Shown one piece after another: positions 1 to 64,000 of a DNA stretch of 64,000 nucleotides. A model generated the notes under the pieces. That model had not been told where the DNA came from and did no database searches. It saw nothing but the letters and a program-made list of their open reading frames with translations. Position numbers and translations under genes: made by a program. The stretch's first letter is position 1. Each line of letters opens with the position of its first letter. This stretch comes from Algibacter pacificus. GTDB lineage: Bacteria > Bacteroidota > Bacteroidia > Flavobacteriales > Flavobacteriaceae. The stretch covers positions 1 to 64,000 of the forward strand of contig NZ_VOGY01000001.1 in the NCBI RefSeq assembly GCF_008033385.1, in the 5' to 3' direction.

Positions 1-25
1 AACTGAAATGGATAACATCTCTTTT

Positions 26-85
26 TAGCCACGAATTCACGAATTAATGTGTAGTGTTAAGTTTGGTTTTAGGGATGTCACGAAT
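26..85 (+). repeat. Two-block dispersed repeat, copy 1
   Basis: Block 1 reads TAGCCACGAATTCACGAATT (26-45, continuing AAT) and block 2 reads ATGTCACGAA (75-84). The same two blocks recur at 36920-36941 and 36968-36977. In both copies 47 nt separate the GCC of block 1 from the first base of block 2, while the sequence between differs. Fixed spacing with a diverged middle suggests a structured or protein-bound dispersed element rather than chance similarity. The family is not known to me by name. Confidence 0.7.
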
Positions 86-302
86 CAAAAAAAGTGAATG
101 ACTTGACAGTCTTTTACTTTTTTTGGTTTAATGAAGTTTGGAATGATGTATAAGTCGTTTTTCGTATGGTTTATTTAATTTTTATGGAAAGGGAAAGTGT
201 TGTGTATTATACCATTTTAGGAGGTTGTTTGTTGCCTTTTTAGAATGAAGGTGGTATCTATTGCTACAACAGGACAGAAGTAGGTCTAAGGTTGGTTTAT
301 TT

Positions 303-475
303 CCTTGGCTGGTGGTTGCGGGAGCGATAGTAGTGGCATCCTTTTTACGAATGACTTTATGGTATTAATGGTTTAGAGACTTTGGTTAAGCACGATTATT
401 TATTGGCCAGTTGTAAATACACTCGTAAAAAGATATAACGGATAGCGCGGTTTTTATTTTTCTTAAAAACCCGCC
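303..475 (-). repeat. Long inverted-arm repeat, copy A
   Basis: The left arm (303-350) and right arm (423-475) match, in reverse complement, the two arms of the copy at 29469-29645. They include GGATAGCGCGGTTTTTATTT (440-459) and GTTGCGGGAGCGATAGTAG (315-333). The loop-proximal ends CTTTTTACGA (341-350) and TCGTAAAAAG (423-432) are perfect complements and would close a long hairpin over about 70 nt. The right arm holds its own small hairpin (GCGGTTTTT with AAAAACCCGC). It lies in noncoding DNA and is not an IS terminal repeat, as no transposase is present. Confidence 0.7.
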
Positions 476-545
476 ATGATTTTTTCTATTAATTGGTTAA
501 ATGATTTTTGGTGTTTTGTGAATTTGGAATCTTTATTTATGGAAA

Positions 546-583
546 CAAAAAAGGGAATACTTTTATATTAGTACTCCCTTTTT
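546..583. terminator. Orphan terminator-like hairpin
   Basis: AAAAAGGGAATACT pairs with AGTACTCCCTTTTT with one mismatch around an eight-nucleotide loop. It is A-rich on one side and T-rich on the other, as in a bidirectional intrinsic terminator. No gene ends near it on either strand within the window, so its transcript is unknown. Confidence 0.45.
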
Positions 584-1023
584 ATCACATTACTGAGATA
601 TAATGTGAACTAACCAACTATAATTTTGCTAAGAAACAAGACGATTAAACCTCTTACTTCTTCATTGAAATGTTTTAATTTATTATTTAGAATCATGAAA
701 TACTTCCCCTCTTAAAAGTTATATTAAATAGCTTCAAATAATAAAAATTAAAAACATTCCTTAACAGCGTTAAACGTTATAAAACCTGTTAATTCTTAAA
801 GAACTTTCAATTATGATGTAAAATTACGTTAGATAGGTTTATTAAAATATGATAGATATCAGGTTTTGGAAAAAAAATTAATGTGGGCTGGATTCTCTTT
901 TTCTCTCTATATATGTGCACTAGTTAGGAATGATATTTATTTTGTGATAAAGCCTGGTATAGCGATACAATCTGGCGATATTACTGTTTAGTTTTTAAAA
1001 AATGTTAGATTTTTCTAAAAGGT

Positions 1024-1059
1024 TAAAAATCTCAGATATAAAGTAATCTGAGATTTTAA
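1024..1059 (-). terminator. Intrinsic terminator of the polysaccharide utilization operon
   Basis: A perfect 12-bp stem, AAAATCTCAGAT (1026-1037) with ATCTGAGATTTT (1046-1057), closes an eight-nucleotide loop. It lies about 50 nt beyond the stop codon of the last minus-strand gene of the locus and is followed on that strand by a T-rich run. Confidence 0.7.
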
Positions 1060-1109
1060 AGCTTTAATATTTTATAGGGTACGCTTAATTTTATTTGGTA
1101 TTATAAACA

Positions 1110-3332
1110 TTATAGAATTTTTATTTTTAAGTTAGAAATTATGTTGTTTGAAGCGTTACCCACAAATATTTCATATGATCCATTTTCTAGATTCCAATTG
1201 GAAATAGATTCATCATAAAAAGCTAAATCATTTGTGTTAATTGTAATTTCTAGATCTTTAGCCTCGCCTTTATTGATAAACACTTTTTGAAAACCTTTTA
1301 ATTCTTTTAGTGCTCTTTTAACTTTAGATTTAGGTTTTCCAATATATACTTGAACCACTTCAGAGCCATCGTATGTTCCGGTATTAGTTACTTTGCAGGT
1401 AATTTTTATTTCCTCATTTTTAGAAAATATTTTTTTATTTACTTTTATTTCGGAGATGTTAAAAGTAGTATATGATAAGCCTTCGCCAAAGGCAAATAGG
1501 GGTTTGATTTTTTTGGTATCGTGCCAACGATAACCTACTAGAATACCTTCTTTATAAATTTGATTTATACTATCTCCAGGGTAAGATATTTTTCCAAAAC
1601 TGTGTGCGGCATTATCTTGTAATTTTTTTGGAAAAGAAAAAGGTAGTTTTCCTGAAGGGTTTACATCTCCACTAATAATATCTGCAATTGCTAGTCCTGC
1701 TTGGCTGCCAAGATACCAAGTTTGGATAATAGCTTTGGTTTTATTGTGCCAAGGCATTTCTACTGCATTACCACTTACTAAAATTACGCTTGTATTCGTA
1801 TTTACTTTAATAATGTCATTGATTAAATCATCCTGAGCAAAAGGAAGTCCGTATGATTGTCTGTCTCCTCCTTCGCAATCTTGGAGATGACTTTTGTTTA
1901 GACCTCCAAAGAAGAGCACGATATCTGCTTTGGAAGCCACTTCTAGGGCTTCATTTTTTAGTTTTTCTGCATCTAATTTAGCAGGTAGAACTTTGGCGTA
2001 AACAGAAGGTCCAGACTCGTAGCCCATGGCATGTATTATGGTTGCATTTTTATAACGGGCTTTTAATCCATCTAGTGGCGAAATTTCGTGTTTTGCTTTT
2101 AATTCGGAAGATCCGCCACCAATAGTCATAGGTCTGGTGGCATTTTCACCAATTACGGCAATGGTTATATTTTTATTATCCTTAATGGGGAAAAATGAAT
2201 TTTCATTTTTTAGTAACACAATGCCTTCTGTTGCAATTTCTCTTGCTACGTCTAGATGTTCTTGATTATTTATTTTACCAAATCCACGATTTTTATTCAT
2301 ACTGGTTCGGTGCATTAAGCGTAAAATTCTACGTACTTTATCGTTTAAAAAAGATTCATCTATGTCTCCTTTTTTTAATAATTCTAAAAACGGATTAGCT
2401 AAATAATAGTAATCGTATGCATTTTTTGTGCTCATGGTTAATCCATCTGTACCTGTACCCATTTCTATATCTAAGCCGTATAAAGCGGCTTCTTTAGTGT
2501 TGTGAGTTGCTCCCCAATCTGTAATTAAAGCGCCGTCGAATTTCCAATCTTCTTTTAATATTTTATTTAGTTTTTCGTTGTGGCTGCAATATTGTCCTTG
2601 GTATTGGTTATAAGCGCTCATTAAAGACCAAACCTTGCCTTCTTGTACTGCGGCTTTAAATGCAGGTAAATATATTTCATGAAGCGCACGGTCACTAACT
2701 TCTACGTTAATATGATCCCTCCAAAGTTCTTGATTGTTTAATACATAGTGTTTTACGCAAGCGGCAACTCCATTTGTTTGAACCCCCTTTATGTATGGTA
2801 CCACCATTTTAGAGGCTAAATAAGGATCTTCACCCATATATTCAAAGTTTCTACCGTTAAGTGGCGTTCTGTAAATATTAACACCAGGCCCTAGCAGAAC
2901 ATCTTTTTTTCGATACCGAGCTTCTTCGCCAACGTTAATACCATATTTTTTGGAAAGTTTAGGATTAAAAGTAGCAGCTAAACATGTTAAAGCTGGAAAT
3001 GCTGTTATAGAATCATTGGTCCAACCTGCATAGCCCCAGTCGTCCCAATTAATTTCACCTCTTACGCCGTGAGGGCCATCAGACATCCAGATTTCAGGTA
3101 TTCCAAGACGAGGTACACCTGGCGAACTAAATTTTGATTGTGCATGGCACATGGCAACTTTTTCTTCTAATGTTAATTGCTGAATAATTGAATCTATACG
3201 CTTTTCAAGGTATTGATTCGAATTATTTTGAACTGTTATTTGTTGTGCATTTACTTTGGCATTTATAAGAAGTAGGCTACTCATTATAAGAAGTAGTACC
3301 TGCCTTTTTAAATTATTTTTTTGCATAATCAT
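1110..3332 (-). CDS. Glycoside hydrolase family 3, beta-glucosidase/beta-xylosidase type
   Basis: Predicted exported exo-acting beta-glycosidase of 740 residues that would release terminal sugars from oligosaccharides. A signal peptide (about 1-29, ending AKVNAQ) precedes the GH3 TIM-barrel domain, the alpha/beta sandwich domain and a C-terminal fibronectin-III-like domain (about 640-735). The substrate motif KHY is at 194-196 and the probable nucleophile is Asp272 in LITDWGA. TDW instead of the SDW or SDC of many relatives does not remove the catalytic Asp. A start two codons later (M3, 3326) is possible. It is the last gene of the locus, 80 nt after the second GH3, and is followed by a strong terminator. 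Beta-glucosidase versus xylosidase cannot be decided by eye. Confidence 0.88.
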   Translation of the reverse strand: MIMQKNNLKRQVLLLIMSSLLLINAKVNAQQITVQNNSNQYLEKRIDSIIQQLTLEEKVAMCHAQSKFSSPGVPRLGIPEIWMSDGPHGVRGEINWDDWGYAGWTNDSITAFPALTCLAATFNPKLSKKYGINVGEEARYRKKDVLLGPGVNIYRTPLNGRNFEYMGEDPYLASKMVVPYIKGVQTNGVAACVKHYVLNNQELWRDHINVEVSDRALHEIYLPAFKAAVQEGKVWSLMSAYNQYQGQYCSHNEKLNKILKEDWKFDGALITDWGATHNTKEAALYGLDIEMGTGTDGLTMSTKNAYDYYYLANPFLELLKKGDIDESFLNDKVRRILRLMHRTSMNKNRGFGKINNQEHLDVAREIATEGIVLLKNENSFFPIKDNKNITIAVIGENATRPMTIGGGSSELKAKHEISPLDGLKARYKNATIIHAMGYESGPSVYAKVLPAKLDAEKLKNEALEVASKADIVLFFGGLNKSHLQDCEGGDRQSYGLPFAQDDLINDIIKVNTNTSVILVSGNAVEMPWHNKTKAIIQTWYLGSQAGLAIADIISGDVNPSGKLPFSFPKKLQDNAAHSFGKISYPGDSINQIYKEGILVGYRWHDTKKIKPLFAFGEGLSYTTFNISEIKVNKKIFSKNEEIKITCKVTNTGTYDGSEVVQVYIGKPKSKVKRALKELKGFQKVFINKGEAKDLEITINTNDLAFYDESISNWNLENGSYEIFVGNASNNIISNLKIKIL

Positions 3333-3412
3333 AGTATTGAAATGATGTATTGGCGTTTATTAAATGAAAAGTTTTTCGGGTTAAAACTTTTTAAGAAGAT
3401 CAATAATTTTAT

Positions 3413-6043
3413 CTAGGGTTTTATGATATATGTTTTTCCTGTTAAACTAATAGTTTTAGAAATTATATTTTTTTGATCTTTTCTCTTTATGGTGTTTTGA
3501 GCTCCTCCAACAGAAAGTTTGATGTTTTCTGATTTTACTTCCATTTTATGATTTGTTAAATTAACTGTAGCGAGTTGTTTTGGTTTAACTTTAAAAGTGA
3601 TGGTTTTTGTTTGTCCTGCTTTTAAATGAATCCGCTCAAAACCAAGTAATGTATTTATTGGGTTAAAACCATCATCATCTCTTGTTAGATATAGTTGTAT
3701 TACTTCATCACCATCTAAATTACTTGTGTTTTTTACATCTACGCTTAGGTTAATTTCTTCGGATGTTTTGCTATTGTCGTCTACTTTTAAATTGGCGTAT
3801 TCAAAAGTAGAATAGCTTAAACCAAAACCAAAATCATACAGCGGATCTCCTTTAAAGTAGCGATATGTTTTTCCGGTCATATTGTAATCATCAAAAGCAG
3901 GAATATCGTTGATATTTTTATAAAAGGTTAACGGTAATCTCCCGGCAGGGTTGTAGTCACCAAATAATACATCGGCTATGGCGGTACCACCAGATTGGCC
4001 TGGGTACCATGCTTCTACAATTGCAGGAATGTTATCATGCTCCCAATTTATTGCCACTGCACTACCATTTAATAAAACTAATACCATAGGTTTGCCTAGC
4101 GTTTTTAGTTTTTTCATTAAATCTGTTTGTGCCTTTGGTAATTTAATGTCTAATCGATCGCCACCTTTAAAACCATCTACTTTTACTTTCATTTCTTCTC
4201 CTTCTAATAAAGGGCTTAATCCCATGCATAAGATGATTACATCAGAATTTTTGGCTATTTCAATGGCTTCTTTTTCTAAATTATTGTTAGGAGCTTCCCA
4301 AAGTAACTGCATCATGGCATGTTCTGTTTGTATTTGCTTATATTCTAATTTTATTTCATATGGGATACCAGCTTTTAAATTTACATATTCGTATTCTTTC
4401 TTTGGGTGATGAACATCTTGTCTAGCAACTAATAGTTTGTTATTGATATATAATTTCATACCAGAAAAAGCTTCGCCCCCAATGGCGTATCTTCCCGTTT
4501 TATTTACAGACAAATAACCCGACCAACGTACCGAAAACTCATCTGCATCCATATCTTTAAAAGGAGCCTTGGTACCCCAAACAAAATCGATATTTTTATC
4601 GATTACTTTATGGACAGGTTCACCTGAAAAATTATTGTTATTAAAGTATTCTGCATTTAAACCGTTAGAGTTCATTTCTTTTGAAGTAAATAAAACTGAT
4701 GACGGTACTGTGTTAAAAATAGGTAAACCTTTAGCTAAAGGAGTTCCCACGGCGTATTGTACTTTTGCATTAGGTAATTTTTTTTGAATACCTTTTAATG
4801 GTGTAATTGGGTTTGACGGAAACCCATTATAATTACCTAATAATGTTTCTAAATCGTTTGCATTAGGCCCAATAACAGCTATTTTTTTTATGTCTTTACT
4901 TAATGGAAGTGTATTTTTTTCATTTTTTAGTAAAACCATTGATTTACGTGCAGTTTGCAGTGCTAGTAATTTATGTTTTTCAGAATCTACAATGTCGAAC
5001 GGGATTTTTTCATATTTAATAGCGCCTTCAGGAGCAAATAACCCTAATTTCATTCTTGCTTTTATTAGGCGTTCAACCGATACATCTAATTCTTTTTCTG
5101 TGATATAGCCATTTTTAACAGCTTCTACTAAAGATGGGTATGAATCGCCACAGTTTAAATCGGTTCCCGCTAAAACAGCCATCGCGGATGCTTCTTGTTT
5201 GTTTTTACTTACTTCGTGTGCACCTTCGTTATAAAAATCTTTAATGGCCCAACAATCGGAGACAATATAACCTTTAAAGCCCCAGTCTTTTCGTAATAAA
5301 TCACTTAATACTAAGTTGCCACAGCAAGGTAACCCGTTGTAACTATTATAGGCACACATTACGGAGTATACGTTTGCTTGTTTAATTACCTTTTCAAATT
5401 GTGGGGTATAGGTGTTTAGCATATCAAATACTGTGGGTTCTGCATTAAAACTATGTCGGCTGGCTTCTGGGCCGCTGTGTACGGCAAAGTGCTTTGCCGT
5501 AGCAATTAATTTTAGATATTTAGGATCATCGCCTTGTAAACCTTTAATAAATTGTACACCTAATTCACCTGTTAAATAAGGATCTTCACCATAGGTTTCC
5601 ATACCTCGTCCCCAACGTGGATCTCTAAAAATATTTATATTAGGAGTCCAAAAAGTTAATCCTTGATAAATTCTTCTTTTACCATTATTGGCAAAGGATT
5701 GGTGTTTAGCTCTGGCTTCATCAGAAATAGCATCGGCAATGTTAAACATTTGTTTTCTATCCCACATGGATGCCATTCCTATTGCTTGAGGAAATACGGT
5801 GCTTACACCGGCTCTGGCCACTCCGTGTAAACACTCATTCCACCAATTATAGGCAGGGATTTTTAAACGATCGATAGCGGGAGATTCGTAACTCATTAGA
5901 GATACTTTCTCTTCTAAAGTCATTAATGAAACTAAATGTTTAGCTCTTTCATCAAATGAAGCCGCATCATTTTTATAAAGCGGTATTTTATCTGTACACG
6001 AAACTATGAGCGCTATAATTAGTATTTTTAGTATTACCTTCAT
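3413..6043 (-). CDS. Glycoside hydrolase family 3 lipoprotein with PA14 insert, beta-xylosidase-like
   Basis: 876-residue exo-glycosidase with a lipoprotein signal (Cys16 in LIVSC), so probably membrane-anchored. The GH3 N-domain carries NWWNECLHGVAR (67-78), typical of xylan beta-xylosidases, KHF (184-186), and the nucleophile Asp263 in IVSDCWA; the SDC context is also common in xylosidases. The C-domain is split by a PA14-like beta-barrel (about 460-585) with AEYFNN and FSVRWSGYL motifs; in other GH3 enzymes such inserts shape the substrate pocket. A fibronectin-III-like tail follows (about 780-850). Next to a GH10 endo-xylanase it most likely finishes xylo-oligosaccharides. The gap to the GH10 gene is only 28 nt, supporting one transcript. 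Confidence 0.88.
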   Translation of the reverse strand: MKVILKILIIALIVSCTDKIPLYKNDAASFDERAKHLVSLMTLEEKVSLMSYESPAIDRLKIPAYNWWNECLHGVARAGVSTVFPQAIGMASMWDRKQMFNIADAISDEARAKHQSFANNGKRRIYQGLTFWTPNINIFRDPRWGRGMETYGEDPYLTGELGVQFIKGLQGDDPKYLKLIATAKHFAVHSGPEASRHSFNAEPTVFDMLNTYTPQFEKVIKQANVYSVMCAYNSYNGLPCCGNLVLSDLLRKDWGFKGYIVSDCWAIKDFYNEGAHEVSKNKQEASAMAVLAGTDLNCGDSYPSLVEAVKNGYITEKELDVSVERLIKARMKLGLFAPEGAIKYEKIPFDIVDSEKHKLLALQTARKSMVLLKNEKNTLPLSKDIKKIAVIGPNANDLETLLGNYNGFPSNPITPLKGIQKKLPNAKVQYAVGTPLAKGLPIFNTVPSSVLFTSKEMNSNGLNAEYFNNNNFSGEPVHKVIDKNIDFVWGTKAPFKDMDADEFSVRWSGYLSVNKTGRYAIGGEAFSGMKLYINNKLLVARQDVHHPKKEYEYVNLKAGIPYEIKLEYKQIQTEHAMMQLLWEAPNNNLEKEAIEIAKNSDVIILCMGLSPLLEGEEMKVKVDGFKGGDRLDIKLPKAQTDLMKKLKTLGKPMVLVLLNGSAVAINWEHDNIPAIVEAWYPGQSGGTAIADVLFGDYNPAGRLPLTFYKNINDIPAFDDYNMTGKTYRYFKGDPLYDFGFGLSYSTFEYANLKVDDNSKTSEEINLSVDVKNTSNLDGDEVIQLYLTRDDDGFNPINTLLGFERIHLKAGQTKTITFKVKPKQLATVNLTNHKMEVKSENIKLSVGGAQNTIKRKDQKNIISKTISLTGKTYIIKP

Positions 6044-6071
6044 TTTATTTGAGTATTTTTTATTTTATTTA

Positions 6072-7451
6072 TTAATCTAACCCTTGTAAAAACCCGGTAT
6101 GAGCTTTTTTTATTTCGAAGTTTGAATCGAATAATAAAGGCCATTCATTGGCGTTATTATGGTGAGATATTAACCAAGAGTCATTATCTTTCATACCCCA
6201 AACGGTAATGGCATATTTGTTTTTAGCAGGGATAGCGTTATAAGTAGCTACCACTTCTTTGATTTTGTTTTTTTGGGCAATCGCTCTTTCACTAGTAAAA
6301 GTTGTAATATCTTTATCTGGGTTTACTCTTACGTCTAGTTCTGAGAAATGAAGTTTTAGATCTCTTTCGACGGCTTTATCAACGGCGGTTTTTATTTGAT
6401 CTATAGATGGGCTATTGTATTGAATGTGCATTTGAAAGCCAACCCCATCAATAGGGGTGTTATTGGTTTGTAAATCGTCAATTAAATTAAAAATAGCTGT
6501 TTGTTTTGTTGTGTTTGTTGTAACAGAATAATCGTTATAAAACAATAATACATCTGGATCGGCTTCACGAGCAAATTCGAAACATTTTGCAACAAAATCA
6601 TCCCCCATTTTTTCTCTATACACAGAATTTCTTAAAGAACCATCAGTGTCATTTATGGCTTCATTAACAACATCCCAAGAGGCTACCTTTCCTTTATACC
6701 TTGTTAATACAGCTGTTATATAATTTTTTACTTCTTGTTCAAATTCGTCATTTGTTCCAGTATAATTTTTTAGCCAGTCTGGAGCAGATTCGTGCCATAC
6801 CAATGCATGCCCGTGTACATTAATTCCATTGGCTACTGCATAATCTACAATGGCATCTGCTTTAGACCAATCGTAATTCCCTTTAGTAGGTTCTATAATA
6901 TTCATTTTCATTTCATATTCTGCAGAAATACTTGAAAACTCTTTTTTTAGAATTTCATCATATTTAGATCCATTAGTAAGTTGTTGTGCTTTTACAGCCA
7001 TGCCTACCATAAAAGTAGTAGATGCGTCTTTTAAAGCAGTTGTTGGCTCTGGGCCATTACCTTCTAATGTTGTTGTTTGGATGATGGCCGAATTTTTAGA
7101 GGTTTCATTACTATTAATGGCTCTTACTCTACAAAAATAGTTGGTAGATTCGTTTAAACCATTGACTTCTTCGTACATATTGGTTACCGATTTACCTTGA
7201 TAGCCAGTCACATAACTTTCAAAGGTGTTGTTTAGGGCAATATCTAATTCGTAGTTTTCAGCATTATATACCCGAGTCCAGCTTATTTTAAATCCGTTAG
7301 AATTTACATCAGTGGCTTGATTAATAATGGGGCTTCCTAGTGCTATTGGTTTAGCAATATTGCTATCATCACCAGGATCTGTACAGTTAGTAAGCGCAAA
7401 GAGACTACCTATAATGAGTATACAGATTTTAAATTTAAAGTTAATTTTCAT
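6072..7451 (-). CDS. Glycoside hydrolase family 10 endo-1,4-beta-xylanase lipoprotein
   Basis: 459 residues. A lipoprotein signal with Cys23 (LTNC) is followed by a fibronectin-III-like domain (about 35-130) and a GH10 barrel (about 140-455). GH10 signatures are clear: HGHALVWH (213-220), acid/base Glu264 in WDVVNEAI, and nucleophile Glu371 in HFSELDV. The enzyme should cut internal beta-1,4 linkages of xylan at the cell surface, supplying oligomers to the neighbouring SusC/SusD importer. It is the only endo-acting enzyme in the locus and therefore the best guide to its substrate. No carbohydrate-binding module is inserted in this enzyme; the CBM-like module sits in the upstream surface protein instead. 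Confidence 0.93.
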   Translation of the reverse strand: MKINFKFKICILIIGSLFALTNCTDPGDDSNIAKPIALGSPIINQATDVNSNGFKISWTRVYNAENYELDIALNNTFESYVTGYQGKSVTNMYEEVNGLNESTNYFCRVRAINSNETSKNSAIIQTTTLEGNGPEPTTALKDASTTFMVGMAVKAQQLTNGSKYDEILKKEFSSISAEYEMKMNIIEPTKGNYDWSKADAIVDYAVANGINVHGHALVWHESAPDWLKNYTGTNDEFEQEVKNYITAVLTRYKGKVASWDVVNEAINDTDGSLRNSVYREKMGDDFVAKCFEFAREADPDVLLFYNDYSVTTNTTKQTAIFNLIDDLQTNNTPIDGVGFQMHIQYNSPSIDQIKTAVDKAVERDLKLHFSELDVRVNPDKDITTFTSERAIAQKNKIKEVVATYNAIPAKNKYAITVWGMKDNDSWLISHHNNANEWPLLFDSNFEIKKAHTGFLQGLD

Positions 7452-7519
7452 TTTATTATTTTTTTAAGAGTTGCTCTAAAAAGAGCAACTCGAGTTTAAT
7501 TCAAATAGGGTTTAATGAA

Positions 7520-9127
7520 TTATATTTTTTCTTTCAGTTCAATATCATCTATATAAAAAGTGCCTTGAGATGTGCCCATATCTAACACCAATCTAGTAGC
7601 GGTATCATTTGCAACAAAATCCCAAGTTACTTGTTGCCATTCTGTTGTGGTTGTATAATCTATACCATATAAAGCACCAGCGTCTGCATTTGTAGAAAAA
7701 CGAAGGGTTACCGTTTCTCCTTTAATATACATTGAAGCGGTATATTCTTTACCAACTTCGGTAGTTACGGCATCACTTACTAATTGTGTATCCCAAGAAT
7801 TTCCTGCAGCAGGATTTACAACTTTTAAAGCTCTTTCTCCAGTATGAATTTCGGTGGTTTCAGCCGTCATTCTATCTGCTCCATTCCACATTCCCCAGTT
7901 TTCAAAGTTATCTGCATCGCCTAGTTCTAAATCTCCATTTAGAAGTATGTTTTTGGGGCCTGTAGGAGGTAGGGTAGATGCTTGAACAGTTTCAAAAATT
8001 TGCCATTTGATGTTATCAAATTGTACCGTAGACGGGTTTGGAGATCCTGAATTTTGACCAATACCCACCTTGACTTGATTTATGGCAGCAGGATTGGCAT
8101 CTCCATCACTTTGGTTGCTTGGGTCGTAATTTTTACCAAAATCTGCCACTAGCGCTTCTACTGTTTGCCAACCATCTTCTGTAATGGTATAATTTATGGC
8201 CCAGTTTACACCATCGGTATCTACAATAAATATTTCAACAACAGTTCCAATGGCTCCGTTGGCATTTAGTTGCATTAAGAATTTTACTTTTTCTGGATTT
8301 GTTTCTTCTAGCATTAATGCACCGGCATCAGACTGTGATCCGTTGTAGCCGTTGGCAGTTGCACCTGCCCAAGTTAGTTCGGCATAATTACCAGAAATGC
8401 CTCCGGCGTTTTTATAATCCAATGTGTTATAATCTCCATAAGCAATCCAATTATTATTAGGTCTTAAACCACCACCATCAAAATCTGCAATAATTAGTTC
8501 TTCGAAGCCTAAGTATATGTCTAGTTGTTTTATTGCGCTACCTCCTTTGGTTATAATTTCTAATTCGCCCCCTTGTGTTAAGTTTGTAGGTACGGTAAAA
8601 GATAATTGGGTAGATGAAATGATTTCAAAATTCATTGATTCCCCTTGATAAATTACGTCTAGTATGTTGTTAAACCATTTACCATTCACGGTAACTGGAG
8701 TTCCTACTGTTGGGCGTTCTGGATTAAATTTATTGATTGATGGGGCGGGTTGTAGGATTTCGAATTCGGTTTGAAAAGATGTGCCGTTTTCTTTTGTAAA
8801 GGTAATGTTTTGTATTCCTAATCGACTTCCTTTGGCTTCATCATAAGGAACAGAAAATGAAATGGCTAAATTAGAATTTAGCACTGGGTTAAAAATGACA
8901 TCAATTTTATCATCAAAAGTAATGGTTTTAACGCCTTGCAAGTCTATTCCTTCTGCTACAACTACATCATCAGGAAATCCTTGGTTTGGGGCTAAATCTG
9001 TATTAGCAGTGTAAATTGCTTCAATATTGGGTTCTAAAGGTTCATCTTCATCACAGGAAGAGAAAAGCGTTGTACTTGCTACAAAAAGAAACAAATACGC
9101 TATATGTTTTAATTTTATTGTATTCAT
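7520..9127 (-). CDS. Surface glycan-binding lipoprotein (SGBP-type) with C-terminal CBM4/9-like module
   Basis: 535 residues, lipoprotein signal with Cys25 (LFSSC). The N-terminal half looks like tandem IPT/TIG-type beta-sandwich domains (about 30-205). It is followed by an SGBP-B-like glycan-binding domain (about 210-380, beginning IADFDGGG, with ELTWAG and VQFDNIKW). The last 145 residues start NILLNGDLELG and end FYIDDIEL, the pattern of family 4/9 carbohydrate-binding modules. It sits right after susD, the usual place for SusE/F-like or SGBP proteins, and should hold polysaccharide at the outer membrane. No catalytic residues are recognisable. The exact domain boundaries are estimates. 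Confidence 0.82.
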   Translation of the reverse strand: MNTIKLKHIAYLFLFVASTTLFSSCDEDEPLEPNIEAIYTANTDLAPNQGFPDDVVVAEGIDLQGVKTITFDDKIDVIFNPVLNSNLAISFSVPYDEAKGSRLGIQNITFTKENGTSFQTEFEILQPAPSINKFNPERPTVGTPVTVNGKWFNNILDVIYQGESMNFEIISSTQLSFTVPTNLTQGGELEIITKGGSAIKQLDIYLGFEELIIADFDGGGLRPNNNWIAYGDYNTLDYKNAGGISGNYAELTWAGATANGYNGSQSDAGALMLEETNPEKVKFLMQLNANGAIGTVVEIFIVDTDGVNWAINYTITEDGWQTVEALVADFGKNYDPSNQSDGDANPAAINQVKVGIGQNSGSPNPSTVQFDNIKWQIFETVQASTLPPTGPKNILLNGDLELGDADNFENWGMWNGADRMTAETTEIHTGERALKVVNPAAGNSWDTQLVSDAVTTEVGKEYTASMYIKGETVTLRFSTNADAGALYGIDYTTTTEWQQVTWDFVANDTATRLVLDMGTSQGTFYIDDIELKEKI

Positions 9128-9138
9128 AATATTTTTAT

Positions 9139-10665
9139 TTAATAGTTAAAATCAAAAGCTACGGGATCTTCTAATAAAAGTGGATTTTTAGCTGTTTCAG
9201 CACTTGGTATTGGTAATAAAAAACTGCTTTGAGACGGGGTTACTTTTTTAGAAGCTATTGTGTTTATATCACGATCTTGATATACGCCACGTTCTTGATT
9301 AGAAAGAATGTTAATAGCTTCAGTTCTGTCTCTTCTTATTAAATCAAACCAATAATCTCCTTCAACAACAAATTCTATTCTTCTTTCGTTAAAAATATCG
9401 GAAAGGGTTATTTCTGTTTTTGGGTCTAAGCCAGCTCTTGTTCTAACGGCATTAAAAGCATCTAATGCTCCTTGATCTGTGGTAGAATCACTTGTAGCTA
9501 AAATGCTTTCGGCATGTATTAGTAAAATATCGGCGTAGCGTAAAATATTAGTATTAACATCAGTAGACATAAAGCAAACATTTCCTTCATCTGGCGATCC
9601 CACTATGTATTTTCTAAAACCAGCAAGTGTACTTGTCATTCCATCATCAGGTACGGTATATCCGCCTTCAGCAGTAACCAATTCTGGATAAAAATTACCA
9701 GGTTCCATAATGGTTCTATAGCGTCTTAAATCTCCGTTTTCATAGGCATTGATTAAATCTATACTTGGTTGAAATGTACCCCATCCATCGCCAACTTGGG
9801 TTAATTTTGGAGAAGCCGCTAAGTAAGCTTGATTTGCATTTTGGTATCCCCAATCTCCACAGGCTACCCATTGTAATGCAAAAATAGATTCTGCGTTATT
9901 GTTATAAATGGGGTTAAATAAGTCTTCATAATTTGGAAGTAAACTATACATGTTGCTCGTTATAACTTTGGTCGTGTAGCTATTGGCATTGGTATAATCT
10001 TTTAACGTAATATATACTTTAGCTAGCATACCATCGCATGCAGATTTTGTTACCCGACCTAAATTATTGGTGTCCCAAATTTCAGGTAATAAGCTGTTCG
10101 CTTTTTCGTAGTCATTGATTAAAAAGCTATAAATATCTTCAATCTTGTTTTTGTAGATAGGTTCTTTTGAATTAATTTGATCTACAGAATAAATAATAGG
10201 AACCGCTCCCCAAATTCTAACTAAATAGAAATATGCTGTAGCTCTCATAAAATAGGCTTCTCCCATTACTTTATCTATAATGTCTTGAGAAACGTTTGTA
10301 CCTACCTTAGTTTCTAAATTATGTATTAATACATTGGCATTTGCAATAACGTTATATAAAGAGTCCCAACCTTCGTTAGCAAATTGATTTGAACCGTTTA
10401 CGGTAAAGTTTTCAAATTGTGCTAAATCGGAGTAGCTTCCAATGGCATTTCCGGCGTATAAGTCGCCTATGGTAATTAAAAACTTTTCGTTAAAATAGAA
10501 CCAGGGATAACCGTATAAAGGACTTCCTGAACTTAAAACTTGTTGGTCGGTATTAAAAAAATTATCTACGGTTATGGCGTCTTCTGGCGATTGTTCTACA
10601 AAATTTTCTGAACAAGATATTGCCAACAATAAGATGAATATAAGTATTATTTTATTTAGTTTCAT
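9139..10665 (-). CDS. SusD/RagB-family outer-membrane glycan-binding lipoprotein
   Basis: 508 residues with a lipoprotein signal (Cys18 in LAISC). The helical, TPR-like SusD fold is indicated by GEAYFMRATAYFYLVRIWG (about 135-160), by ILRYADILLIHAE near the C-terminus, and by FNERRIEFVVEGDYWFDLIR, all hallmarks of SusD_RagB proteins. SusD forms the lid of the SusC channel and captures oligosaccharides. Its stop lies 11 nt from the next gene and its start 18 nt from susC, so the genes are co-transcribed. Substrate specificity is inferred only from the neighbouring GH10 and GH3 enzymes. Confidence 0.95.
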   Translation of the reverse strand: MKLNKIILIFILLLAISCSENFVEQSPEDAITVDNFFNTDQQVLSSGSPLYGYPWFYFNEKFLITIGDLYAGNAIGSYSDLAQFENFTVNGSNQFANEGWDSLYNVIANANVLIHNLETKVGTNVSQDIIDKVMGEAYFMRATAYFYLVRIWGAVPIIYSVDQINSKEPIYKNKIEDIYSFLINDYEKANSLLPEIWDTNNLGRVTKSACDGMLAKVYITLKDYTNANSYTTKVITSNMYSLLPNYEDLFNPIYNNNAESIFALQWVACGDWGYQNANQAYLAASPKLTQVGDGWGTFQPSIDLINAYENGDLRRYRTIMEPGNFYPELVTAEGGYTVPDDGMTSTLAGFRKYIVGSPDEGNVCFMSTDVNTNILRYADILLIHAESILATSDSTTDQGALDAFNAVRTRAGLDPKTEITLSDIFNERRIEFVVEGDYWFDLIRRDRTEAINILSNQERGVYQDRDINTIASKKVTPSQSSFLLPIPSAETAKNPLLLEDPVAFDFNY

Positions 10666-10683
10666 AATATGATGTTTTATTTA

Positions 10684-13600
10684 TTAAAAGTCAACTTTTA
10701 CTCCAAACATATATGTTCTAGGAACAGGATATCTACCGTTGTCTATTCCCATCATCATAGAGTTTTGGTTGTAAGCTCCAATTTCAGGGTCGTATCCAGA
10801 GTAGTTTGTAAACGTGTATAAGTTTTGAACGGTTGTATATAGTCTAACTTTATTTATTAAGTTTTGGTTGGACAGTAAAGTAGATGGTATAGTGTAACCT
10901 AAGGTTAAGTTTTGAATTCTTAAATAGGAGCCATCTTCAATAAACCGATCTGAAACTCCTGCATTTCCGTTAGGGTCTCCAAACACAAATCGAGGTATGG
11001 ATGTATTTGTATTTACATTTTCCATAAATCTATTTTTTATAATTGTAGCTTGATTTCCGTTTAGCTCCAGCATGCCTTCTGTTAATTTACGGGTCCAATT
11101 ATAAACATCGTTTCCGTAAGAACCATTCATTGAAATACTTAAATCCCAATTTTTATAATTTAAATTATTTGAAATACTAAATGTAAAATCTGGATGAGGG
11201 TTACCTATGTATGTTTTATCTGCATCATCAATTTTACCATCGTCATTAATATCTTTCCATTTAATATCTCCTAACCAAATACCGGTATCTTCATTAATAT
11301 TACCTTGCGAAGGGCTTGTGTTTAGTTCTTCTACTGTTTGAAATAATCCATCAGAAATATAACCGTAATAGAGGCCTACAGGTTGTCCTACAGCTGTTTT
11401 GGTTATTGTGTTGTTAAACTCTATAGTTTGAAATATGGCTGAATTATCATTAGATAATGACACTAATTTATTTTTGTATTTGGAGAAGACAAACGAAGAG
11501 GTCCAATTAAAGTTTTCTTTAGAAATGTTTCTAGTTGTTAATTTAATATCGATACCTTTATTTTGCATTTCACCTAAATTAACAAAAGGTGGTTGTAAGC
11601 CTAAATAGCTAGCCACATTATAGGCTCCTAAATAACTAGGTAATGGCTCTTGAAATAAGAAATCTGCCGATGTTTTTTTGTATAAATCTACATCTAATGA
11701 AATTTTATTATCTATAAAGCCTAATTCTATACCAAGGTTTGTAGATTTTGTAGATTCCCATTTTACATCTGGGTTTGCTATGTTTTGTTGGGTAAAACCG
11801 GTGCCATATGCCGTGTTTACATTTCTTAATGCCGCGCCATATTTATAACCTCCAATGTTTTGGTTTCCAACTTCACCATAGCCAATTCTAATTTTGGCTA
11901 AACTGATGATATCTTTTGTAGTTTCCATAAAACGCTCTTTACTTAACACCCAAGCGGCAGAGAACGAAGGGAAGTATCCCCATTTATTATTACTACCAAA
12001 GTTAGAAGAAGCATCGGCACGCATGGTAGCTGTTAGTAAATATTTACCATCAAAAGCGTAGTTTAAACGTCCAAAATAAGACATTAAACTCCAGGTGCCT
12101 TTAGAGTTATCATTTCTAGCAGTTTCAGCATCACCTAAATTAACTGTAGTTACGTCGTTTGTTAAAAAGTCTCTTCTGCTTAAGCTAACATTTTCATATT
12201 TAGATTCTTGTGCTTCTTGCCCAATCATAGCATTAATAGAATGTAGCCCTAAAGTTTTATTGTAATTTAAGTAGTTTTTAAAAATCCAATAAAAGCTATT
12301 TGAATTAGATTTTGCCGAAGTTGCTACCGTATTAATTTCGGTTCCCATTTCGTAAGTAGGGTTAAATATGGCAACCTTACCGGTGTTAAAATCGTACCCC
12401 AACTCCGATCTAAAGGTTAAATCTTTTATTAAAGTAAGTTCACCAAATAAATTACCATTAATTTTAAAACGATCTAATTGATTGTTTCTAATTTCAGACC
12501 ATGCTACAGGGTTTCTACCGTTACCAACACCAGAAACATCTGTAGGACCACCCCAATTGCCATCTGAATATTTAACAGGTATTACAGGCGATTGTCTAAC
12601 GGCGCTACTAATAACTCCACTTTCATCATCATTAAAAGTAATATGCTCTCTAGATTTACTAAAGGTCAGGTTGTTACCCACTTTAAACCAATCGTTTACT
12701 TTATGGTTAACGTTTAAGCGCATAGAAATTCTATTGAAATCGGAATTTATAACGATACCATCTTGTTCAAAATAGTTGACAGATGTATAAAATTTTGTTT
12801 TTTCATTTCCACCGTTAACAGATATTTGATGATTCATAATTGGCGCAGATCTAAAAATTTCTTTTTGCCAATTTGTTCCACTACCTAATAAGGCGGGGTT
12901 TTGCAATTCTAAAGGAACCGATTGCCCACGAACAACCGCAATTTCTTTATAGAACTCAGCATATTCTTGTAAATTCATTAAATCTAAATACGTAGGCGTA
13001 TTTTGTATACCAATATAGGACTCATAACTTATGGTTGATTTACCATTTTTACCTTTTTTAGTAGTAATTAAAACAACACCATTAGAAGCTCTAGAACCGT
13101 AAATTGCAGTTGCAGAAGCATCTTTTAAAACTTGCATGGATTCTATATCTGAAGGGTTTATGTTTGAAAGGGCACTTACTTTAGTTTGTCCGTTTCCACC
13201 CCCTAAAGATGAAAATGAAAAGGAGTCATTATTAGAATCTGCTTCTACTGGCACACCATCTATTACATATAAAGGTTCGTTGTTGCCCGTTAAAGAGGTT
13301 ATACCTCTTACTCTTACCGAAATACCACCACCTGGTGCACCAGAATTTTGCATTACCGTAACTCCGGCTACTTTACCTTGCAAAGCTTGGTCGGCTCCAG
13401 TAAAAGGTTGATCTTCAAAAGCATCGGATTTTACAGTAGAAATGGCTCCTGTTAAATCGCTTTTCTTTACAGCACCGTAGCCAATTATTACGATTTCCTC
13501 AAGAGATTCTGTGTCTTCTACTAAATTAACGTTTAGTGTTGTTTTTCCATTAACATTTACCTCTTTAGATTTATACCCTATATAACTAATGATTAATGTT

Positions 13601-13803
13601 GCTGTAGAAGAAATATCGTTTAAGGTATAATTTCCGTCAAAATCGGTTACAGTTCCATTATTAGTTCCTTTTACTAACACACTGGCACCGGGTAGAGGTT
13701 CTCCTTTAGTGCTAACCTTACCTGTTACAGTTTGACCAAAAATTAGGCTTCCAGATAATAATATCATCAGAAAAAATAATTTTTTTACCATTTTTTTGTT
13801 CAT
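10684..13803 (-). CDS. SusC/RagA-family TonB-dependent outer-membrane transporter
   Basis: 1039 residues: signal peptide (1-23, ending IFGQ), a carboxypeptidase-regulatory-like beta-sandwich (about 25-98), the SusC signature LEEIVIIGYG (101-110), then a plug domain with ALQGKVAGV (140-148) and VRVRGI, and a 22-strand barrel ending in the aromatic-rich MFGVKVDF. It imports oligosaccharides through the outer membrane using TonB energy, paired with the SusD encoded next. It is the first structural gene of the locus, 226 nt downstream of the HTCS gene on the same strand. I could not identify a clear TAnnTTTG promoter in that gap. Confidence 0.96.
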   Translation of the reverse strand: MNKKMVKKLFFLMILLSGSLIFGQTVTGKVSTKGEPLPGASVLVKGTNNGTVTDFDGNYTLNDISSTATLIISYIGYKSKEVNVNGKTTLNVNLVEDTESLEEIVIIGYGAVKKSDLTGAISTVKSDAFEDQPFTGADQALQGKVAGVTVMQNSGAPGGGISVRVRGITSLTGNNEPLYVIDGVPVEADSNNDSFSFSSLGGGNGQTKVSALSNINPSDIESMQVLKDASATAIYGSRASNGVVLITTKKGKNGKSTISYESYIGIQNTPTYLDLMNLQEYAEFYKEIAVVRGQSVPLELQNPALLGSGTNWQKEIFRSAPIMNHQISVNGGNEKTKFYTSVNYFEQDGIVINSDFNRISMRLNVNHKVNDWFKVGNNLTFSKSREHITFNDDESGVISSAVRQSPVIPVKYSDGNWGGPTDVSGVGNGRNPVAWSEIRNNQLDRFKINGNLFGELTLIKDLTFRSELGYDFNTGKVAIFNPTYEMGTEINTVATSAKSNSNSFYWIFKNYLNYNKTLGLHSINAMIGQEAQESKYENVSLSRRDFLTNDVTTVNLGDAETARNDNSKGTWSLMSYFGRLNYAFDGKYLLTATMRADASSNFGSNNKWGYFPSFSAAWVLSKERFMETTKDIISLAKIRIGYGEVGNQNIGGYKYGAALRNVNTAYGTGFTQQNIANPDVKWESTKSTNLGIELGFIDNKISLDVDLYKKTSADFLFQEPLPSYLGAYNVASYLGLQPPFVNLGEMQNKGIDIKLTTRNISKENFNWTSSFVFSKYKNKLVSLSNDNSAIFQTIEFNNTITKTAVGQPVGLYYGYISDGLFQTVEELNTSPSQGNINEDTGIWLGDIKWKDINDDGKIDDADKTYIGNPHPDFTFSISNNLNYKNWDLSISMNGSYGNDVYNWTRKLTEGMLELNGNQATIIKNRFMENVNTNTSIPRFVFGDPNGNAGVSDRFIEDGSYLRIQNLTLGYTIPSTLLSNQNLINKVRLYTTVQNLYTFTNYSGYDPEIGAYNQNSMMMGIDNGRYPVPRTYMFGVKVDF

Positions 13804-14029
13804 AATTATATTTTTTTAATTAGTCATTAAATAAACTTGTTTTGAATATAGAAGGATGATTTTACGAAATCGTTTTCTTAAATTCAGTTGTAAGTTATAT
13901 TTATTAAAAAATATAATTTAATACTAATGATGCATTTAATGGTACTATTGTCTCTATCTGTTTAAAGTGTTGTTTTGTAGTTGTTTAAAAGTATGTGTTG
14001 CAACTATGGTATCATTAAAAGCGATAGTT

Positions 14030-17000
14030 TTAAACTTCGGTTGGTAATTTGCCAAATCGTTTTTTAAAGCATTTGGTAAAATAGGAAGGGGAAGAAAAGC
14101 CTACTTTAAAGGTAACCTCACTAATTGAAAATTGTTTAGATTCTAAGAGTTGGTTTGCTTTCTCTAAGCGGACATTTCTAATAAATTCATTTACAGATGT
14201 ACCTGTAAGGGCTTTTAATTTTCTATAGAGTTGGCTCCTACTTAAAAACATTTGTTTTGCAAGTGTTTCAGCACATAAATTGGTGTCGTCTATATGGTTG
14301 TCTATGTATTTTAATAGTTTTTGTATAAACTTATTGTCTAATGAAGTTGTTTTTTCTTTTGTTTTATTTGATACACCTGTGTAAAACTTATTAAATATTA
14401 TTTGTCTGCTAGATAGTAATTGGCCTAATGTAGCTTGTAAGAACTCCATATTAAATGGTTTACTGATATAGGCGTCTGCACCAGAATCTATGCCTTTTAT
14501 TTTGTCTTCGATCATAGATTTAGCAGTTAACATTAAAACCGGAATATGGCTTGTTTTTAAATTTGTTTTAATGGCTTTACATAAAGCAATACCATCCATT
14601 TCAGGCATAACGAGGTCTGTTAAAATAATATCTGGCAATTTTGAAATGGCTTTGTCTAAACCTATTTTTCCATTTGAAGCTGTTACTATTTTATAATAAG
14701 GATTTAAAGATGATTTTAAATAGTTGGATAATTCGATATTATCTTCAACAATTAATAAGGTATAGGGGTTGTCTTTAACTTTTTGGATTGGTGTAATTTT
14801 ATTCTCTGTGATGTTATTAATGAGATTATCGCTAATGTTTTCTGAGAGTTCTTCGTTAAGTATTTCTTTTGGTTCTTCTGTATGTTCTGAAATTAGTGGC
14901 AGGGTAATTTTAAACCTTGTCCCTTCATTAACTATGCTGCTAACGTCTATTTTTCCTTTATGTAATTCTACAAAATCTTTAACAACTTCTAGTCCAATGC
15001 CTGTACTGCCGTAGTATCCTTTGTTTACTTTATTTAATTGGTAAAAACGTTCAAATATTTTAGAGAGTTCCTTTTTAGTTAATCCTGAGCCCGTGTCTTG
15101 CACTATAATTTGAAAGGCGTCAACTTTTTTAATTTCGTTAAAAAGTTTTAAGTAGACTGGGTTTTTTGTTTTTTGAGCCGAAATTGTAATTTTACCTGCA
15201 TCGGGGGTTACTTTAAAAGCATTGGATATAATATTAAATAACACTTTCTCTATCATTTCTTTATCGATGTACGATGAAAAATTGTCATTATTAGATTTAA
15301 AAACTAAATCTATTTTTCTGTCGGAGGCCTCTTGCTTAAAATGACTGACTAAATCTTTAACAAAGCTTACTATTTCAATATTTTTAGATTGCAAACTAAT
15401 TTTATTGAATTTTAATTTTCTAAAATCCATAAGTTCATTAATTAATCTATTTAACCGGTCTGCATTTTTTTGAACAATATGAAGTTTTTCATTTGCAGGA
15501 GTGGGTAAATTAAGGCTTTTATCTTTTATTAAATCTTGTAAAGGATTTAATATTAGGGTTAGTGGCGTTCTAAACTCATGAGAAATATTTGTAAAAAATT
15601 GCAATTTTTTATCATTTAATTTTTCTTCTTGAATTCTTTTATTGCGTTCAAATTCAACAGCTTGCTTTTCTTTAAAGCGCTCTTGTAAAATCCAATTTGT
15701 TAAAAGTAATATTGCTAAAAAAACCAAAAAATATAAAAAATAGGCAACGTTACTAGCATACCATGGTGGTAATATTTTTATATAAAGTTTTAAGGGGGTT
15801 TTGTTCCATATACCATCATTATTGGCTGCTTTTACGTTAAAAGTATAATTGCCTGGCGATAAATTAGTGTAAGTCGCATTTTTAGAAGGACCAACAAAAT
15901 TCCATTCAGGATCTACACCTTCCATAAAATAGGCGTATTTGTTTTTTTCTGGGCGGGTGTAATTTAGGCCAATATAATCTATTGTAAATACAGATTGATT
16001 ACTATTTAAGGTAATGTTTTTTGTGTATGTAATAGATTTTGATAACGGAGAATTTTTATCATTTGGTTTTACCGATTTATTAAATAATTTAAAATCGGTA
16101 AAAAATAATTTAGGTTCTGTGGTATTCTTTATTAAATTATCTGGGTTAAAGTAGTTTACACCTAAATAATTGCCAAAGTATAACTTACCTTGCTCGTTTT
16201 TAAAAACTGCATTATAGTTAAAATCGTTTGCTAACAAACCGTCATCTTTGGTAATATTAAAGGCGGTATTATTTTTTCTATCCAATTTTGTAATTCCTCC
16301 TGTACCAGCAACCCAAATATTTTTATTATTACTTTCTATGATAGAGCTAACGTAGAGTTCATTAAACCCTTCTATTTTATTATACCAATTAAACTCTTGT
16401 GTGTTTTTATTGTAACTAAATAGACCACCTCCATCGGTTCCTATCCAAATAAGCTTGTCTTCAGATTGATAAATTGATAGAATTCGGTGTGTACTTGTAT
16501 GATTTCTAAGCTTAACAGACATTTTATCTCTTAAAGAAATAACTTCAAATTTTTGGTTTTTAAGTTGTTTAACCAAGAATAATCCGTTTTGAGTTCCTAG
16601 CCATATATCATCGTCTTTATCTATAAAAACTCTGCGTATATCTTCATTATTTAGGTTCCACTTTATAAAGGGTTGGGTATTACATTGCGTTATAGTATTG
16701 GTTTTTGGATCTAGATAATGTAGGCCTTTTAAAAAAGTACCAATCCAAATTTTACCTTTAGAGTCTTCTTGAATACTTAATACTCTGTTCGATTTTAGGT
16801 TGCTGTTTTTGGTACAATAATTTATATTTTGTTTGGTTTGTATATTAATTTTGGTTAAGCCACTTGTCCATGCCCCTAACCATACTTGGTTATTTTTATC
16901 TATATGAATGGCGGTAACATCATTACTTAAAATTTTACCATACTTAGAGGGTTCTTTGTTGTTTATATGAATAAATTTTCCGTTTTCCTTGTTAAAAACA

Positions 17001-18145
17001 TCAACACCTCCACCATCTGTAGTAATCCAAAGCCTATGTTGTTTATCTTCTTTAATTCCTGTAACAGAGTTAGATTGTAAAGAATTTGTGTTATTATTTA
17101 AACATTCTATAGCATTAAATTTATTGTATAATTTGTCGATTATAGAAATACCTTGATTGTAAAAGCCTAGCCAAATTCTATGTTCTTTATCAACCAATAG
17201 CGACCAAACCGAGTTTGATTTTAAACTCGTATCATCAAATTTATTATGCAGGTATTGTTTAATAATTTCACCGTTTTTATTAACAACAATTAGGCCTTCA
17301 TTTTCTGTTCCACAAATAATTGTGTTTTCAAACTCTATGATTGATAAAATACGTTTATCTGTAATTTTAAAGGTAGAAATTGGTTTTTTGGGGTGGTTTA
17401 AATCTATTTTTAATAGTCCGTTTTTTTGAGTTCCAACCCATAAGTTGTTGTTACTATCAATAAATTGAGATTCTATAAGTTGGTCTTTAATGAGTTGTTT
17501 TTGAGTTGTTTTGTTTTCATCAGGTAAAAACTTAAATCGAAAAAGGCCTTCAGAAGTCCCAATAAAAAAATGGTTTTCTTTAAATTTAATAATAGAGGTT
17601 ATTAGAAAACCTTTTTGTTGTGATGTAGTAAAAGGAATTTGTTTGGATTTATAGGTAGATTTATTAAAAAGGAATAAACCATATCCATAAGTCCCTAAAA
17701 TAAGTTCGTTAGCATTTAATTCTGCAATAGTTTTAATTTGAATGGTGTAGTTTTCTGCAGCAGGGAAAGCACTATTTAAATCTATTCTTTTAAAACTATC
17801 AAATTCTTTATTATATAAATTAAATCCTTCATCGGTAGTAATCCATAATTTACCCGTACTATCTTCAAAAATAGAGTTTACAAACCCACTATTTATTGAG
17901 GTGTAAGTATCCCAATGGTATTCATACAATTTATAAGTAATACCATCGTATCGGTATAAGCCAGCGCCGTTAGTACCAAACCATAAAAAACCTTCGTTAT
18001 CTTGTTTTATGGTTGTTACTGCTCGTTTTGTTATGCCTGCTTTTATTTCAACAAATTTAAAATTAGAAACTTGTTGGGCAAAACAATAATTAAAAGCGCT
18101 AATAATAAAAATTAAAAACGTTGTTAATTTTAAATGTTTTATCAT
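14030..18145 (-). CDS. Hybrid two-component system sensor/regulator (HTCS) of the PUL
   Basis: 1371-residue one-protein two-component system. A signal peptide (about 1-24) leads into a periplasmic two-component-regulator propeller (repeats such as LWFGTNGAGLYRYD, IWLGAWTSGL, about 35-670), a Y_Y_Y domain (about 715-790), and one membrane helix (about 797-820). The cytoplasmic part holds a HisKA domain with phospho-accepting His856 (ISHEFRTPL), an ATPase domain with N-, G1- and G2-type boxes (NIISNAF, DTGSGL, GSTGIGL), a receiver domain with Asp1177 (LTDLVMPEMDG), and an AraC-type HTH (about 1270-1371). HTCSs bind a breakdown oligosaccharide in the periplasm and activate the adjacent susC operon. 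All key residues are present. Confidence 0.95.
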   Translation of the reverse strand: MIKHLKLTTFLIFIISAFNYCFAQQVSNFKFVEIKAGITKRAVTTIKQDNEGFLWFGTNGAGLYRYDGITYKLYEYHWDTYTSINSGFVNSIFEDSTGKLWITTDEGFNLYNKEFDSFKRIDLNSAFPAAENYTIQIKTIAELNANELILGTYGYGLFLFNKSTYKSKQIPFTTSQQKGFLITSIIKFKENHFFIGTSEGLFRFKFLPDENKTTQKQLIKDQLIESQFIDSNNNLWVGTQKNGLLKIDLNHPKKPISTFKITDKRILSIIEFENTIICGTENEGLIVVNKNGEIIKQYLHNKFDDTSLKSNSVWSLLVDKEHRIWLGFYNQGISIIDKLYNKFNAIECLNNNTNSLQSNSVTGIKEDKQHRLWITTDGGGVDVFNKENGKFIHINNKEPSKYGKILSNDVTAIHIDKNNQVWLGAWTSGLTKINIQTKQNINYCTKNSNLKSNRVLSIQEDSKGKIWIGTFLKGLHYLDPKTNTITQCNTQPFIKWNLNNEDIRRVFIDKDDDIWLGTQNGLFLVKQLKNQKFEVISLRDKMSVKLRNHTSTHRILSIYQSEDKLIWIGTDGGGLFSYNKNTQEFNWYNKIEGFNELYVSSIIESNNKNIWVAGTGGITKLDRKNNTAFNITKDDGLLANDFNYNAVFKNEQGKLYFGNYLGVNYFNPDNLIKNTTEPKLFFTDFKLFNKSVKPNDKNSPLSKSITYTKNITLNSNQSVFTIDYIGLNYTRPEKNKYAYFMEGVDPEWNFVGPSKNATYTNLSPGNYTFNVKAANNDGIWNKTPLKLYIKILPPWYASNVAYFLYFLVFLAILLLTNWILQERFKEKQAVEFERNKRIQEEKLNDKKLQFFTNISHEFRTPLTLILNPLQDLIKDKSLNLPTPANEKLHIVQKNADRLNRLINELMDFRKLKFNKISLQSKNIEIVSFVKDLVSHFKQEASDRKIDLVFKSNNDNFSSYIDKEMIEKVLFNIISNAFKVTPDAGKITISAQKTKNPVYLKLFNEIKKVDAFQIIVQDTGSGLTKKELSKIFERFYQLNKVNKGYYGSTGIGLEVVKDFVELHKGKIDVSSIVNEGTRFKITLPLISEHTEEPKEILNEELSENISDNLINNITENKITPIQKVKDNPYTLLIVEDNIELSNYLKSSLNPYYKIVTASNGKIGLDKAISKLPDIILTDLVMPEMDGIALCKAIKTNLKTSHIPVLMLTAKSMIEDKIKGIDSGADAYISKPFNMEFLQATLGQLLSSRQIIFNKFYTGVSNKTKEKTTSLDNKFIQKLLKYIDNHIDDTNLCAETLAKQMFLSRSQLYRKLKALTGTSVNEFIRNVRLEKANQLLESKQFSISEVTFKVGFSSPSYFTKCFKKRFGKLPTEV

Positions 18146-18586
18146 TTCAATTAGTTGGTTTTAGTTTGGTTTAGTTTAAAAAGTAAAAATATTAAAATAT
18201 TAAAAAAAGGTTAAAACAATTTACCCAAAAAGTATCACTAAAATCTCATTTTAATAATTTAATGGGTTGATTATTAAAGCATTTTAAAAAACCTCGTAGA
18301 AAAAGTATACCTAATACATTATTTTATAAGGTAAGTTAAAATAGTTATAGTTTTAAAACATTTTGTTTAATAGTTTTAAATAAATAAGAGTTAACTAAAT
18401 TGCTTTTGCTGTATGAAATCGTTTTTTTTTAACCTCCTTACTTAATTTGCAATTTATAAAGAAAAAACAATAGGTAATGTTTTTAAAATTAATGTTTTAA
18501 CCGGTAATTGTTATTTTAGGTTTATGATAAAAATCATTTAATTTTATAAGAAGTATAGTTATTTTTATGAAAATAAAATTTAGGTT
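18146..18586. other. Divergent promoter region between HTCS and universal stress protein genes
   Basis: About 440 nt of very AT-rich sequence between two divergently transcribed genes. The only site I can support is the TGAT-N4-ATCA palindrome at 18524-18537 (listed separately). I see no ORF, no obvious riboswitch and no repeat. Confidence 0.55.
18524..18537 (+). promoter_or_regulatory. FNR/CRP-like palindrome upstream of the stress protein
   Basis: ATGATAAAAATCAT is a perfect dyad of the form TGAT-N4-ATCA, the half-site geometry of FNR-family regulators. It is centred about 56 nt upstream of the start codon at 18587. A weak TATAGTTA stretch at 18554-18561 could be the -7 element, which would put the palindrome near -40. 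This is a sequence match only; short AT-rich dyads can occur by chance. Confidence 0.4.
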
Positions 18587-19453
18587 ATGAAAACTATACT
18601 ATATGCCACAGACTGTACTAAAAATGATGCTTCTGCGTTAAAATATATTTATCGTTTTAGCTGTATTATGAAAGCCGATTTGCATATTATACATGTTTAC
18701 GATTTACCTCCTGTAAGTGTTTCTGTTGTTCATCGTTCCGAAATATTAAAACAAAATGTAAATTTAGAATTAAAAAAGGTAGTAATTAATTATTGCAAAG
18801 AACACCTTAAACACGAATATACCGATAACGGAATAAACATTCACGCTGTAGAACATGCTTCTGTAGAAAATGGAATTGTTGACCTCTCTAAAAAATTATC
18901 ACCAGATTTAGTGGTTATTGGAATTAAAGATCAAAATAGCCATAGAGGTATTTTCTCAAGTAATATTGCTAACGCCTTATTGGATAAGATTGAAATTCCA
19001 ATTATGATGGTGCCAAATGGTCTAATTTATACAAGTATTTCAACCATTATATATGCAACAGATTTTGAAAAGGAAGATATACTTCCTATTAAAAAATTAA
19101 TAGAAATTGTACGTCCTTTTAAAGCACTTATTGAGATTGTGCATATTTATAGAACAGATACCACTACAGCGAAAGAAAAAATGGAACGGTTTAAAGAAGT
19201 ATTTTTAGAGCAAATTTCTTATAAAGAAATTACATTTAGAACCGTTGCCTCCACTAAAGTAAAATCTGGACTACTAAGCGTAATTGATAATGAAAATGCA
19301 AGTATGTTGGCTATGCTAGAGCGCAAACACCATTTAAACTTCGATAATATATTTCATAAAGATTTAGTTAAAGATCTTGAAGATAGTATAGCCGTCCCTA
19401 TATTAGCCTTTCATAAAGGTAGTAAAGCAGTAGAAAACATGCTTCCTGTATAA
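18587..19453 (+). CDS. Tandem-domain universal stress protein (UspA family)
   Basis: 288 residues with two UspA folds: residues 1-143 (start MKTILYATDCTKNDASALKY, end of domain PIMMVPN) and about 147-280 (STIIYATDFEKEDI to VPILAFHKG). The canonical ATP-binding signature G-x2-G-x9-G-S/T is degenerate in both halves (for example RGIFSSNIANALL), so nucleotide binding is doubtful. It is a soluble cytoplasmic protein, probably acting in stress or low-oxygen physiology. It stands alone, with about 440 nt upstream and 260 nt downstream free of genes, and has an FNR-like dyad before it. Confidence 0.88.
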   Translation: MKTILYATDCTKNDASALKYIYRFSCIMKADLHIIHVYDLPPVSVSVVHRSEILKQNVNLELKKVVINYCKEHLKHEYTDNGINIHAVEHASVENGIVDLSKKLSPDLVVIGIKDQNSHRGIFSSNIANALLDKIEIPIMMVPNGLIYTSISTIIYATDFEKEDILPIKKLIEIVRPFKALIEIVHIYRTDTTTAKEKMERFKEVFLEQISYKEITFRTVASTKVKSGLLSVIDNENASMLAMLERKHHLNFDNIFHKDLVKDLEDSIAVPILAFHKGSKAVENMLPV

Positions 19454-19695
19454 TGCTTTATAAAAGAAAACTTTTAAAGTAACTTCTATAAAAATAAGTG
19501 TTATCCAACCTTTTAAAAAAAAGGTATTAATATTCAATTAATGAATAATTGTGATTTTTAAAGAAATTATTGATAATATACTATAGAAAAAACAGCTTTC
19601 TTGAAGGAAAACGAACGTTTTAAAAGTCAATTTTTGTATATTCGCAACGCAAAAAATGGCTTATTTTATTTTTGGCCATTTTTTAGATTTAATAA

Positions 19696-21924
<2,229 letters not shown>

Positions 21925-21947
21925 CAATACGTTTAAATAATAATTTT

Positions 21948-21978
21948 AAAAGCTCCTATTTCAGGAGCTTTTTTTTTA
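21948..21978 (+). terminator. Intrinsic terminator of icd
   Basis: Stem AGCTCCT (21951-21957) with AGGAGCT (21963-21969), extended by AAA/TTT pairs, loop ATTTC, followed by a run of nine or more T. It lies between the icd stop and the next start. Confidence 0.85.
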
Positions 21979-22000
21979 TTTTTATAAAAAATCATTTTTA

Positions 22001-24382
22001 ATGAAAAATCTTTTCTTGCAGCTAGTTATAGTTTGTTCTTTTTTTTGCCTTTCCACATCCTTAAATGCTCAAAATAAATTCACAATTAGTGGTACTATTT
22101 CAGAAGACAGCAGTAATGAAACTTTAATAGGTGTTAATATTATTTTTCCAGAAATTCAATCGGGAACCACTACTAATGAATACGGTTTTTATTCCATAAC
22201 ACTTCCAGAAGGCAAATATAAAATGGTGATAAGTTATTTAGGCTTTAATACGGTTGTTGAAAATATTACCCTTAACGAAGATCAAGTTAAAAACTTCAGT
22301 TTAACGGATACATTAGAAAGTTTAGACGAGGTCGTAATTACCGAGAATGTTGAAAAACTTAATATTAAAGCACCACAAATGAGTGTTAATAAATTAAGTG
22401 CTTCAACCATAAAACAAATCCCTGTAGTACTCGGGGAAGCCGATATCATTAAATCTATTACTTTACTACCAGGCGTTACAACCGCAGGTGAAGCAGCTTC
22501 GGGGTTTAATGTGCGCGGTGGTGCAGCCGATCAAAACTTAATTCTTTTAGATGAAGCTATTATTTATAATTCTTCACATTTATTTGGTTTTTTCTCTGTG
22601 TTTAACCCCGATGCCATAAAAGATTTAAAATTATATAAAGGTGGTATTCCTGCGCGTTATGGTGGACGGGTATCATCTGTTTTAGATATTTATCAAAAAG
22701 AAGGAAACAGTAAAGAATTTCATGCCAATGGAGGTATTGGTATTGTATCGAGTAGATTGTTGTTAGAGGGGCCTCTAAAAAAAGACAAAGGTTCATTTTT
22801 GTTAGGAGGTCGATCCAGTTATGCACACCTGTTTTTGCCTCTTTTCGATATGGATAATAAAGCTTATTTCTACGATTTAAATACCAAATTGAGTTATAAA
22901 TTAAACGATAATAATAATGTGTATTTTTCAGGATATTTTGGTCGCGATGTATTTAGTATTGCCGATTCCTTTGAAAACACCTATGGGAATTCAGTGCTAA
23001 ATCTAAGATGGAATCATTTATTTACCAGTAAAATATTTTCTAACCTATCACTAATTTATTCCGATTATTATTATGGTTTAAAATTGAATTTTGTGGAGTT
23101 CGATTGGAATTCAGGGATTAAAAACTTCAACTTAAAATACGATTTCAAACATTATTTAAATAGCAAATTAAAATTGCAATATGGATTAAATAGTATTTAT
23201 TATGCTTTTAATCCAGGAGATATTAAACCAACCGTTGAAACTTCGGGGATTAACCCTTTTACATTAACGCAAAAATATGCTTTTGAAAATGCCATATATT
23301 TTGATGCAGAACATAAGGTTTCAGATAAATTATCCTTGTCTTATGGGTTACGTTTAAGTCTATTTCATCGTTTAGGTCAAGATGAATTAAACATTTATGA
23401 AAATGACCAAGCGGTTGTGTTTAATGATGATTTTCAAATTTACGAAAAGGCAAAACCTATTGGTGTAGAAACTTTTGATAGAAGTGATGTAATTGAAAGT
23501 TTCATCAACTTAGAACCTCGGGCATCATTGTCTTATCAGCTTAATACAGAGTCTTCCGTAAAAGCGAGTTATAACAGAATGACGCAGTATCTGCATTTAT
23601 TATCAAATACCAATTCTCCAACACCATTAGATGTATGGACGCCTAGCGGAAAATATATTAAACCACAATTGCTCGACCAGTATGCAGTAGGATACTTCAA
23701 AGAATTTAACGAGAATAAATACACATTGGAAGTTGAAAGCTTTTATAAAACTATAAAAAACCGAATAGATTATATTGACGTTGCCGATTTAGTGGCTAAT
23801 AAAGCCATTGAGCAAGTTATTTTAAATGGCAAAGGAAGAGCTTATGGTTTGGAATTTTTATTCAGAAAAAATGAAGGCCGTTTTAAGGGTTGGTTGGCTT
23901 ACACGCTGTCTAAATCCGAACAACAGACTAAAGGAAGAACGGCAAACGAAACAGGAATTAATAACGGAGATTGGTATAATACACCTTATGATAAAACACA
24001 CGATATTTCACTAACGGGAAGTTACGATTTAAATGAAAAATGGAAGTTGAGTGGAAACTTTTTGTTTCAAACAGGTCAGCCAGCTACGTTTCCAAATGGT
24101 CAATATCAGTATAATGGTGTTACGGTACCAAGTTATGGTGCTAGAAATGCTGATAGGTTACCTGTATATCATAGGTTAGATATATCGGCAACTTACACGT
24201 CTAAACCCGATAAGAAATCTGGGTTACAAAGCTATTGGGTTTTTGGAGTTTACAATATGTATAATAGAAAAAATGCAGCATCTATCTCGTTTAGTCCAAA
24301 TCAAGATACCGGAATTAATGAAGCGAATAGATTGGCTATTTTCGGAATGATTCCTTCAGTGTCGTATAATTTCAAATTTTAA
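22001..24382 (+). CDS. TonB-dependent receptor with carboxypeptidase-regulatory-like domain
   Basis: 793 residues: signal peptide (1-23, ending SLNAQ), CarboxypepD_reg-like domain (about 27-110), a plug domain (LLPGVTTAGEAASGFNVRGG, about 150-172), and a beta-barrel finishing in MIPSVSYNFKF. It is much shorter than SusC proteins and lacks their VVGYG signature, so it belongs to the general TonB receptor class that imports unknown ligands. It is followed after 4 nt by a DUF4249 lipoprotein, a pairing often seen in Bacteroidota. The ligand is unknown; neither iron nor glycan can be chosen from the sequence. Confidence 0.92.
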   Translation: MKNLFLQLVIVCSFFCLSTSLNAQNKFTISGTISEDSSNETLIGVNIIFPEIQSGTTTNEYGFYSITLPEGKYKMVISYLGFNTVVENITLNEDQVKNFSLTDTLESLDEVVITENVEKLNIKAPQMSVNKLSASTIKQIPVVLGEADIIKSITLLPGVTTAGEAASGFNVRGGAADQNLILLDEAIIYNSSHLFGFFSVFNPDAIKDLKLYKGGIPARYGGRVSSVLDIYQKEGNSKEFHANGGIGIVSSRLLLEGPLKKDKGSFLLGGRSSYAHLFLPLFDMDNKAYFYDLNTKLSYKLNDNNNVYFSGYFGRDVFSIADSFENTYGNSVLNLRWNHLFTSKIFSNLSLIYSDYYYGLKLNFVEFDWNSGIKNFNLKYDFKHYLNSKLKLQYGLNSIYYAFNPGDIKPTVETSGINPFTLTQKYAFENAIYFDAEHKVSDKLSLSYGLRLSLFHRLGQDELNIYENDQAVVFNDDFQIYEKAKPIGVETFDRSDVIESFINLEPRASLSYQLNTESSVKASYNRMTQYLHLLSNTNSPTPLDVWTPSGKYIKPQLLDQYAVGYFKEFNENKYTLEVESFYKTIKNRIDYIDVADLVANKAIEQVILNGKGRAYGLEFLFRKNEGRFKGWLAYTLSKSEQQTKGRTANETGINNGDWYNTPYDKTHDISLTGSYDLNEKWKLSGNFLFQTGQPATFPNGQYQYNGVTVPSYGARNADRLPVYHRLDISATYTSKPDKKSGLQSYWVFGVYNMYNRKNAASISFSPNQDTGINEANRLAIFGMIPSVSYNFKF

Positions 24383-24386
24383 TATT

Positions 24387-25202
24387 ATGAAAAAGTATAT
24401 ATATATCATCGGGCTAATTTTGAGTTTTACAGCTTGTGAAGATGTTATAGATTTAGAATTGAATTCTACTGAACCACGTTTGGTAATCGATGCATCCTTA
24501 AAATGGTTAAAGGGTACCGATGGTTCAGACCAGTTTATAAAACTTTCATTAAGTGCACCTTATTATGATACCGAAGTGCCACCGGTAAATAACGCTGTGG
24601 TAACGGTGATGGATACAGACGATACAATATTTAATTTTGTTGAGGATGGTGACACCGGAATTTACCGATGTAATACGTTTATTCCGGAACTAAATAAAAA
24701 TTACACCCTAAATATTAATTATAAAGAAGAAGTGTATACCGCTACGGAGAAATTAATCGCCGTAGCGAAAATAGATAGTGTAAAACAAAAAAATGATGGT
24801 GGTATTAGCGGCGATGAAATTGAATTAAAAGCATTTTACACAGATCCTGTAGGGGCAGGGGATTATTATTTGTTCGAAGTCGATCCTCTAGAATCTAATG
24901 AATTAAGTATAGATGTTTATGATGATGAATTTACCGATGGAAACGAAATTTTTGGTTTTTATAGCGATGAAGATTTAGAAATAGGGGATGAAGTAAATAT
25001 TTATAATAGTGGTATTTCTGAACGTTTTTATGAGTTTATGGTCGTTTTATTAAAGCAGACATCCGAAGGTGGTGGTGGCCCATTTGAAACTCAACCGGCT
25101 ACGGTTCGAGGCAATTGTATAAACATAACCAATCCGGAAAATTATCCGTTTGGCTATTTTAGAGCTTCGGAAGTTTCTGTTTTTAACTATATAGTCAAAT
25201 AG
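24387..25202 (+). CDS. DUF4249-family lipoprotein, partner of the TonB receptor
   Basis: 271 residues, lipoprotein signal with Cys17 (LSFTAC). The start CEDVIDLELNSTEPRLVIDA and the central YTATEKLIAVAKIDSVK are typical of DUF4249 proteins, which are predicted beta-rich and outer-membrane anchored. The gene lies 4 nt after the receptor gene, so the two are almost certainly co-transcribed and probably form a receptor/lid complex by analogy with SusCD (inference). No enzymatic motif is visible. The acidic stretch around residues 160-215 is rich in Asp and Glu and could bind cations. Confidence 0.82.
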   Translation: MKKYIYIIGLILSFTACEDVIDLELNSTEPRLVIDASLKWLKGTDGSDQFIKLSLSAPYYDTEVPPVNNAVVTVMDTDDTIFNFVEDGDTGIYRCNTFIPELNKNYTLNINYKEEVYTATEKLIAVAKIDSVKQKNDGGISGDEIELKAFYTDPVGAGDYYLFEVDPLESNELSIDVYDDEFTDGNEIFGFYSDEDLEIGDEVNIYNSGISERFYEFMVVLLKQTSEGGGGPFETQPATVRGNCINITNPENYPFGYFRASEVSVFNYIVK

Positions 25203-25346
25203 ATAATATTGTTATTCTGTTATAAACACCTAGTAGATTATTCGATATTAGTACCACGTTAGGAAGATGATTTTATAAATGATAAAAAGATAGAAGTTGA
25301 AGATATTATTTATGATTAAACTCTTTATAATTCATATTTTTGAAAT

Positions 25347-26162
25347 ATGAATTTCACGAAAACTACCGAACAAGATTCTAAATATAATCATCTGGAAAAG
25401 ATGAGCATTGTCGAGTTATTAACCAATATTAATAATGAAGATAAAACGGTGCCTTTGGCCGTTGAGAAAGCGCTGCCACAAATAGAAAAATTAGTAGAAC
25501 AAATTGTTGCTAAATTGAAAAATGGTGGGCGCTTGTTTTATATGGGCGCAGGCACTAGTGGACGCTTAGGTATTTTAGATGCTTCGGAATGTCCTCCAAC
25601 ATTTGGGGTATCTCCAAATTTAGTTATTGGTATTATTGCCGGTGGGGATCAAGCTATTAGAAATGCGGTTGAGTTTGCTGAAGATTCACTAAATCAAGGT
25701 TGGCAAGATTTACAAAAACATAATATTTCCGATAAAGATGTTGTCGTGGGTATTGCGGCTTCAGGCACAACCCCTTATGTTATTTCTGCTTTAGAAGCAT
25801 GCAATAAAAACAATATTATTACGGGTTGTATTTCGTGTAATAAAAATAGTCCTTTATCTCTAATGGCTCAGTTTCCTATAGAACCTGTTGTTGGGCCAGA
25901 ATTTGTTACAGGAAGTTCTAGGATGAAAGCGGGTACGGCTCAAAAATTAGTGCTTAATATGATAACGACTTCTACCATGATCCAGTTGGGGCATATAAAA
26001 GGTAACAAAATGGTGGATATGCAATTAAGCAATAATAAGCTTTTTGATCGTGGCACAAAAATGATAATGGCTGAACTTCATATTCCTCGAGAAGAAGCCG
26101 AAGATTTACTTACTACATACAAAAACGTACGATTAGCAATAAAAAATTATAACAATGGATAG
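25347..26162 (+). CDS. murQ: N-acetylmuramic acid 6-phosphate etherase
   Basis: 271 residues of the SIS-fold MurQ family. It cleaves the lactyl ether of MurNAc-6-phosphate to GlcNAc-6-phosphate and D-lactate during cell-wall recycling in the cytoplasm. Signatures are YMGAGTSGRLGILDASECPP (65-84) with the probable catalytic Glu81, and EFVTGSSRMKAGTAQK near residue 190. The protein is somewhat shorter than the roughly 300-residue proteobacterial enzymes and lacks much of the C-terminal helical tail, as is common in this phylum. Its stop overlaps the start of the next small membrane gene by 8 nt. Confidence 0.94.
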   Translation: MNFTKTTEQDSKYNHLEKMSIVELLTNINNEDKTVPLAVEKALPQIEKLVEQIVAKLKNGGRLFYMGAGTSGRLGILDASECPPTFGVSPNLVIGIIAGGDQAIRNAVEFAEDSLNQGWQDLQKHNISDKDVVVGIAASGTTPYVISALEACNKNNIITGCISCNKNSPLSLMAQFPIEPVVGPEFVTGSSRMKAGTAQKLVLNMITTSTMIQLGHIKGNKMVDMQLSNNKLFDRGTKMIMAELHIPREEAEDLLTTYKNVRLAIKNYNNG

Positions 26163-26388
26163 TAAAAATAGAACCGATAAAATAAAACTATATAAAGGCA
26201 TTAAAACCATGATTTTTGCGGCGTTAACCTTATTTATGGGACCCATAATATTGAGTATGGCTTTAAGTCAGCCAGAGAATTCACTGTATATTCCGCTTTT
26301 AATTGTCGGGATTTTAATCTGTGCTTTTGCCGTGTTTTTAATCTTTAAAGGGCTTAAGCTTATTATGGATAGTATGTTTAAAAAGTAG
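26155..26388 (+). CDS. Small two-helix membrane protein (DUF6095-like)
   Basis: 77 residues with two predicted membrane helices (about 18-36 and 46-68) and a basic N-terminus (MDSKNRTDKIKLYKGIK). It overlaps the end of murQ by 8 nt and is therefore translationally coupled to it. The GPIILSMA motif between the helices reminds me of the DUF6095 family seen beside murQ in flavobacteria; that assignment is from memory. No function is known. Its coupling suggests a membrane role linked to cell-wall recycling, which is inference only. Confidence 0.72.
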   Translation: MDSKNRTDKIKLYKGIKTMIFAALTLFMGPIILSMALSQPENSLYIPLLIVGILICAFAVFLIFKGLKLIMDSMFKK

Positions 26389-26399
26389 AGGTTTATTAA

Positions 26400-26909
26400 T
26401 TAACCTTTTTTTGAACAAGCTTTTGGAGTGGTCGGGTTGTATCCAAAACTTCCATCTTCAAACTGAATTTTTAATCGGTCTAAGATGTAATTAATTATCG
26501 CATAATGATGAATGGTGTGGCTATTGGCTTGCGATAATAAAGCACCAAAAGTATAGCTGATTTCTGTTTTTCCTAGTCCTAAATCATCAATAACGATAAT
26601 ATTCGTCTCGGTATCAAAATCTAAGGATTTTAATTTTTCAATCGTGTTATTTAAGTATTTGATAGCAGCATGGCATTGGGTTTCCACATCGGTATTTCTA
26701 CAGCGAGCTGTTAAGTCAATCTTATTTTCCTCATTTAGAGTGAACATACAATTGTAAAAGTCTAAAATATGCCGAATATGAGAGCCTATACTTGAATAGT
26801 AAGGAGAAACTGAAGCATTACATAAATCGGTATTTGATAATTTATTTAGTAAAAAATCTACTTTTTGTAATGTTTTTAAATTTGATTCCTTAATAATATT
26901 CATAGGCAT
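26400..26909 (-). CDS. DinB-like (YfiT-type four-helix) protein
   Basis: 169 residues with the pattern of a four-helix-bundle DinB/YfiT domain. His-rich helices carry SSIGSHIRHILDFYNCMF (about 45-62) and SQANSHTIHHYAIINYIL (about 127-144). The conserved histidines are placed as metal ligands in this superfamily, whose members include thiol-dependent transferases. The actual reaction is unknown. The gene is convergent with the murQ pair (11 nt between stops) and 57 nt downstream of the helicase gene on the same strand, so it may be transcribed with it. The C-terminus is Cys/Lys-rich (KACSKKG). Confidence 0.75.
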   Translation of the reverse strand: MPMNIIKESNLKTLQKVDFLLNKLSNTDLCNASVSPYYSSIGSHIRHILDFYNCMFTLNEENKIDLTARCRNTDVETQCHAAIKYLNNTIEKLKSLDFDTETNIIVIDDLGLGKTEISYTFGALLSQANSHTIHHYAIINYILDRLKIQFEDGSFGYNPTTPKACSKKG

Positions 26910-26966
26910 TAAAATAATAAAATTGATGGTTATTGGTCTAATTCTATAGAATTCCTTACAAAATAC

Positions 26967-29417
26967 TTAAGATCGATTTAGAGCTTTTAGCATCAAACGT
27001 AATTCTTCATAAGTATATTTGTCATCTACTTGATGTTTTAAATCGGTCAAGCTTTCAAATGTTTTTTTAGGGATTATTTTTTTCAATTCTTGATAATGTT
27101 CTATAGGCATTAAATCACTGTACTTTACTTCTCCGCTATCAATAAAACTCGATAAATGCCTAATAATAGTCGTGTGTGTAAGTTCGCGTTCTTCTTCAAT
27201 TTCGGTAATAGTTTTACCAGATTTAAATAAATTTAACGATACTTTTTTTGTGTCTACTTTTTGCTTTTTAGGTTTTTCTACTATTTTTTCTTCTTCAAAA
27301 TTGATGTTATCTGTATTCGTGTCAATATCATTTTCATCGCAGTAGCTTTTAATTACTTTTAAAATATCGGCTCCGTATTTATCGACACGAATTTTTCCCA
27401 TACCGTCTATTTCAAGTAGTTCCTTTTTGGTTAATGGCAAAGTTTCGCACATTTCATACAGTGTTTTTTGAGTAAACACTTGATAATGGATTAAACCATT
27501 TTTCTCGGCAATTTCATTTCTTAGTACGCGCAGCATTTCAAATAATTCTACATTTGCTGTACCATCAATAACTGTTTTTCTTACTTTTTTAGGTTTGTCT
27601 TTGGCTAGAAATTTAGATTTTGCTCGTAACTCTAAAAGTTTTTTAACCGAAAATCCTTCTGCTAATCCATTAAATAATAAGATCTTGGCTGCTAGTAATT
27701 CTTCAAGTAAATCAACTGCTTTGGCTAAATCTTTATCAATAGTTTTATTATCAGTCGTGTAGTTAAACGCATTTAATTGGGTGACAAAATGTGTTTCGGT
27801 TTGCACTTTAAAATAAGCAATAGCTTTTTTAAAACGGTCTTGTATTAGAGTACTTGTATCTGGTAAAGGTTCTGTTTTAGAAAGTTCTTTTAACTGAGCA
27901 TTAAAACCATTGCTCACTTTTAAAAAATTGGTAATGGCAGGTTTTATTGCTAGTAGAGGTGCTTCAATATGACCTTTAATGCTTCCTCGGTTTTTGTAAA
28001 AGATATCTAAAATGCGGTTTGCAGGATACAAAAATGGATAAAAATCGAAGACTTCGGCAATTAAATCGAGTTGGAAATTTTTTTGAGATTCCTCTAAAAT
28101 AGTTCTATCAGGTTCATTAGCTTCCGCATTTTTATTAAACGTAATAACGTTGGCGTCACTAATAATTTGGTTGGAATGTATTTTACTTTTCAACACCAAA
28201 CCCTCCAAAGATTTACAACGACTTAACGCCACATAAGTTTGTCCATGCGCAAAAGCACCTTGCGCATCAATTATGGCTTTTTCAAAGGTTAAACCCTGAC
28301 TTTTATGTATCGTGATAGACCATGCCAAGCGGAGTGGCATTTGGGTGTAAGACCCAATTTTATTTTCAGTAATCGCCTTCGTGTCTTTATCTACTGTATA
28401 ATTTATGTTTTCCCAAACTTCGGGTGTGGTTACAATATTAAATTCATCGTCCGGACAATGCACCACCACTTCATCTTGATCTAAATGGATAACTTTACCA
28501 ATTTTCCCATTAAAATAGCGTTTTTCTGGGCTGCTGTCATTTTTTACAAACATCACCTGTGCACCAACTTTAAGCTCTAAAGCTTCATTATTGGGGTATG
28601 CATATTCTGGAAATTTACCTTCTACCTTGGCTTGGTAAAACCGGTTTTTGCCATCCAATTTATTTAATTCTGTAATATTTGTGGCTTCGGCTTTGTTGTT
28701 GTGCGTCGTTAAAGAAATGTAGCCATCGTCGGGTTTTGGAGTGAAATCGGGAATATAACGCTTGTTTAATTCTGCGGCCGAAACTTCCGAAAGTACATTA
28801 TTTCTAATCTCATTTAAAATATTAATAAACGTTGGGTTATCCTGTCTATAAATATGTTTCAACTCTATAGTTATGGCATCGCAGGCTTGATAGGCTTGGC
28901 TGCTAAAAAAGAAACCATTCTTGTAATAGGGTTTCAAAATATGCCATTCGCTCTCTTTAATCACGGGCGAAAGTTGCTGCAAATCTCCAATCATCAGGAC
29001 TTGCACACCACCAAAAACCTTGTTTCGGTTTTTATAACGGCGCAAAGTTCGGTCTATGCCATCGAGTAAATCGGCCCGAACCATACTAATTTCATCAATA
29101 ACTAAAAGGTCCATGGACCTAATAATATCAATTTTTGTTTTATTGAATTTCCGATTAAAACCCTTAGAGGCATTCAAATCGGTATCCGGTAAAATAGGCC
29201 CAAAAGGCATCTGAAAAAATGAATGTATGGTCACGCCTTTCGCGTTTATTGCCGCCACACCCGTTGGTGCTACAACCACTAAACGCTTTAAGCAATCCAT
29301 TTTTAGTCGGTGCAAAAAGGTCGTTTTTCCCGTTCCTGCTTTTCCCGTCAAAAAAATCGATCGGTTTGTGTTGTTCACAAACTCCCATGCCAATTCCAAT
29401 TCTTTATTCTCTGCCAT
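26967..29417 (-). CDS. PIF1/RecD-like SF1 helicase with HRDC and HTH domains
   Basis: 816 residues, cytoplasmic. Walker A GKAGTGKT (25-32) starts an ATPase core with Walker B LLVIDEISMVRADLLD, GDLQQLSP (motif III) and the C-terminal motif SITIHKSQGLTFEKAIIDA, placing it with PIF1-like superfamily 1B helicases. An HRDC-type domain follows (about 605-680, EIDGMGKIRVDKYG), then a C-terminal helix-turn-helix (about 710-760, GKTITEIEEERELTHTTIIR) of the type seen at the end of RecQ proteins. It probably unwinds DNA during repair or replication-fork processing. Similar proteins are common in Bacteroidota but poorly studied. A long inverted-arm repeat lies about 50 nt upstream of the start. Confidence 0.86.
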   Translation of the reverse strand: MAENKELELAWEFVNNTNRSIFLTGKAGTGKTTFLHRLKMDCLKRLVVVAPTGVAAINAKGVTIHSFFQMPFGPILPDTDLNASKGFNRKFNKTKIDIIRSMDLLVIDEISMVRADLLDGIDRTLRRYKNRNKVFGGVQVLMIGDLQQLSPVIKESEWHILKPYYKNGFFFSSQAYQACDAITIELKHIYRQDNPTFINILNEIRNNVLSEVSAAELNKRYIPDFTPKPDDGYISLTTHNNKAEATNITELNKLDGKNRFYQAKVEGKFPEYAYPNNEALELKVGAQVMFVKNDSSPEKRYFNGKIGKVIHLDQDEVVVHCPDDEFNIVTTPEVWENINYTVDKDTKAITENKIGSYTQMPLRLAWSITIHKSQGLTFEKAIIDAQGAFAHGQTYVALSRCKSLEGLVLKSKIHSNQIISDANVITFNKNAEANEPDRTILEESQKNFQLDLIAEVFDFYPFLYPANRILDIFYKNRGSIKGHIEAPLLAIKPAITNFLKVSNGFNAQLKELSKTEPLPDTSTLIQDRFKKAIAYFKVQTETHFVTQLNAFNYTTDNKTIDKDLAKAVDLLEELLAAKILLFNGLAEGFSVKKLLELRAKSKFLAKDKPKKVRKTVIDGTANVELFEMLRVLRNEIAEKNGLIHYQVFTQKTLYEMCETLPLTKKELLEIDGMGKIRVDKYGADILKVIKSYCDENDIDTNTDNINFEEEKIVEKPKKQKVDTKKVSLNLFKSGKTITEIEEERELTHTTIIRHLSSFIDSGEVKYSDLMPIEHYQELKKIIPKKTFESLTDLKHQVDDKYTYEELRLMLKALNRS

Positions 29418-29468
29418 TAAATCCTATTCAAAATCGGAAAGTAAGATACATAATTTCAATAATTTTTT

Positions 29469-29645
29469 GGGCGGGTTTTTAAGAAAAATAAAAACCGCGC
29501 TATCCGCTGTATCTTTTTGCAAAGCAGATTAATACATGTTTAGCGCGGTTTTTTATAATTAAAGGCGTTTTTATCCAAGGTTTTATACCTTAAAACTTTG
29601 CAAAAAGGATGCCGCTACTATCGCTCCCGCAACCACTTGCCAAGG
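29469..29645 (+). repeat. Long inverted-arm repeat, copy B
   Basis: The left arm (29469-29524) runs from GGGCGGGTTTTT through CGCGCTATCCGCTGTATCTT to CTTTTTGCAAAG. The right arm (29596-29645) starts with CTTTGCAAAAAG and continues GGATGCCGCTACTATCGCTC. The 12-nt ends facing the loop are perfect complements. Both arms match copy A in inverse orientation, but A uses the pair CTTTTTACGA/TCGTAAAAAG instead: different sequence, same pairing. It fills most of the 268-nt gap between the helicase and macroglobulin genes. Confidence 0.75.
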
Positions 29646-29685
29646 GCATGGGCATAACCGAAGTTTCAAACTGGGCTTACAAAAT

Positions 29686-32600
29686 TTAGTTCACCAAAAC
29701 CCGAACGCCTTCACTGTGGCTGCTAAATTCTGGAGCATACATACTTTGAATCGTGGTAATCCCATTGCTCATATTTCCGGCATTGTTTACACGTAAATCG
29801 TATTCAAAAACGTAAACACCTTTCGGTAAATAATCGAAAAAGAAGTTCGTGCTCGCATCTTTCGTGCTTTCATAATAGCCTAAACCATCTTGCCATTTGT
29901 AACTCGACATTACATTTATAGGCTCGAAACCAGCAGCGCGCATATCTTTCATGTGGATAAATTCCATGGCCCGATCGCTTCTTAATTCAATACGAACACG
30001 AACCAAATCACCAACTTTTAAAGCGGTGTTTTCATTAATTTCCGAAATTTCTTCACCCGTATCTGTATTCGTTTTTAAGAATAGTTTCTTGTTTAATTTA
30101 AGTGGCGTTTCAGCTGAGGTAATCTTATCTAAATCCTCAAAATATTGCCAATACAAACTGCCCCAAGCAATGCCTTTTTCTTTTTTAGAGATACTAATTT
30201 CTCCCATTTCAGGTTTAATTTCCGATGTGTTCCAACTCGTTTTAAAATAACCTGTTCCTGCTTCAACTTTGACGTCTTCAAGTTTTGATGGTTCAATTTT
30301 TTGTCCGCCTAAAACCACATCAACCATATCGGTTACACTCAGCCAATCGCTGCCTTGTAGCAATAAAGCATAAACAGCATCAGTAGTCGATTTTGTGGTT
30401 TTCCAACGGTTGGTTTGTTTGTTTTTAAGTAACCAGATTTTTAAATTATCAATAGTTTCGGTATCGTTTTCAATTTCCGAAAAGGCTTCAATTAATAAAG
30501 CTTGTGTTTCAATTGGGGCTTGATACCAGAACCAAGAATTGGTGTTAGCTTTCCAATACATACCTAATTCTTCCGAAGTCACACTCGTTTCTTTTAACGA
30601 TTTTAAAATTTTGGAAGCCATTTTTACATCACCAGTTCTATGAGAAATTAACGCCATTAATCCTTTCGCATAAAGCGAACGACTTAGCCAATATTTGTTA
30701 ATTTGCGTTTGGTAATATTTGATAATGGTTTCAACTTCTTTAGATTTTTTAATATCTGGGTAAAAGCTTCGCATGTATAAATAATGCAATTGGGTGTAGC
30801 TTAAATGGTCCAAATCTAAGTCTCTGTTTTTATCATATTTTGTGATGTCTTTATATTCCTGAACAAATTCAGCATCTAAATAATTGATGGCTTTAGAAAT
30901 TATTGGAGATATATCATCAGTATTATCGGTTACCGAAAGTTGTTTTAAATGCCCGAATCCCGTAATAATATGTTGCGTGATATATCGGTTTTCGCGACCA
31001 CCTTTAAACCAAGCCCAAGCGCCAGAATCCATTTGGTTGGCTTTTAATTTGTTTATAGCCGACTGCAATTCGTTATTCATTTTATTCAAATCGAATAATA
31101 AAGCGATGCGTTTTTTCTGTTCCGTTTCACTTTGTGCATCGCGCAACCAAGGGGTTTCTTGTATTAAAATAGATTTTAAATCTTCATTTTTTTCTAAGTT
31201 AGAAAGTAGAGCGTTGGTATTTTTCCATTGATTGAAAACGGCTTGAATTCTCGGGTTCGAGTTCGCGATATGACTCGCCAAAGCATTGGCATAATAACGG
31301 CTAAAGGTTTGCTCGTTACAATCGTAAGGATATTCCATTAAATAGGGCAGGGCCTGCACCGCGTACCAAGCTGGATTCGAGGTGATTTCTAAAGTGAGTT
31401 TATGGTTTTTTAAAGATGAAGAGGTGTTGGCTTTCAACTTATCTAAAACAAAAGTTTTTGTTTCATTACTGCGTACCCACATCGGCAAGGTTTCGGTAAC
31501 CAACATGCGGTTGCTTAATACCGGCAAAGCATTTTGCTCGCCATCGCTAAAATTACCAGATTTTGCTGCAATTTTATATTGCACCGCTTGCACATTTTCC
31601 GGAATAGTTAAACTCCAGGTTACTTGTGTGTTTCCTGTAGCATCAACGGTGAAGTTTTTATTAGCATCGGCAATGCCTAAATTGCTAGTAATATCTTGTC
31701 CTGTTAGGGCATCGGTTAAAAATAATTTGGCATCACCAGAAAGTGCTTTTTCAGTGAGGTTTGAAATTTTTGTACTGATTGAAATATGATCCCCTTCACG
31801 TAGAAAACGTGGGGCATTTGGCGTAATCATCAATTCCTTTTGGGTAACAGTTGTTAAAGTTTTTGTAGCGCTTTCTAAGGTTTTAGTGTGTGCTAATAGT
31901 TGTAATTTCCATTGGGTTAAAGCTTCTGGTGTATTAAAGCTAAAACTAACATGGCCGTCTTTGTCTGTTTTTAACTGCGGAAAAAAGAAAGCGGTTTCTT
32001 GAAGGTTTGTTCGGACTTGAACCGTGTTGAAATTTTCTTCTTCTTTAATAGTTTCTAGAGCAGCTCCTGTACTATCACTTTTATCTTGAGTACCATAACC
32101 AACAACAATAGTTTCTTCTAAACTTGCTGTATCGCTTTCCATGGCCATTACAGGAACAGGCGCACTTTCTTTTCTTAATTGAAGTCCTGCAGTACGACCT
32201 TTTAGAGCGTTAGTTTTGTGAGCCATTCCTCGAATCAAGATATTTTGGTTGTGCTTACCAAAATGTAGTCCAAACCAATCCAATGCATCATATTTTTGGG
32301 TAAAATATTTTACATTAATATAGTCGATATACACTTTAAAATTACTTGTTCCAAAACTGGTGTTTGCGCGATAGCGGCTTTGCGAATAATAGGTTGGATT
32401 TTGAATAGGATTGAAGCGCCAATTATGGGATTTAAATTGGTCCAAAGACGCATCATACATACTGACTAAAAGCTCCGCACTTACTTTTTCGCCTTGCGGT
32501 CCTTTAATTTTAAATTGCCAATTTTCATCGGTTCCGGGTTGTAGTTTATTTCTAAAGGTCACCGTTTCAATCTCTAAATTGGAATTCGGATAGGGTACTG

Positions 32601-35600
32601 AAATTCGCACGGCTCCAGATTGATAACTATTAAAGGCAGCCAAGCTATAGTTTACCGAAAAGCCTCCTAAATCGTTTGTAGTAACTGGAATCGATATGGT
32701 TTTTTTATTGTTATTTAATTGAATAATTTCAGTTTTTATAATTTTTTTATCCTTTTCAATAGACACCGTAATATTGATGTTTTCGGCAGCAGAGGCGAAG
32801 GTTAATTTAGCTGTATCTCCAATACTATATTGGTCTTTATCAGTTGAAACACTGAATAATTGATGGTCGGCCAAAGTTTTATCAGAAGTACTAAATAAGG
32901 TAGTTTTAATTTCATCTTTAACTTGTTGTCCAAATTTGTCTTCACTTTCTAAAGTAATAATATATTGTCCGGACTGCCATTTTTTAATAGAACCTAACGG
33001 AAGTGTTTTAGAGGTTTTGGTATTAAAATCTTTTTGAAAAACCAATTCGCCTTTTTTCCAGTTTTTAGGATCGTCTTCATCTTGAAAAGCATCATGTGGG
33101 AATAGGCTTTTAAAAGCTTCGGAAGTCATACTTTGATAATCTGGAGCATTCCAAGGTCGAGGTCTTAAAACCAAATTTGGTGAGTTCAACTTATAAATTT
33201 TTATAGTCCCTTTAGCGTCAATAAATTCACCATTTAGGTTTTTTGTATCGATTTGAATATGGTGTTCTTTTTCTGATTTATCTAAAACAGCATCAATATT
33301 TAAGGTCGCTATTAACGCATGATATCCAACATTAACAACCGTTGTTGCACTTCTTGTTTCTCCATTTAAATCGGTTACATCGGCAGTTATTTCATATCTA
33401 AAAACAGGTAAACTAGCTTTATCAATACTTTGGTCGGGTTGGGCTTTAAATTTAATTTCAAACTCGCCTTTAGCGTTGGTTATGGTTTCTCCGTGTGTTA
33501 TTTCTTGTGCTTCGCTATTAAAAAATGGATTATACCAGTAATACCAACGCGGATATTGAACTTGGCGTTGCACACGGTAAACCACTTTGGCATCGGAAAT
33601 GGTGCTCCCCGCATAAGCTAAGGCTTTCCCCGTTACGCTTACTAAATCGTTAACTTTATAGCTGTCTGTAACCGGGTTAAATTTGGTTTCAAATTTTGGG
33701 CGTTTGTATTCTTCCACTGAAAAACTAGCCGTACTTCTCAGTTGTATAGTGTTTGAGTTGGCTTTCAATTCAATATAATAGTTCCCGTTTAATCCGGAGT
33801 TTGGTAACATAAATTCTCCTGAAACAGAACCAAAATCATTTGTTTTTAATTCAAGGGTTTTTACGTTTTCATTATTGGTATTATACAATAGCACCGATAC
33901 ATTTTGGTTTTCTAAAACTTCCGATTTACTGTCTTCTGTTTTTATGGCTATGCCTTTAAAATAAAGGGTTTGTCCTGGTCTGTAAATACTACGATCTGTA
34001 AATAAAAAGCCTTTGTAAGTTGTCTTTTCTTCCTTTTCAGCATAGCTTCGGTTAATGTAATAATTGCCAAAATAAGCCAAATCGGTATCGGTTTTAACGG
34101 CTATTTTAACACGGCTATACCAGTTATTACTTTTTCTTTCAATTTTAAACTCACCTAAAGCATTTGTTGTAAAATACTCCGTTTTTGTTTCTTTGGTGTA
34201 ATTTACGTTGTAAGTGAATGTTACGGCTGCATTGGAAATTGGAGCACCGTTGGTTCTGTCAATACATTGAAAAATTTTATATTCAGAGGTTTCGGTTTCA
34301 ACCAATGCCGTGTTTGTAATTTGTATGTTGGTAAATGCGAAGTTGTTTTCACTATTTTTTGGATTGGAAGCCACAAGAATATATCTGCCATTGTTTAGTT
34401 TAGGCATCACGATTTCTGTGCTATGATTTTGATAATCATGTTCGTTTTTTAAAGAACTGTCCCAAGATTTTGTAGGTTTTAATTTTGAAATAAAAGCCCA
34501 TTTTTCTTCTTTTTGATATATAGTGTTGAATTTTTCAAACTCATTATCACTGACTTTATAGGCGTTAAATTGTAGTTGATCTAAATTCTTGTAACGCACT
34601 AAAACCCGAGCATTTTGTTGAATTGGTAAAAAGCTTTCTGCTCTAATTTGAAGTTGCTCACGTTCAATCGTTGTTTTTAAAGCATTACATTTTATAGCAG
34701 CTTTACTTTTTGGGAATTTTAAAATGATGGTATTGCAGATGTTTATAGCCTCTTTGGCTTTCCATCGGTTAGTTTCGTTTATTTGGGGCTGATAATTTTG
34801 ACTTTGTTGATTATAAATCTGTGCCGTTTCAAAAGCATATAAACCCGATGTTTCATGGTTTTTTAAACGTTTATTTTCGATTTCTAAAGTCTGGAGAAAT
34901 AAGTCTTCCTTATTATCGAAAGTGGCGTGTTCGTTTACAAATTTTAAGCGTTCAATATTTACATCAGCTAAAGCAAAAGGCAATTCATCTTTTAAATGAA
35001 ATTGAATTAAATCTTTATAAATCTTTAAAGCATTTAATTGTAGCGACGTGGAATCTTTGGAGGTAATTGGTAATTCCGAAAATGTTTTGGCATCACTTAA
35101 ATAGGTCGTATTATCAATTTCAAATTTGTATGCGGGTTTGGTAATGCTTGTTTCTTCTGTTTTATAAAAGTCTAAAGCACTGTGGTTTAAAAAATCGAAA
35201 AGTGTTGGTCTGTAGATTTTAGAATCGATTTGTGTATTTAGTAAAACATCGTAATTTTTTAAATCTTCTTGCTGCAACATTAATCCGTTTTGTAACGAAT
35301 TTTGGAAATGTAAATGCGTTTCATCAAAAAGAGTTTGTAAATCCCACGTTCTAAAATCGTTAGCATCTATTTTTTCACTGGTTTGCGTGCGGTTATAAAA
35401 TTTCCATCGGTTTTGTTTAAAATACTGCCAATATAAATTGGCTAAAATATGTTCTAAAATGTTTTTAGCAGGAAATGTGCTTTCGGAGATTTTCGACTTA
35501 AAATCGTTTATAATTTCGAGTTGGGCATCTTCTTCCAAAACCATAGCAAACTTACTTTTAAATAGCATAGTTTTTATAGTTTGTGGATGGTTTTTGTCTG

Positions 35601-35766
35601 TTTCGGCCAGTTTTTCTATACGTTCTACAACTTTTAAAGCCGATTTTGGTAAGCCTTCGGTTTCAAATGTATCCACTTCTTTCCATAACGTTTCGTAATT
35701 ATGGTTTTGAGCCCAAGTAAAGTTTGAAAATAGTAAAATCATTAAAATAGATATCGAATTTTTCAT
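29686..35766 (-). CDS. Alpha-2-macroglobulin family protein with plug-like insert
   Basis: 2026 residues, signal peptide (1-19, ending FTWAQ). The middle has MG2-type domains (FTDRSIYRPGQTLYFKGI, about 590-610) and the C-terminal half a thioester/complement-like alpha-alpha barrel with thioester motif C1483-N-E-Q1486 (YPYDCNEQTF). Such proteins are thought to trap proteases in the bacterial envelope. Oddly, residues 1182-1240 carry LEETIVVGYG (1216-1225) followed by KSDSTGA, nearly the SusC signature, preceded by ALKGRTAGL, which resembles the SusC plug ALQGKVAGV. The N-terminal 500 residues are helical and probably repeat-rich. The gene is monocistronic and divergent from the TPR gene. No PBP1C neighbour is present. 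Confidence 0.88.
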   Translation of the reverse strand: MKNSISILMILLFSNFTWAQNHNYETLWKEVDTFETEGLPKSALKVVERIEKLAETDKNHPQTIKTMLFKSKFAMVLEEDAQLEIINDFKSKISESTFPAKNILEHILANLYWQYFKQNRWKFYNRTQTSEKIDANDFRTWDLQTLFDETHLHFQNSLQNGLMLQQEDLKNYDVLLNTQIDSKIYRPTLFDFLNHSALDFYKTEETSITKPAYKFEIDNTTYLSDAKTFSELPITSKDSTSLQLNALKIYKDLIQFHLKDELPFALADVNIERLKFVNEHATFDNKEDLFLQTLEIENKRLKNHETSGLYAFETAQIYNQQSQNYQPQINETNRWKAKEAINICNTIILKFPKSKAAIKCNALKTTIEREQLQIRAESFLPIQQNARVLVRYKNLDQLQFNAYKVSDNEFEKFNTIYQKEEKWAFISKLKPTKSWDSSLKNEHDYQNHSTEIVMPKLNNGRYILVASNPKNSENNFAFTNIQITNTALVETETSEYKIFQCIDRTNGAPISNAAVTFTYNVNYTKETKTEYFTTNALGEFKIERKSNNWYSRVKIAVKTDTDLAYFGNYYINRSYAEKEEKTTYKGFLFTDRSIYRPGQTLYFKGIAIKTEDSKSEVLENQNVSVLLYNTNNENVKTLELKTNDFGSVSGEFMLPNSGLNGNYYIELKANSNTIQLRSTASFSVEEYKRPKFETKFNPVTDSYKVNDLVSVTGKALAYAGSTISDAKVVYRVQRQVQYPRWYYWYNPFFNSEAQEITHGETITNAKGEFEIKFKAQPDQSIDKASLPVFRYEITADVTDLNGETRSATTVVNVGYHALIATLNIDAVLDKSEKEHHIQIDTKNLNGEFIDAKGTIKIYKLNSPNLVLRPRPWNAPDYQSMTSEAFKSLFPHDAFQDEDDPKNWKKGELVFQKDFNTKTSKTLPLGSIKKWQSGQYIITLESEDKFGQQVKDEIKTTLFSTSDKTLADHQLFSVSTDKDQYSIGDTAKLTFASAAENINITVSIEKDKKIIKTEIIQLNNNKKTISIPVTTNDLGGFSVNYSLAAFNSYQSGAVRISVPYPNSNLEIETVTFRNKLQPGTDENWQFKIKGPQGEKVSAELLVSMYDASLDQFKSHNWRFNPIQNPTYYSQSRYRANTSFGTSNFKVYIDYINVKYFTQKYDALDWFGLHFGKHNQNILIRGMAHKTNALKGRTAGLQLRKESAPVPVMAMESDTASLEETIVVGYGTQDKSDSTGAALETIKEEENFNTVQVRTNLQETAFFFPQLKTDKDGHVSFSFNTPEALTQWKLQLLAHTKTLESATKTLTTVTQKELMITPNAPRFLREGDHISISTKISNLTEKALSGDAKLFLTDALTGQDITSNLGIADANKNFTVDATGNTQVTWSLTIPENVQAVQYKIAAKSGNFSDGEQNALPVLSNRMLVTETLPMWVRSNETKTFVLDKLKANTSSSLKNHKLTLEITSNPAWYAVQALPYLMEYPYDCNEQTFSRYYANALASHIANSNPRIQAVFNQWKNTNALLSNLEKNEDLKSILIQETPWLRDAQSETEQKKRIALLFDLNKMNNELQSAINKLKANQMDSGAWAWFKGGRENRYITQHIITGFGHLKQLSVTDNTDDISPIISKAINYLDAEFVQEYKDITKYDKNRDLDLDHLSYTQLHYLYMRSFYPDIKKSKEVETIIKYYQTQINKYWLSRSLYAKGLMALISHRTGDVKMASKILKSLKETSVTSEELGMYWKANTNSWFWYQAPIETQALLIEAFSEIENDTETIDNLKIWLLKNKQTNRWKTTKSTTDAVYALLLQGSDWLSVTDMVDVVLGGQKIEPSKLEDVKVEAGTGYFKTSWNTSEIKPEMGEISISKKEKGIAWGSLYWQYFEDLDKITSAETPLKLNKKLFLKTNTDTGEEISEINENTALKVGDLVRVRIELRSDRAMEFIHMKDMRAAGFEPINVMSSYKWQDGLGYYESTKDASTNFFFDYLPKGVYVFEYDLRVNNAGNMSNGITTIQSMYAPEFSSHSEGVRVLVN

Positions 35767-35860
35767 TGCGTTGATTTTGTCTTTAAAATATATACAAAAG
35801 CCGTTCCAAAAGAAGCCAATGTGTGAAATGTGTTTTTGGTTGAGTGAAGTTAGTTATTTT

Positions 35861-35887
35861 TTGACAAAAGAAGAAAGTTTAACTTTG
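35861..35887 (+). promoter_or_regulatory. Bacteroidota-type promoter of the TPR gene
   Basis: TTG at 35861-35863 and TAACTTTG at 35880-35887 match the -33/-7 consensus TTG/TAnnTTTG with a 16-nt spacer, slightly short. The start codon follows 19 nt after the -7 element, giving a very short leader. Confidence 0.6.
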
Positions 35888-35906
35888 TGTTTTCGAACTA
35901 AATAAT

Positions 35907-36860
35907 ATGACTAGATTTTTCATTTTTTTATTATTCCCAATTCTCGCGGTTTGTCAATCGGCTGTTTCCGATTTTGAACTCATGGTTAGAAATAAACAAT
36001 ATGAAAAAGTAGAACCTTTATTGATAGATTATGTAAATAATAATCCTAATAATTTGAAGGCTTTAGAATTATTAGGCGATACGTTTGGTTATCAAAAAAA
36101 ATGGGATAGTGCCATTGAGAATTATAATAAGTTAGTTGAATTGAAACCCAAAACAGCCAATTATCATTATAAATACGGTGGTGCATTGGGGATGAAAGCG
36201 CTTTCGGTAAACAAGTTGACTGCATTAAGATTTATAGGAGATATAAAAAGTGCCTTTTTAAAAGCAGCCGAATTGGACGCGAATCATATAGAAACGCGCT
36301 GGGCATTGGTAGAGTTGTACATGCAATTGCCAGGTATTTTAGGCGGCAGTAGAAGTAAATCACTAAAATATGCGGATGAACTTGAGATACTTTCTAAAGT
36401 GGATGGTTATTTGGCAAAAGGTTATGTTTATGAGTATGATGATGAACCGGAACTTGCTGAAAAATTCTATAAAATGGCCATTATTGAAGGTGGTTCGTTA
36501 ACCTGTTTTAATAAACTTACGGCTTTTTATGAAAAAGAAAAGCGGCCCAAAGATGCCATAAAAAACATAGAAACAGCAGCGGGAAAATTAAAGCGAAATG
36601 CGCTCCATTATCAAATAGGGAAAGTGGCTGCGGAGTATAATATTGAGCTTGAAAAAGGCTTGGCTTGTTTAAATAGGTATTTGGAAAATTATTCAGCTAA
36701 AGATGGCGTGCCAAAAGCTTGGGCCTATTATCGATTATCTCAAATTGAAACGCTTCAAAACAATAAAGAACAGGCTTTAAAATATATTGATTTAGCGATA
36801 AGCGAATTACCAAAAATTGAAGTTTTTAAAACGCAAAAGGAGAAGGTTTTAAAAATTTAA
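35907..36860 (+). CDS. Exported tetratricopeptide-repeat protein
   Basis: 317 residues, hydrophobic N-terminal signal (MTRFFIFLLFPILAVCQS). Cys16 could be a lipidation site, but the lipobox LAVC is not ideal. TPR-like helical pairs run across the protein: NPNNLKALELLGDTFGYQKK, WDSAIENYNKLVELKPK, EKEKRPKDAIKNIETAAGK and NNKEQALKYIDLAISELPK. It is probably a periplasmic or membrane-tethered scaffold. It is divergently transcribed from the macroglobulin gene with 140 nt between the starts, so the two may be co-regulated. No catalytic motif is visible. Confidence 0.82.
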   Translation: MTRFFIFLLFPILAVCQSAVSDFELMVRNKQYEKVEPLLIDYVNNNPNNLKALELLGDTFGYQKKWDSAIENYNKLVELKPKTANYHYKYGGALGMKALSVNKLTALRFIGDIKSAFLKAAELDANHIETRWALVELYMQLPGILGGSRSKSLKYADELEILSKVDGYLAKGYVYEYDDEPELAEKFYKMAIIEGGSLTCFNKLTAFYEKEKRPKDAIKNIETAAGKLKRNALHYQIGKVAAEYNIELEKGLACLNRYLENYSAKDGVPKAWAYYRLSQIETLQNNKEQALKYIDLAISELPKIEVFKTQKEKVLKI

Positions 36861-36918
36861 AACGCTTTTAAAGGGGGTAACTATACGCTTATATCTAGCT
36901 TTAACTTCTGTAAAGGTT

Positions 36919-36978
36919 TAGCCACGAATTCACGAATTAATTAGTACGGTTTTGTAATGTTTTCCGAATGTCACGAAG
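36919..36978 (+). repeat. Two-block dispersed repeat, copy 2
   Basis: GCCACGAATTCACGAATTAA (36921-36940) and ATGTCACGAA (36968-36977) repeat the two blocks found at 26-85 with the same 47-nt offset. It is followed by a small hairpin, GCTTACT-TTT-AGTAAGC (36978-36994). It lies between the convergent TPR and DUF6695-like genes. Confidence 0.7.
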
Positions 36979-37028
36979 CTTACTTTTAGTAAGCAAACCA
37001 AATCAAATAATTTTCAGTCTATAGTGGT

Positions 37029-38024
37029 TTATTCGCTTAATCTATCAAATCTAAATACGGTGTCATTTTGTTTTATATGAAAGAATTTACAGTTTGAATA
37101 GGGAACAAATTGAAACGGTTTGTCGTGATTAAAAGTGTCGTTTTCTATTGTAAAAAAATCATCAACATCTATATTTCCATAAGGTGAAATGCGTCGGAAT
37201 CTGTATTTAAAATTATCATCAGTTTTATGAAGTTCAAACCAGGCACCAGCGGCAATACCAGAGAGCCATTGGGCATTTTCATGTAAATTGTCTACGGGTT
37301 TAGGAATTAAAGTGCCAACCAAATTAACGTTATGATCTTTAAGTGGATCTAAAAAGCAGCGTAAATTTTCACTTTTTTGAGAGCCTTTAAATTCTGAAAT
37401 TTCCCCGGTTTCTGAAACTTCAAAAGGATAAGCCTCGGTATTTGAAAGCAATACATTGCCAACGGTACTTGGTGTAAACCATTTCGAGTTCTCAAGCTTT
37501 TTTTTCATATCAGGTTTTGTAATTGAAGCTATTAAAGCATCGGTAACAAAACGGGCACAATTACAAGCATTTTTTATAAAAGCCGCGTAACGAATAAAAT
37601 GCTGATTTTGCATTTCTGTAATATGCGTTCTCGCTTTTTTATAGTCTATGGCATTACAAACGGAAGCGACTAATTTACCTTCGCCATGGGTTATTTTAGG
37701 GTTAGTGGCTAAAAATTTTAAAATCTGGTCTAAATTGATGATTTTATCATTTTTAATTTCAGCTTTTAAAGAGAAATGTAATTCGTTATCGGTATAGCGA
37801 CCACGAACACGGCCTGTGGGCTCGGGGGTAATATAGCGCCCAAAATCGTGATATTCTAAAATACCAGTTTCTTTATCAATTAAAACTAAAGCGGCATGTC
37901 CAGCACGTAAATAGTCTTTTTTTCCAATGCCAACAAATCTTAAAAAAGGAGAAAACCATTCTTCGGAAACCAATACAATGGTGTCAGGGTAGGCGAGTGT
38001 TAAAATAATTCCGGTATTATCCAT
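37029..38024 (-). CDS. DUF6695-like protein, possible permuted papain-fold hydrolase
   Basis: 331 residues, no signal peptide. I recognise the overall pattern as that of DUF6695 proteins (from memory). The order of conserved residues is notable: RAGHAALVLID (His43) comes first, and KNACNCARFVTDAL (Cys154, Cys156) about 110 residues later. His-before-Cys is the arrangement of circularly permuted NlpC/P60 papain-like enzymes, so a peptidase, amidase or acyltransferase is plausible; no activity is established. The start codon overlaps the end of the NRDE-family gene by 8 nt, showing translational coupling. The C-terminal 100 residues appear to be a separate beta-rich domain. Confidence 0.65.
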   Translation of the reverse strand: MDNTGIILTLAYPDTIVLVSEEWFSPFLRFVGIGKKDYLRAGHAALVLIDKETGILEYHDFGRYITPEPTGRVRGRYTDNELHFSLKAEIKNDKIINLDQILKFLATNPKITHGEGKLVASVCNAIDYKKARTHITEMQNQHFIRYAAFIKNACNCARFVTDALIASITKPDMKKKLENSKWFTPSTVGNVLLSNTEAYPFEVSETGEISEFKGSQKSENLRCFLDPLKDHNVNLVGTLIPKPVDNLHENAQWLSGIAAGAWFELHKTDDNFKYRFRRISPYGNIDVDDFFTIENDTFNHDKPFQFVPYSNCKFFHIKQNDTVFRFDRLSE

Positions 38025-38742
38025 TAACTATTTGTGGCGTTTTTAAGGTTTTGCTTGTTATTTGCTGGTTGTGTAAACTTTCATAGCGCATATTGACGTT
38101 GTTATTTACTTTTTCAACTTGTGTAATACTTGTTGTTTTTACAAAGCCTCGGTTCATAATAACACCAAAATCGTCATTATTGGCGCCTGCTGTTTTATGA
38201 AAATTCAGTATAGATTCCGAAGTTAATTTATTTTCTTTTTTATAGGTTTCAAACCATTGTAAACGCTCGGTTCTCATGGTTTGGTTATATAAGGTAGATG
38301 ATGACCAAATTTTAGGCTCTAAGGGTAATTTTGTAAACTGCTTTTGGCTGCCATCCCAAACTAATTCGTAGAATTTTAGTTCGGAATTCCAATCGGAAAT
38401 CACAATAGTAAAAGGTTCAATATCGTCGAAGTTGTAATGTTCTATACAGGTTTCAATATGGTCTGTAATTAAAAAATCTTTGGCTACCACACCACGACTC
38501 AGTCTGTATTTGTTTTTTCTTATATGCTTTTCACGTCCACCATTAAGCACACAAATAATTCTGTTTTTTTCGCTAATTCCAATCCATGTACCACCCCCAA
38601 CTTTATCTTTTGGAAACAGCAGGTTTGTGTTTTTAATAGTATAAAAATCGGGTTCCATAGAAATCCGATTTGGGGCTTCATCTCTATTAGAGGTTAAAAC
38701 AAAATCATTATTACTTGTTGGAAAAATAGTTACTGTACACAT
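38017..38742 (-). CDS. NRDE/TANGO2-family protein
   Basis: 241 residues, beginning MCTVTIFPTSNNDFVLTSNR with the family-naming motif N19-R-D-E22. Cys2 would become the N-terminal residue after methionine removal, and the family is proposed to have an N-terminal-nucleophile hydrolase-like fold. Further conserved pieces are GGGTWIGISEKNRIICVLNG and the late NRGFVKTTSITQV. The eukaryotic homologue TANGO2 is linked to lipid and haem handling; the bacterial role is unsettled. It is co-transcribed and overlapping with the downstream DUF6695-like gene. Full length for the family. Confidence 0.85.
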   Translation of the reverse strand: MCTVTIFPTSNNDFVLTSNRDEAPNRISMEPDFYTIKNTNLLFPKDKVGGGTWIGISEKNRIICVLNGGREKHIRKNKYRLSRGVVAKDFLITDHIETCIEHYNFDDIEPFTIVISDWNSELKFYELVWDGSQKQFTKLPLEPKIWSSSTLYNQTMRTERLQWFETYKKENKLTSESILNFHKTAGANNDDFGVIMNRGFVKTTSITQVEKVNNNVNMRYESLHNQQITSKTLKTPQIVNG

Positions 38743-38849
38743 AAAAAAATAGTCTGAAAACAGATTGGCAACTTACGAAAAAATGTTTCAAATTTTAAAA
38801 TTTTGAAAACCAAAAAATAATTTATCAGACTATAACAAGTTGTTTACCA

Positions 38850-39030
38850 GCTTTTATTTTGGTATAATCACTGGAAGAATAAGTTAATTCGTAGCTTAAA
38901 GTAGAAATTTTAAATTCAATTCGGAAGGCTTTCTGTAAAAAAGGTATACCCCGTTGTGCCTCCAAAAGTAGAATATATGTTGAGTAAACGCGGAGAATCT
39001 CTCGAAAGTATTTTAAGATGTTTAGATTAA
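38850..39030 (+). pseudogene. Decayed HxlR-family transcriptional regulator
   Basis: Reading the plus strand gives F-G-I-I-T-G-R-I-S, then a stop, F-V-A, another stop, and S-R-N-F-K-F-N-S-E-G-F-L. A frameshift then leads to VYPVVPPKVEYMLSKRGESL (38944-39003) and ESILRCLD with a TAA at 39028. VYP-x-VPP-KVEY-x-L-x-x-x-G-x-SL-x-x-IL is the hallmark C-terminal wing of HxlR winged-helix regulators, and the preceding fragments align with their G-IS-x-x-x-L-x-x-x-L-R-x-L-x-x-x-G-L helix. With two in-frame stops and a frameshift it is dead. The N-terminal third is unrecognisable. Confidence 0.75.
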
Positions 39031-39237
39031 TTTAGAGCTAGCGATTTAAGTTGTTGATTTTTAGTGATTTCATTGTGGTTTATTGTTGCTTTTCTTTTGT
39101 GAATGAAGGTTGAAAGCGATTAAACTGTCATTTCTTATTTTAGAATTAGTAATTCTAGGTCTGTTTTTATACGGATATAATAAAAAATTAACGTCCTTTT
39201 AGGGAGGCTTCAATCTTATATATCATTTAAAAATTCT

Positions 39238-39245
39238 TAAATTTG
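39238..39245 (+). promoter_or_regulatory. Candidate -7 promoter element of pruA
   Basis: TAAATTTG matches the Bacteroidota -7 consensus TAnnTTTG, 42 nt before the pruA start. No good TTG is found at the expected -33 distance, so confidence is moderate. Confidence 0.45.
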
Positions 39246-39287
39246 TAACGCATTTACTGAATATTCAATAACGAAAAATAGAAAATC

Positions 39288-40916
39288 ATGGGAAAAGGCT
39301 TTTTTAACGTACCGGTTGCTATAAACGAACCTGTAAAATCTTACGCGCCAGGAAGTCCTGAACGCGAGGGCGTTTTAGAAACTTACAAGGCAATGTTTAA
39401 TAGTACGGTAGACGTTCCTTTATATATTAATGGTGAAGATGTTGAAACTGGAAATACCAGAACCATGTCTCCTCCTCACGATCACAAACATGTGGTTGGA
39501 ACCTATCATGTAGCAGAACAAAAACATATTGACTATGCTATTTCTACAGCTTTAGAAGCTAGAAAATCATGGAGTTTAATGCCATGGGAGCAACGTGCGG
39601 GAATCTTTTTAAAGGCTGCAGAATTAATTGCAGGTCCGTACCGTGCTAAAATTAATGCGGCAACCATGATTGCGCAATCTAAAAATATATTTCAAGCTGA
39701 AATTGATGCGGCTTGCGAGCTTATCGATTTTTTACGTTTTAATGTGCAGTTCATGTCCGATATTTATATGGAACAACCAGAAAGCACAAGTGATGCTTGG
39801 AACCGTATAGAATATCGTCCGTTAGAAGGTTTTACTTATGCCGTAACCCCTTTTAACTTTACGGCAATTGCTGGAAATTTACCGGCGTGTATGGCCCTAA
39901 TGGGAAATGTGGTGGTTTGGAAACCTAGTGATAGCCAAGTATATTCTGCTAAAGTAATTATGGATGTCTTTAAAGAAGCAGGGGTTCCTGCCGGCGTAAT
40001 TAACGTTGTTTTTGGAGACCCTGTAATGATTACCAATACCGTATTGGCAAGTCCCGATTTTTCAGGATTACACTTTACAGGTTCAACTTTTGTATTTAAA
40101 GAACTTTGGAAACAAATAGGAAACAATATTCATAACTATAAAACGTATCCTAAAATTGTTGGAGAAACAGGAGGGAAAGATTTTATTGTAGCTCATAAAA
40201 CGGCCAATGCTAAACAAGTGGCTACAGCCATTGTTCGTGGTGCTTTCGAATTCCAAGGGCAAAAATGTAGTGCAGCCTCTCGTGCTTATATTCCACAAAG
40301 CTTATGGGCCGATGTAAATGCATTTGTTATCGAAGATGTGAATTCCTTTAAAATGGGATCTCCAGAAGATATGAGTAACTTTATTACAGCGGTTATTCAC
40401 GAAGGTTCTTTTGATAAATTAGCAAAATACATCGACCAAGCAAAAGCAGATGCTGATGCCGAAATTATTGTTGGTGGTGGTTATGATAAAAGTAAAGGAT
40501 ACTTTATAGAACCAACAGTTATCTTAACATCGAACCCAAAATACACCACCATGTCTACAGAGTTATTTGGCCCTGTAATTACTATTTATGTGTATGAAGA
40601 TGACGCTTACGCGGAAACGTTAAAGTTGGTTGATGAAACTAGTGAATATGCATTAACAGGTGCTATTTTAGCAACCGACAGATATGCTATTGCACAAGCG
40701 ACTGAAGCTTTACAAAACTGTGCTGGTAATTTCTATATTAATGATAAACCAACCGGAGCTGTTGTTGGGCAACAACCATTTGGTGGCGCAAGAGCTTCTG
40801 GAACAAACGATAAAGCGGGTAGTGCGCAAAACTTGTTGCGTTGGGTGTCGCCTAGAATGATAAAAGAAACCTTTGTAACCCCTAGAGATTACCGTTACCC
40901 ATTTTTAGGAGAATAG
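39288..40916 (+). CDS. pruA: L-glutamate gamma-semialdehyde dehydrogenase (1-pyrroline-5-carboxylate dehydrogenase)
   Basis: 542 residues, the stand-alone P5C dehydrogenase type. It oxidises glutamate semialdehyde to glutamate with NAD, the second step of proline degradation, in the cytoplasm. Aldehyde-dehydrogenase signatures are VTPFNFTAIAGNLPACMALM, the general base Glu293 in KIVGETGGKDF, the catalytic Cys327 in GQKCSAASRAY, and the C-terminal QQPFGGARASGTNDKAG, typical of PruA. No proline dehydrogenase gene is next to it in this window. The gene is monocistronic, followed by a heptamer tandem repeat and a terminator. Confidence 0.96.
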   Translation: MGKGFFNVPVAINEPVKSYAPGSPEREGVLETYKAMFNSTVDVPLYINGEDVETGNTRTMSPPHDHKHVVGTYHVAEQKHIDYAISTALEARKSWSLMPWEQRAGIFLKAAELIAGPYRAKINAATMIAQSKNIFQAEIDAACELIDFLRFNVQFMSDIYMEQPESTSDAWNRIEYRPLEGFTYAVTPFNFTAIAGNLPACMALMGNVVVWKPSDSQVYSAKVIMDVFKEAGVPAGVINVVFGDPVMITNTVLASPDFSGLHFTGSTFVFKELWKQIGNNIHNYKTYPKIVGETGGKDFIVAHKTANAKQVATAIVRGAFEFQGQKCSAASRAYIPQSLWADVNAFVIEDVNSFKMGSPEDMSNFITAVIHEGSFDKLAKYIDQAKADADAEIIVGGGYDKSKGYFIEPTVILTSNPKYTTMSTELFGPVITIYVYEDDAYAETLKLVDETSEYALTGAILATDRYAIAQATEALQNCAGNFYINDKPTGAVVGQQPFGGARASGTNDKAGSAQNLLRWVSPRMIKETFVTPRDYRYPFLGE

Positions 40917-40963
40917 AAAGTGATTCTGTTATAATAAGAAGTTGGATTTTAGTATGCAATTTT

Positions 40964-41019
40964 GAAAATAGAAAATAGAAAATAGAAAATAGAAAATAGA
41001 AAATAGAAAATAGAAAATA
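40964..41019. repeat. Heptamer tandem repeat, eight copies of GAAAATA
   Basis: Eight uninterrupted copies of the 7-mer GAAAATA, 48 nt after the pruA stop and immediately before the terminator hairpin. No spacers separate the units, so it is a microsatellite-like variable-number repeat, likely to expand and contract by slippage. It is outside any coding region. Confidence 0.92.
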
Positions 41020-41022
41020 GAG

Positions 41023-41057
41023 AAAAGAGAAATCAGTTTTTGATTTCTCTTTTTTTT
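41023..41057. terminator. Bidirectional intrinsic terminator between pruA and the methyltransferase gene
   Basis: Stem AGAGAAATCA (41026-41035) with TGATTTCTCT (41041-41050), extended by A/T pairs, flanked by an A-run on the left and a run of eight T on the right. It lies between convergent genes and could serve both. Confidence 0.75.
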
Positions 41058-41086
41058 ATATCATTTATTTCAAGTGGTAAATCGTA

Positions 41087-41875
41087 TTATTTATAAACTA
41101 CAGGAATAAGTTCTCCTTTCGCTAAGCAGTATTTTTCTATCGCTTCCGCGGAAAGGTTAGCGGTATAATCCACTTCATTTACGGTAAAACCAATGTTGCG
41201 GAGCTTGTCAAAATAATCTCGGCCGTACACACGCACGTGATCGTATTGTCCGAATATTTTAGCGCGTTCGGCTTTATCAGTAATCGAATCATCTTCAAAC
41301 GTAGTGGCTCTCGATAAATCTTGAGGAATTTGAAAAATGCCCATACCACCAGGTTTTAAAACGCGATATAATTCTTGCATGGCTTTCGTATCATCAGGAA
41401 TGTGTTCCAATACGTGATTACAAAAAATAACGTCGTAGCTATTATCTTCAAAAGGTAAATTACAAATATCCGCTTTTACATCCGCAATTGGCGATAGTAA
41501 ATCGGTGGTGGTATAATCTATGTTTTTAAGATTTCTGAATCGTTTTAAAAAACACTGTTCTGGAGCAAAATGCAGAACACTTTTTCTTTCAGTTGAAGCA
41601 ATTTCTGTTTCCGAAGAAAAAAAATCGGTTTCATTTTTAAGGTATAACCAAAGCAAGCGATGGCGCTCTAAACTTAATGTTGAAGGCGACAATACATTGT
41701 TACGTTGATTGCCATAACCATAAGGCAGAAAGCTTTTAAAACTTTTCCCATCAATAGGATCGGTAAACGTATGGCCTTTTAAAAAAAAAGCTAGAATAGG
41801 TCGAATTACATAGCTTAACCTGATTAATAAAGGTCTCGGAATGGTATTCAGTATAAGTTTGAAGAGTTTTTTCAA
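41087..41875 (-). CDS. Class I SAM-dependent methyltransferase (Methyltransf_11 type)
   Basis: 262 residues. A Rossmann methyltransferase core (about 105-230) holds the motifs VLHFAPEQ (motif I, with Ala-Pro in place of the usual Gly-rich loop), DICNLPFEDNSYDVIFCNHV (motifs II-IV), LEHIPDD and LKPGGMGIFQIP. The N-terminal 90 residues include a hydrophobic, basic segment (IRPILAFFLKGHTF) that may sit at the membrane. The substrate is unknown. It is the last gene of the gpmI-to-methyltransferase run, 6 nt after the DUF3050 gene. Confidence 0.85.
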   Translation of the reverse strand: MKKLFKLILNTIPRPLLIRLSYVIRPILAFFLKGHTFTDPIDGKSFKSFLPYGYGNQRNNVLSPSTLSLERHRLLWLYLKNETDFFSSETEIASTERKSVLHFAPEQCFLKRFRNLKNIDYTTTDLLSPIADVKADICNLPFEDNSYDVIFCNHVLEHIPDDTKAMQELYRVLKPGGMGIFQIPQDLSRATTFEDDSITDKAERAKIFGQYDHVRVYGRDYFDKLRNIGFTVNEVDYTANLSAEAIEKYCLAKGELIPVVYK

Positions 41876-41881
41876 ATTGTA

Positions 41882-42667
41882 TTAAGCTAGTACTTTGTTC
41901 GTTGAAATTAAAGATGAAATTCCGTCCCAAAGTGCAATTCGATATTTTAAAGCATCTTGAGCTGTTTCTAAAACTTCATCCCATTTTGTTTGGTCGTTTC
42001 CACATAATTCTTCAACCATTTTTAAAGATAAAGGGCCGTGCTCATCGCCATCTAATTCAATATGTCGCTCTAAATAATAAGTTAGCTTACTATAAGACGC
42101 TTTGTTGTTTTGTTCCGATTGTTTAATAATTTGAAAAAACATATCAGGAATAACATCTTCTCGACCAAAGGTGAATGCAGATGCTATTTTGTGAGGCGCA
42201 TTTGTCGCAATGGTTTCAAAAGAAAAATTTACAAATTCTTGAGTTGCTTTTGGTAAGTTTAAAGCTTCCATGGCATTAGAAACTGAAACGCCTTTTGCTA
42301 TATTTAACATGAATGCTTCTATATCGACTGTACTGGCACCAACTTGTTGCATGGCGTCTAAGTACATTTCAAAATGACTTTTTGGTTCCCCTAATTCATT
42401 AATGTCACTTTCTTCACCTAATACAATTTCATTAATAAAACGTGCCGTAGAAGGGTGTTTAACCGGAGTCCATGGCACGGAAGTATTTGTTAAATGATTT
42501 TGAAGTGCTTTTAGTAAACTCATAAAATCCCAAACAGCAAATACATGTTGTTCCATAAAGGTTTTTATATCGTCAACAGAAGCTAAATCACTGTATAGTT
42601 GGTGAGAATTAAGGGCTTCTCGTAATGGTTTAAGAGCTTGCTCTATAGATTCAATAGATGTTTTCAT
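41882..42667 (-). CDS. DUF3050 family protein (haem-oxygenase-like fold)
   Basis: 261 residues, soluble and mostly helical. It matches the DUF3050 pattern: LKPLREALNSHQLYSDL near the N-terminus, FMEQHVFAVWDFMSLLKALQ (about 37-56), GEPKSHFEMYLDAMQQVGA, and ERHIELDGDEHGPLSLKMVE (about 209-228). Conserved His and Glu residues in such folds can bind a metal or haem; helical di-iron oxidases of similar fold exist. No function is established. It is packed between map and the methyltransferase gene with 8-nt and 6-nt gaps, so the three are co-transcribed. Confidence 0.8.
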   Translation of the reverse strand: MKTSIESIEQALKPLREALNSHQLYSDLASVDDIKTFMEQHVFAVWDFMSLLKALQNHLTNTSVPWTPVKHPSTARFINEIVLGEESDINELGEPKSHFEMYLDAMQQVGASTVDIEAFMLNIAKGVSVSNAMEALNLPKATQEFVNFSFETIATNAPHKIASAFTFGREDVIPDMFFQIIKQSEQNNKASYSKLTYYLERHIELDGDEHGPLSLKMVEELCGNDQTKWDEVLETAQDALKYRIALWDGISSLISTNKVLA

Positions 42668-42675
42668 AAATTGTT

Positions 42676-43494
42676 TTAGAGTACTAATGCTTTTTGGCGA
42701 AACTCATCTTCCTCGTTAGAAACAATGCCTAATGCATCATAGATATATGCAAAAGTTGAAAGTAATTCCGGTTTGCCGTCTACTAGAGCCACATCGTGCT
42801 CAAAGTGTGCCGATGGTTTATTATCTAAAGTGGTAATAGTCCAACCGTCTCTATGTTGCTTGATGCGGTGCGTACCTAAATTAATCATAGGCTCGATGGC
42901 AACTACCATACCTTCAATAAATTTCTTACCACGACCACGTTTTCCGTAGTTAGGCATTTCTGGATCTTCGTGCATTTTGCTACCTAATCCATGACCAACA
43001 AGTTCACGAACTACGCCGTAACCATGATCTTCACAATATTTTTGAATGGCATATCCCACATCACCAACACGGTTATTTGCTTTAAATTCGCGGATACCAA
43101 CATATAAAGATTCTTTGGTTACTTGAAGTAATTTCTCGGTTTCTGGAGCAATTTCGCCTACCGCAAAAGTATACGCGTGATCGCCGTAAAATCCGTTTTT
43201 TAAAGCTCCACAATCTATAGAAATAATATCACCTTCAACTAAAGGAGTATCATTAGGAATACCGTGTACTACTTGAGTATTCGGACTCATACAAAGGGTG
43301 TTTGGGAAATCGTAAAGGCCTAAAAAACCAGGGATAGCATCGTGGTCTCTTATATGTTCTTCGGCAATTTTATCTAGTTGAAGTGTGGTTACTCCTGGCT
43401 TGATTGCTTTGGCAACTTCACCTAATGTTTTAGATACTATTAATGCACTTTCTCGCATTAATTCTATTTCTTCTTTTGTTTTTATAACTATCAT
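42676..43494 (-). CDS. map: Type I methionine aminopeptidase
   Basis: 272 residues. It removes the initiator methionine from nascent proteins in the cytoplasm. Metal ligands are visible in SIDCGALKNGFYGDHAYTF (two Asp), GHGLGSKMHEDP (His), VVAIEPMIN (Glu) and the terminal HFEHDVALVDG (Glu). It lacks the N-terminal zinc-finger extension, as in the E. coli-type enzyme. In many bacteria map sits in the ribosomal spc operon; here it is instead the third gene after gpmI and a HAD phosphatase, 79 nt downstream of the latter. Confidence 0.96.
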   Translation of the reverse strand: MIVIKTKEEIELMRESALIVSKTLGEVAKAIKPGVTTLQLDKIAEEHIRDHDAIPGFLGLYDFPNTLCMSPNTQVVHGIPNDTPLVEGDIISIDCGALKNGFYGDHAYTFAVGEIAPETEKLLQVTKESLYVGIREFKANNRVGDVGYAIQKYCEDHGYGVVRELVGHGLGSKMHEDPEMPNYGKRGRGKKFIEGMVVAIEPMINLGTHRIKQHRDGWTITTLDNKPSAHFEHDVALVDGKPELLSTFAYIYDALGIVSNEEDEFRQKALVL

Positions 43495-43573
43495 ATTATT
43501 TTTAATAAAGGCAAAAAAATCTTAAAAGAATTAAGATTTGATTTTGCTTAAAATGAGGAACCCTGTATCCAAA

Positions 43574-43978
43574 CTATTTTAAAAAACTAAAAAGTCCTTT
43601 TTTCTGTTTAGGTATTTCCGGAGTTTCATTTGTTAATGTTTGATAAATTTTACCCCAACCTATAAAACCACCAATATTTCTATCATCGATAAATATATCG
43701 GCGTTAATTTTGCGACTCGCATCATTATTGAATGCTTCACCTTCAAAACTGCTGTTTATGGCGTAGAATTTAATACCGTTTTTTTCACAAAAGGAAACGG
43801 CTTCGTCTAATTTAGAACCATGTCTGTAGGTCCATAAAATTAAACGATGCCCTTCTTCTTGTAGTTTTTTTAGAGTTTCGAAAGCAAATAGCATGGGTTT
43901 TCCTATTTTGGGATAGGCGTCTTCTACTATAGTACCATCGAAATCTATGGCAATTATTTTGGTTTTATTAAATTTCAT
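43574..43978 (-). CDS. HAD-family phosphatase, BT0820-type
   Basis: 134 residues, a compact HAD hydrolase without a large cap. Motif I is IAIDFDGTIVED (11-22 or so), motif II LILWTYRHG, and motif IV ADIFIDDRNIGG. The IDDRN end and length match the group typified by BT0820. It probably dephosphorylates a small metabolite or nucleotide; the substrate is unknown. It starts 3 nt after the gpmI stop and is clearly in the same operon. Confidence 0.85.
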   Translation of the reverse strand: MKFNKTKIIAIDFDGTIVEDAYPKIGKPMLFAFETLKKLQEEGHRLILWTYRHGSKLDEAVSFCEKNGIKFYAINSSFEGEAFNNDASRKINADIFIDDRNIGGFIGWGKIYQTLTNETPEIPKQKKGLFSFLK

Positions 43979-43981
43979 TGT

Positions 43982-45493
43982 TTATACCAGCGGATGTTGT
44001 GTCATCGCTTTAGGTTGTTCTACTCCTAAAAGTTTTAAAACAGTTGGAGCCATATCTCCTAAAACGCCATCTTTAATACTTTTCAGGTCGTTGTCTATTA
44101 GGATTACAGGTACAGGGTTTGTAGTGTGTGCTGTGTTTGGAGAACCATCAGGGTTAATCATAGTTTCACAGTTACCGTGATCGGCAATTAATAGGGTAGT
44201 GTACCCATTTTCTAAACCAGTTGTTACCACTTCTTTTACACAGGCGTCAACAGCTTCACAAGCTTTTATTGCAGCTTCCATAACACCGGTATGTCCAACC
44301 ATGTCACCATTTGCAAAGTTTAAGCAAACAAAATCGGCTTCTCCTTTTTTTAGCTCAGGCACCAAAGCATCTTTTAATTCGTAAGCACTCATTTCTGGTT
44401 TTAAATCGTAAGTAGCTACTTTAGGCGAATTTTTTAAAATTCTAGATTCCCCTTCAAAAGGTTCTTCACGTCCTCCCGAAAAGAAAAATGTCACGTGTGG
44501 ATATTTTTCAGTTTCGGCAATTCTAATTTGCTTTTTGCCGTTTTTAGATAATACTTCACCTAAGGTTTCAGTAATATTATCTTTATTAAAAATAACTTTT
44601 ATACCTTTAAAAGCATCACTATAGTTGGTGATAGTTACATAGTATAAGTCTAATTTTTTAGTATCGTATTCTGGGAAATCTTTTTGATTTAACATTTCGG
44701 TTAACTCACGACCTCTATCTGTTCTAAAGTTAAAAAAGATAAGCACATCATCTTTTTCTACTTTAGCAACTGCTTCATTATTTTCAGTAATAATTAAAGG
44801 TTTGATGAATTCATCGGTAACGTCATTATCATAATTAGCTTGAATTTCAGCAATTGGATTATCTGTTTTAGTGCCAACATTATTCACAATAGCATCATAA
44901 GCCAATTTTACGCGTTCCCAACGTTTATCTCTATCCATGGCGTAATAACGGCCAGTAATAGTTGCTATTTTTGCTTTTGTACCTTCAATATATTTTTGTA
45001 AATCTTCAACATAACCTTTACCAGATTTAGGATCAACATCTCTACCATCTGTAAACGCATGTACATAAGAGTTTACTCCTGCTAAGTTTGCAGCATCAAT
45101 AAAACCACGTAAATGGCTGGTGTGCGCGTGAACGCCACCATCACTCAATAATCCTAAAAAGTGAACATTTTTATTATTATCCGAAGCATATTTTAAAGCA
45201 TCGATTAATACTTTTTCATCTTTCAATGTATCTTTTTCAATCGCTAGGTTAATTTTAGCTAAATCTTGATACACAATTCTTCCGGCTCCTAAATTCATGT
45301 GACCAACTTCACTATTTCCCATTTGGCCTTCTGGTAAACCAACGTTTAAACCATCGGTCCTTAATGTTGCGTATGGATATTTTTTATATAGAGAATCAAT
45401 AAAAGGGATATTTGCATTATCGATAGCGGAAACTTTAGGGTCTGGAGAGTTTCCCCAACCATCAAGAATCATCAAGATGACTTTTTTATTCAT
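43982..45493 (-). CDS. gpmI: 2,3-bisphosphoglycerate-independent phosphoglycerate mutase
   Basis: 503 residues. It interconverts 3- and 2-phosphoglycerate in glycolysis using two Mn ions. Alkaline-phosphatase-superfamily signatures are MILDGWGNS at the N-terminus, the phosphoserine nucleophile Ser61 in GQMGNSEVGHMNLGAGR, FTDGRDVDP, FFNFRTDRGRE, FANGDMVGHTG and LIADHGNCE. Length is standard for the family. It is the first gene of a run with the HAD phosphatase, map, DUF3050 and methyltransferase genes. A good -7 element, TATCTTTG, lies upstream. Confidence 0.97.
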   Translation of the reverse strand: MNKKVILMILDGWGNSPDPKVSAIDNANIPFIDSLYKKYPYATLRTDGLNVGLPEGQMGNSEVGHMNLGAGRIVYQDLAKINLAIEKDTLKDEKVLIDALKYASDNNKNVHFLGLLSDGGVHAHTSHLRGFIDAANLAGVNSYVHAFTDGRDVDPKSGKGYVEDLQKYIEGTKAKIATITGRYYAMDRDKRWERVKLAYDAIVNNVGTKTDNPIAEIQANYDNDVTDEFIKPLIITENNEAVAKVEKDDVLIFFNFRTDRGRELTEMLNQKDFPEYDTKKLDLYYVTITNYSDAFKGIKVIFNKDNITETLGEVLSKNGKKQIRIAETEKYPHVTFFFSGGREEPFEGESRILKNSPKVATYDLKPEMSAYELKDALVPELKKGEADFVCLNFANGDMVGHTGVMEAAIKACEAVDACVKEVVTTGLENGYTTLLIADHGNCETMINPDGSPNTAHTTNPVPVILIDNDLKSIKDGVLGDMAPTVLKLLGVEQPKAMTQHPLV

Positions 45494-45520
45494 TTTTTTA
45501 AGAATTTAAATATACTCATA

Positions 45521-45528
45521 CAAAGATA
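45521..45528 (-). promoter_or_regulatory. -7 promoter element of the gpmI operon
   Basis: On the minus strand this reads TATCTTTG, a full match to TAnnTTTG, about 27 nt before the gpmI start. The -33 TTG is not evident, so this rests on the -7 element and position. Confidence 0.5.
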
Positions 45529-45748
45529 CATAACTTGACTTAAGTGACCACTAAATAAAGCTTGAAAATAGGGGATTTATAGGGCGTTTGATAATCTATT
45601 TGAGAATGTGGGGTTTTCTTAATTATTTTAAAACTAAATACTGAAATCTAAAAATTATTTTCTTTTTATGTAACACTTTCAAGAATTGGTCGTCTTTTAA
45701 ATAAATCAAAAAACATAATCAATTTAATCAAATCAAAAATCTTTCATC

Positions 45749-46150
45749 ATGAAAAAATCAATCATTATTTCCGCAGTTACTTTATGCTTTTCGTTAGGAA
45801 CAGTGCATGCATTATCATTTGATAGACCCAAACAGCCCACTTCAAAACATGTTAAACAATATAAAGCAAATCCTTTTTGTGTTTCTATTGCTTTAGGTGA
45901 TTTAGACACTGTAAAAAAACTATTGGCTCTTGGAGAAGATGTAAATCAGTTTTCCAATGGAATGACGCCTGCTATGTATGCTGCGAAATTTAATCGAACA
46001 GAAATTTTAGAATTACTCATTGACTATGGAGCAGATTTAAAAGTTAAAAATGCTAAACGGATGACCGCTGTAAAATTTGCTGAAATTCACGGCGCTAAGG
46101 ATGCTGAAATTATTATCAAAGAAACTATAGCTTCCGAAAAGAAAAAGTAA
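45749..46150 (+). CDS. Small exported ankyrin-repeat protein
   Basis: 133 residues with a signal peptide (1-21, ending TVHAL). The mature part has about two to three ankyrin units: NPFCVSIALGDLDTVKKLLA, NGMTPAMYAAKFNRTEILEL and LIDYGADLKVKNAKRMTAVK. It is probably a periplasmic protein-binding module; partners are unknown. It stands alone between gpmI (divergent) and the histidine kinase gene, and is closed by a clear terminator. Small exported ankyrin proteins next to catalase genes are known in other bacteria, but no catalase is here. Confidence 0.82.
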   Translation: MKKSIIISAVTLCFSLGTVHALSFDRPKQPTSKHVKQYKANPFCVSIALGDLDTVKKLLALGEDVNQFSNGMTPAMYAAKFNRTEILELLIDYGADLKVKNAKRMTAVKFAEIHGAKDAEIIIKETIASEKKK

Positions 46151-46666
46151 TTATTAATAGATAATTATTTTGAGTTAGTCACTCTGTAAAAAGCTACTGT
46201 AAAAGGTAGCTTTTTTTTGTTTTAGAAACAGTTAGGACAATGAAATAAAAAAGAAAAAATTAACTCAAACTATAATACTACTTAACTTCTAACTAACTAT
46301 GAAAAAGGTTCGCTCTAAATATGAGTTTTAATGATAGAAATAAATGTTTAGAACTTCCTCTTACAATATTATATTATTTTAAAGAAAACGAATATAATTT
46401 ATCGTTTATTTAGTGTAAATTATAACCGTTTTTTCTGAAAATAAGATATTAAACGATATGGTATACTCATAAAGCTATTTTTTATAAGATATAGTTTTTT
46501 AAGCTCTTATGATTAGTTTTAAAAAAAGAAATGAAGTCTTAAATAAAATAGATTTTTTTTTGATGGTATGATTTATCTATCTTAGAAGCTCAAAAGCAAT
46601 TTTTAGAAGTTGAAGTCTATTTAATAAAATGGATTGGTTCATTTTTGCTTACACCTTTTATTGCTT
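46151..46666. other. Intergenic stretch before the histidine kinase gene
   Basis: After the terminator at 46188-46218, about 450 nt of AT-rich sequence hold no ORF, repeat or recognisable promoter that I can support. Some of it must carry the promoter of the LytS-type kinase gene. Confidence 0.5.
46188..46218 (+). terminator. Intrinsic terminator of the ankyrin gene
   Basis: AAAAAGCTAC (46188-46197) pairs perfectly with GTAGCTTTTT (46206-46215) around an eight-nucleotide loop and is followed by more T. Confidence 0.85.
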
Positions 46667-48526
46667 ATGAAATTTAAAATGTTCTCTTTTTTATTATGCT
46701 TTGTGTTCTTTTTGGGTTTTTCGCAAGAGCAGGATCTAGATTATATTAAACAACAAGTTGAAGTTTATAAAACACGAGATACTACACGTGTAAATTTGTT
46801 AAACCTAGTAACTAAATATTATGTATCACGGGACATTTCTAAAAATGAAGATATATTAAATGAGGCCATAGACATTAGTAAGGCGCTTAAATATAGTCAA
46901 GGTTTATCTCGTTCTTATACAAATCTCACATCATTTTATGTTCAAAGGGGCGATTATAGTAAAGCACTAAAATTGGCTTTAAAAACAAAACAACTTCAAG
47001 ATAGTATAAATGATTTTAGCGGTTTAATTTACACAAATAGTAGTATTGCTCGCATATATAATCATTTAGACAAATCCGATAAAGCAATAGAAATACAGTT
47101 GGAGAATTTAGAGTTGTTAAAAGAAAATCCTAATAAAAATATGGAGGCGCAAGTTCATTTTTATTTAGCATCAGCTTATGAGGTTATCGAAAAATATAAT
47201 GATGCTGAATACCATTATAGGGCTGCCAAAAATATTGCAGAAAAGGTTCATTTTAAAACCGGTATTGCCATAGCAAATTCTTCTTTAGGTATTTTAGAAA
47301 ACAAACGAAAAAATTATAAAACAGCCATTACTTATTTAAACCAATCTTTAGACTTTTTTAAAAACAATAATCAAAAAGCAAACGTAGCACATTCAAATTT
47401 AGAACTTGCGGTTGCTTATGCAAATATTGGGAGAGTAGATGATGCTATTTCTGCAAACAATAATGCTATAGAAATTTATAAAGAACAAAACAATTTTAAA
47501 AATTTAAAGCGGGTATATCATGAACAAAGCGATTATTATAAACGAAAAAGAGATTACTTAAATTCTAGTAAATATCTGGAAAAGTATTATAAAATTAAAG
47601 ACAGTATTTTTTCTAAAGAGCGGGTTTCAGTTATTGAAGAATTACAAACAAAATACGAAACAGAAAAAATTCAAAAAGAAAAAGATAACGCAGAGCAACA
47701 AGTGGTGATAAGCCGATTGGAAAGTGCTAAAAATAGAAGCCTGTTTTTGGGCTCGGTAATAATAGCAGGTTTAATTTTGTTAACCTCTATATTTTATTTT
47801 AGTCGCTTAAAAACTAAAAAAAAGGCAGAGTTAATTACTGTAGAACTCAAAGAAACTCAAAAACGTTTAGCAATAGAAAAGCAATATAGAGATTCTGAAT
47901 TAAAAGCATTAAAAGCACAAATGAATCCTCATTTTATATTTAATGCCTTAAATTCTATTCAGGATTATATTGTTTTAAATCAGAAAAATTTAGCTAGTGA
48001 TTATTTAGGAAAGTTTGCCGATTTAATTCGTAATTATTTGCATTTTAGTGATACAGGATTTATTTCAATACCCGATGAGGTTCATAATTTAAACCTCTAT
48101 TTAGAATTAGAAAAGTTACGATTTGAAGATAAATTGGAATATACGTTTAGAGTAGATGATGCTGCAAATTCTGATACCATAAAAATACCAACAATGCTAA
48201 TTCAGCCCTATGTAGAAAATGCTTTAAAACACGGGTTGTTACACAAAAAAGAACATAGAAAACTGGAGGTGTCTTTATCTAAAATTTCAGATCAGATTAT
48301 AGAATGTATTATAGAAGATAATGGTATTGGTAGAGAAAAATCGAGAGCAATAAAAGCAAGAAAACAAGCGCAGCATAAATCCTTCGCTTTAAAAGCCACT
48401 ACAGAGCGATTGGATTTATTAAACTATGGCCGCGAAAAGAAAATTGGTGTCGAAATTATTGATTTAAAAGAAAATAATACGGCTAAAGGAACGCGAGTTA
48501 TTTTAAAAATTCCAATTCTAAAATAG
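46667..48526 (+). CDS. TPR sensor histidine kinase, LytS/YehU (His_kinase) type
   Basis: 619 residues from the ATG at 46667; an in-frame TTG at 46634 exists, but the ATG is directly followed by a normal signal peptide (MKFKMFSFLLCF to GFSQ). A periplasmic TPR region (about 45-330) precedes a coiled coil, one membrane helix (about 360-380), and the His_kinase domain with His422 in NPHFIFNALNSIQDYI. It ends in an ATPase domain with IQPYVENALKHG and EDNGIGR. It should phosphorylate the LytTR regulator encoded 5 nt downstream. The signal is unknown; TPRs suggest a protein or peptide ligand. Confidence 0.9.
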   Translation: MKFKMFSFLLCFVFFLGFSQEQDLDYIKQQVEVYKTRDTTRVNLLNLVTKYYVSRDISKNEDILNEAIDISKALKYSQGLSRSYTNLTSFYVQRGDYSKALKLALKTKQLQDSINDFSGLIYTNSSIARIYNHLDKSDKAIEIQLENLELLKENPNKNMEAQVHFYLASAYEVIEKYNDAEYHYRAAKNIAEKVHFKTGIAIANSSLGILENKRKNYKTAITYLNQSLDFFKNNNQKANVAHSNLELAVAYANIGRVDDAISANNNAIEIYKEQNNFKNLKRVYHEQSDYYKRKRDYLNSSKYLEKYYKIKDSIFSKERVSVIEELQTKYETEKIQKEKDNAEQQVVISRLESAKNRSLFLGSVIIAGLILLTSIFYFSRLKTKKKAELITVELKETQKRLAIEKQYRDSELKALKAQMNPHFIFNALNSIQDYIVLNQKNLASDYLGKFADLIRNYLHFSDTGFISIPDEVHNLNLYLELEKLRFEDKLEYTFRVDDAANSDTIKIPTMLIQPYVENALKHGLLHKKEHRKLEVSLSKISDQIIECIIEDNGIGREKSRAIKARKQAQHKSFALKATTERLDLLNYGREKKIGVEIIDLKENNTAKGTRVILKIPILK

Positions 48527-48531
48527 TAAAA

Positions 48532-49281
48532 ATGAAAGCACTTATTATAGACGACGAGAAAAAAGCACGGCAAGTATTACATATTTTAGTAGAAGAAAAT
48601 TGCCCGAAAATAACTCAAATATTTGAGGCAGAAGATTTGCTCTCGGGTGTAGAACTTATAAAAAAAGAACAGCCAAGTATTGTGTTTTTAGATATTGAAA
48701 TGCCAGAACATTCAGGATTAGAAATTTTAAACTTTATAGAAAAAGAAGTTCATAATTTCGAAATTATTTTTACTACGGCATACAGCGAATACGCGTTGCA
48801 GGCTTTTCAACTCTCGGCAATAGATTATTTATTAAAGCCCGTGAGGCCAAGTCAGGTAAAGGAAGCGGTGGATAAAGCCATTAGTTTTTTAGGGAACTCT
48901 CAAATTAACAAGCGTCTTGCAGAACTTAAATTGAGCTTGCAAGAATCTAATTTTAAAAAAATAGGATTGCCAAATGCTAATGGTATTAAGTTTGTAGATT
49001 TTAATGATATCATTATGCTGGAAGCCGATGGAATGTACACTAATGTATCTACCACAAAGGAAGAAGCTATTTTGGTGAGTAAGCCTTTAAAGTTCTTTGT
49101 AGAAACACTTCAGAAAATAAAGAATTTTTATCGACCGCACCGTTCTCATCTTATTAATTTATCATATATAAAAGAATATATTAAAAAAGATGGCGGGTAT
49201 ATTGTTATGGAAAATGATAAAACAGTGTCTATTTCTAATGATAAAAAAGAAGAGTTTTTAGCCATTGTTCAAAATATTTAA
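48532..49281 (+). CDS. LytTR-family response regulator
   Basis: 249 residues: receiver domain (1-122) with acidic pocket IIDDEKKAR and phospho-acceptor Asp54 in VFLDIEMPEHSG, plus the Lys in YLLKPVRPSQ. A LytTR DNA-binding domain follows (about 145-249) with LEADGMYTNV and FYRPHRSHLINLSYI. It is the cognate regulator of the upstream kinase (5-nt gap). LytTR proteins bind direct-repeat sites; none was confidently recognised nearby. The secreted protein gene 170 nt downstream is a natural candidate target, but this is inference. Confidence 0.95.
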   Translation: MKALIIDDEKKARQVLHILVEENCPKITQIFEAEDLLSGVELIKKEQPSIVFLDIEMPEHSGLEILNFIEKEVHNFEIIFTTAYSEYALQAFQLSAIDYLLKPVRPSQVKEAVDKAISFLGNSQINKRLAELKLSLQESNFKKIGLPNANGIKFVDFNDIIMLEADGMYTNVSTTKEEAILVSKPLKFFVETLQKIKNFYRPHRSHLINLSYIKEYIKKDGGYIVMENDKTVSISNDKKEEFLAIVQNI

Positions 49282-49375
49282 GATTAAAATGTTGAAATAC
49301 CTTTTTAGGAAATAGCCATTAAAGAATTTAATAAAAAGTACGAATTTGCTTTAAAAGTTGAAAACCGTATTTCAG

Positions 49376-49421
49376 AAAGTTGCCATAAGATATACCTCTA
49401 TTTTATGGCAACTTTGTTTTT
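49376..49421 (+). terminator. 13-bp inverted repeat after the two-component pair
   Basis: AAAGTTGCCATAA (49376-49388) and TTATGGCAACTTT (49403-49415) are perfect complements around a 14-nt loop, followed by GTTTTTG. This could be the intrinsic terminator of the kinase-regulator operon. As it ends only about 35 nt before the next start codon, it could also be a leader hairpin or operator for the secreted protein. Confidence 0.6.
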
Positions 49422-49450
49422 GCTATTAATCAATTAATCTTTTTATTATT

Positions 49451-51961
49451 ATGAAAACAAGAATACTTTTAGCCATGTTACTTTTAAGTAATATTTTATT
49501 GGCGCAACTACCAACTACAAATTTAGCTGGTTATTATGAATTTACTAATGGCGCTATGAGCGACGGGGCTAATGGGAACAATTTTGTGCAAACCGGAACC
49601 GCGCTCGCTTTAGAAACCGATAGATTTACTGCGGCCAATAATGCTATTAATTTAAACGGCGATTATTTAACCGCTAACAATTTTAATTTTGGATCGGAGA
49701 TCGCTTTAAGTTTTTGGGTAAAAACAGCAACTAATGATGTGGATTCTAAAGTTATTTTTGAGCAAAAGGATAACGTTGGTTTTAATATTTACTTGCAGGA
49801 TGGAAAAATAGGTGTTTCAGGAAGAAATCAGTATTATGATCTAGGGACTTCTTTTCAAGATTGGGATTTTAATAATTTGTTTTCTACGGTTATTTCAGAT
49901 AATATTTGGCATCACGTTGTTGTAAATATTAAATATGTAAAAACCTCGGGAACAAAGTTCGATTTTTATATAGACGTTTATACTGATACCATAAAAGAAT
50001 CAGTTGTGGTAGGTCGTGATTATTATAGAATGCAAGATTCTGGTGGTGTTAATAAAAACACACCTTTTAAGGTTGCTAACAATAAAAATAATAGTTTGGC
50101 AGCAACTGCAATGTATGGAGATGTTTTAGATGATTTGTTGTTTTATAGTCGAATTTTAACCGATGCTGAGGTGACACAATTAGCAGAATTGAACGGTTAC
50201 GGATTCTGTTTTGCACCAGATATAGTAAACCTTACGGTAAGCAATATAACTGAAAATTCGGCCGATATTGCTTGGACCGATGCAGGGACTTATGATATTG
50301 CTTATGGATTAAAAAATGAGCCTTTTTCAAACTATACTATGGTTACCGATGTTACTACAGGAAATTTAAGTTTAGCTAGTTTAAGTAGCTCTAATTATTA
50401 TAATGTTTACTACAGAACAAAGTGTACATCTACCTTCGCACCAACATCTAGTTGGTCTTTAGCAAAAGAATTTAGAACAAACGGGCGTTATTATGTTAAA
50501 GCCGATGCTACAGGGTTTAATGATGGGTCTTCGTGGGCAAACGCTTATACCAATTTACAAGATGCGCTAACCAATTTAATTGATGATGATACTATTTGGG
50601 TAGCCAAAGGCACATATATTCCCGATGCTAGCGATAATAGTATAAATTTTGAAATTAATAAGACTAATATTTCATTATATGGCGGTTTTAGTGGTACAGA
50701 AAACGTATTGGAAGATCGGGTTTTAAGTCTCGTGAATACAACAAATGAGACTATACTATCTGGTGATTTATTGAATAATGACGACGCTAATATTACCTTT
50801 AGTAATACCACTAGAAGTGATAATTCCTTAACTGTAGTTAGAATAAATGGTTATAATGCTTCTATCGATGGGTTTACAATAACGGGAGGTAATTCCACGA
50901 CTAAAGGTGCTGGAATATTATATTCAAGAGCTAATATAAATAGAGGATTAAACATTAAACATTCCGTTATAAAAAATAATATATCAGGTGAAGGTGCTGG
51001 GTTGTATTATGAAGCTTATTATAATACAGATGCCTTAGTAATTGATAAATGTGTTTTTGAAAATAATTTAGCTAAAGGAGGAGCAGCGCTATCGTATTTA
51101 AAAAATGGTAGATATGCTTATTCCGTAACTATTAGTAATTCTCTTTTTAAAGGTAATACTTCAAAAAATCAGGGGACAGGTAATAACGGCTTTGCTGCAA
51201 GTGCTGGATGGTTTAGAGGTGTAAAATACGGTAACACGACAACAGCGGTAAAACTTGTAAATAACACCTATGTAAATAATGCTGACCTGGGAACTTCTAC
51301 CGGCTTAAATAATTTTAACAGGGCAACAATTGGTGTAACAAGAGAAGAAGTTCAGGGGCATATAAATGTAGAAATGTCTAACTGTATTTTTTGGAACAAT
51401 ACTACTGTAAATGGAGTTATATCAAAAGCTGTTTCAGGGTTAAATTCTACTTTGAATTATGTAAATATATTTAACAGTATCGATCAGGATAATTTTTCAT
51501 TAATATCCTCATCAGATAAAACTAACACAAGTAATTCTGATCCATTATTTACCGACTTAGCCAATGGCGACTTTACTTTAGCGCCAGGTTCTCCTGCCAT
51601 AGATAGCGGAGATAACTCTAAAATTCCGGCAGGAATAACAACAGATATATTAGGTTTAAATCGTGTGTTTAATGCTACTGTAGATATGGGAGCTTATGAG
51701 TTTGGTTCCACATTGAGTACAAATGATTTGGGATTCAGTGAAAACGATATAAAATTATATCCAAATCCAACATCCTCAGTTTTAAATATTAAAATGGCTA
51801 CCGTTTTTAAACAAGCAAGTATTTATTCAGTTTTAGGAGCTAAAGTCTTAGAAACGTCATTGCCTATAATTAATACAGCACATTTAAAAAGTGGGATGTA
51901 TTTAATTGAAATCCAAGATGAAAACGGACATGTTTCTACAAAACGATTTATAAAAAATTAA
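49451..51961 (+). CDS. T9SS-secreted LamG / parallel beta-helix protein
   Basis: 836 residues: signal peptide (1-19, ending LLAQ), a LamG/concanavalin-like domain (about 25-245), a fibronectin-III-like domain (about 255-345), and a right-handed beta-helix of the choice-of-anchor-Q type (about 350-745, opening YYVKADATGFNDGSSWANAY and closing DPLFTDLANGDFTLAPGSPA). It ends in a type IX secretion sorting domain (about 765-836, KLYPNPTSSVLNIK to STKRFIKN). It should be exported through the outer membrane and attached to, or released from, the cell surface, likely as an adhesin or glycan-binding protein. No catalytic residues were recognised. It lies next to the LytTR system and ends in a terminator. 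Confidence 0.88.
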   Translation: MKTRILLAMLLLSNILLAQLPTTNLAGYYEFTNGAMSDGANGNNFVQTGTALALETDRFTAANNAINLNGDYLTANNFNFGSEIALSFWVKTATNDVDSKVIFEQKDNVGFNIYLQDGKIGVSGRNQYYDLGTSFQDWDFNNLFSTVISDNIWHHVVVNIKYVKTSGTKFDFYIDVYTDTIKESVVVGRDYYRMQDSGGVNKNTPFKVANNKNNSLAATAMYGDVLDDLLFYSRILTDAEVTQLAELNGYGFCFAPDIVNLTVSNITENSADIAWTDAGTYDIAYGLKNEPFSNYTMVTDVTTGNLSLASLSSSNYYNVYYRTKCTSTFAPTSSWSLAKEFRTNGRYYVKADATGFNDGSSWANAYTNLQDALTNLIDDDTIWVAKGTYIPDASDNSINFEINKTNISLYGGFSGTENVLEDRVLSLVNTTNETILSGDLLNNDDANITFSNTTRSDNSLTVVRINGYNASIDGFTITGGNSTTKGAGILYSRANINRGLNIKHSVIKNNISGEGAGLYYEAYYNTDALVIDKCVFENNLAKGGAALSYLKNGRYAYSVTISNSLFKGNTSKNQGTGNNGFAASAGWFRGVKYGNTTTAVKLVNNTYVNNADLGTSTGLNNFNRATIGVTREEVQGHINVEMSNCIFWNNTTVNGVISKAVSGLNSTLNYVNIFNSIDQDNFSLISSSDKTNTSNSDPLFTDLANGDFTLAPGSPAIDSGDNSKIPAGITTDILGLNRVFNATVDMGAYEFGSTLSTNDLGFSENDIKLYPNPTSSVLNIKMATVFKQASIYSVLGAKVLETSLPIINTAHLKSGMYLIEIQDENGHVSTKRFIKN

Positions 51962-51984
51962 AGACGCTATTAATTCTTTTTTTT

Positions 51985-52020
51985 AAGAAGGGAAGTCCAT
52001 TTTTGGCTTCTCTTTTTTTT
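51985..52020 (+). terminator. Intrinsic terminator of the T9SS-secreted protein gene
   Basis: Imperfect stem GAAGTCC with GGCTTC (one bulged T), strengthened by flanking A/T pairs, followed by a run of eight T. Confidence 0.65.
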
Positions 52021-52174
52021 ATACCCATTGGGAAATAATAAACTTAAAAGCAGGAGGGGATCGGTTTATTTGAAAGGTCGCTCTTTTCAAAGCGACTCAT
52101 TTAAAAATCAAGAAATAAAAATTGAAGCATTTTAAATATTAAGATGCGTATATTCTAAAAACAACTATAAATCC

Positions 52175-52630
52175 ATGCATCAAATGAAAACTCTTTTAAC
52201 CTTAGCTTTTTTAGTATTTGGATATGGCATATCTGCTCAAAATATAGATTTCAACACAAAAAAAGGGTTTGTCGTGGAAGGATTCGATGTGGTTTCTTAT
52301 TTTAATAATACCCCCGAAAAAGGCAAGGATAAATTTGTGAGTACTTATAAAGGTGGTACATTTAAATTTGCTTCACAAAGTCATTTAGAAGCTTTTAATA
52401 AGAATCCGGAAATGTACATTCCTCAATATGGAGGGTACTGTGCTTATGCCATAGCTGCAAAAGGCGAAAAGGTTTCCATAGATCCTGAAACTTACGAAAT
52501 ACGAGATGGTAAATTATACCTCTTCTATAATTCATGGGGTATTAATACACTCAAATCTTGGTTAGACGAGTCGCCAGAGGCTTTAAAACTTAAAGCCGAT
52601 AAAAACTGGAAACATATTGATAAGCACTAA
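52175..52630 (+). CDS. Exported YHS-domain protein
   Basis: 151 residues. The M4 start (52184) gives a cleaner signal peptide (MKTLLTLAFLVFGYGISAQ), so the true start may be there. The mature part holds a YHS-type domain: GFDVVSYFNNTPEKG, FKFASQSHLEAFNKNPEMYI and PQYGGYCAYA. In related proteins the motif is thought to bind a metal. It is predicted periplasmic and small. The LysE-family transporter gene follows after 5 nt, suggesting co-expression. The specific function is unknown. Confidence 0.85.
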   Translation: MHQMKTLLTLAFLVFGYGISAQNIDFNTKKGFVVEGFDVVSYFNNTPEKGKDKFVSTYKGGTFKFASQSHLEAFNKNPEMYIPQYGGYCAYAIAAKGEKVSIDPETYEIRDGKLYLFYNSWGINTLKSWLDESPEALKLKADKNWKHIDKH

Positions 52631-52635
52631 GGGAG

Positions 52636-53286
52636 ATGAATTTAGTCATTTATTTTCTTATTGGTTTTACTGCAGCCGTACTTGGTGCGTTGCCTTTGGG
52701 AACAACTAATGTTGCTGTAATAAATACAACTATTAAAGAAGATGTGCAGAGTGTGTTAAAAATAATATACACCGCAGCAGGTGCAGAGTTAATTTTAGTG
52801 GTTTTTGCTATTCTATTTAATAATGATATAGAAGTTTTTATTAATATGAATCTCTGGCTGCAATACGCGATTGTTGCTGTATTACTCGTGTTGGGCGTAG
52901 TGTTGTTATCCGGTAGAACAGATTGTATTAAAGATGAAAATGATGAGTGTATCATTATTAAAAAAAGAAGGAGACCCATATCAAAACAAATGTTAGGTTT
53001 CTTTTTAGGCCTCGTTAATCCTACGGTGCTTATTTATTGGATATTTATAATGGCGTATTTAAATAAGAATATTATAGATTTAAATATGGGAGTAGATTAT
53101 CAATTCATAGCTACTTTTTTAATAGGTGCTTATTTAGGTAAGCTTATGGTATTATATGGCTATGGTAAATTTAGTGATGTTATAAAAGTGAAAATGAAAC
53201 AACCAACTACGCGCGTAAATAGAGTAATAGGAGTCTTGTTGCTATGTGTGTCAATTTTACAAATGACGAAGTTAATTTATCTGTAA
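52636..53286 (+). CDS. LysE/RhtB-like membrane transporter
   Basis: 216 residues with about six membrane helices. The opening IGFTAAVLGALPLGTTNVAV resembles the GP-rich first helix of LysE-type exporters, and FFLGLVNPTVLIYWIFIMAY (about 122-141) matches their conserved N-P helix. Such proteins export amino acids or other small cations; the substrate is unknown here. A basic cytoplasmic loop (KKRRRPISKQ) separates helices three and four. It is co-transcribed with the YHS gene and closed by a strong terminator shared with the convergent ribosomal operon. Confidence 0.82.
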   Translation: MNLVIYFLIGFTAAVLGALPLGTTNVAVINTTIKEDVQSVLKIIYTAAGAELILVVFAILFNNDIEVFINMNLWLQYAIVAVLLVLGVVLLSGRTDCIKDENDECIIIKKRRRPISKQMLGFFLGLVNPTVLIYWIFIMAYLNKNIIDLNMGVDYQFIATFLIGAYLGKLMVLYGYGKFSDVIKVKMKQPTTRVNRVIGVLLLCVSILQMTKLIYL

Positions 53287-53361
53287 TGTTATCGTTGAAG
53301 GCATTTGGATAACTAAGAATCCCTAGATAAAAAGATGAGAAGCTATTTAAATTATAAGTAT

Positions 53362-53397
53362 AAAAAAATCCGATTCATTTAAGAATCGGATTTTTTT
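53362..53397. terminator. Bidirectional terminator between lysE-like gene and rplT
   Basis: AAAAAAATCCGATTC (53362-53376) pairs perfectly with GAATCGGATTTTTTT (53383-53397) around a six-nucleotide loop. It is symmetric, A-run before and T-run after, between convergent genes. Confidence 0.9.
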
Positions 53398-53437
53398 TGA
53401 TTAAGCGAATAATATGTTTTACAATAGGCGAATCGCC

Positions 53438-53782
53438 TTATTTTACTTTCTCTACTATGGCTTTAAAAGCCTCTGGGTTGTTCATTGCTAAATCGGCTAA
53501 AACTTTACGGTTTAGTTCGATGTTGTTAGCTTTTACTTTTCCCATAAATTGAGAATAAGATAAACCGTGTAAACGAGCTCCAGCGTTAATACGCGTGATC
53601 CATAAGGCACGGAATGTTCTCTTTTTTACTCTACGGTCTCTGTACGAGTATTGCATCGCTTTGTCAACCGCATTTTTTGCTACTGTCCAAACGTTTTTAC
53701 GACGTCCGAAGTAACCTTTTGCTTGTTTTAGAACCTTTTTTCTACGGGCTCTTTTTGCTACAGAATTTACTGATCTTGGCAT
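53438..53782 (-). CDS. rplT: 50S ribosomal protein L20
   Basis: 114 residues when started at [16 protein letters not shown] (ATG ending at 53782). An in-frame extension of 11 codons upstream is not conserved in the family and was rejected. The protein is highly basic, with [20 protein letters not shown] and [19 protein letters not shown], the standard L20 features. It is needed for early 50S assembly and in other bacteria also binds its own leader RNA. It is the last gene of the thrS-infC-rpmI-rplT operon. Confidence 0.97.
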
Positions 53783-53893
53783 AATTTTTAATTGTTTTTT
53801 GTAGTAGGCGGCCAAAATACATTGGCACTTTTTAAATTTGAGCCTAACTCCAGGGTTTATAATTTATTTAACCAACGTTAAATCGAGCTGTGT

Positions 53894-54091
53894 TTATTTT
53901 AAACGCAACATCGTTTTAATGTTATCTTCGTCTGCTTTATGTACTAATGTATCATGACGCAGTGCAAGCTTACGCTTTTTAGATTTCTTTGTTAAGATGT
54001 GACTCTTAAAAGCGTGCTTTCTTTTTAATTTACCAGTACCAGTAAGCTTGAAACGCTTTTTAGCACTAGATTTTGTTTTCATTTTAGGCAT
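53894..54091 (-). CDS. rpmI: 50S ribosomal protein L35
   Basis: 65 residues, [20 protein letters not shown] at the start and [20 protein letters not shown] at the end, very Lys-rich, full family length. It lies 111 nt upstream of rplT and 62 nt after infC on the same strand, the usual order. Confidence 0.97.
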
Positions 54092-54153
54092 TTTTTCTTC
54101 CTAGGTTTTAATTATTTCGCTTAATACTTTTGTGCAGAATTTATTTCGGCATC

Positions 54154-54699
54154 TTATTTTTTTGGAGCGATAAACATCGTCATACGTTTACCTTCCAATC
54201 TAGGCATTTGTTCTACTTTTCCAAGCTCTTCTAAATCTTGAGCTAAGCGCAGTAACAAAATTTGCCCTTGTTCTTTAAATATAATGGAACGTCCTTTAAA
54301 AAACACAAAAGCTTTGAGCTTTGCACCTTCTTTTAAGAACTTTTCCGCATGTTTTCTTTTAAACGCGTAATCGTGATCATCGGTTTGAGGTCCGAAACGA
54401 ATCTCTTTAATTACCACTTTTGTCGCTTTAGATTTTAATGCTTTATCCCGTTTCTTTTGTTCGTAAAGAAACTTTTTATAGTCCATAACCTTACAAACAG
54501 GTGGATCAGCATTTGGTGATATTTCAACAAGATCTAATCCTTGTGCGTCGGCAATACGCATGGCATCACCTTTGGTATAAATACCAATGTCTACGTTGTC
54601 TCCTACAAGACGCAATTTTTGCGCTGTAATTTTAGAGTTTATCTTGTGTTTATCTTCTTGCGAAACCCTTCTTGGCTGATGTCTTCTTCTAATTGCTAT
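54154..54699 (-). CDS. infC: Translation initiation factor IF-3, non-AUG start
   Basis: About 181 residues if started at the ATA ending at 54699, giving (M)AIRRRHQPRRVSQEDKHKIN before RLVGDNVDIGIYTKGDAMR. No ATG, GTG or TTG lies in frame at a sensible N-terminus; the first TTG (54615) would remove the conserved HKIN segment and about 28 residues. ATA, or ATT two codons in (54693), is therefore the likely start. IF-3 in other bacteria starts on AUU or AUC and represses its own translation by rejecting non-AUG codons. The C-domain is normal (EIRFGPQTDDHDYAFKRKHA). It lies 37 nt downstream of thrS. Confidence 0.93.
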   Translation of the reverse strand: MAIRRRHQPRRVSQEDKHKINSKITAQKLRLVGDNVDIGIYTKGDAMRIADAQGLDLVEISPNADPPVCKVMDYKKFLYEQKKRDKALKSKATKVVIKEIRFGPQTDDHDYAFKRKHAEKFLKEGAKLKAFVFFKGRSIIFKEQGQILLLRLAQDLEELGKVEQMPRLEGKRMTMFIAPKK

Positions 54700-54736
54700 G
54701 GCTCTATAATTTTAAATTAAACTTATTTTTTTATTT

Positions 54737-56671
54737 TTAAAATGACTTTAAGGTCTTTTTAATTTCTTCTTTTATAATCTGCGAGAAGTCTTCAACGGAA
54801 ATCATTCCTAAATCTTCTCCACCATGTTGGCGTACAGATATTTTGTTTTCTTGTTCTTCTTGCTCCCCTATAATAATCATATACGGGTGTTTTTGCATTT
54901 CGGATTCCCGAATTTTTTTCCCAATAGTTTCATTTCTATGGTCTACAAGGGCGCGAATTTCGTGATTTTCTAGCAAATTTAAAACTTTTTCGGAGTATTT
55001 TTCATATTTCTCGCTAATAGACAAGATAATAACTTGCACAGGCATAAGCCAAAGCGGGAAGTTTCCTCCAGTATGTTCTAGTAATAAAGCTATAAAACGT
55101 TCCATACTGCCAAAAGGTGCACGGTGTATCATAACCGGGCGATGAAGCTCGTTGTCACTGCCTTTATAGGTTAAATTGAAACGTTCTGGTAGATTGTAAT
55201 CTGCCTGAATAGTTCCTAATTGCCATTTACGTCCTAAGGCATCTTTTACCATAAAATCTAGCTTAGGCCCATAAAAAGCTGCTTCGCCTTCTTCAATAAT
55301 AAAATCTAAACCTTTGTCGGTAGCCGCATTAATAATCGCTTGCTCGGCTTTTTCCCAATTGGCAACATCACCTATATATTTGTCGGGATTTTCAGGATCT
55401 CTTACAGAAACCTGAGCTGTAAAGTTTTCAAAGCCTAAAGATCCAAATACATAAAGCACTAAATCAATAACACTTTTAAATTCTTCATCCAATTGTTCTG
55501 GAGTACAAAAAATGTGAGCATCGTCTTGTGTAAAACCTCTAACACGGGTTAGACCATGGAGTTCACCACTTTGTTCGTATCTATAAACGGTGCCAAATTC
55601 AGCATACCTTACAGGTAAATCTTTATAACTCCATTGAAAGTTATTGTATATCTCACAATGGTGCGGGCAGTTCATGGGTTTTAACAAAAACTCCTCGTCT
55701 TCTTTAGGTGTCGTTATTGGCTGAAAGCTATCTGCGCCATATTTAGCATAATGACCAGAAGTAACATAAAGTTCTTTTTGTCCAATATGAGGGGTTACCA
55801 CCATTTCGTAGCCAGCTTTCTTTTGAGCTACTTTCAGAAAGTTTTCTAAACGTTCTCGTAAAGCAGCACCTTTTGGTAACCAAAGCGGCAATCCTTGCCC
55901 TACTTTTTGAGAAAAGGTAAACAATTCTAGTTCCTTACCTAATTTTCTGTGATCGCGTTTTTTAGCTTCTTCTAATAAGGCTAAATATTCTGTAAGTTCC
56001 TTTTGTTTCGGGAACGAAATAGCATAAACACGTGTTAATTGAGGTTTGTTTTCATCACCTCTCCAATACGCACCCGCAACACTTAATATTTTCACAGCTT
56101 TTATAATACCTGTGTTTGGTATATGTCCGCCACGGCATAAATCGGTAAACGTAGAATGATCACAAAAAGTAATGGTGCCATCTTCTAGGTTTTCAATCAA
56201 TTCCGTTTTAAACTCGTTGCCTTTGTATAATTCTAAAGCTTCAGCTTTACTTGCCGAACGCATTTTAAAATCATGCTTTCCGCGGGCAATTTCTAGCATT
56301 TTTGTTTCAACGGCTTTAAAATCTTTTTCAGAAACCGTTTCAGCACCAAAATCTACATCATAATAAAATCCATTTTCAATAGCGGGGCCAATAGTTAATT
56401 TAGCAGCAGGATAGAGTTCCTCGATAGCTTGCGCTAAAACGTGGGCCGAACTGTGCCAAAAAGCCGTTTTTCCTTCGTCGTCTTTCCAAGTGTATAAAAC
56501 TAGCGCTCCATCGGTCGTTAGCGGCGTAACAGTTTCAACCGTTGTACCATTGAATTTTGCAGAAATTACGTTTCTTGCAAATCCTTCGCTTATACTTTTC
56601 GCAACATCCATAGGTGTTACATGCTCTTCAAACGTTTTCACGCTGCCATCGGGCAAGGTAATGTGTATCAT
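54737..56671 (-). CDS. thrS: Threonyl-tRNA synthetase
   Basis: 644 residues from the ATG ending at 56671 ([20 protein letters not shown]). An upstream in-frame start at 56722 would pass through the promoter and was rejected. Domain order: TGS (1-61), editing/second additional domain with the metal-type motif [18 protein letters not shown], class II catalytic core with [29 protein letters not shown] (motif 2 region) and [14 protein letters not shown]. The C-terminal anticodon-binding domain is about 545-640 ([15 protein letters not shown]). It charges tRNA-Thr and edits Ser-tRNA. First gene of the infC-rpmI-rplT operon. Confidence 0.97.
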
Positions 56672-56693
56672 AAAATAAATTAAATTCTGTACG

Positions 56694-56724
56694 CAAAGAT
56701 AATGGTATAAACAAACCCACACAA
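56694..56724 (-). promoter_or_regulatory. Promoter of the thrS-infC-rpmI-rplT operon
   Basis: On the minus strand TTG (56724-56722) is followed after 20 nt by TATCTTTG (56701-56694), matching the Bacteroidota TTG/TAnnTTTG consensus with allowed spacing. The thrS start is 22 nt further, leaving a leader too short for a T-box or attenuator. Confidence 0.62.
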
Positions 56725-56757
56725 TATAATTTTGTGTATTATTTTATAGTTTTTTTT

Positions 56758-56921
56758 GGCGTTACCTAAAGGTCGGGCTTTACACTATATCTTTTCGCTA
56801 AGTTAGGTTTTTTTTTAGGTTATGTTATCTATAAAAGTACTAGGCTTATTCTCAAAAAAGATCTATTTCCAACTCGCAAAAAGGATGCCGTTGCAATCCC
56901 TAACGCGGGTGCTCGCTGATT
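56758..56921 (+). repeat. Long inverted-arm repeat, copy C (diverged)
   Basis: The left arm has GGTCGGGCTTTACACTATAT (56771-56790) then CTTTTCGC. The right arm has TCGCAAAAAGGATGCCGTTG (56874-56893) then CAATCCCTAACGCG. It shares the order and core motifs TATCTTTT and AAAAAGGATGCCG with copies A and B, in the orientation of B. The loop-proximal pairing (CTTTTCGC with GCAAAAAG) has one mismatch, so this copy is weaker. Confidence 0.6.
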
Positions 56922-57334
56922 AAATTACACTTGAATTGTACTTGTATTAACAGTTTTGTTATTTCCATCTACGGAAGAAATCACATAAAGAGTTGTCTTT
57001 TTGTTGTTCAAAATTATCAAATTTTTTCATGGCGTCGAAATAACATTTAAGCTGTTTTATTGCTAAATATGGATTAAACTATGAAAATAATTATAAGAGT
57101 GTTTTTAAAGGGAGATGAAGTGGGGTTTACTTGTTTTTTATAAGCTGTTATTTTTTTTAATTAAACTCATAATTCTATCGGAATTTAATAGAGCTGCTAT
57201 TCCAATCGGGGCCTAATTTTACCCAGTGAACGCTGTTATGTTGTTAAATAAAAAGAAACATTAAGTTAATGTATATAGCTCTAATTTTAACCATGTATTA
57301 ATATAAAAAGCACATGCACTTAATGTTGATACTA

Positions 57335-57342
57335 TACATTTG
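57335..57342 (+). promoter_or_regulatory. Candidate -7 promoter element of the phytase-esterase-like gene
   Basis: TACATTTG matches TAnnTTTG and ends 24 nt before the ATG at 57367. There is no clear TTG at -33. Confidence 0.45.
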
Positions 57343-57366
57343 AATTTTTTAAAACTAAAAACAAAC

Positions 57367-58674
57367 ATGAAAATTACTACAATTAAAGCCGTATTATTAA
57401 CTTTAGCTACCGTGTTTGTAGCCTGTGATGATAATGAAAATGACAACGAGCAAGCCTGGCAATTGCCAACAGTTTCTAACCAAGGTGTTAGGTTACCTTA
57501 TACCGTTTTAAAAACAACTTCGGATAATGTAGAAGTTAGAAATGGTGGGTTTGGTTCCGCTGCTACGGCACACCCAACAAATGCAGGAGAATTTTATGCC
57601 TTAACAGATCGTGGTGCAAATATTAAATTTGGGAGTAACAAAATTTTTCCAACGCCCGATTATACCCCTAGAATTGGTCATTTTAAATTATTAGAGAACG
57701 GAACGATTGAAATGCTTGATGAGGTTTTATTTAAAAACCCTTCGGGAGTAAATATTAGCGGACGTCCAAATCCTGAGGGTTACGGCGCTACGGGAGAAAT
57801 TCCTTATAGTGAAGATCAAGTTACGGTTTTAGAGACCGATAAATATGGTTTGGATAGTGAAGGTTTAGTCGCTTTAAAAGATGGTTCCTTTTGGGTTTCT
57901 GATGAATATGGGCCACACATGGTTCATTTCGATGCATCGGGTGTGCAACTCGAACGCTTAAGTCCTAAAGGGATTACGGGAGAAACTGGAGACAGAAAAT
58001 TACCAGCCGTTTTTGCTACAAGATGGGCTAATAGAGGTATGGAAGGTTTAGCCATTACACCAGATGAAACCACTTTGGTTGGTGTTATGCAATCTACATT
58101 ATACAATCCATCAAAAGCCGATGTAGTCGATTTTACAATAACTAGACTAGTTACTTTTAATATTGAAACTGGAGCAACTAAACAATATTTATACAAACAG
58201 GAAAAAGCTAAAAACTCAAATTCCGAACTGGTTGCTTTAAGTAGTACCGAGTTTTTAATTGTTGAAAGAGATGGAGCTTTTACAAAATCTACAGATAAAA
58301 GTTTAGTACAAAAGCACATTTATAGAATTGATATTTCTAATGCTACCGATATTTCGGATGCGGCAGATTCTGAAAACGGTAAATTAATTGAAGGAAAAAC
58401 CATTGAGCAATGTACTTGGGAGGAATTAACTTTAGCAGGTATTGAGCCCGCAACTAAAACTTTAGCTGTTGATTTAATTGCCGATTTAGGCGATTATCCT
58501 CATGATAAATTAGAAGGTATTTGGTTAATAGACTCAAATACCATTGGAGTGATTAACGATGATGATTTTGCCGTTTGGACTGGTGATAACAGCGCAACCA
58601 TTCAAAAATATATTTCTAATACAGAAACTGAAGAAAATATCGATGGTAATACCTTGTATATCGTAAACTTTTAG
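57367..58674 (+). CDS. Lipoprotein with esterase-like phytase domain
   Basis: 435 residues from the ATG at 57367; an in-frame TTG at 57340 would put the lipobox too deep. The lipoprotein signal ends at Cys20 (ATVFVAC). The rest is a beta-propeller of the 'esterase-like activity of phytase' type: FYALTDRGANIKFG, GLDSEGLVALKDGSFWVSDE, YGPHMVHFD, NRGMEGLAITPDETTLVG and LEGIWLIDSNTIGVINDDDF. Several acidic residues could bind Ca. Members are proposed phosphoesterases, but activity is rarely shown. Monocistronic, ended by a strong terminator. Confidence 0.86.
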   Translation: MKITTIKAVLLTLATVFVACDDNENDNEQAWQLPTVSNQGVRLPYTVLKTTSDNVEVRNGGFGSAATAHPTNAGEFYALTDRGANIKFGSNKIFPTPDYTPRIGHFKLLENGTIEMLDEVLFKNPSGVNISGRPNPEGYGATGEIPYSEDQVTVLETDKYGLDSEGLVALKDGSFWVSDEYGPHMVHFDASGVQLERLSPKGITGETGDRKLPAVFATRWANRGMEGLAITPDETTLVGVMQSTLYNPSKADVVDFTITRLVTFNIETGATKQYLYKQEKAKNSNSELVALSSTEFLIVERDGAFTKSTDKSLVQKHIYRIDISNATDISDAADSENGKLIEGKTIEQCTWEELTLAGIEPATKTLAVDLIADLGDYPHDKLEGIWLIDSNTIGVINDDDFAVWTGDNSATIQKYISNTETEENIDGNTLYIVNF

Positions 58675-58691
58675 TGATCGATAAATTATAA

Positions 58692-58732
58692 TAAAAAAGG
58701 GTTTGTTTTTATGAAACAAGCCCTTTTTTTTG
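58692..58732 (+). terminator. Intrinsic terminator of the phytase-esterase-like gene
   Basis: AAAGGGTTTGTTT pairs with AAACAAGCCCTTT (one G-T pair), with A-run and T-run on either side. It lies between convergent genes and may act in both directions. Confidence 0.85.
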
Positions 58733-58771
58733 TTTTTTAAAATATCACAATTAATAAAATAATGGCTGTAT

Positions 58772-59803
58772 TTAAGGTTTGTACCCCAAAGGCAATTGCT
58801 CTGAAATACGTTTGGTAGACATTTTTCCTTTTAAATGAATCGCTTCCGGTGGCGAGTGATGTCCCGAATCATCTATTGTAAATATATCGTTTACAAAAAG
58901 TTTCGATTGTTCGTAGATTTTATATCGAATCATAACATGATCGACTAGAAGTTTTACCTGTTTTATCTGGTTGATATCCGTAATTTCGAAATAGGTTTCA
59001 GGCGGTACTTTAATATAATTATCGAGAATTTCAAAGTCGTTTTTTTCAAGCGTATTAGTATAAAGCGCTCTCATAAAATGAAGTGTCGATCCTAAGTAAC
59101 TCTGCTTTCTGTTTCTTAAAAATTTTCTTGAAATTTTGTTTTTTATGGGTTGAAAAAAACTAAACCCATGGTAGTGAATAGCCGCTGGTATGGCTAAATC
59201 TTGATTGATGGCTTTATAGGTGATTTCAAAATCTCTTAAGTTGTATCGTAATTTGTACCCTAAATAGTGATTTTCAATAATTAACGCCGTATTTGCGCTT
59301 GCAATTAGTGTTCTTGTCGATGGAATATATCGCAGCTTAATGGCGTCTTCATTAATAATATCACATAAATCGGCTGCTTTGCTTTTACCTAAAAACTCCT
59401 GTTTAAAGAGGTCTAGTTTTCTCGACCGGCTTAACGTGTCGATCTCGATATAAACGGTTTCTAAATCTTCTGTTTTTTCAGTAAGATAAATGGGGGCTAA
59501 TGTTTTACTAGTTTTAAGCGCTTCGGACCTAATAATAACAGATTCATAACCCATGGAACTGATAATAAGCGGAGAATTGTTTGCCTTAAATTGAATATCA
59601 AAGTAACCTTCCTCATTTGTAGAAACCCCTATGCTGGTGCCATCAAAATAAACAGAGCCGCTATAAATGGCTGTGGAATCTTTGGCGCTAAATACATAGC
59701 CGGAAATTTCGGTTTGAGAAAAGCAACGATTTATTTGAAAAAGAAAGAGAATCCCAAATAAAAATAGGATTGGTTTTGTGGTGGATTTTTTAGGTGGTTT
59801 CAT
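58772..59803 (-). CDS. Carboxypeptidase-regulatory-like domain protein
   Basis: 343 residues with a signal peptide (about 1-30, ending RCFSQ). A CarboxypepD_reg-like beta-sandwich (about 32-115, EISGYVFSAKDSTAIYSGSV, GYFDIQFKANNSPLIISSMG) is followed by about 230 residues without a recognised domain (EFLGKSKAADLCDIINEDAI, then a basic RKFLRNRKQSYLGSTLHF region). In this phylum such N-terminal domains occur on TonB receptors and on stand-alone envelope proteins; no plug or barrel is present. The function is unknown. It sits alone, convergent with the phytase-esterase-like gene. Confidence 0.78.
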   Translation of the reverse strand: MKPPKKSTTKPILFLFGILFLFQINRCFSQTEISGYVFSAKDSTAIYSGSVYFDGTSIGVSTNEEGYFDIQFKANNSPLIISSMGYESVIIRSEALKTSKTLAPIYLTEKTEDLETVYIEIDTLSRSRKLDLFKQEFLGKSKAADLCDIINEDAIKLRYIPSTRTLIASANTALIIENHYLGYKLRYNLRDFEITYKAINQDLAIPAAIHYHGFSFFQPIKNKISRKFLRNRKQSYLGSTLHFMRALYTNTLEKNDFEILDNYIKVPPETYFEITDINQIKQVKLLVDHVMIRYKIYEQSKLFVNDIFTIDDSGHHSPPEAIHLKGKMSTKRISEQLPLGYKP

Positions 59804-60024
59804 TTGTTTTTTAAGAATGTTTTAGTTCACTTTTATTGAATAATGACCTCTGTCTAGTTGTTGTTTTATTAAGGTGCTGTCTTTTGCTCAATTTTTCTGA
59901 AGTAAAATACGTTTTTCTTTCAGCTGTTCTAATTTATTTTGATCCATATTAATTATGATTAAGCGTTTAAAATTATGCAGCCTTTATTTAAGATGGGGCA
60001 GTGGTGCCATCCATTCGGTTGTAA

Positions 60025-61053
60025 TTAGTTTTTCTTTTTAATGATTTTTACAATGCGGTTAAATGTAATTTCCGATAAGTTCCATTCATAACCATTAAAA
60101 TCTGTGGTATTAATAAATTGAACCACTACCGCGTCTATCTCCTTGTGGTATTCTGCAAGACTTTGATAGCCAATAACCAAACCTCCGTGATTATATTCGT
60201 AGGCATAGATTTCCTGTTCGCCATCGTCAAAAACAGAACCATCGTTTAAGGCGCGTAGAAACTTGCCCACATCTTCTGCTGTAGCTAGCATTCCATATTC
60301 ATTGGCTTTAAAATCCTCGTCAAGTCCAACGTAATACCCGCTCATTACATCGTCTAAATTAACTTCAGTAATAGAAAAAAAGGTGTTTTTAAGTTCTAAG
60401 GGTTTCAGAATTTTCGCTTTAATATATTTGTGGTGATTATATCCTAAAACACCATCCATTATCCTTCGTAGTAATAAATAATTCGTGTTCGAATATTCGT
60501 ATCCTTTATTGGGTTTAAAACTGGCGGGTAAATCTATAGCAAAATCAAGGGCGTTTTTGCTACTTTCCTGTTCATTGTTCCAAAAATCAGGGTTATCTGT
60601 AAAATTTGGAATACCAGAACGGTGTTGAATCATCATCTTCAAGGTGATTTTTTCTGCATTTTCAATTCTACCTTTTAGTTCTGGAAGATAATCGGCAAGT
60701 ACTTTATCCAAAGACAAGCGTTTTTCTTTAACTAATTTAGTAACTGCTACAGCCGTATATAACTTGCTAATACTGGCAATTTTGAATAATGATTTAGAAT
60801 CGGCAGGTATTTTCTTTTGTCTATCTTTCCAACCTCCTGTGTAAAAAGTGGGTGGTTTTCCTGCTTGGTCTACGTAAACAATCATGCCATCAAATCCGTG
60901 TCCAATGGCTTCATCTACTTGTTCTTGAACCGTATTAGGAAGTGGTAAAATCCATGCTTTTACCAAAATCCATGGCACAAAAAACATGGAAATAGTTGTT
61001 CCAACAAACAATAATAATCTTACAATCCATTTGGCTTTTTTATTTTTTATCAT
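60025..61053 (-). CDS. Serine hydrolase, class C beta-lactamase-like family
   Basis: 342 residues. An N-terminal membrane anchor (about 9-30, VRLLLFVGTTISMFFVPWIL) precedes a beta-lactamase/PBP-like fold. The catalytic S-x-x-K is S94-I-S-K97 (FKIASISKLY), the Y-x-N motif is Y187-S-N189, and the third box appears as HGG near residue 284 (NHGGLVIGY). All three are intact, so it is probably active as a periplasmic D-alanyl-D-alanine peptidase or esterase; antibiotic hydrolysis is unlikely to be its main task. Substrate unknown. The gene is monocistronic. Confidence 0.87.
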   Translation of the reverse strand: MIKNKKAKWIVRLLLFVGTTISMFFVPWILVKAWILPLPNTVQEQVDEAIGHGFDGMIVYVDQAGKPPTFYTGGWKDRQKKIPADSKSLFKIASISKLYTAVAVTKLVKEKRLSLDKVLADYLPELKGRIENAEKITLKMMIQHRSGIPNFTDNPDFWNNEQESSKNALDFAIDLPASFKPNKGYEYSNTNYLLLRRIMDGVLGYNHHKYIKAKILKPLELKNTFFSITEVNLDDVMSGYYVGLDEDFKANEYGMLATAEDVGKFLRALNDGSVFDDGEQEIYAYEYNHGGLVIGYQSLAEYHKEIDAVVVQFINTTDFNGYEWNLSEITFNRIVKIIKKKN

Positions 61054-61208
61054 TTTTTATTTTCAGTTATATGCTTGGTTTTAAGAGTTATCAATTTTTG
61101 TATATATTTAGAATTATGTGGTGTTTTTTCAAATGAGCTGTAACAGTTTGCGTATTCGCGGTGGCGTTCCGCAGTAAGCTATTGCTTTTAGCTTTTAAGG
61201 ACTACAGT

Positions 61209-62435
61209 TTAATTTACAAAATACATTTCCAGCTCTCCTTTTCCCTTCGCAAAAATCTTTCCACGAGAATGACATGAAAAGTCATTCTTAACTAGTTCAT
61301 AAGTGGAAGAAGAAATATTAATCTTGCCAGCTTCGCCAGCGGATTCAATTCTACTAGCTGTATTTATCGTGTCACCAAAAAGATCGTATGCAAACTTCTT
61401 TTTACCTACAACACCAGCGACTATCGGTCCAGAATGTATCCCGACTCTCATCCTCCACAGTATTCCATGACTCTTATTTCTCTCCTCCAGAAAGGCTAAC
61501 ATCTTTTGTGCAGCGGCGATACATTTAACTGCATGGTTAGTACTTTTTTCTTCAAGTCCGCAGGCCGCCATATAGGCATCACCAATGGTTTCAATCTTTT
61601 CAACTTCCGTTTCTTCCATAATCTCATCGAATTTACCAAAAATATCGTTGAGCTCATTAACCAAAGTGATTGCCGGTATGGACGCAACTATTTCAGTGAA
61701 TCCTTTAAAATCAGTAAATAAAATACTAACGTTCTCGTGCTTTTTAGGAATGGTCTTTCCTTTTTCTTTTAAGTCTCTTGCTATGTTTGTAGGGAGGATA
61801 TTATGCAAAAGGTTATCCGATCTTTTTTGTTCTGCTACTAATGAATCTTCCGACCTATCAATTAGTACGGATAGACTCCATATAAGAGTTAAACAAATTA
61901 AACCTGTTATACTGATGTTGACTACTTGAGATAAATACGAATCCAGTCCTTCATAATGCGCATTAATTTTTGATTGTAATAAAACGGATACGATTATAGT
62001 AAAGCAAGCCAATAAACTGAAACTGTGTGCAAATACCCTTGCCTTTCGAGGAAAAGTCATGTACGGCAAGATGATTAATAAAAAACAAATGGTGGCAACC
62101 CCTGACGAATACCCGAGCAAATAAAGAAATAAGAGCACCGAAATATATGCAGAAATAGCAAGCCACATAGAAGCAGCTACCCGCCAACCTTTCTTGTTAA
62201 GAACCAAAACCATAAGAAACATTATACCCATAACTCCATTGCTTCCGTATATTAGTGGGTCTTCAGAAAGATAAATTGTTATTACCAACCATATTGCATT
62301 AAACAAAACTCCTAGGATGGAGGCGATATTTGTTACTCGCAAATACCTTTTCTCGGTTACAGAAAACTCCTTTTTGGAGCCAATATCAATTATTTTTTGA
62401 AAAATTGAAGTTGTGCTTTTATCAATATTGCGCAT
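61209..62435 (-). CDS. Six-TM class III adenylate/guanylate cyclase
   Basis: 408 residues. Six predicted membrane helices (about 35-56, 63-80, 86-108, 112-127, 135-153, 170-192) precede a short linker and a class III cyclase domain (about 232-408). Metal Asp242 (LFTDFKGF) and Asp286 (TIGDAYM), and the transition-state pair Asn358 and Arg362 (NTASR), are present. The purine-specifying positions are mixed: Glu282 (KIETIGD) as in guanylate cyclases, but Asp351 (YDLFGDT) as in adenylate cyclases. It should form a homodimer making a cyclic nucleotide in the cytoplasm. Which one cannot be told. No effector gene is adjacent. Confidence 0.9.
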   Translation of the reverse strand: MRNIDKSTTSIFQKIIDIGSKKEFSVTEKRYLRVTNIASILGVLFNAIWLVITIYLSEDPLIYGSNGVMGIMFLMVLVLNKKGWRVAASMWLAISAYISVLLFLYLLGYSSGVATICFLLIILPYMTFPRKARVFAHSFSLLACFTIIVSVLLQSKINAHYEGLDSYLSQVVNISITGLICLTLIWSLSVLIDRSEDSLVAEQKRSDNLLHNILPTNIARDLKEKGKTIPKKHENVSILFTDFKGFTEIVASIPAITLVNELNDIFGKFDEIMEETEVEKIETIGDAYMAACGLEEKSTNHAVKCIAAAQKMLAFLEERNKSHGILWRMRVGIHSGPIVAGVVGKKKFAYDLFGDTINTASRIESAGEAGKINISSSTYELVKNDFSCHSRGKIFAKGKGELEMYFVN

Positions 62436-62451
62436 TGGGTTGGTTGCATTT

Positions 62452-62536
62452 TGTGTTTGTGCCCAGCGTGAGCATATTTTACTTACCGAAAGGTAAATAA
62501 TTAATCTATAGGGTGCAAGTCCCTTATGTGCGGGAG
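62452..62536 (+). mobile_element. Fragment resembling the 5' end of a group II intron
   Basis: The segment begins GTGTTTGTGCCCAGCGTGAG and includes TTACCGAAAGGTAA (a small GAAA-loop hairpin) and GGGTGCAAGTCCCTTATGTG (62513-62532). A GTGC-CCAGC start and a GGTGCAAGTCCC block are characteristic of domain I of bacterial group II introns. Domains II-VI and the reverse transcriptase are absent, so this would be a short, inactive remnant. It is not a tRNA: there is no TTCRA T-loop and no cloverleaf. It stops where the antitoxin fossil begins. Confidence 0.45.
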
Positions 62537-62677
62537 TTTTTGTTCAGACATACTTAAATCGTTCCAAAAGTCTTTTTTCTCTTTTTTTACGAAATCAGAT
62601 ACAACTTGAATTAATTCAGAATTTTCATTTTTTCAAATGATTTTCAAAAATTGAAGTTGTGCTGTTTGAATGTCTAT
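62537..62677 (-). pseudogene. Decayed, truncated antitoxin gene
   Basis: On the minus strand from 62677 the frame reads (ATA)-DIQTAQLQFLKII, a TGA stop, then KNENSELIQVVSDFVKKEKK and DFWNDLSMSEQK, ending at the junction with the intron-like piece at 62536. The layout DIQT...LKI-x-N-x-ELI...KKEKKDFWNDLS resembles the N-terminal and middle part of small antitoxins paired with RelE/ParE toxins in Bacteroidota. The start codon is ATA where ATG would be expected, one internal stop is present, and the C-terminal toxin-binding tail is lost. Confidence 0.55.
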
Positions 62678-62921
62678 TTTGTAACCTTTAAAGTGAATTT
62701 ACGGAAGAGAAATTTTCGTTTTTACGTATGTTTTGATTAAGAATAGTGAGGTTTTGTGTGTCAGGGTTTTTCGAAGTAAATCAAATTAATCAAAGATGCA
62801 ACTATTTTGGTTTAGAGTTAAACCAGAACTAGGTTTATGATGATTTCTACAGAAGTGTTTTAGTGAAAAGTTAATATCTTTTTATTGGTTTTTTATCCCA
62901 GTACTTTGTTCGCTAACGTTA

Positions 62922-63233
62922 TCATTTCCCGATTAATGATTTTAGTAAATTTTTCGGATCTTGTCTATTGTCCCAGAAAGCTGTAATGATTATTTCAACT
63001 TCGGTTGTTTTGTAATAGATGCTATAATTTCCTAATGAAGCTACTCGGATATTTTTAAAAGTTGTTCTTTTGTATAATTCAGGATTTTTAGCAATTTGAA
63101 TTGTTCTATCTGTTACTAATTTCAGCAACTTAATTGAATAGCTATTAGACTTATTTTTAGCCACCCAATATTCCAAAATCCCTACTAGTTGAATATCAGC
63201 TGTTCGAGTCCAAATTACATCGCGTTTAGCCAT
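62922..63233 (-). CDS. RelE/ParE-family toxin
   Basis: 103 residues: MAKRDVIWTRTADIQLVGIL at the start, then AKNPELYKRTTFKNIRVASL and a final NYSIYYKTTEVEIIITAFWD, the strand pattern of ParE/RelE toxins. Proteins of this fold inhibit DNA gyrase (ParE) or cleave mRNA on ribosomes (RelE); the target cannot be told here. Its start overlaps the end of the upstream antitoxin gene by 19 nt, the usual translational coupling. The frame is intact and the length standard, so the module appears functional. Confidence 0.85.
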   Translation of the reverse strand: MAKRDVIWTRTADIQLVGILEYWVAKNKSNSYSIKLLKLVTDRTIQIAKNPELYKRTTFKNIRVASLGNYSIYYKTTEVEIIITAFWDNRQDPKNLLKSLIGK

Positions 63234-63457
63234 TCAAGGTTTCGTTTGTTCATTGCGTCTTGAGAAATTAGTTTGCCATCTTTAATATCCTTTTCGCTCA
63301 TTTCTAACATTAGTTTTTGCTCATTAGTTAATTCAATAATTTCAGATTCAGATTCGCTTGATGTAATCAATTTATCCAGAGCTTCTAAAAAATCTTTGTT
63401 TCTAATCGAGAGGATTTTTTCAATCAATCCATTTCGTATGTTATCTAATGTTGCCAT
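63215..63457 (-). CDS. Antitoxin of the ParE-type module
   Basis: 80 residues, acidic, without a clear ribbon-helix-helix. The N-terminal half (MATLDNIRNGLIEKILSIRN) is helical and probably the dimerisation/DNA-binding part; the C-terminal half (LEMSEKDIKDGKLISQDAMN) resembles the toxin-neutralising tail of such antitoxins. It is translated first and overlaps the toxin gene by 19 nt. Assigned mainly from its position and size. Confidence 0.75.
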   Translation of the reverse strand: MATLDNIRNGLIEKILSIRNKDFLEALDKLITSSESESEIIELTNEQKLMLEMSEKDIKDGKLISQDAMNKRNLEWLNAM

Positions 63458-63770
63458 TTGTTGGAATTTGTTTAAAAATCTGAAATTTTATCGAGATTTC
63501 CTAATGTCTTGTTCTGAAATCTGACTGTTACCGATTAAAATCGAAATTAAGCCGTTAATTGATATACCATATTAATTGTCTTAAAGACTGAAGATACCTG
63601 TCATCTCGTTTTATTAAATACATGCATTGTATTTTTATTTACATCTGAAAAATATGCGATAAGTTTTTTTTAAGCATTAAAACAAAAACCGCCTCTAAAG
63701 ACGGTTTTTATTTATAGTGATACTATTTATTATGGGGGTGTGTAGTGATTACCAATGTTAGGCACAGGTT
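63458..63770. other. Intergenic stretch upstream of the toxin-antitoxin pair
   Basis: 313 nt of AT-rich sequence. Apart from the hairpin at 63685-63710 I see no ORF, repeat or clear promoter. The antitoxin promoter should lie here. Confidence 0.5.
63685..63716 (-). terminator. Intrinsic terminator after the edge membrane-protein gene
   Basis: AAAAACCG (63685-63692) pairs with CGGTTTTT (63703-63710); the inner C-C/G-A positions can extend it partly. It lies about 60 nt beyond the stop of the minus-strand gene at the window edge. Confidence 0.65.
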
Positions 63771-64000
63771 TTATATTTCTTTGTCAATCACTATAATCAT
63801 TAATCCTTCTAAAGTATACCGTCTGTAAAACTTCATAAATGCCATAAACGACAGATATGATATTCCAGTTAATATAAACAGTATTATGCAATTATTTAGA
63901 TTAAAATCAAGAAAACAAACAACTCTAATAAAAAAATAAGTTGAAAGTAGACTAAAAATAAAGCTTAAAGTTCTTAAAAAACCGTACAACGCAACGTAGT
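63771..64000 (-). CDS. Small membrane protein, 5' end beyond the window
   Basis: The frame stays open to the window edge: codons before the TTG at 63989 read Y-V-A, so the real start is probably outside. At least 75 residues with two hydrophobic helices (SFIFSLLSTYFFIRVVCFL and IILFILTGISYLSFMAFMKF) and a basic stretch KFYRRYTLEG, ending MIIVIDKEI. I do not recognise the family. Two-helix proteins like this are common next to toxin-antitoxin modules or as small inner-membrane proteins; no function can be given. Confidence 0.5.
   Translation of the reverse strand, partial: YVALYGFLRTLSFIFSLLSTYFFIRVVCFLDFNLNNCIILFILTGISYLSFMAFMKFYRRYTLEGLMIIVIDKEI

Follow-up and report, generated by a model that had tools for sequence, protein, structure and literature searches.

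The window analysed here, the first 64,000 nucleotides of contig NZ_VOGY01000001.1 of Algibacter pacificus, holds long inverted repeats between genes and raises the question of what these repeats are and whether their pairing is under selection. The initial annotation had described conserved outer motifs around inner arms that differ between two copies (A and B) and stay self-complementary in each, had read this as selection on a folded DNA or RNA, and could name no function. A search with the Rfam covariance model RF01705 (gathering threshold 42 bits) scored copy A at 45.1 bits (match 303-456, +), copy B at 46.7 bits (match 29489-29632, -) and a third copy at 42.2 bits (match 56767-56925, -). 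The three inverted repeats are members of Flavo-1. The family itself is already known and its function remains without a name; the annotation was right in that no function can be given, but the element does have a name. The features of the three copies are compiled in Table 1.

Table 1. Flavo-1 copies in the window and their structural parts
Feature	Position	Strand	Remarks
Copy A, full element	303-475	+	Rfam match; from outer box CCTTGGC.. through P1 3' strand ..CCCGCC
Copy A, P1 5' strand GCGGG	318-322	+	pairs with CCCGC at 470-474
Copy A, inner arm 5' CTTTTTACGA	341-350	+	
Copy A, inner arm 3' TCGTAAAAAG	423-432	+	
Copy A, P2 side hairpin (GGTTTTTA..TTAAAAACC) plus P1 3' strand	445-474	+	
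Copy B, full element	29470-29645	-	Rfam match; orthologues upstream of PIF1 in G001-G004
Copy B, neighbouring genes		-	3' end of an alpha-2-macroglobulin gene; 5' end of a PIF1 helicase gene
Copy B, inner arm 3' strand	29513-29524	-	CTTTTTGCAAAG read on +
Copy B, inner arm 5' strand	29596-29607	-	CTTTGCAAAAAG read on +
Third copy	56753-56906	-	upstream of thrS (54737-56722, -); P1 GCGTT/AACGC, P2 GACCTTTAGGT

The outer motifs were indeed common to A and B (two 49-nt blocks, A versus B, 96% and 90% complementary to each other), and the inner arms were found where the annotation had placed them. Free-energy folding of copy A alone was unremarkable (z = -1.14 as DNA, -0.48 as RNA), and copy B folded as RNA gave z = -2.40. 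The inner arms of A and B are self-complementary and yet different, as had been described, but this difference alone is no proof of compensatory substitution, since A and B are paralogous and their loops unrelated. Stronger evidence comes from orthologous copies, which were sought in four Algibacter relatives (G001-G004, of which G001 and G002 are single-contig close relatives) of the window's own genome (G000; 4.17 Mb in 56 contigs). Upstream of PIF1, the strands of an outer helix read GCGGG/CCCGC in copy B, G002, G003 and G004, and GCGAG/CTCGC in G001.

RF01705 models 76 positions and comprises the main stem only. In the own-genome copies, conservation continued past the Rfam model on the left (GCGTTAGGGAT..) and on the right (..GCCCGACC-hairpin-GGTAACGCCC), and the outer strands co-varied (GCGTT/AACGC, GCATT/AATGC, GCGCA/TGCGC, GCATG/CATGC and GCGCT/AGCGC). 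New here is thus a covarying outer helix (P1) with a side hairpin (P2), both outside the Rfam model, which form a three-way junction with the main stem (P3) in Algibacter-type copies; P3 itself contains GNA/GGA-type internal loops and an exchangeable tip. In an alignment of 12 copies covering P1, P2 and P3, 98.8% of the cells were paired, both sides had changed in 11 of 20 pairs, and covariation was 0.456 versus 0.189 in shuffled and at most 0.113 in slid alignments; the count of further pair types lay below the shuffles and was equalled or exceeded in 497 of the 500. An extended covariance model of P1, P2 and P3 (R1), built from 12 copies of which 10 came from the own genome, was then fitted to 93 matches (26 from G001, 67 from G002). 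Here 97.5% of the cells were paired, 18 of the 20 pairs had changed on both sides, and covariation reached 0.460 (0.162 shuffled, at most 0.107 slid), a score attained by none of 500 shuffles; such fitting leans to the structure and may favour G.U pairs. When P1 was placed by sequence anchors instead of by fitting, which was feasible for 45 of 107 elements, each of its five positions was Watson-Crick paired in 38-41 of the 45 copies, and a shift by one base reduced this to 1, 5, 6 and 22 copies over four positions. Together with the compensation between orthologues, these values support the earlier proposal of selection on a folded structure. Elsewhere in the family, nine copies of two further genera (g28 and g31, probably Flavobacterium and its kin) carry a different shell (TTTAGCCCCGAT..CGGGAAATAGCTCC or near), in which by eye P1 is weak and P2 is not evident; the junction is therefore demonstrated for Algibacter-type shells and is not universal.

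The strand on which pairing matters was deduced from the mismatches. Among those lying between Watson-Crick pairs in 39 distinct inner arms, G.U occurred 11 times, A.C once and other combinations five times (p = 0.006; since orthologues are included, the counts are partly dependent on one another). Between the members of 22 orthologous G001/G002 pairs, a comparison that omits three module swaps, seven single G.U changes were found versus no single A.C change, besides two double Watson-Crick changes and five others. The 93 fitted matches gave 38 G.U versus 7 A.C in P3. By this excess of G.U over A.C, it is pairing on the Flavo-1 strand that matters in P3. P1 had no G.U excess (G.U 3 versus A.C 2 in the fitted matches; 1 versus 4 in the anchored copies) and gives no verdict on its strand. 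The asymmetry also bears on the notion that the palindromes were perfected by template switching (quasi-palindrome correction) without any selection. Near-perfect inner arms with copy-specific sequence around unrelated loops would fit such a process, but correction on double-stranded DNA is not expected to produce a mismatch strand asymmetry, the conserved unpaired internal loops persist, and the entire element lies between the two P1 strands, so that we regard this explanation as highly improbable.

Tolerance of G.U is also what an RNA would show. That Flavo-1 is a genuine structured RNA on the G.U-bearing strand, either a small RNA gene or part of a transcript, agrees with the mismatch asymmetry and with the Rfam type 'Gene; sRNA', and Table 1 of Weinberg et al. 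2010 marks the element 'RNA y, cis-reg n' (PMC2864571). For Flavobacterium psychrophilum, a published passage describes several 5' transcribed regions that coincide with Flavo-1 matches, but also states that matches occur indistinctly in sense or antisense and that many lie beyond transcribed regions (PMC9723704). The orientation of the copies in G002 agrees with the latter statement as worded there. The elements were distributed evenly over the strands (51 on +, 54 on -), and 88 of the 93 copies with enough flank overlapped a simple ORF call (≥80 aa) by at most 40 nt. Their neighbours (upstream, downstream) were oriented (-,-) in 33, (+,-) in 23, (+,+) in 21 and (-,+) in 11 cases; there was no sense bias to the upstream gene (44 of 88 sense). 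A sample of 30 own-genome copies gave 10 (-,-), 6 (+,-), 4 (+,+) and 6 (-,+), with 4 overlaps. Leading or lagging strand preference was likewise absent in G002 when the origin was assumed at contig base 1 (30 of 62 and 21 of 43 on +).

Pairing was equally kept in copies antisense to the upstream gene: among 63 copies, 0.53 of 20 pairs were broken when the upstream gene ran opposite versus 0.59 when it did not (p = 0.62). By neighbour class, G.U:A.C was 15:3 for (-,-), where the element is antisense to both neighbours and broken pairs were no more frequent, 6:1 for (-,+), 5:1 for (+,+) and 4:3 for (+,-), that is just 9:4 with a co-directional upstream gene. Promoters were sought with a TTG-N-TAnnTTTG-like sequence that we assume to be the consensus. 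On this assumption, 2 of 67 copies had a full promoter-like site directed into the element, and the three remaining directions gave 1, 7 and 0; the -7 motif by itself pointed at the element in 16 of the 67 copies, and the control directions gave 8 to 17. Orientation, antisense and promoter data argue against most copies being autonomous small RNA genes or mRNA elements, in agreement with the cited account of F. psychrophilum. By eye, a promoter-like motif seems to stand between element and start codon both at PIF1 (copy B) and at thrS (third copy), which would put the two elements ahead of these promoters; on this ground, and because other copies face the wrong way, a riboswitch-like 5' leader of the two genes was rejected. 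Taken together, an RNA nature of Flavo-1 appears rather unlikely to us.

A device acting at 3' ends, such as a terminator, an mRNA stabiliser or an insulator between genes, would account for a modest excess of convergent downstream genes in G002 (56 of 88, p = 0.014) and for stop codons of antisense ORFs within 15 nt of the 3' end of the element in 5 of 30 (G002), 6 of 22 (G001) and 5 of 21 (G000) anchored copies, and copy A follows an rRNA operon. By composition of the flanks of 111 copies, however, no consistent T-run follows the hairpin (CCCAAA and then mixed A/T), some genes have by eye their own terminator ahead of the element, and copy A itself lies beyond what looks like the 5S terminator. 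With half of the G002 copies antisense to the upstream gene as well, such a device is quite improbable.

Flavo-1 is abundant in these genomes. The own genome gave at least 40 RF01705 matches at E ≤ 1e-3, at least 14 of them over the cut-off, with 150 of 1043 candidates scored; this list contains copy A and its relatives on contigs C9 and C6 as partial 30-bit matches, and copies B and the third copy are absent from it. R1 recognised 105 places each in G002 and G001 at E ≤ 0.01 (99 and 104, respectively, at E ≤ 0.001). RF01705 gave at least 30 in G002 and at least 33 in G001 at E ≤ 0.001, from candidate numbers that differ from those of the R1 search, and 43 copies in G003. The further copies, which the annotation had named as the test of its proposal, thus exist and have complementary inner arms. 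RF01705 matched 20 of 31 relatives and none of 14 control genomes, and a survey of the phylum gave matches in 38 of 247 genomes, of which 21 belong to the window's family, 3 to the rest of its order, 10 to the rest of its class and 4 to the rest of the phylum. Copy B had no match among plasmids, and a phage search returned one weak, partial match, for copy L037. A 21-base shell pattern matched 13 viral contigs of IMG/VR (L329-L341), and R1 confirmed the element in all 13. In five of these, no more than about 400 bases separate it from an end of the available sequence; such elements could represent prophage borders or host flanks.

The positions of the copies proved to be largely stable in the samples compared. 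At 25 of the 30 best-scoring G001 copies a G002 copy was aligned (22 on both flanks, 3 on one flank). A comparison of 30 own-genome copies with the fetched G002 loci, which took in part of the G002 places, gave 15 with both flanks, 5 with one flank, 9 with none and 1 short repeat match. Copy B is orthologous in all four relatives. R1 found counterparts of the third copy upstream of thrS in G001 and G003; the one in G004 is visible by eye and had no R1 score at E ≤ 0.01, and no match was returned for thrS of G002. As a side observation, a second copy of the thrS 5'-end piece with its Flavo-1 element was present in G003 (C5:41282-41528, L358) as a duplicated segment; the contamination estimate for G003 is 7%.

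These data allow one to weigh a mobile family of the ERIC, BOX or MITE kind, with a transposase now lost or unrecognised and with movement ongoing. The 105 dispersed places in each of G001 and G002, the preponderance of convergent over divergent sites in G002 (23 versus 11, p = 0.058), sets of equal-scoring copies in G003 and the 13 viral contigs point in this direction, as does one locus that is occupied in G000, G001 and G003 and empty in G002 and G004. The candidate empty site at this locus, however, showed neither a clean insertion nor a target duplication; among the own-genome copies compared, identity of at least 95% over the whole element was confined to the set linked to rRNA operons, and most copies have the G002 counterparts described above. 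Such a family, still on the move, is unlikely in our view; vertical descent would hold the copies mostly at fixed places.

What differs between copies is the tip of P3. We distinguish, with type names of our own, type 1 (ATCC-T-run..A-run-GAT), type 2 (AAGCCCACAG..GCGAGGACTT), type 3 (TAGCTTTTGGCGAGGCG..GAGCCAAAAC) and type 4 (GAACGG..GTTTGAGC..GCGAGTAGTGA); further kinds occur too. All three window copies have a long type 1 tip, and copies with type 2 or 3 score 30-40 bits with RF01705, under the threshold of 42. The 54 type 1 bodies extracted by pattern, orthologues included, measured 20-29 nt (n = 10), 46-51 nt (n = 6) or 87-99 nt (n = 38), and the inner module of copy A (window 342-431) is one of them. 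Comparison of the 38 long loops between loci revealed no obvious common sequence; a weak common motif scored 205.7 versus at most 168.3 in 24 mononucleotide shuffles. Folding of 31 long loops revealed no conserved structure in them (mean z = -0.46 for the Flavo-1 strand and -0.72 for its complement).

At fixed places the module itself can differ. This was the case for three of 25 orthologous G001/G002 pairs (L290/L218, L295/L240 and L296/L248) and for L031 versus L129/L130. At the thrS locus the tip is a long type 1 in G000, a short type 1 in G003 and a type 4 in G001 and G004. These in-place differences suggest that inner hairpin modules are exchanged between copies, probably by conversion among dispersed shells; independent loss and re-insertion would be an alternative route to the same pattern. 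One may go further and regard Flavo-1 as a locus-stable 'socket', in which a conserved shell (P1, P2 and the base of P3) stays at the same intergenic sites in different species while the inner hairpin is replaced as a cassette by another module class (type 1 in its three sizes, or types 2 to 4), through exchange of folded single-stranded DNA between dispersed copies. We consider this speculative and on balance unlikely; if true, cassettes would be exchanged with neither an integrase of the integron type nor any known transposase.

The surroundings of copies A and B suggest a relation to rRNA operons. Contig C23 is an rRNA operon, and its 5S end overlaps window 1-95 exactly. On the basis of this contig overlap, rather than of reads, copy A probably lies about 345 nt downstream of the 5S rRNA, beyond a terminator as judged by eye. 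Copies similar to A start contigs C9 and C6 and end contig C7, and the homology among these four ends within about 10 nt of position 475, the 3' edge of the element. This edge had raised the idea that copy A terminates a larger transposon on its 3' side; the idea was rejected because the shared sequence upstream belongs to the rRNA operon. Recombination between copies of the element would suffice to account for the edge. In G003, a Flavo-1 copy follows three of four strong 5S loci, with flanks diverging past the 3' edge, and the fourth (L141) has none. No copy was found in flanks of up to 1.5 kb at the three 5S loci each of G001, G002 and G004; matching pieces occur about 1.4 kb past one 5S of G002. 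Elsewhere in the own genome (contig C3; L026 and L027), two similar Flavo-1 copies are bordered upstream by repeated GTCATTTCGACG.. units, and the homology there likewise ends just beyond the element 3' edge.

Of 49 PIF1 loci in other Flavobacteriaceae (L150-L193), 22 have the 5S 3'-end motif no more than 700 nt ahead of the gene; for 29 of the 49, the sequence available ahead of the gene was shorter than 700 nt. The synteny of rRNA operon and PIF1 is conserved in the Flavobacteriaceae. R1, run on 21 of the 49 loci, detected copies in L148, L149, L158, L168, L188 and L189, two of which are Algibacter; between the 5S motif and PIF1, the elements of L159 and L167 look complete by eye, and those of L151, L166, L184, L187 and L191 look like relics. 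Since the 5S motif and Flavo-1 copies or relics precede PIF1 in other genomes, copy B probably sits at an old junction of rRNA operon and PIF1. Its other flank in G000, the alpha-2-macroglobulin gene, is a rearrangement breakpoint, and Flavo-1 copies may act as endpoints of rearrangements.

The initial annotation had suggested looking for a REP-associated tyrosine transposase (RAYT). The Y1 domain PF01797 matched 13 of the 31 relatives, and 12 of these 13 also carry Flavo-1 (Fisher p = 0.008, uncorrected for kinship). Eight of the 20 Flavo-1-bearing relatives had no PF01797 match at E ≤ 0.001, including G001 (33 copies) and G003 (43 copies). In 30 of the 42 listed Y1 loci, examined for up to 1.5 kb on each side, no Y1 gene was flanked by two inverted copies, and the loci together contained a single element, on one side; RF01705 run on 15 of these loci returned the same single element. 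For G010, the genome with most Y1 matches, four of its 14 were included. A GTAG-type head was absent from the 5' foot, where the column consensus of 111 copies is GCGTTAG. With one element near 30 Y1 loci and eight of 20 Flavo-1 genomes lacking Y1, a RAYT is unlikely to be the mobiliser: it is unsupported by flanking and not required by presence, though presence correlates.

Comparison with known systems delimits the element further. Flavo-1 as found here has the sequence and main stem of RF01705 (Weinberg et al. 2010), with the three window copies above threshold; unlike the Rfam entry, Algibacter-type copies add P1 and P2, and the label of a small RNA gene is not supported by our data. Small mobile sequences of the ERIC and BOX type are about 100-170 nt long, intergenic, modular and foldable. 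By this description Flavo-1 resembles them in size, intergenic place, modularity and foldability, but its positions are largely kept between the species compared. With REP/BIME elements, as characterised in a passage of PMC2817692, it shares imperfect palindromes, high copy number, intergenic location and mosaic modules, and the same passage reports selection for complementary mutations. It differs from the REP/RAYT system in lacking a GTAG-type head and, in the 30 loci, a flanked Y1 gene, and from REP in its size of about 80-160 nt with a three-way junction. A 2025 paper (PMC12306157) gives high numbers of REP in two species of Flavobacterium, and its figures may include Flavo-1 elements.

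We therefore give an even chance to the interpretation that Flavo-1 works like a REP/BIME-type element, vertically inherited and folding on one strand, though outside the RAYT-REP family. According to this REP/BIME-like interpretation, Flavo-1 would be a dispersed structured intergenic element of which one strand folds into the P1, P2 and P3 junction. The folded, strand-specific site would most likely form in single-stranded DNA exposed by replication or transcription, where a putative host protein could bind it.

Flavo-1 has been a candidate noncoding RNA of unexplained function since 2010, and it is abundant in many flavobacterial genomes; a paper giving a function of the repeat was not found among the top-ranked open-licence PMC results. 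With the extended model, the test for strand asymmetry and the module differences found in place, the question 'RNA or DNA?' becomes testable, and our results suggest revisiting type and boundaries of RF01705.

The window contains two further repeats. Another dispersed repeat (TTTAGCCACGAATTCACGAATTAAT..) occupies positions 24-84 and 36917-36977 and occurs also on contigs C2 and C4, and a short tandem array of GAAAATAGAAAATA units extends from 40950 to 41038.
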